In this document: piece after piece, positions 1 to 21,140 of the stretch | Numbering within the stretch: position 1 is the first letter of the stretch | Layout of the letters: each line of letters opens with the position of its first letter | Virus record (IMG/VR): IMGVR_UViG_3300031629_000101 | Location: 1-21,140 of that record | Length of the DNA stretch: 21,140 nucleotides | Reading direction: 5' to 3' (one strand) | Source of the DNA: a virus | The notes under the pieces: model-generated | The model's input: the letters and a program-made list of their open reading frames with translations, nothing else | Told to the model about the DNA's origin: nothing | Database searches by the model: none | Program-made: the position numbers and the translations under genes

Positions 1-271
1 AAGAATCCAAAGATCCATCCACTTCCGTTGCCACTGGTGTAACGACATCCGTAGTTTCCTCTGGATCCGTACCAGATAAGACGGCCTCTTCTTTTTTTTT
101 TAATGAACCAAAATAACTTAAGTACTCTTCCATAGTAGGGAAAGCCTCTTTGTCCGCTGATTCATAAAGAACTTCTAAACCTTCAGAGTCTATAATATCT
201 TGCAACTCCTTAGTATCTGAAAAGATACCTTCTTCCATTGCTAAAAGTAAATCATTTAGTAATTCGTCCAT
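1..271 (-). CDS. N-terminal part of an unidentified late virion-region protein (3' end outside window)
   Basis: An ATG at 271 opens a frame that runs 90 codons to the left window edge without a stop, so the gene is partial. The visible protein begins MDELLNDLLLAMEEG and is acidic. It carries a YLSYFGSLKKKEE segment at about residues 51-63, then a Thr/Glu/Asp-rich, linker-like stretch. It starts 30 bases after the ejection-like gene at 302-2344, with an A/T-rich leader and no Shine-Dalgarno sequence. In podovirus layouts this position often holds a large internal virion protein, sometimes with a lysozyme or transglycosylase domain, but none of that is visible here. A run of ten A residues (92-101 on the complement) lies inside the coding region. 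I do not recognise the family; the reading frame itself is convincing. Confidence 0.75.
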   Translation of the reverse strand, partial: MDELLNDLLLAMEEGIFSDTKELQDIIDSEGLEVLYESADKEAFPTMEEYLSYFGSLKKKEEAVLSGTDPEETTDVVTPVATEVDGSLDS

Positions 272-301
272 ATCAACGCTTAATTATTTTATTATTTATT
301 T

Positions 302-2344
302 TTACCTTTGAGCTAGATAATCTGAATAAGACTTCCCTGGATTTGCTGTCTTCCAATCCTTATAACTCGTTCCGGCTGCTTTACCACTTCGACCTTCTTC
401 TCTTTTTTTGTTCACTATTTTAGTAGCCTCATTGATAACCCCAACTAAATCTTTAGCAATATTTTGTTTTGAGTAACCACTTTCTAATTTTATATCCTTA
501 GTGACACCTGCAATAGATACTCTAAGATAATCTACTCCTCCTACTTTTACCTTTACAGTCTCTGCATCCCCTAATCCGTAGTTTGATATATCAGTTTTTA
601 AAGTGTTACTCATTGCGTTAACAACAGCCTCATCAATAGCTGAAATCACAGTAGAATCAAAGTCACCTGCTGTAGACCCTGAAAAAGCATCTTCAAAAGA
701 TTTAAGCATGCTTTCTCCAGAAGCCAACTTCGTCGTATTAGTTATTAATTTTAGGGGTGGTCTTGCAACAGAAGTGTTTAATGATCCTGCACGTTTTTCA
801 CCTAATGTTATATTTTGTGTTTTTACTAAATCACGAACTCTTCCACGACTAATTCCCTTTCCAGGAGTTAAAATATCAATTAACGACATGATATCATCTT
901 CAGTAGATATATTAGTAATACTCTCGTCTATATCTAGTGTTTTTGGATCGTCAATAATACCACTATCAGAAATTCTATCTATAATAAGATCATCTTGACC
1001 ACCTGCTCTTTTCACTACAATTCTTCCATCTTCAATATTAATAGATCGAATCCTATCTTCTGGATTTTTAGCTTCTGAGTTTCTTGAATCGACTAATCTT
1101 TTTATAATAGCTTTAGATTTTCCTGTGTTTGGATTAGTAAACGCATCGTTTAATTCACTAATATATCCAGCATCATCAATGTCTTTAGTCGCAGTACCAG
1201 CTGCTGTAGCACTATCCTGCTGACCAGCCTGACCTTTTGTATGTTTCTTACTTTGACCTAATTGAGTCAAAATTTCTCTTTCAACTAAAGCTTTTGCAGC
1301 TTTTTTCTGAACATCATCAACATCTGGATACGATGGTGGCACAGTAGACATGTCTATTTTTAACCATTTCGATAAATCAGTTCCTCCTTTATTTACAAAC
1401 TGTTGTTCTGTTTCCGCAATAATATAACCTAATCCAATACTTTGCTTTAATATATTAGCAACAGCTGTAGTATCATTCACTACTGAGTTGGTAATATCTT
1501 CTATTAGTGTATCAAAATCCGCTTGCCCTGATTTTCCTGATAATGCTTTTTCAATCTGTCTTGCTCCTTTTTCTTCTATAACAATTCCTCCACCTGCACT
1601 AACACTATAATCAGTAATATTTGATGTAATAAATTCCCCAATAAGAGCTGTATGTGATTTAACTAAACCTCCTATATCGTATTTTATACCATCATCTTGA
1701 TAATGAAGACGATTATTCATAGACCCCATATTCTGGAACTTCTCTTTTTGAGTATCCCAATCCGGCATTACTTTATTTCCCTGCTCATCTTCTACCATAT
1801 CCACTAAATAAACATTTCCTGTGCCAGATACCCATGGGACTTTATTGTTTAAGTTTTGAAAGGCTAATATATTTTCTTTAATATAAGTTTCAGTAGCAGA
1901 CGCGATCTTTTTCCCGTTTGCCCCTAATTTTTGTCTTGCATCAGCCTCTATATAGCTTTTATCCCAATCTTTAGCTGCAATACCCCAGTTTGTAATATCA
2001 TCTTTAGCTGTTTGAAGAAAAGCCATATATTCAGCTGGCTTAATTTTCCCCTTCTTCATTAGTTGGGATTGCATTAATACATTGTCTTTTAATGCTGACG
2101 CAGCTAAAAGAACAGTTTGTCCTAAAGTTTGATTTTGATAACTATCAGCTTTTTCCAACTGAGCAACTACATTATCTGTTTCTCCTTGTATTTTTGCTTT
2201 TTTCCCTTCACGTTCAGAAGCAATAAGATTTACACCAGTTGCAATTTTCGCAGCTTCTGCTGAATAATCTATTTGAGATCCTGCACGACCCGCATAATTT
2301 TGATAATCAGTTACGCTTTCTTTTCTAGTAAATTCGTTTGCCAT
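302..2344 (-). CDS. Probable internal virion (ejection) protein, 680 residues
   Basis: The product is a soluble, mostly helical-looking 680-residue protein with no signal peptide or membrane segment. The N-terminal third is rich in Ala, Lys, Glu and Gln (for example IASEREGKKAKIQGE near residues 41-55), as expected for long helices. The C-terminus ends in two similar short units, SYKDWK and SYSDYL, around NPG. It starts ATG at 2344, 10 bases after the 206-residue gene, so the two are probably co-translated from one message. Its place after the tail genes and its helical make-up match the internal or ejection proteins of podoviruses (T7 gp15-like by position, 'cargo' proteins in crAss-like virions). 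That assignment is inference from position and composition; no catalytic motif is visible. Confidence 0.6.
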   Translation of the reverse strand: MANEFTRKESVTDYQNYAGRAGSQIDYSAEAAKIATGVNLIASEREGKKAKIQGETDNVVAQLEKADSYQNQTLGQTVLLAASALKDNVLMQSQLMKKGKIKPAEYMAFLQTAKDDITNWGIAAKDWDKSYIEADARQKLGANGKKIASATETYIKENILAFQNLNNKVPWVSGTGNVYLVDMVEDEQGNKVMPDWDTQKEKFQNMGSMNNRLHYQDDGIKYDIGGLVKSHTALIGEFITSNITDYSVSAGGGIVIEEKGARQIEKALSGKSGQADFDTLIEDITNSVVNDTTAVANILKQSIGLGYIIAETEQQFVNKGGTDLSKWLKIDMSTVPPSYPDVDDVQKKAAKALVEREILTQLGQSKKHTKGQAGQQDSATAAGTATKDIDDAGYISELNDAFTNPNTGKSKAIIKRLVDSRNSEAKNPEDRIRSINIEDGRIVVKRAGGQDDLIIDRISDSGIIDDPKTLDIDESITNISTEDDIMSLIDILTPGKGISRGRVRDLVKTQNITLGEKRAGSLNTSVARPPLKLITNTTKLASGESMLKSFEDAFSGSTAGDFDSTVISAIDEAVVNAMSNTLKTDISNYGLGDAETVKVKVGGVDYLRVSIAGVTKDIKLESGYSKQNIAKDLVGVINEATKIVNKKREEGRSGKAAGTSYKDWKTANPGKSYSDYLAQR

Positions 2345-2354
2345 GTCTTATATT

Positions 2355-2975
2355 TTATTGCCCTGCTGCTTTTGCTTTCATCAAATTATCATAAGCTATT
2401 TGCTCTTCTGGAGTTAAAGCTTTACCTCCAAACAAAGGAGATAATTGAGATGCTTGCATAGCTGTTGATCCTAAACCTGATATACCTTGTGAGAAAGCTG
2501 CTGAAGAAGCTGCTGCCGCTTCTTGCGCCATCTTCTCGCTATCTTTAGCTAACCCTAGATCCATACGTTTTAAATCTTGGTTGATAGCATCTTGAGCATC
2601 AGCCTTCATTTTCGCGTTATCCTCTAAATCACCCTGCATGATTAAACGAGTTTTATCTGTAGATGCATCAGCTGCTTGTTGAACTAATCCAACACCTGCT
2701 GCTAAGTTACGAGGATCACCCTCTTGTAAGGCTTGGATATTTTGTGTTTGTACCTGTAAGTTGTTTTCAAAAGCTTTATCGTAAGATTCTCTTGAAACAT
2801 TTAAACCTTCATAATAATTTTTCTCGGCTCTGCTCTTCGCTTCTGCCATTGACTTCTTAGCCTGGGCTGCTGCTTTCTCAGCCAACTTACCTTGTTTTGC
2901 TGATTGACTAAAAGATTGTATTGTTCCTGCTGCGCTTGAAGCTACCCCAATTACTGCTGCTGTTGTTACTGCCAT
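2355..2975 (-). CDS. Probable small internal virion (ejection) protein, 206 residues
   Basis: This is an Ala-, Gln- and Lys-rich helical protein. Its first ~20 residues (TTAAVIGVASSAAGTIQSF) form a mildly hydrophobic, small-residue helix that could insert in a membrane. Residues 25-55 look like a coiled coil (AEKAAAQAKKSMAEAKS), and the C-terminus reads PEEQIAYDNLMKAKAAG. A hydrophobic small-residue N-terminus followed by long helices is typical of T7 gp14-type and P22 gp7-type ejected proteins, which help carry DNA across the host envelope. The ATG at 2975 lies 1 base beyond the TAA of the acetyltransferase gene, and the 680-residue gene starts 10 bases downstream, so the three form a tight unit. 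The role is inferred from composition and order. Confidence 0.6.
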   Translation of the reverse strand: MAVTTAAVIGVASSAAGTIQSFSQSAKQGKLAEKAAAQAKKSMAEAKSRAEKNYYEGLNVSRESYDKAFENNLQVQTQNIQALQEGDPRNLAAGVGLVQQAADASTDKTRLIMQGDLEDNAKMKADAQDAINQDLKRMDLGLAKDSEKMAQEAAAASSAAFSQGISGLGSTAMQASQLSPLFGGKALTPEEQIAYDNLMKAKAAGQ

Positions 2976-2976
2976 A

Positions 2977-3387
2977 TTATAATTTTTTAATCATTTCAAT
3001 TGAATAGGTACTCGCTTCCTCATAACCTATTTTTTTGTATACATTAATAAGAGGTTTATTCTTAATCAAAGCATATACATATTTTTTATCTAAACTTTTA
3101 GCTTCATCGGTTATTGTTTGGATCAATAAGCTTAAAGCTTTTTTTCTATTATCTCTGTCTTTATAACGCATATTAGATATGATCCAGTCACACCACACTG
3201 CCTTAGAATTAGTTGTATACATGAATCCTGCACAAATAGGAATATCTCCATCATATACTATGTAACCACCAGATCCATCATCGGGTAAAAAATCCCTCGA
3301 AGGAGCTGTCCATCTCCAATCATTCCACCATCCGACAAGAATATCATCGTAATCACTTGCTTTTAATCGAGATATATTTAATTTCAT
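2977..3387 (-). CDS. GNAT-like N-acetyltransferase, 136 residues
   Basis: The length and C-terminal pattern fit the GNAT fold: a helix-rich middle (about residues 80-95), a strand KYVYALIKNKP, then the family-typical ending PLINVYKKIGYEE (about 110-122). The middle also has a WCDWIISN segment. The N-terminal region has a striking WWNDWRW cluster (about 20-26) and FLPDDGSGGYIV (33-44). The usual acetyl-CoA pyrophosphate loop, Q/RxxGxG/A, is not clear; the equivalent segment reads RDNRKKALSLLI, so catalysis is uncertain. The gene sits between tail and ejection genes, with its own promoter-like element 6 bases before the ATG. Possible roles are modifying virion proteins or a host target; the sequence does not show which. 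GNAT-like fold is fairly likely; the substrate is unknown. Confidence 0.7.
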   Translation of the reverse strand: MKLNISRLKASDYDDILVGWWNDWRWTAPSRDFLPDDGSGGYIVYDGDIPICAGFMYTTNSKAVWCDWIISNMRYKDRDNRKKALSLLIQTITDEAKSLDKKYVYALIKNKPLINVYKKIGYEEASTYSIEMIKKL

Positions 3388-3393
3388 TTATTA

Positions 3394-3401
3394 CAAAGAT
3401 A
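3394..3401 (-). promoter_or_regulatory. Bacteroidota-type -7 element (TATCTTTG) before the acetyltransferase gene
   Basis: The minus strand reads TTTACTATCTTTGTAA across 3406-3391, which contains TAnnTTTG, the -7 consensus of the Bacteroidota primary sigma factor. The same 16 bases occur at 12258-12243. No TTG -33 element is seen at the usual distance. Only 6 bases separate the element from the ATG at 3387, so a transcript starting at the normal distance would have almost no leader. It is a sequence match only; activity is inferred. Confidence 0.55.
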
Positions 3402-3409
3402 GTAAATTT

Positions 3410-4234
3410 CTATGGATAACTTTTCATCACACTACTACCGACTGAGTACATCTCAACCGGACTTGTCGAATTGTTCTCCAATTTAAATTGTAAATAATAT
3501 CCTCTTGCTCCATGCGATTCCGCTTGGCTATTTTTAATGTACATTATATACTGGCCTACTGTTGGTAATGTATAGTCTCCAGTGGGTGTTCCATCTATTG
3601 TAATACTGTTAGAAGTTCTAGCTATAATAATACCAGCTGGCTCCGGATTAAGTGTTGCAGGAAGAGTAACAGCATATACCACATCTCCAATACTAAGAAT
3701 CGATCCTACAGGAACTGTAAAATCAATTACCCTACTCGCTGAGGTTCCACTTATATTACTACAAGCTCCTATTCCATTTGCAGAACGCATAGACCAGTTT
3801 ACTGTTCCAACATTTGTTCTAATGAAACTAAACCACTCTCCTTCTTTCTCTTCAAAATAAGTCTCTAACATAGACCCAGGACTACCATCAGTTAAATCGG
3901 TTAGTAGTTGAGTACAAGACCATCTTGCCTCAGTGGTATCTGCAACTGTTGTATTAGATTCGTAAGATAAAGTTTTAAATAGTTTTATACTTTCCGACGG
4001 CTCTGGATTAAAAGCACTTGTAATTGACGAAGCAGTATACGTATCATAATAAGTATTACGCTGTTCGTTGGTATTGTGTCTCCATAAATTACCTCCACTA
4101 AAACTGTAGAAATAACTATTCATTCCGATCATATAGTCAGGAAAAAAAGAGTAGAAAGAAGGCCATCCTCCTACACCTTGCTTCTCCAGTCTACCTGACG
4201 AATCTGTATTATACGATAATGTGTAATTTGGCAT
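3410..4234 (-). CDS. Accessory tail structural protein, 274 residues
   Basis: The N-terminal half has GGWPSFYSFFPDYM (about 22-35), then YSFSGGNLWRHN (43-54) and SESIKLFKTLSYES (80-93). This aromatic pattern is, from memory, one I associate with tail proteins of crAss-like and related marine phages, where it can lie inside the large stabilisation protein rather than in a separate gene. A second, beta-rich part (about 170-235: SIGDVVYAVT, SNSITIDG) resembles inserted modules elsewhere in this window. The C-terminus, GARGYYLQFKLENN to SSVMKSYP, looks like a compact terminal domain. It ends in TAG. It follows the 417-residue gene by 24 bases and probably belongs to the same transcript. Most likely it is part of the tail tip or a fibre anchor; a receptor-binding role is possible but unsupported. 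Confidence 0.65.
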   Translation of the reverse strand: MPNYTLSYNTDSSGRLEKQGVGGWPSFYSFFPDYMIGMNSYFYSFSGGNLWRHNTNEQRNTYYDTYTASSITSAFNPEPSESIKLFKTLSYESNTTVADTTEARWSCTQLLTDLTDGSPGSMLETYFEEKEGEWFSFIRTNVGTVNWSMRSANGIGACSNISGTSASRVIDFTVPVGSILSIGDVVYAVTLPATLNPEPAGIIIARTSNSITIDGTPTGDYTLPTVGQYIMYIKNSQAESHGARGYYLQFKLENNSTSPVEMYSVGSSVMKSYP

Positions 4235-4258
4235 TATTTTTCTATTTTAATATTAATA

Positions 4259-5512
4259 TTATGTTGCACAATGGACTGAATCTCCACATGCATATGATTG
4301 ATCACTAAACAAAGTAGCGTCTGCCGTACCTCCTGGATTTATAGTTGTTACTGTACCACAATAAACTGCTCCTGTCCCTGGTGTTCCTGTTTGATACTGA
4401 ACAACATCTCCTATAGAGAAACTATGAATATTCTCTACCGTATAGTTTAATGCTGAGCTACAGTCATCAAGTATATAAGTTCCATTAGAACAATCCCCTG
4501 TTGATACAACAACGCCGTTTCGCACACCTATGTACGTTGTGTTGCTTATAATGTAGTATTGTATTGTAATGGTATCATTTAAATAAGTACTTCCGTTAGA
4601 GGTAGTAAATACCCAGTTACCCACCTCTGGTGTTGTATTAGTTGATACTGTAAAAGGAACTGTGGTTCCCGTTGCATTCTGTATAAAGTAATATGTAGTT
4701 GTAGCTACAGCACAACTTATTGTAGATTGCGCTGCCGAAGCAGTGAATGTTGGTAAATTAGTAGGACAAGCTATCTCCCAATAAAATGCTGTTCCACATA
4801 ACGGAGCATAAACTTTTAAGTTTACATTAGTAGGTGTTACAGATGATTTAGGAACAACTAAAGTAAATACTGGAGACGTTAATGTACTTGCATCAGAACT
4901 ATATCCTACCTGAGCATTAGCAACACTAATACTTTGATAAGTTCCTTGAGCAGTATAATTACTAGAGACTAATAAATAGTCTTCAGGTTGATCTCCTTGA
5001 ACACATCCAGCGCCTGGAACATTAGAATAACTTCCAACCAGACTAGAGTTTTGATTTCCAGCATAAGTTGGTAACCCTGTTCCTTGATTTGCAATACCAG
5101 CATAATCTACTGTTGTACCAGCTCCGTCTAACAATACCACTCCATCGTGGTTATTCTTAGCGGTCATTCGATTGTATACTATACTATCATAAGTAGCTAA
5201 AACCCCATCAGGGACACTACTTCCTAAGTAAAAATACAATACCACTGCTCCTGTTGAGTTGTTTAGATTAATATCAGCACTGAATATTCCGTTTTGATTT
5301 CCAATTGACTCAGATATTCCTGTGCCACACTCAACTGAACATGCTGTACATGCCTGTGCGTTTAATAACACACCACTTAATTGCCTTCTAACAACTTGCC
5401 CCTGGGAATAATATCCGTCTGGGGCTAGTGTTGATAAAGTTGCATCTGTGTATAAAGATGATGCCTGTGAAAAACTTGTTCCATCGAAACAATATGTTCC
5501 TATTGATGCCAT
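4259..5512 (-). CDS. Cysteine-rich beta tail-tip or fibre protein, 417 residues
   Basis: The protein is rich in Ser, Thr, Gly, Tyr and Cys and predicted mostly beta by eye, as phage fibre and tail-tip proteins are. Residues 1-62 form a unit (TYCFDGTSFSQASSLYTDA, then APDGYYS, then ACTACSVEC) resembling the end of the upstream 1601-residue protein. A C-terminal unit (about 350-417) has SFSIGDVVQYQTG and an AVYCGTVTT strand, and ends with three cysteines in ACGDSVHCAT. There is no signal peptide. The ATG at 5512 is 10 bases past the TAA of the big tail gene, so it is likely co-expressed and mounted on it. A host-contact role is a reasonable inference from position and composition; no enzyme motif is visible. 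Confidence 0.6.
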   Translation of the reverse strand: MASIGTYCFDGTSFSQASSLYTDATLSTLAPDGYYSQGQVVRRQLSGVLLNAQACTACSVECGTGISESIGNQNGIFSADINLNNSTGAVVLYFYLGSSVPDGVLATYDSIVYNRMTAKNNHDGVVLLDGAGTTVDYAGIANQGTGLPTYAGNQNSSLVGSYSNVPGAGCVQGDQPEDYLLVSSNYTAQGTYQSISVANAQVGYSSDASTLTSPVFTLVVPKSSVTPTNVNLKVYAPLCGTAFYWEIACPTNLPTFTASAAQSTISCAVATTTYYFIQNATGTTVPFTVSTNTTPEVGNWVFTTSNGSTYLNDTITIQYYIISNTTYIGVRNGVVVSTGDCSNGTYILDDCSSALNYTVENIHSFSIGDVVQYQTGTPGTGAVYCGTVTTINPGGTADATLFSDQSYACGDSVHCAT

Positions 5513-5522
5513 AATATTATAT

Positions 5523-8500
5523 TTAAGTACAAATTACTAATTGTGTTACTATTCCGCTACTTCCAATTCGGATATACTTACTTGTTTCTGATCTGTAATA
5601 TCCTGAAGGTAATGGAACCGCTTGGCTACTAATACATATAGAAGAAGAGTAAACAAAATCTCCAACCGCTGGATAAGTCCCTGCTCCTGTATGGTAATAA
5701 GTATTAACCAATGGTTGATTACAAATTACAGACGCATCTTGCTGAACGCCACTACAACTAAAAGACACACAAGGCACACTACAGTCACAACATGCTGAAG
5801 ACGATAAAGTCGCATCATAACAAAATGACTGACAAGATGTAGTCCTATAATCATATATCAAATACAAATATTGATTTGCACTTGGTAAAGACAGAGCTGT
5901 TATTTCTGCTTGGTATAATCCTGCTGATGGATTTGTTACACTTCCATTTGCAATTGTTGTTGATGCCGCTAGTAATGAAGCTATATCTGTTTGATTATTA
6001 GCATATAATGTATTACTTGATAAATACTTAAAGTTATCCAATGGATAAGCCCAGTCATAGTCATCAAAATTTATTTTATTAGACCTCATTGTTAAATCCA
6101 CTCCACTCAAAGGAAACACTCCTAGAGATCTAACTCCAACTTGAGAGTCATAAGTAGATGCAACTAAATGAGAATTTCCAAACTCACATAAATCACTATC
6201 TACAGGGCTTATATTTGTTGAGTCTTCCCAGAAATATTCTGCATGAATATATTTGTTTGCATTCGTTTCTGAATTTATAACAACCTTTACAATAGTAATT
6301 GTCTCTTGAGTAGGACAGTTATAATTCATAATAAAACTTGAGGCTCCTCCAATCGCTGTAACAGTTACTACTGCGTTAGTTGGGGTGTTCAGTGTTTTAG
6401 ACCATGTGTAACTTCCAGTACCAGTTAAGGTTCCGCTGGTTACAGAAACTCCATTCCAAACAACATTAATCGTAATTGATCCAGAGCTTATATTATATCC
6501 TACAGGAACATCTCCTATTACGTTTCCATAATCTACTGTTGAAACAAAAGTTGCTCCACTTGCTAAATTATTTTTACTCACCTGTGAACCACAAGGAGTA
6601 ATTTGAGCTGGAATAGGAACAGGTATCTGATTCATTGCTAATACATATTCATCCATGTAAGGATCATAAGCCCCTAATTTCTGATTATTTAAATTACCAT
6701 AAAACTCATCTCTAAACCAAGATCTCATTCCAGATTCAGAAATAACAGTTAACTGATCACCTTGACCACCTCTACTTTGACCTGTTAATTTAAGTACCGC
6801 TCCTCTTTTTGAGTCAGTGAAATAAACATCATATCCATAAGAGATAAAACTCTCTGGATTAAAGCTAATTCCATACTCTTCAATACGAGCTATTTGAGTA
6901 CCTAAGATCTCCGGAACAGAGGTTACAACACCTCCACCTGTAGAGTCAGATAATAAATTTTTACTCAATAACACATAAGATATTCTATCTTCTTGTAAAA
7001 CAAGCACATCAGTTTTTCTTGAGTGTAATTTCTGAATAGGCCCGTAAGAAGTCTCTAAGTCTTTATAGTTTACCAATCCTAAATTAAATTCATTTAAGTT
7101 GTTCGTTCCTGAATTACTACTATAAACACCGCTATAAGTTAATCCTTCAAATCTATCCGCCTCTTTATAGTCTTGGTTAGAAACAGCTAGTGTACGTTCT
7201 CCTAATTGAAAACTCTTAGCTGCTAATTGATCTTTTATCTTATAGCTTTCTACTCCATTTCCAAAAGAATAAACATCTGCAAAATCTAAATTTACAACGG
7301 CATCTTGTGAAGCTGTTTGGTTTTGATCTCCAAGATCAGTATTTGACCCTGACAAATGGAATCCATTTGAGTCTATATCAAACATCTCACTTGAGTCGTA
7401 ATATAAATCTGGATTAGCATCTAAAGGCTCACTTTCAAAAACCATTAATGTGTTAGCTCTAAATATCACAAGATCAACTTCAATAGAAGCTTTTCTGTTG
7501 CTACCTAATCTCTCACATCCTTTTACACCACTGTTTACACCGAAGTATAAAGGAGAAGTTACGTCTCCTGGAACAGCCTGAGCAAACCCAATACCAATTC
7601 TCCAAACTCTACAAGGAACAGTCCCTGCATAGTTATATGGATTTCCACCTGGAACTGTTGGAGCATAGTACGAAGGATAGTAATCCCCTGAAGGATCTCC
7701 ATCATTCTCCATACCTGTTATATTTCCTGGACTAGCAGTTGCTACATTTATATTATCTCCATCATACCATGCTTTTAAGTCATTATAATCTGTACTTGCT
7801 ACATAGCTTTCTTCCCATAACCACTCTTTAGGATCACAGCCAAGTTTTACATTTGCTCTGTTTGCTCTAATATAAAGCTTAATAACAGATCCTCCAGGAA
7901 TACTATAATTAGTTGTTCCTGTTATTACACCAGCAGAATCATACTGAGTGGTGAAACATGGATATCCAATAGATCTATTTGTTGTACATCCAAAAGCACT
8001 ACTTGCGGTCTCTTGACTTCCTATTTCTATTATCGAATCATTAGGGATAGAAATGTTGAAATTTTGATTTTTAACATTCATATATAACCCTGCTAATTGG
8101 CTACTGTCTTCATCAAATCCCTGCTCTCCTGCAAGTCTTAAGAAATCAGATGACTCAGAAGTTATATCTAAAACGTTTACTTTTTCAACTCTTGTTAATG
8201 CACCACTAACATCTGCTTTCACTATTAATGTTTCTCCTTTAGCAACCTTATTAGCGTTGTCTCCTTCTAATTTAAAGAAGACCATATTATCACTTGGTCG
8301 AATATAGTAAAAGTTACTAAAAATAGTATTGTAAGTACCTAAACTTGGTTTAAGAACAAACTTATATTTCTTCGCCCAATAAGGAGCTGTACTCGTTATT
8401 TGAACCTGAACTGAATTTATATTAACTGAATCAGCTGGCTCTATGTATATGGTATTATATTCTGAAACCAAAACAGTAGATGCTCTACCGTAATCATCCA

Positions 8501-10328
8501 TGTATACTATACCAGTTTCATAATCTCTATTACTATGTAAGCTACTTGTATCATTGTCTTTTGAGAAAAATACTGTTCCTGAAATAAATCTAAAAAATTC
8601 AAAAATATTTGTAGTAACTGCACCCGTAATATTTTGATACTGCATAGCAATAACTTGCAGCTCAAAAGTGTTTGATCCTGGAGATACTCCAGTTAAAGCA
8701 AATCCCTGTTGCGAGGTTGCGTCTGTAATACTACTATTGAATTTAGTAAAAACACAAGACAGAGCAGGTGTTACTAAAAAATTATTAAATAAATCTGTTA
8801 AAGAAGACCCAGTATCTGCTGTAGCCAATGGCATAAACCTAGCATCAGCTAATGTTCCTGTTCCTATAGCCTCCTCAAATAAAGTAGAGGTTAAGAAATC
8901 GTACACAGAAGAGTAATTTGCGTCTAAGGTTATGGAAATACTCAGTGAAAATGTATCATTTTCAAAATTCTCATTAGCTATATAGCAAGCTGTTGATGTT
9001 GTACCTGTTATTTTTGAAGTTTCAAAAGCAAAACCAAGGGATAACACTGCTCCTTGCACTAATTTATCTGCAATATCAGTAAAATCAAATGTTATCTTAG
9101 AATTAGATATCGCCTCTGAGGTTCCGGAAAGGGTATATGAAATACCATCCCCCGGCAAGCCATCTGGTGCTGCAATAAAATCAAGAGGAATAGAGTTATA
9201 GCTAGTTGCATAGTCTAAAGAAATATTCGACCCTGTAGAGTTCGTTCTCTTAAAGTTATATCCATCTATGAAATTCCCGTAAATCAATCTATTGCTCATG
9301 ATTGTTTGAGCTTTTGCTACACGAGGTACATTATCATATTGGCGTAACAACTCATCACCACCTATTGTAGTGTAAATTTTACTATTAGTAAAAGAATAAC
9401 TTTTAGTGGTATTATCAGCCCATCCGTAATCCTCTTTTTTAAATCGTTCTATAACGAAAATAGTATTAGACGTAGAGTCTTTGTATAGTAAGTCTATCTC
9501 ACTAACTAAGCTACTCCCTGTACTAAATCCTACAATCGCTCCATTATAGCGATTAATCATTCCTGTATTTAAATAATTCCTTGTGTCAAAACTAAATTTA
9601 TCTGCCGAAAAAGCAGGTTTTGTAAATAAAGAAGTAGCACTATATTGATTATCTAAATATCTATATCTATAAGCAAAAGAGATAAATCTCTCTTTAATAT
9701 AATTCTCATTTCCTGGTAGTGTTACCATTTGTACCGTAGGAACTGTTAAAGGAATATGAGTCCCAACAGTGTCTTCAAAACCAGGTGGCTTTACAATAAC
9801 ACTTATAGCCTCTTCATTTATCTGATCTACATTTGCTATAGGATCTGCATAATTTCTACTAACATTTATTACCCTAGGCGGGTTTAAATCATCCGTAAAG
9901 AATAACAACGATCCGTCCACAAGATCTACACCAGTAATTAGGTACTTATCGTTAAAGTTTAAAACTGATGTTGAAATTACATGATACTGAAGAATCTGAT
10001 CTGAAGTATTAAAAGAGATTATTAAATCTACCTTTCCTCCAGGAGCAACTGTATTTGCTGAATCATGTACGAACCAGTAAATAGTCTCCCTCATTCCGTC
10101 TTCATACGCTCCAATACATTTTGTAGCTGGTGATAGCGGACTTCCTCCGTATTCTAAGGTCGTTAAACGATCATTCCCTTTAGAGTTCTCAACAGCGCCT
10201 ATTTCTGTAGACTCTGTAGCCCCTAACCTAATATTTAAAGCATCAATGTATTCACCAGGAGGAAGAAGTCTTTCATCCACCGATTTATTCATTCTACCTA
10301 AAATAAAATTTGTTGTAACTATTGGCAT
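5523..10328 (-). CDS. Large tail muzzle / stabilisation protein (T7 gp12-like N-terminus), 1601 residues
   Basis: The first 60 residues hold the signature start of tail-stabilisation or tail-tubular B-type proteins: FILGRMNKSVDERLLPPGEY, then a DALNIRLG strand and GAVENSKGN. Downstream there are repeated blade-like beta segments, for example VYFTDSKRGAVLKLTG, followed by GMRSWFRDEFYGN at about 1200-1215 and YDPYMDEYVLAMN. An Ig-like Thr/Val/Gly-rich segment lies around 1270-1340. The last 104 residues (DNA 5526-5837) are cysteine-rich, with ten Cys. In crAss-like virions the corresponding protein forms the tail muzzle below the ring proteins. The gene is by far the largest here and is intact. 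Its ATG lies 1 base past the stop of the 307-residue gene, so the two are likely translationally coupled. The family assignment is strong at the N-terminus and weaker in the middle. Confidence 0.85.
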   Translation of the reverse strand: MPIVTTNFILGRMNKSVDERLLPPGEYIDALNIRLGATESTEIGAVENSKGNDRLTTLEYGGSPLSPATKCIGAYEDGMRETIYWFVHDSANTVAPGGKVDLIISFNTSDQILQYHVISTSVLNFNDKYLITGVDLVDGSLLFFTDDLNPPRVINVSRNYADPIANVDQINEEAISVIVKPPGFEDTVGTHIPLTVPTVQMVTLPGNENYIKERFISFAYRYRYLDNQYSATSLFTKPAFSADKFSFDTRNYLNTGMINRYNGAIVGFSTGSSLVSEIDLLYKDSTSNTIFVIERFKKEDYGWADNTTKSYSFTNSKIYTTIGGDELLRQYDNVPRVAKAQTIMSNRLIYGNFIDGYNFKRTNSTGSNISLDYATSYNSIPLDFIAAPDGLPGDGISYTLSGTSEAISNSKITFDFTDIADKLVQGAVLSLGFAFETSKITGTTSTACYIANENFENDTFSLSISITLDANYSSVYDFLTSTLFEEAIGTGTLADARFMPLATADTGSSLTDLFNNFLVTPALSCVFTKFNSSITDATSQQGFALTGVSPGSNTFELQVIAMQYQNITGAVTTNIFEFFRFISGTVFFSKDNDTSSLHSNRDYETGIVYMDDYGRASTVLVSEYNTIYIEPADSVNINSVQVQITSTAPYWAKKYKFVLKPSLGTYNTIFSNFYYIRPSDNMVFFKLEGDNANKVAKGETLIVKADVSGALTRVEKVNVLDITSESSDFLRLAGEQGFDEDSSQLAGLYMNVKNQNFNISIPNDSIIEIGSQETASSAFGCTTNRSIGYPCFTTQYDSAGVITGTTNYSIPGGSVIKLYIRANRANVKLGCDPKEWLWEESYVASTDYNDLKAWYDGDNINVATASPGNITGMENDGDPSGDYYPSYYAPTVPGGNPYNYAGTVPCRVWRIGIGFAQAVPGDVTSPLYFGVNSGVKGCERLGSNRKASIEVDLVIFRANTLMVFESEPLDANPDLYYDSSEMFDIDSNGFHLSGSNTDLGDQNQTASQDAVVNLDFADVYSFGNGVESYKIKDQLAAKSFQLGERTLAVSNQDYKEADRFEGLTYSGVYSSNSGTNNLNEFNLGLVNYKDLETSYGPIQKLHSRKTDVLVLQEDRISYVLLSKNLLSDSTGGGVVTSVPEILGTQIARIEEYGISFNPESFISYGYDVYFTDSKRGAVLKLTGQSRGGQGDQLTVISESGMRSWFRDEFYGNLNNQKLGAYDPYMDEYVLAMNQIPVPIPAQITPCGSQVSKNNLASGATFVSTVDYGNVIGDVPVGYNISSGSITINVVWNGVSVTSGTLTGTGSYTWSKTLNTPTNAVVTVTAIGGASSFIMNYNCPTQETITIVKVVINSETNANKYIHAEYFWEDSTNISPVDSDLCEFGNSHLVASTYDSQVGVRSLGVFPLSGVDLTMRSNKINFDDYDWAYPLDNFKYLSSNTLYANNQTDIASLLAASTTIANGSVTNPSAGLYQAEITALSLPSANQYLYLIYDYRTTSCQSFCYDATLSSSACCDCSVPCVSFSCSGVQQDASVICNQPLVNTYYHTGAGTYPAVGDFVYSSSICISSQAVPLPSGYYRSETSKYIRIGSSGIVTQLVICT

Positions 10329-10329
10329 A

Positions 10330-11253
10330 TTATTTTATCCATTTATTCTGACCTCTCATGTTCATCAAGAGTCTGCCAGGGTGTATATTACTTAACCTTA
10401 TTTTTGCGTTTCTTAACAAAGAAGACTTATCTTTTCTTGCTCTATTAACAACGTATTCTGTTATACCAACTCTAGTATTTAAAATAGAGTATTTTACATA
10501 AGCATAAATGTACTCTTCAAAAAGTTTATTAAGATGAACTTCTGAATCGATACCACCAGCCATTCCGTCTGACACATATTCTAAAACCACTGAAGAAGAT
10601 CCTAGTATATTACTAAAATTTATTACACCAGATTGTTTATTGATTGTGAAGGTAGGGTTTGAGTTTGCAGTTTCTGTGTTCAACCCAAAACGAGCGCCTA
10701 CAGCATAATCAAAATACCAGTTACCATCTACACACCAGCCTTCAGAATTATTGTAAGGACTGCTTGAGTTTAGATAGATACTTTTAGCTGTTGCGGACAT
10801 CTGATTTAAATCTAATTCAGAGTCTTGTGGTCTTAATGCTTTTCCGTCTTGATCAAATAACACGTTAGAGTCATTGTCTTGCAGGTAAGCTGCGGACCAG
10901 TTGGTTTGTATGTTTTCTGATAAAGGATATAATGTACCATCTCTAAACTGAGAGATACGAACCCAATTCACATAGTCTGGAGGTAAAACAAAACGCAATT
11001 GATTAGTGATGTCTAATTGAAGAATTTTAATCTCCTTCATAGCATCGTAATTCAACTCCTGTATACCTCTTTTTGCATGGAATAATATCTGGTATCGTTC
11101 TATATTGTTAATCAGATCATGGTTTCCCTGATACATTAACATAAAATTGTTAACTATATCCGCCAAAGAAAGAAATTGATATGATCCCCAATTCGCATCA
11201 GTTGGTGTAGTCCCTGAGTTTTGATAATATTCGTAATCTGTTTTATAAGCCAT
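10330..11253 (-). CDS. Tail-tubular / head-tail adaptor-like protein, 307 residues
   Basis: The product has a helical N-terminal region, LADIVNNFMLMYQGN (about 31-45) then INNIERYQILFHAKRGIQEL (49-68). This is followed by ILQLDITNQLRFVLPPDYVNWVRIS (split around residues 76-100), where LPPDYVNWVRI marks the strand after the helices. That helix-then-LPPDY arrangement is typical of podovirus neck proteins of the tail-tubular A / P22 gp4 kind, which join portal to tail. The C-terminal part is again helical and basic (NRARKDKSSLLRNAKIRLS). It starts 11 bases after the 321-residue gene and ends 1 base before the muzzle gene, the expected place for a ring protein under the portal. The ring role is inference; membership of the virion neck is likely. 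Confidence 0.72.
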   Translation of the reverse strand: MAYKTDYEYYQNSGTTPTDANWGSYQFLSLADIVNNFMLMYQGNHDLINNIERYQILFHAKRGIQELNYDAMKEIKILQLDITNQLRFVLPPDYVNWVRISQFRDGTLYPLSENIQTNWSAAYLQDNDSNVLFDQDGKALRPQDSELDLNQMSATAKSIYLNSSSPYNNSEGWCVDGNWYFDYAVGARFGLNTETANSNPTFTINKQSGVINFSNILGSSSVVLEYVSDGMAGGIDSEVHLNKLFEEYIYAYVKYSILNTRVGITEYVVNRARKDKSSLLRNAKIRLSNIHPGRLLMNMRGQNKWIK

Positions 11254-11264
11254 AATAAATATTG

Positions 11265-12230
11265 TTATTGGTTATCTTCTGCTATTGCTGCTTTTCCGAA
11301 ATCATATACGGCCTGTTCTCTTATTTCTACTCCTATGTATTGACAGATTTTAGCAATTAAAATTGGCTCATCTGATAATGGTAATTCAAAATCCTGATAA
11401 TCAGCTTGAGTCGCATCAAATAAAGGTTCTCCTCCAAGTAATTGAGCGTATGTCCAACGCGGTGGATTAGGATACCTAACATATTGTGCGAAGATTGTCC
11501 CTGGAGTTGTTAGTGTTACAGGGTATACATTTACAGTATTCCCTAAAGAAGTATTATTTGCACTTCCTAGCACGTAAGCAGGATATCCTGTAGATGGAGA
11601 AGTAAGGGGAGAAGAATTTAAATAAAAGATCTTATTCTGATTCACTCTTTCTACCTCAACTATACCAACGCTAGATACTATAGTGTATGTATTCCCTATT
11701 GTTCCAGCTACACCAAATATATCGTCACTCAGAGTTAACTCTGTATTACTTACAATAGCTATTACATAAGCACTTTGGCCCGCTGTAAGGCTACCAGAAG
11801 TTACCGATGACACTAACTGTCCTAAAATAGCTGTATTGCTCGTAAACGTTGCCGCAGCGTCTGTCAGAGTATTTGTCCCTGCCGCTGTGGTTGTTCCAGA
11901 TAGAATTACCGTTGGGTAATAATTAATTTTATTTATTAAATAGTAATTGCTTGGTAATGAGAATAAGTTAACCCCATTATTTATCAAGGTTTGTGTAGCA
12001 GAAAAACTATCAATTACTTCCACTAAACCTTTTGCTATATCTGCATATCCAGAACCTGATTGTCTTAGATTTTCTTTTATTAATTGATTATTATATTGAT
12101 AAAAATAATCCTCAAACATATCCATTTGAGCTTGCTTTGCATATAGATTAAAATCAGCGGGAGATATATATCCGTAGTTGTTTTTATTAGCTATAGCCAA
12201 CACTGTATTTCTTACGTCGTTAATAGGCAT
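11265..12230 (-). CDS. Neck ring/adaptor-like protein with an inserted beta module, 321 residues
   Basis: The N-terminus, NNYGYISPADFNLYAKQAQM (17-36) then FEDYFYQYN, is a helical pattern I associate with neck proteins of Bacteroidota podophages. A core beta part contains SLPSNYYLINKINY (91-104). Between about 110 and 186 (DNA 11673-11903) lies a Thr/Ser/Ala-rich beta stretch with ILGQLVSSVT and IVSNTELTLSDD that looks like an inserted decoration module. The core resumes with VEVERVNQNKIFYLNSSP. It is the first gene after a terminator and a promoter-like element (leader about 15 bases), so it begins the neck-tail transcript. Its exact place in the neck cannot be read from sequence. Confidence 0.68.
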   Translation of the reverse strand: MPINDVRNTVLAIANKNNYGYISPADFNLYAKQAQMDMFEDYFYQYNNQLIKENLRQSGSGYADIAKGLVEVIDSFSATQTLINNGVNLFSLPSNYYLINKINYYPTVILSGTTTAAGTNTLTDAAATFTSNTAILGQLVSSVTSGSLTAGQSAYVIAIVSNTELTLSDDIFGVAGTIGNTYTIVSSVGIVEVERVNQNKIFYLNSSPLTSPSTGYPAYVLGSANNTSLGNTVNVYPVTLTTPGTIFAQYVRYPNPPRWTYAQLLGGEPLFDATQADYQDFELPLSDEPILIAKICQYIGVEIREQAVYDFGKAAIAEDNQ

Positions 12231-12242
12231 AATTTATTCTTT

Positions 12243-12258
12243 TTACAAAGATAGTAAA
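12243..12258 (-). promoter_or_regulatory. Bacteroidota-type promoter element opening the neck/tail block
   Basis: The minus strand reads TTTACTATCTTTGTAA, containing the -7 consensus TAnnTTTG (12253-12246). The ATG of the 321-residue gene is 15 bases further on. An identical 16-mer lies at 3391-3406. The 5' end of this element overlaps the T-run of the preceding terminator, so the upstream transcript ends where a new one would begin. TTAC and GTAA flank the core as a short inverted repeat with 7 bases between. No -33 TTG is seen at the normal distance. Confidence 0.65.
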
Positions 12259-12292
12259 AAAAAAGAGGCTTACTTTTTTTGTAAACCTCCTC
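12256..12292 (-). terminator. Rho-independent terminator after the two small paralogous genes
   Basis: On the minus strand an ~11-base-pair stem (AGGAGGTTTAC paired with GTAAGCCTCTT, with two G-U pairs) encloses a loop of seven A residues. It runs straight into nine T residues (12264-12256). It lies about 23 bases past the TAG of the 94-residue gene and immediately before a promoter-like element. The AGGAGG in the stem resembles a Shine-Dalgarno sequence, but no start codon follows at a suitable distance. Confidence 0.85.
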
Positions 12293-12315
12293 TTATAAAT
12301 TATTCTTAAAACGTT

Positions 12316-12600
12316 CTATGCCACTGCTATACTTACGTATGCGTATGGTAAAGTAACCACTGGCGCTGCGTTCGTATATGAAGTAGACATTAATGTTTGA
12401 AGATGTCCAACCAAGAAATTCTGAACTGCTACCGCTGACGCATCTGCGGCATGAGTAATAGTAATCACATCCGCAGCAGCAGCTCCATTATAAGAGATTA
12501 CTGTTGTGGTAGTGCTTGTTTGGTTGATTGCTTTGATCCTGTTCGCGTTAAGCAACGCCTTGGTTGCTCCGTTCGTGTAAATATTGAAGTATTTTGTCAT
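12316..12600 (-). CDS. Small conserved-looking virion-region protein, 94 residues (paralogue of next gene)
   Basis: This is a compact Ala/Thr/Val-rich protein with no signal peptide or membrane helix. A central VITITHAADASAVAV segment (about 46-60) closely matches VVTVTHAADSAAIV in the gene at 12613-12909. Flanking parts align in length and in the order strand, THAAD, helix ending in Leu, strands, so the two arose by tandem duplication. The gene starts 12 bases after its sister and ends in TAG just ahead of a terminator. The pair has its own promoter-like element, which suggests a separately dosed product. A head decoration or other high-copy virion protein is a plausible role by size and position; I do not recognise the family. 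Confidence 0.75.
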   Translation of the reverse strand: MTKYFNIYTNGATKALLNANRIKAINQTSTTTTVISYNGAAAADVITITHAADASAVAVQNFLVGHLQTLMSTSYTNAAPVVTLPYAYVSIAVA

Positions 12601-12612
12601 GGTTTCTGGGGT

Positions 12613-12909
12613 TTAAGAAATAGTTACGTTAGAAATCACTAATGGAGAACCATCGGTAATATTAAGAAAAGATTCAGACCATTTACCTTGAGCCGCTTCA
12701 ACAAGTTTGTCTTGAATATATGCGATCATTACAATTGCAGCGGAATCCGCAGCATGGGTAACGGTTACCACATCAAGTGTTCCGTTATTCATTAAATAAA
12801 CCTCGGTACTCGTCCATGGAGAACCAGGTGTGTTTACCCAAACAACATCTGTTGCAGGGATAACTAATTTGCCATTAGATGCTGTATCTACTTGGAGAAA
12901 TTTTGCCAT
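12613..12909 (-). CDS. Small conserved-looking virion-region protein, 98 residues (paralogue of previous gene)
   Basis: This is the first gene of an insulated two-gene unit. It starts MAKFLQVDT with a beta-rich N-terminal half (KLVIPATDVVWVN, STEVYLMNNG). It then has the shared VVTVTHAADSAAIV segment (about 48-61), an amphipathic helix IAYIQDKLVEAAQGKW, and a final strand VISNVTIS. Size, fold order and the THAAD core match the 94-residue neighbour, though overall identity is low, so the duplication is not recent. The ATG at 12909 is about 50 bases below a TAnnTTTG element, with a small AU-rich hairpin between. The function is unknown. A capsid decoration or auxiliary head protein is the leading guess because it lies between capsid and neck genes. 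Confidence 0.75.
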   Translation of the reverse strand: MAKFLQVDTASNGKLVIPATDVVWVNTPGSPWTSTEVYLMNNGTLDVVTVTHAADSAAIVMIAYIQDKLVEAAQGKWSESFLNITDGSPLVISNVTIS

Positions 12910-12935
12910 TTTATAAAAATTTTAGTTAGTAAAAA

Positions 12936-12954
12936 AACTACCTATATGATAGTT
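12936..12954 (-). other. AU-rich hairpin in the leader of the small-gene cassette
   Basis: The minus strand has AACTATC, loop ATATA, GGTAGTT (7 pairs with one G-U), followed by a run of T. It lies between the promoter-like element at 12963-12970 and the ATG at 12909. It could be a 5' mRNA-stabilising hairpin or a weak attenuator. The stem is AU-rich, so stability is modest. Confidence 0.45.
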
Positions 12955-12962
12955 ACTGTCAA

Positions 12963-12970
12963 CAAATATA
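12963..12970 (-). promoter_or_regulatory. Bacteroidota-type -7 element (TATATTTG) for the small-gene cassette
   Basis: The minus strand reads TATATTTG, a TAnnTTTG match, one base after the T-run of the terminator at 12972-12999 and 53 bases before the first ATG of the cassette. No clear -33 TTG is seen. Its position, directly behind a terminator and ahead of a gene pair with its own terminator, is the main support beyond the motif. Confidence 0.55.
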
Positions 12971-12971
12971 C

Positions 12972-12999
12972 AAAAAAAAAGCCACCATTTTCAGGCAGC
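12972..12999 (-). terminator. Rho-independent terminator after the 254-residue gene
   Basis: On the minus strand GCTGCC, loop TGAAAAT, GGTGGC forms a 6-pair stem with two G-U pairs, followed by nine T residues (12980-12972). It lies about 26 bases past the TAA of the 254-residue gene. It is the weakest of the three terminators by stem length, so read-through is likely. Confidence 0.7.
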
Positions 13000-13025
13000 T
13001 CTTTTCTTAGTTAAGGGAAATATAA

Positions 13026-13790
13026 TTACTTACTGTTTTTCAACTTATTATTTAAAAGCTTGTATACCTCTAAACCTTCATCTGATTGCAAGAAAGAACC
13101 TATAATATAATACGGATCTTCTCCGTAAGGAACTGTAAGCATTTTCTTCTTGTTGTTGACAAGGTTATAGTACACATCTTTATTGTTGTTTCTATAAGCT
13201 AAGAATCCTGCCATCATAAACTGATGAATAGTATCCATTAACTCCAACATAGGATCATTTATGGTATTCATAAAATCCTCTGGCCTAGCTTTAGCGTACA
13301 AAAGAATATCTCTTTTTAATTCAGGAATAGTCATGTTATCCACACCATTACCCATTAAAACTCTAGATACAGAAGTTAACCTGTCTACGTCAGTTGTTAT
13401 TCTTTTAGCCTCTATTTGAGCCTCTAATTCTTTCTCTACCCATTCCAGCTCTATAGCTGCATCTCGAGAGTTATTAATTTCTTCAAATACCATCCCATTG
13501 CTAGGGTGATAATGTAAAAATGATTGTAATGCTTGATTTTGTTTTTCAACGATCAACATTCCATCCTCAAACACAATTGGTTCTAGGATTGCATTTCCAT
13601 CTTGCTCATCCTCGAAGGGAGACTTCTGATTTCTTGCATAACGAAGTGGGCGATTAATACCCTTGTTTTCGTCAAAATGTAATAAAGGAGATCTTTGTGA
13701 ATGTCTTGATGATAGCATATATGAAAGTGGATGCTGTTCACCTGAAAGCCTATAAGCTTTGTTCTCGTACTTTTCTTTTTGTTTTGCCAT
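13026..13790 (-). CDS. Conserved-looking head-region protein of unknown function, 254 residues
   Basis: I do not recognise a named family. The N-terminal half is basic then mixed, with HPLSYMLSSRHSQRSPLLHF (about 20-39), PLRYARNQKSPFEDEQ (48-63) and LEPIVFEDGMLIV (69-81), then an LQSFLHYHPSNGMVFEE segment. The middle is a charged helix rich in Glu (about 110-135). The C-terminal part has a short-domain pattern, MTIPELKRDILLYAKARPEDF, and ends LYKxx-like and basic (KLLNNKLKNSK). It has no signal peptide or membrane segment. It stands alone between two terminators, after the capsid gene and before the small paralogues, with no clear promoter of its own, so it may depend on read-through from the capsid transcript. 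A head-completion or DNA-associated virion role would fit the location but is a guess. Confidence 0.7.
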   Translation of the reverse strand: MAKQKEKYENKAYRLSGEQHPLSYMLSSRHSQRSPLLHFDENKGINRPLRYARNQKSPFEDEQDGNAILEPIVFEDGMLIVEKQNQALQSFLHYHPSNGMVFEEINNSRDAAIELEWVEKELEAQIEAKRITTDVDRLTSVSRVLMGNGVDNMTIPELKRDILLYAKARPEDFMNTINDPMLELMDTIHQFMMAGFLAYRNNNKDVYYNLVNNKKKMLTVPYGEDPYYIIGSFLQSDEGLEVYKLLNNKLKNSK

Positions 13791-13817
13791 TATAATATGA
13801 TTTAATTTGATTTATAT

Positions 13818-13847
13818 AAAAAAAAGAGGGGCGGGTTAGCACCCCTC
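13818..13847 (-). terminator. Strong rho-independent terminator behind the major capsid gene
   Basis: On the minus strand GAGGGGTG, loop CTAACC, CGCCCCTC makes an 8-pair GC-rich stem (one G-U) followed by eight T residues. It begins about 16 bases past the capsid TAG. The U-G pair would be a C-A mismatch on the other strand, so the structure favours minus-strand transcription, matching all genes here. Confidence 0.92.
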
Positions 13848-13863
13848 CTTAGTAATTTACTGT

Positions 13864-15357
13864 CTATGCATCTTGAAATAAGAAGAAGTTGTTTGCACCT
13901 AAAGTACATACAGCTCTTTCAGAAAGGAAGTTAACTTCCATTGCATCAAGATCGTTAGTTCTTGCACCACCAGCAGAACCAGTAATCCAAGTTTTGTAAC
14001 GTCTGTCTTCAGTTTCTGAAGCTCTATAACGAACATGTAAGAAAGGACGCTTAGCGTTCTTACCTAAGATTTGATCGTAAACTGTAGTTGAACCAGCAGG
14101 AACTAAAAGTCCGTTGATTTTTCCAGCTTCAAGACCACCCCTCATTGTAGGATCGTTTAAGTATTTCCAGTCAGACTTGTAGAAATCATAACCTCTACGG
14201 AATCCTGTGAAACCTAAGTTCAACGCCATATCCTTATCATTGTCAAAAAGACCATAAGATGTTCCACCCGCTCCATAAGAGTTTTGAGCAGCTAACATAT
14301 CGTCGATATCGAATGAGAATTGTCTGTTAACAAAGATTACGTTTTCTTCAATAGCACCTTGCTTATCAAGTCTTTGAATCACTTGATCAAACTGAGCTAA
14401 AGTTGTTGGGTTTCCACCACCGAAAACATTTCCTCTATTTCCTACTACGTGGAAGATACCGTCAGAACCTGAAAGGTTTGCTGCACCTGCACCAACTCCT
14501 ACACCTTGTAAGAAATCTGCTGCACCAGAAGCTGCTGCTGCTGGAACTGCTTCCACCATAGCTGTTTCTAAGTAATCTTCAAAACGAAGTCTTGTATCGT
14601 GTTCAGATTTCAAATACCATAGGTATCCAGTTGCACCGTTTTCACCTGTAACTTCAATCCATCCAATTTGAGCCATGTCAGAACCAGAAACAGAATATTT
14701 GTCCTTGATAATAATTGGCTTGTTGTCGAAGATAAAGTCATCAGACTCATTAGAACCTACCATTCCGTTAGTTCCTTTTGCGAACTCAGAACCATAGATA
14801 AAGATATCACAACTTGTATTTGCTACTACCGCTTGTCCACCTGCATCATAATACGCTACCGTAAAAGTCCCTGGCGCTGCTGGCGTCGGAGCTGTTTTGA
14901 TAATCGCTTTATTTTGCAATGTAGATCCTGGCGTGTTGTCAGAAATCATTACAGTCTGTCCTACTCTAAGCGTAGCTAAAGTACCAGAATTGGCATTTAG
15001 TTGCGGGTTAAAGTTAGTAGGGTTGTTTGCTCCTACTCCTGGAGCTGCTCCAATCCCTGGAATTGTCCAAATACCGTCAACTGCTGCTGCTGCTGATGCA
15101 GAAGTACAAGATTGGTATTTAGTGTGTAACCTTCCTTGCTCAGCCCATTTGATAAGGTCAGAGTTAGAAGGCATTTCAGCACCTACCATTCTTAAGAATG
15201 ATGCTACTGATCTATTTCCATAACGTTCAAATTCTTTTTCGTAAGTATCAGGAAGATACTGATTCAAAAAATCAAAGTTAGTGATATAGTTTGTTGATAA
15301 TGGAGTTTGTTGCGCACTTGGCTGCAAGTCAAATCCTGGTGTTAAATTTACTGCCAT
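13864..15357 (-). CDS. Major capsid protein (HK97-fold type), 497 residues
   Basis: Length, position after a scaffold-like gene and sequence pattern fit a tailed-phage major capsid protein. The N-terminal arm (1-60) includes FLNQYLPDTYEKEFERYGN. Residues 130-170 form a beta insertion (RVGQTVMISDN then FTVAYYD), followed by IYGSEFAKGTNGM (about 187-199). The C-terminal core has FTGFRRGYDFYKSDWKYLND, then KINGLLVPAG, RPFLHVRYRAS, WITGSAGGA and the end AMEVNFLSERAVCTLGANN. These match, from memory, capsid proteins of marine Bacteroidota podophages. The gene ends in TAG, and a strong terminator follows. The start ATG at 15357 has an A-rich leader without Shine-Dalgarno and lies 15 bases past the scaffold TAA. 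No head-maturation protease gene is visible nearby. Confidence 0.88.
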   Translation of the reverse strand: MAVNLTPGFDLQPSAQQTPLSTNYITNFDFLNQYLPDTYEKEFERYGNRSVASFLRMVGAEMPSNSDLIKWAEQGRLHTKYQSCTSASAAAAVDGIWTIPGIGAAPGVGANNPTNFNPQLNANSGTLATLRVGQTVMISDNTPGSTLQNKAIIKTAPTPAAPGTFTVAYYDAGGQAVVANTSCDIFIYGSEFAKGTNGMVGSNESDDFIFDNKPIIIKDKYSVSGSDMAQIGWIEVTGENGATGYLWYLKSEHDTRLRFEDYLETAMVEAVPAAAASGAADFLQGVGVGAGAANLSGSDGIFHVVGNRGNVFGGGNPTTLAQFDQVIQRLDKQGAIEENVIFVNRQFSFDIDDMLAAQNSYGAGGTSYGLFDNDKDMALNLGFTGFRRGYDFYKSDWKYLNDPTMRGGLEAGKINGLLVPAGSTTVYDQILGKNAKRPFLHVRYRASETEDRRYKTWITGSAGGARTNDLDAMEVNFLSERAVCTLGANNFFLFQDA

Positions 15358-15372
15358 TTTGAATGTTTTAAA

Positions 15373-16554
15373 TTAATTTTTTTTACTACTTCTAATTTTG
15401 AGTCCTCTACCATTTTCGTGTCTATCATTACTACTTACAGGGCGTATCTTCATTCCGTCTTTTGAAACAGATTGAGAAGCTGATCTAACATCCATATTAA
15501 TGTTCTTAGACTTTCTAGAAACATCATCTACAGTATTAGCTACACCTTGGTCATAGAAATATTGAGCAAATTTATCAGGATTCATTGCCACTGACAATGC
15601 CTTGTGATAACCTACCGCGTCTGTTATTAAACCATCTTTATCCAAATATTTACCAATAAAATTGCCAACATTTGATTGAACGTTTTTCAACTCTTCCGCA
15701 GTACCAGGTTTAAAGGTGAATTTGTTATCAGACACATTGAAATCAAAACCTTTGAAATCACTGTTAAACACACTGTTTGTTTTGTCTACAAAAAACTCTT
15801 GCTTCTTCCTGTTTTGTTCTTCTACGCTTTTAGATTCCTCTATGTAACTCTTATAAGCATCAAGGCTTTTTTCCTGATCTTCGGATAATGCACCCCCACT
15901 TGACTCAAGAGGAATGTTGTACTTATCTTTCTCGTCATTTAAAAACTTCTTCGCCTTAGCGAGTTCGCGTTTTTTCGCTAACTGAACTTTCTTAATCTCT
16001 CTCGGTTCATCTAATTCCTCATCGAAACTAAACTTATCCTCAATTAGATCTTGAATGTCTATTTCGTCCAACCCATCTTCGGTTGACGCGTAATAGTTAG
16101 CAAGTACAACATCATCGTCCATTCCCTCAATATCCTTTTGCAAATTGTAAAAGTCACTGATTCCACGCCCGGTATCTTGTTTATACTTTAAATATGCAGA
16201 TACGTCTTCTGGTAACTCAACGTTTGCCTCTTTTTCCGCAAACAGTTCATCAATAGAATTTATATCTTTATCATACCTATTCTTTATATAAGAAAGAATG
16301 TCATCTTCCTTTAATTCCTGTGGTTCTTCTGCAAGTTCTTCAACTTCCTTTACCAATCCACTTATTTCCTCTCCTTCGTTTCCTTCGTTTCCGTCAGTTA
16401 ATGTATCTAATCCGTTTCTAAGATCTACGCGATCTACACCATCATCTTTAGGTGATGGATCCGCAAACTTCTCTTCATGTTTTTTTAACATTTCTGTTTC
16501 AACTTCCACTCGAGACTTCTCTTCTTTAGTTACTTCTTTTACTTGAAATTCCAT
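15373..16554 (-). CDS. Probable capsid scaffolding protein, 393 residues
   Basis: The protein is highly charged and soluble with no enzyme motif. The N-terminal two-thirds is strongly acidic (for example VKEVEELAEEPQELKEDD near 68-85, and DEELDEPREIKK near 177-188) and rich in helix-forming residues. The last ~40 residues are basic and Ser/Arg/Lys-rich (KDGMKIRP, GRGLKIRSSKK). An acidic helical body with a basic C-terminus that docks on the capsid, encoded directly before the capsid gene, is the usual profile of scaffolding proteins (P22 gp8, T7 gp9 and crAss-like counterparts). It starts 39 bases after the portal gene. Scaffold is the best reading, but sequence alone cannot exclude a different head-assembly protein. 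Confidence 0.72.
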   Translation of the reverse strand: MEFQVKEVTKEEKSRVEVETEMLKKHEEKFADPSPKDDGVDRVDLRNGLDTLTDGNEGNEGEEISGLVKEVEELAEEPQELKEDDILSYIKNRYDKDINSIDELFAEKEANVELPEDVSAYLKYKQDTGRGISDFYNLQKDIEGMDDDVVLANYYASTEDGLDEIDIQDLIEDKFSFDEELDEPREIKKVQLAKKRELAKAKKFLNDEKDKYNIPLESSGGALSEDQEKSLDAYKSYIEESKSVEEQNRKKQEFFVDKTNSVFNSDFKGFDFNVSDNKFTFKPGTAEELKNVQSNVGNFIGKYLDKDGLITDAVGYHKALSVAMNPDKFAQYFYDQGVANTVDDVSRKSKNINMDVRSASQSVSKDGMKIRPVSSNDRHENGRGLKIRSSKKN

Positions 16555-16593
16555 TTGATTTAATTTTTATAAAGTTAATACTATTTAATTTAA

Positions 16594-19029
16594 TTATCTT
16601 GGGTTAAATTCAGATAGATCAAAACCATCTAAACTATCCTCATTAGACTCAAAAGAAATAGAAGGTAAATTACGTTTTCTCTGCTCAATCATTCTTGATT
16701 GATTAGAAGACTGTTTATTTAACCTGTTATTTTTCTCCTCTTCTCGGTTCTGTTCTCTAGTGTCCAATTGACTTTCCGTTACTCCTTGTAATTGCATTTG
16801 ATAGTTAAACTCCACTTCCATTAACTTAGTTTTCAACTGAGCCTCCATTTGCATTTTCTGAATTTCCATCTGGCTTTGAGCCGTCATAGTCTCCATCTTA
16901 GCTGCGGATGTCGCTTGTGTTATTTGCATTTGCTGCATTGCTGCTGCCTCTTGAGCTTGCATTTGCTGTTGCGCTTGCATCTCTTGAGCTTGCATTTGCT
17001 GCGCCTGCTCTTTTTCTTCTTTCTGCTTACGCTTAAGTTTTAGTAACTGGTTAGCCATTTTTAGATTATTGATTTCTCGAATATCTATAGCGTCTTCTAA
17101 ACTTATATTTTGCTGAGATAAAGCCATTTGAATATTCTGCTCAAGCATTGCTTTTTCTTCCTCATCAGGAGACATTTCAATAAAGATCCCGAAATCATAT
17201 AGATATAGATCTTTTATGTCCTCAATAATTTGAAGATTATATTTACCAATCTGCATCGCAAATTCATCTTTGAAGTCTGCATACTCTAGTATGTCAGCCA
17301 TTCTAATTGATAAACATTCCGCTAAACTTCGTGTCATATATAAGCTTGCTTGCAAAATATGTCTTGTTGCTGTATTTGAATTTAAAGCAGCTAACTTATT
17401 AATACCAACCAATGAATTAGGATCTGGCATACTACCATCACGCGCTTCATTTAGTCCAGTAACCGATCTAATCATATCTAAATAATGATTATAGTTACCA
17501 ATTAGCATTTGCATTTTATTAGCTCCACTACTTGCGGTTAACTGTGTAATAGGAACCTTTGCATTATTGTACTCGCCATCTTGCGTATAGCTACGACCAA
17601 CAACACTACCTGTTTGAAAATACAAACGTAATGCGTCTTCCGGAGTATATGCAGCACCAGTACCTAGATCCACTTCATTAAGCCCATCAGCATCAATAAA
17701 GACACCATCTGGAACTAAACGTGAAACTACTTGTTGAATTTTTAAGTGAGTCATTTGAATTAAATCCGCGAATGGGATCATTCTACGAACTAAAGACTCT
17801 ACTGCTCCTTTGTACATTCGTGGAGCGCACGCAATATAATTTGGTCTAGCATACTGATTAGCGGACTTTGGACGAACCATATTCTCACTCAATTTCCATT
17901 GAAGAACAATATTAGTACCCATCACCATTATACCATCATACCATACATCTATTCTTTTTTCTACTTTTTTAAACTTCGCCTCCTCTTGCATTTCTGCTGT
18001 TGGATTAAACTCATCATCTTTCTCAACGGTCTTAAAAGTTCCGTCAGCCATTTCTTTTTTCTTATAAACAAAAGAATGTGTAGATTTATAGTTGAAGTAT
18101 AGTAATGTTGCAGTGTCTCTACTAAACATACTATCATTGTAAGCTTGCGCTCCATCATAGTATTGCGCCCAGTCTTGACTGTACTTAGAAACCTCAAGTA
18201 GATCTGCATTTGTTAATGAAGGATCGATTTTAATCAACTCTCCAATTGGCACAGTTTTAATCTCTCCCCAATAAAAATTATCTTTAAAATAAGGATCTTC
18301 AGTATAACTATATACCACATTAGCTGGATCCACATATTCAACCTGAACCCCAGTTCCTTGTAGAAACATGTGTTTACACATTCCTATTCCCAGAACCGTC
18401 TGATCATAGTCAACTCTTTTTCTTGTATCTGCATAATGGTTTTCATCCAACAAAGTATTAATCGCTACTTCTTCAGCGATCTCAATTGCTGGCTTGAATT
18501 TCATTTGCATGTATAACTCTAACTCTTCATCGTTTCCTGGAAGTTCCTCTTCTTTTACACTGAAGACAGGAATACCAAAATCCTTTTCAAGTTGTTGTAA
18601 CAGCGGTGCAGCAACCATATCAGCCTGTACCATATCTTGAAACGTATTTCTTTTTTCAGCAGACATTGCATCTTGCGCATACGCTTTAATTTTAAAAAGT
18701 CTATCAGACATTCCGTTCACTACGATATCCACAAACTTTGGGATAATAGGAACTGGGGTCCAATCCAAATTTAAATGACTTAAGTCACCATTAATTGATA
18801 TTTCGTCCTTATACTTAGCAATAGACTGTTCACCCCTTGCATATAGCCTTAATCGATTGAAGTCGGCCCATTGATTATAAAACCTACACGACCCGCTATC
18901 CTTACGAAACCATTCATATTGTATTGCCTGCCCAACCTGTAATCCAAACTCTATTGTGTCTTTAACTTTATCTGACGCGAATTGATCGGGAAAAGCAGCA
19001 GAGTTAACTTGTATTTTTACATCTTTCAT
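16594..19029 (-). CDS. Portal protein, 811 residues
   Basis: The gene directly follows the terminase. Its N-terminal pattern suits podovirus portals of Bacteroidota phages: RLYARGEQSIAKYKDEISIN (about 60-79), then HLNLDWTPVPIIPKFVDIVV and NGMSDRLF (about 84-110). The middle has YAVTEDP-like loops and MIPFADLIQMTHLKIQQVVS. The C-terminal 146 residues change character: a Gln/Met/Ala-rich coiled coil (about 666-760), then a polar tail ending FDLSEFNPR. It forms the dodecameric DNA gate at one vertex and docks terminase and neck rings. The ATG at 19029 abuts the terminase TAA with no spacer, so translational coupling is likely. The length (~811) is typical of crAss-like portals as I recall them. 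Confidence 0.88.
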   Translation of the reverse strand: MKDVKIQVNSAAFPDQFASDKVKDTIEFGLQVGQAIQYEWFRKDSGSCRFYNQWADFNRLRLYARGEQSIAKYKDEISINGDLSHLNLDWTPVPIIPKFVDIVVNGMSDRLFKIKAYAQDAMSAEKRNTFQDMVQADMVAAPLLQQLEKDFGIPVFSVKEEELPGNDEELELYMQMKFKPAIEIAEEVAINTLLDENHYADTRKRVDYDQTVLGIGMCKHMFLQGTGVQVEYVDPANVVYSYTEDPYFKDNFYWGEIKTVPIGELIKIDPSLTNADLLEVSKYSQDWAQYYDGAQAYNDSMFSRDTATLLYFNYKSTHSFVYKKKEMADGTFKTVEKDDEFNPTAEMQEEAKFKKVEKRIDVWYDGIMVMGTNIVLQWKLSENMVRPKSANQYARPNYIACAPRMYKGAVESLVRRMIPFADLIQMTHLKIQQVVSRLVPDGVFIDADGLNEVDLGTGAAYTPEDALRLYFQTGSVVGRSYTQDGEYNNAKVPITQLTASSGANKMQMLIGNYNHYLDMIRSVTGLNEARDGSMPDPNSLVGINKLAALNSNTATRHILQASLYMTRSLAECLSIRMADILEYADFKDEFAMQIGKYNLQIIEDIKDLYLYDFGIFIEMSPDEEEKAMLEQNIQMALSQQNISLEDAIDIREINNLKMANQLLKLKRKQKEEKEQAQQMQAQEMQAQQQMQAQEAAAMQQMQITQATSAAKMETMTAQSQMEIQKMQMEAQLKTKLMEVEFNYQMQLQGVTESQLDTREQNREEEKNNRLNKQSSNQSRMIEQRKRNLPSISFESNEDSLDGFDLSEFNPR
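16948..17001. repeat. 33-base direct repeat inside the portal gene
   Basis: Two identical 21-base units at 16948-16968 and 16981-17001 are spaced 33 bases apart, and related partial copies flank them. They encode two 11-residue copies of a QQMQAQE-like unit in the portal coiled coil. An 11-residue period fits a hendecad coiled coil. Repeat slippage could change the length of this arm without breaking the frame. Confidence 0.8.
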
Positions 19030-21140
19030 TTATCTAAGTAATTGGCTAACAGAATCTGTATTATTATATCTAGCAAAGTTAATGCTTATTTTCGATTTTT
19101 CTTTAGTCGGGGTATATAGGTGTTTTTGATTAGCCATTATAGCTAACCCAGTACTTATAGACGCATCGAACTTGGTTCTATTGTTTATATCAAATTTCGC
19201 CCAATCCTCCAGAGTCCTATGAAAATGCATTACTCCCATATCATCTTGATCTCTATAAGATCCCTCCATATCTAACCCAACATGTTTTTCTATATATGAT
19301 TCAATCGCAGAAGCATGAGATTGTTTAACGTCCTCACTTGAATTTGGAATCCCACCTAATTCTCTCTCTGTTTTTGATAATTTATTAAAAGTCTTATCCG
19401 GTCTATTTATACTGTACCCTCTATAGCCTCTGTTTTTTAAATGATACAATAGCCTTGGTTTATTATTTTCACATAAAATAGGCATTCCATAAAATACTAT
19501 AGCCATTAAAACTTCTTCAAAAAATATCTCTGCCGTTTGAGGGCGAGCGATATATTCTAAGAAAAACTCATTACTCGGTGCGTTATCCATATTGAATTTC
19601 GTCAATCCATGTAAAGAACCGTTAGACCCTTTACCAACAACTACACCAGAAATGTCATAAGAATCACATCCAAAAGTCCCAACATGTTCATTGCCAGGGT
19701 ACTTCTTTCCGTTTTTCGTTATAACATTATTTTGCAATGCTCTTTCAGGTAACCAAGTTACAAAAAATCTTCCTCTTTTATTAGGCGTCCATATTACCTT
19801 AGTATCCTTAATTCCATTCTCCCAAGAAAATGACCCTTGTGTCACATATCTATCGGTAATTAAAGAATCGTTGTAGTCAATTTGCTGATATATTTTAGTA
19901 AGATTAAAGATCGATTGCTTGCTTTCATCCCTAAAAGCATGAGACTCCGTTCTAGGAAACTGTCTATAAAATTCATTTAAAGCATCTGGATCTTGTTTTA
20001 AAGAATCTACTTCATTCTCCCAGTAATTTATAGCTCCCTGAATAATAGGCTCATTGTCAATTCCTATCACTGGTTTATCAGGTGTTCTAAGAACAGGCAT
20101 TCCAAAGCGATCTATAAACCCCTCCATATTCCATTCCATAGGGATAAACAAACTATACAACCCACTTTTTGTCTGGCCATTTGAATTACGAACAGTACAG
20201 CTAGAATCGTTATATAATTTCTTGAAGTTGCTACCTCCTTTATCTAAAGCATTTGATGTTGATCCCATCATACACTTACCAATAACTCTACTACCTAAAC
20301 GTAGACATGTCTTTGTAACACGCCAGTTGTTTAAGATATTCTCAGGCTTCTCCCATTTACCACTCTCATCATGTAGTAGTAGCTGTAATTTCTCCCCATC
20401 ATAGGAGTTATCTGAAGTATTCTTCCAGTCAATCGTGGTATCTAATCCTTCAAGCTCCTGCTCTTCGGTTAGGTACATATTTTTTTTAGTAATCTTAGAT
20501 GCTGGAACCCTATACGCTAATTCCGTTTTAGGTTTATCCATACCATCTTGGATAGGTTTAAAAAAGAAAGGGTAGTTATTTGAGATAGGAACAATCTTGT
20601 CTGTAAACATTTTCTTTGCATCCGAACCTGTTTTAGATAAAATACCTATACGAGCATCTTTTGTGATCGTACCTGTATTCACTCCTTCACAGGACGCCAT
20701 GAATGAAAATCCAGAACGTCTGATCTTTAGATAATCTAATCCAAAGCTTCTCTTGTCCGCTTTACAGGCTTCCCAGAAAATATAAAAAATTCTATTTGCT
20801 TCTCTAAAATCAGGTAGACCTATATCGATTTTAGTCCATTGAAGGTACATATAGTGAGTACCTGTAATATACGAAGGAGTTCCGTTATTCATAAACCAAC
20901 GCCCCTGCTCCCTGTAATTAAATTCATTTTCTACATAATCTACCCACTGGTTTTTAAAAGTAGCTGGGGTGCTATGCCACTGGAATATAGACTTTATTCT
21001 TTTTAGTTCTTTAGGAAGTATTTTTGGCTCCCAATACTGCTGATCTTTTTTATCAGATCTTTTCAATATATCTTTAGGGACTTTAGGAAGAGCAATATTT
21101 AAACCACTAATATTTATTATCTGACCAATTTCTCCGGTCT
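19030..21140 (-). CDS. terL: Terminase large subunit (packaging ATPase/nuclease), 5' end outside window
   Basis: The gene packages DNA into the prohead through an ATPase and a nuclease domain. In the visible 702 residues the parts are in order. An YITGTHYMYLQW segment is near 90-101. An Arg-Arg-Ser-Gly-Phe-Ser deviant Walker A is at 140-145, LLLHDES (Walker B, catalytic D257/E258) follows, and coupling motif GSTSN is at 292-296. The RNase H-like nuclease has GCDSYD (D492), ILCENN (E557) and KFDASISTGLAIMA (D658). The frame stays open to the right edge, adding 24 codons beyond a TTG at 21066. That TTG is therefore probably internal, and the true start lies outside. It ends in TAA against the portal ATG. 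Two-domain TerL is certain by motif order; kinship to crAss-like TerL is likely. Confidence 0.93.
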   Translation of the reverse strand, partial: TGEIGQIINISGLNIALPKVPKDILKRSDKKDQQYWEPKILPKELKRIKSIFQWHSTPATFKNQWVDYVENEFNYREQGRWFMNNGTPSYITGTHYMYLQWTKIDIGLPDFREANRIFYIFWEACKADKRSFGLDYLKIRRSGFSFMASCEGVNTGTITKDARIGILSKTGSDAKKMFTDKIVPISNNYPFFFKPIQDGMDKPKTELAYRVPASKITKKNMYLTEEQELEGLDTTIDWKNTSDNSYDGEKLQLLLHDESGKWEKPENILNNWRVTKTCLRLGSRVIGKCMMGSTSNALDKGGSNFKKLYNDSSCTVRNSNGQTKSGLYSLFIPMEWNMEGFIDRFGMPVLRTPDKPVIGIDNEPIIQGAINYWENEVDSLKQDPDALNEFYRQFPRTESHAFRDESKQSIFNLTKIYQQIDYNDSLITDRYVTQGSFSWENGIKDTKVIWTPNKRGRFFVTWLPERALQNNVITKNGKKYPGNEHVGTFGCDSYDISGVVVGKGSNGSLHGLTKFNMDNAPSNEFFLEYIARPQTAEIFFEEVLMAIVFYGMPILCENNKPRLLYHLKNRGYRGYSINRPDKTFNKLSKTERELGGIPNSSEDVKQSHASAIESYIEKHVGLDMEGSYRDQDDMGVMHFHRTLEDWAKFDINNRTKFDASISTGLAIMANQKHLYTPTKEKSKISINFARYNNTDSVSQLLR

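Follow-up and report, generated by a model that had tools for sequence, protein, structure and literature searches.

The window, that is the whole stretch of DNA analysed here, is a virus record of 21,140 bases from a podovirus-like phage of Bacteroidota. The minus strand carries every gene of the window, and the early half lies outside the record. From right to left, the genes for a terminase (21066-19030, open-ended), a portal protein (19029-16594), a further product (16554-15373) and a major structural (capsid-type) protein (15357-13864) are followed by several smaller genes and then by a tail block that extends to the left end. The nearest annotated phages are MW202828 from Manatee Spring, the Maribacter phage Panino, the Flavobacterium elemo phages and the Cellulophaga phages of Pervagoviridae, and one window gene contains the crAss muzzle C-terminal domain PF25729.

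The exact 16-mer TTTACTATCTTTGTAA occurs without mismatch at two positions of the minus strand, 3406-3391 and 12258-12243, and nowhere else in the record. Intergenic DNA makes up 3% of the window; both copies fall into it and are oriented toward a gene, the first ending 3 nt 5' of the ATG of gene 3387-2977 and the second 12 nt 5' of that of gene 12230-11265. Each encloses the octamer TATCTTTG (3401-3394 and 12253-12246, minus strand), a form of TAnnTTTG, and each lacks a -33 TTG, so that the description of the two sites given in the earlier note was accurate. A repeated 16-mer was also present in 8 of 30 dinucleotide shuffles, the window holds one unrelated 16/17-mer repeat and one coding repeat besides, and the bare TANNTTTG was observed 25 times vs 26.4 expected. 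Taken alone, neither the 8-mer nor the two-copy repeat is significant, the latter being close to what chance gives in so AT-rich a window; what exceeds chance is the intergenic placement of both copies, their correct orientation and their conservation at both positions in relatives. A special identity between the two window sites was tested and rejected. With a shared consensus, exactly matching promoters within a genome are to be expected, and the relative G013 likewise has such a pair.

The copy at 12243-12258 (minus strand) forms the core of predicted promoter 1. If the 4-5 nt spacing of Flavobacterium johnsoniae applies, transcription would start at 12241 or 12240 on the minus strand and produce a leader of 10-11 nt. 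The gene served (11265-12230, minus strand) codes for a virion structural protein (PHROG 14543), its orthologues being so annotated in cultured phages. Immediately upstream, a terminator scan predicted an intrinsic terminator at 12260-12294 (minus strand) with a folding energy of -16 kcal/mol (z -5.9), whose T-run passes straight into promoter 1 and constitutes its AT-rich spacer.

This arrangement was followed in 80 relatives found with the capsid protein, from which 60 non-redundant cassettes, including the window, were drawn. The -7 element TAT[CA]TTTG was present upstream of the 12230-11265 orthologue in all 60, as TATCTTTG in 42 and TATATTTG in 18, and a stable hairpin and T-run accompanied the promoter in 58, the window among them. 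Altogether, TAT[CA]TTTG is conserved before this gene at about 65 loci, and nearly every relative has the same typical order of hairpin, T-run, TAT[CA]TTTG and A-rich leader. Since stems differing in length were misaligned by MAFFT, consensus folding of the aligned cassettes yielded no structure; each stem was therefore folded singly, and base-pair types were tallied outward from the T-run. Across the 58 sequences, stem positions 5-8 before the T-run each display three to six base-pair types, a pattern of covariation showing that the terminator hairpin persists through changes of its sequence. The terminator-promoter also precedes the orthologous gene in MW202828, elemoE, phi38:1 and Calle_1, and looser versions are found in Panino and Gundel; the carriers include cultured phages, Pervagoviridae among them. 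This fusion of terminator and promoter is the more interesting detail of the case.

A second terminator-promoter unit lies between the capsid and tail genes of the window. Here, a predicted intrinsic terminator (12971-13009, minus strand; -17.9 kcal/mol, z -6.75) stands directly 5' of a third -7 element, TATATTTG at 12963-12970 (minus strand), which marks predicted promoter 3 upstream of gene 12909-12613. This gene and its small paralogue 12600-12316 have a THAAD motif in common. In relatives such as G013 and G002, similar elements precede small genes that lie between the orthologues of 13026 and 11265. A hairpin at 12954-12936, behind promoter 3, is weak and not significant (z -0.54). A further terminator, 3' of the capsid gene (13850-13823, minus strand), has no -7 element in the window's clade; in MW202828 and elemoE, TATCTTTG directly follows the terminator behind the capsid gene.

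The other 16-mer copy (3391-3406, minus strand) corresponds to predicted promoter 2. Judged from spacing only, its transcript would start at 3389 or 3388 (minus strand), which predicts a nearly leaderless mRNA with a leader of 1-2 nt. The downstream gene (2977-3387, minus strand) encodes a small acetyltransferase-like protein (PHROG 17252, unknown function); its positional counterpart in MW202828 is annotated as N-terminal acetyltransferase, and the match of the product to a solved acetyltransferase is weak (E 0.14). Nine orthologues of this gene carry TATCTTTG, or TATATTTG in one case, a few bases 5' of the ATG, and none of the nine has a terminator at this position. In some relatives the element at this junction stands before a different gene. 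The matching junction of phi38:1 (L130, around 17545) has, in place of TATCTTTG, the sequence TATCTTGT, which resembles SM5 (TAnnTTGY), an alternative motif of F. psychrophilum.

Whether the element favours intergenic over coding DNA, the check recommended in the earlier note, was examined in 16 sequences: 13 IMG/VR contigs of 48-65 kb, most of MW202828, most of elemoE and the window. Coding regions of the relatives were set by a simple open-reading-frame rule, and many of the compared loci are metagenome fragments. The outcome favours a promoter, with TATCTTTG at 0.73/kb in intergenic vs 0.04/kb in coding DNA. Its 73 intergenic occurrences compare with 3.0 expected from shuffles (24-fold), and the reversed control gave 2 vs 3.3 expected. 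Among gene starts with an upstream gap of at least 20 nt, TAT[AC]TTTG was detected at 89 of 220 on the late strand, which holds the structural genes, and at 12 of 184 on the opposite (early) strand, which holds the replication genes (Fisher p = 2e-16). The early strand could be one long operon with few promoters, and this could be a partial cause of the bias. Alignment of 112 unique upstream sites placed most of them 4-40 nt 5' of the ATG and revealed a T/A-rich spacer (-11 to -3 before the -7 element), G or T before the TA and mostly T after TTTG. A -33 TTG is not enriched (11/112 vs 9/112 at the control position). Positions -34 to -31 tend weakly to be A-rich, and sites that belong to neither of the two conserved families share this tendency.

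These features closely resemble the promoters of flavobacteria. In F. johnsoniae, TAHHTTTG occupies positions -12 to -5, transcription starts 4-5 nt further on, AT-rich stretches lie near -18 and -28 and a -33 element is hardly evident (PMC6847099); the sigma-A motifs of F. psychrophilum are variants of TAnnTTTG (PMC9723704). Both window sites and all 60 orthologous positions have the -7 element TAnnTTTG (TAHHTTTG), and the AT-rich spacer near -18 is in place. The -33 TTTG/TTG, missing at the window sites, is not a required feature in F. johnsoniae, and its absence, once read as a hint of phage specificity, is no anomaly, a weak -33 being normal in flavobacterial promoters (PMC6847099). The element fits the flavobacterial housekeeping promoter. 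The exact 16-mer also occurs in the genomes of bacteria. Among the matches listed, at least 43 are in Bacteroidota (26 upstream of an ORF, 9 otherwise intergenic, 8 coding) and at least 38 outside this phylum (28 coding, 10 noncoding), which amounts to a noncoding share of 35/43 vs 10/38 among those listed (p = 6e-7). The 16-mer is also located behind a terminator-like hairpin in further phage contigs, which reach 145 kb (L252, L296). A scan for the sigma-70 motifs TTGACA/TATAAT, a model unsuited to Bacteroidota, returned matches at background level and was discarded. A literature search found no papers on promoters of these phages.

The two 16-mers are very probably the cores of late-gene promoters for the host housekeeping RNA polymerase holoenzyme (sigma-ABfr/sigma-A). 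The earlier note had instead proposed a phage-specific late promoter. Of this proposal, the promoter stands by virtue of conservation and intergenic enrichment, and the late assignment by virtue of the strand bias. Reading of an extended 16-base element by a sigma factor or polymerase of the phage itself would agree with the strong restriction to the late strand and with some conservation beyond the -7 core, namely the T after TTTG and the T-tract before it, and yet it is very unlikely: the identical 16-mer precedes Bacteroidota chromosomal genes, the flanks of the -7 element differ freely from phage to phage, and profile searches of 14 relatives, with working positive controls, detected neither sigma-70 region 2 or region 4 (PF04542, PF08281) nor a multisubunit RNA polymerase domain (PF00623). 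A search for T7-type polymerases lacked a positive control and is uninformative, and divergent polymerases may have escaped the profile searches. Recognition by the host polymerase is the simplest reading because the consensus fits, the 16-mer is found on chromosomes and no phage sigma or polymerase domain was detected. It can be refined, rather than opposed, by assuming that the sigma-A promoter is switched on late by a phage activator or by derepression. Such a switch would account for the late-strand bias together with the host-type -7, and the weak A-rich tendency of positions -34 to -31 might be one of its traces; since no second strongly conserved box beyond the -7 element and spacer was found in the aligned sites, it is put forward here as a tentative possibility.

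The inverted repeat TTAC/GTAA, in which the earlier note saw a possible operator, is present in both window copies and might be bound by a dimeric phage regulator. Among relatives, its left arm shows no conservation, its symmetry varies from phage to phage and the mean pairing is 1.51 of 4 vs 1.38 in shuffled sequences, with 15 of 1000 shuffles equally high, which makes an operator highly improbable. Even less credible is a functionless chance repeat: the shuffles that also contained a repeated 16-mer and the unenriched TANNTTTG of the window speak for it, but it is contradicted by conservation at both positions and by the genome-wide intergenic enrichment in relatives.

It is conceivable, if rather doubtful, that these phages keep host-type promoters all but exclusively for the late strand and have the early strand read otherwise, perhaps by an undetected phage polymerase or by a regulator at phage-specific palindromes, so that two transcription systems would share the genome. 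Two such palindromes were observed. The perfect 16-bp palindrome GTGTCGTTAACGACAC has 14 copies in MW202828.1 (L127, 31746-43155), all in the early/replication module and often 16-39 nt 5' of a start codon; an operator, a hairpin promoter or a replication repeat are possible functions. A different palindrome, CGTTTAAACG, is present in 21 copies in one IMG/VR contig (G008; L091-L094) and in 7 in another (G007; L087-L090); in either genome most copies lie within a single part, and coding and intergenic DNA alike contain them. An early-strand motif from a pooled search was dismissed, as it derived mostly from one phage. Two giant minus-strand proteins were noted in relatives as well, one of 3150 aa (L108, 8452-17904) without Pfam or PHROG match and one of 3859 aa (L380, 741-12320) without PHROG match; either could conceivably be a highly diverged virion polymerase.

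We infer from the sequence how host sigma recognition, start sites, termination, late timing and an effect on expression level may fit together. The -7 element TATCTTTG has a T/A-rich spacer ahead of it (about -20 to -15) and a T with an A-rich leader behind it, the -33 TTG being unused. Promoter 1 would start the structural-gene transcript, from 12230 leftwards, and the terminator at 12294-12260 would end transcripts arriving from the capsid genes, its T-run doubling as promoter spacer. The terminator at 13009-12971 and promoter 3 would serve the two small paralogous genes, and promoter 2 would be a further, internal start point of the block, from which the acetyltransferase-like gene is transcribed with hardly any leader. 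The late region would thereby be divided into separately started units, which would allow different expression levels for capsid and tail genes. A plain host promoter alone leaves the late timing unexplained, which may therefore involve a repressor, an activator or the gradual entry of DNA as well.

Such a scheme would yield a simple late-gene promoter map for aquatic phages of Bacteroidota, a large group that has received little study, together with a compact terminator-promoter unit between capsid and tail genes that is kept across the group. Should plain host promoters indeed drive the late genes, it becomes a direct question what holds these genes off early.

The case appears to be a well-supported new instance of a known promoter kind. 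Like the housekeeping promoters of Bacteroidota, the phage sites combine a -7 within TAHHTTTG, an AT-rich spacer around -18, a weak or absent -33 and a position near the start codon; unlike them, they strongly prefer TATC or TATA at the opening of the -7 (TAT[CA]TTTG). The 1-2 nt leader predicted for one site differs from a typical F. psychrophilum mRNA, leaderless mRNAs being uncommon in this species (5.5%) (PMC9723704). The hairpin with an A-rich loop followed by 8-10 T is that of an intrinsic (rho-independent) terminator, except that the T-run enters the promoter directly, usually 0-3 nt before the -7 element. For Crassvirales (phi14:2, crAss001), the host polymerase has been proposed to transcribe the late genes (review PMC10136315). 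Distantly related structural genes (PF25729) and host-type promoters at late genes, here deduced from sequence alone, are points of resemblance; on the other hand, the present phages are nearer to Pervagoviridae and Elemovirus, and no crAss-type RNA polymerase was detected in them. In phage T7, the polymerase is phage-encoded, and the leaky terminator T-phi after gene 10 separates the capsid from the tail genes in the late block. A terminator between the capsid and tail genes of the late block is common to both, by analogy and not by homology, and in the phages described here, unlike in T7, a host-type promoter would restart transcription at once.
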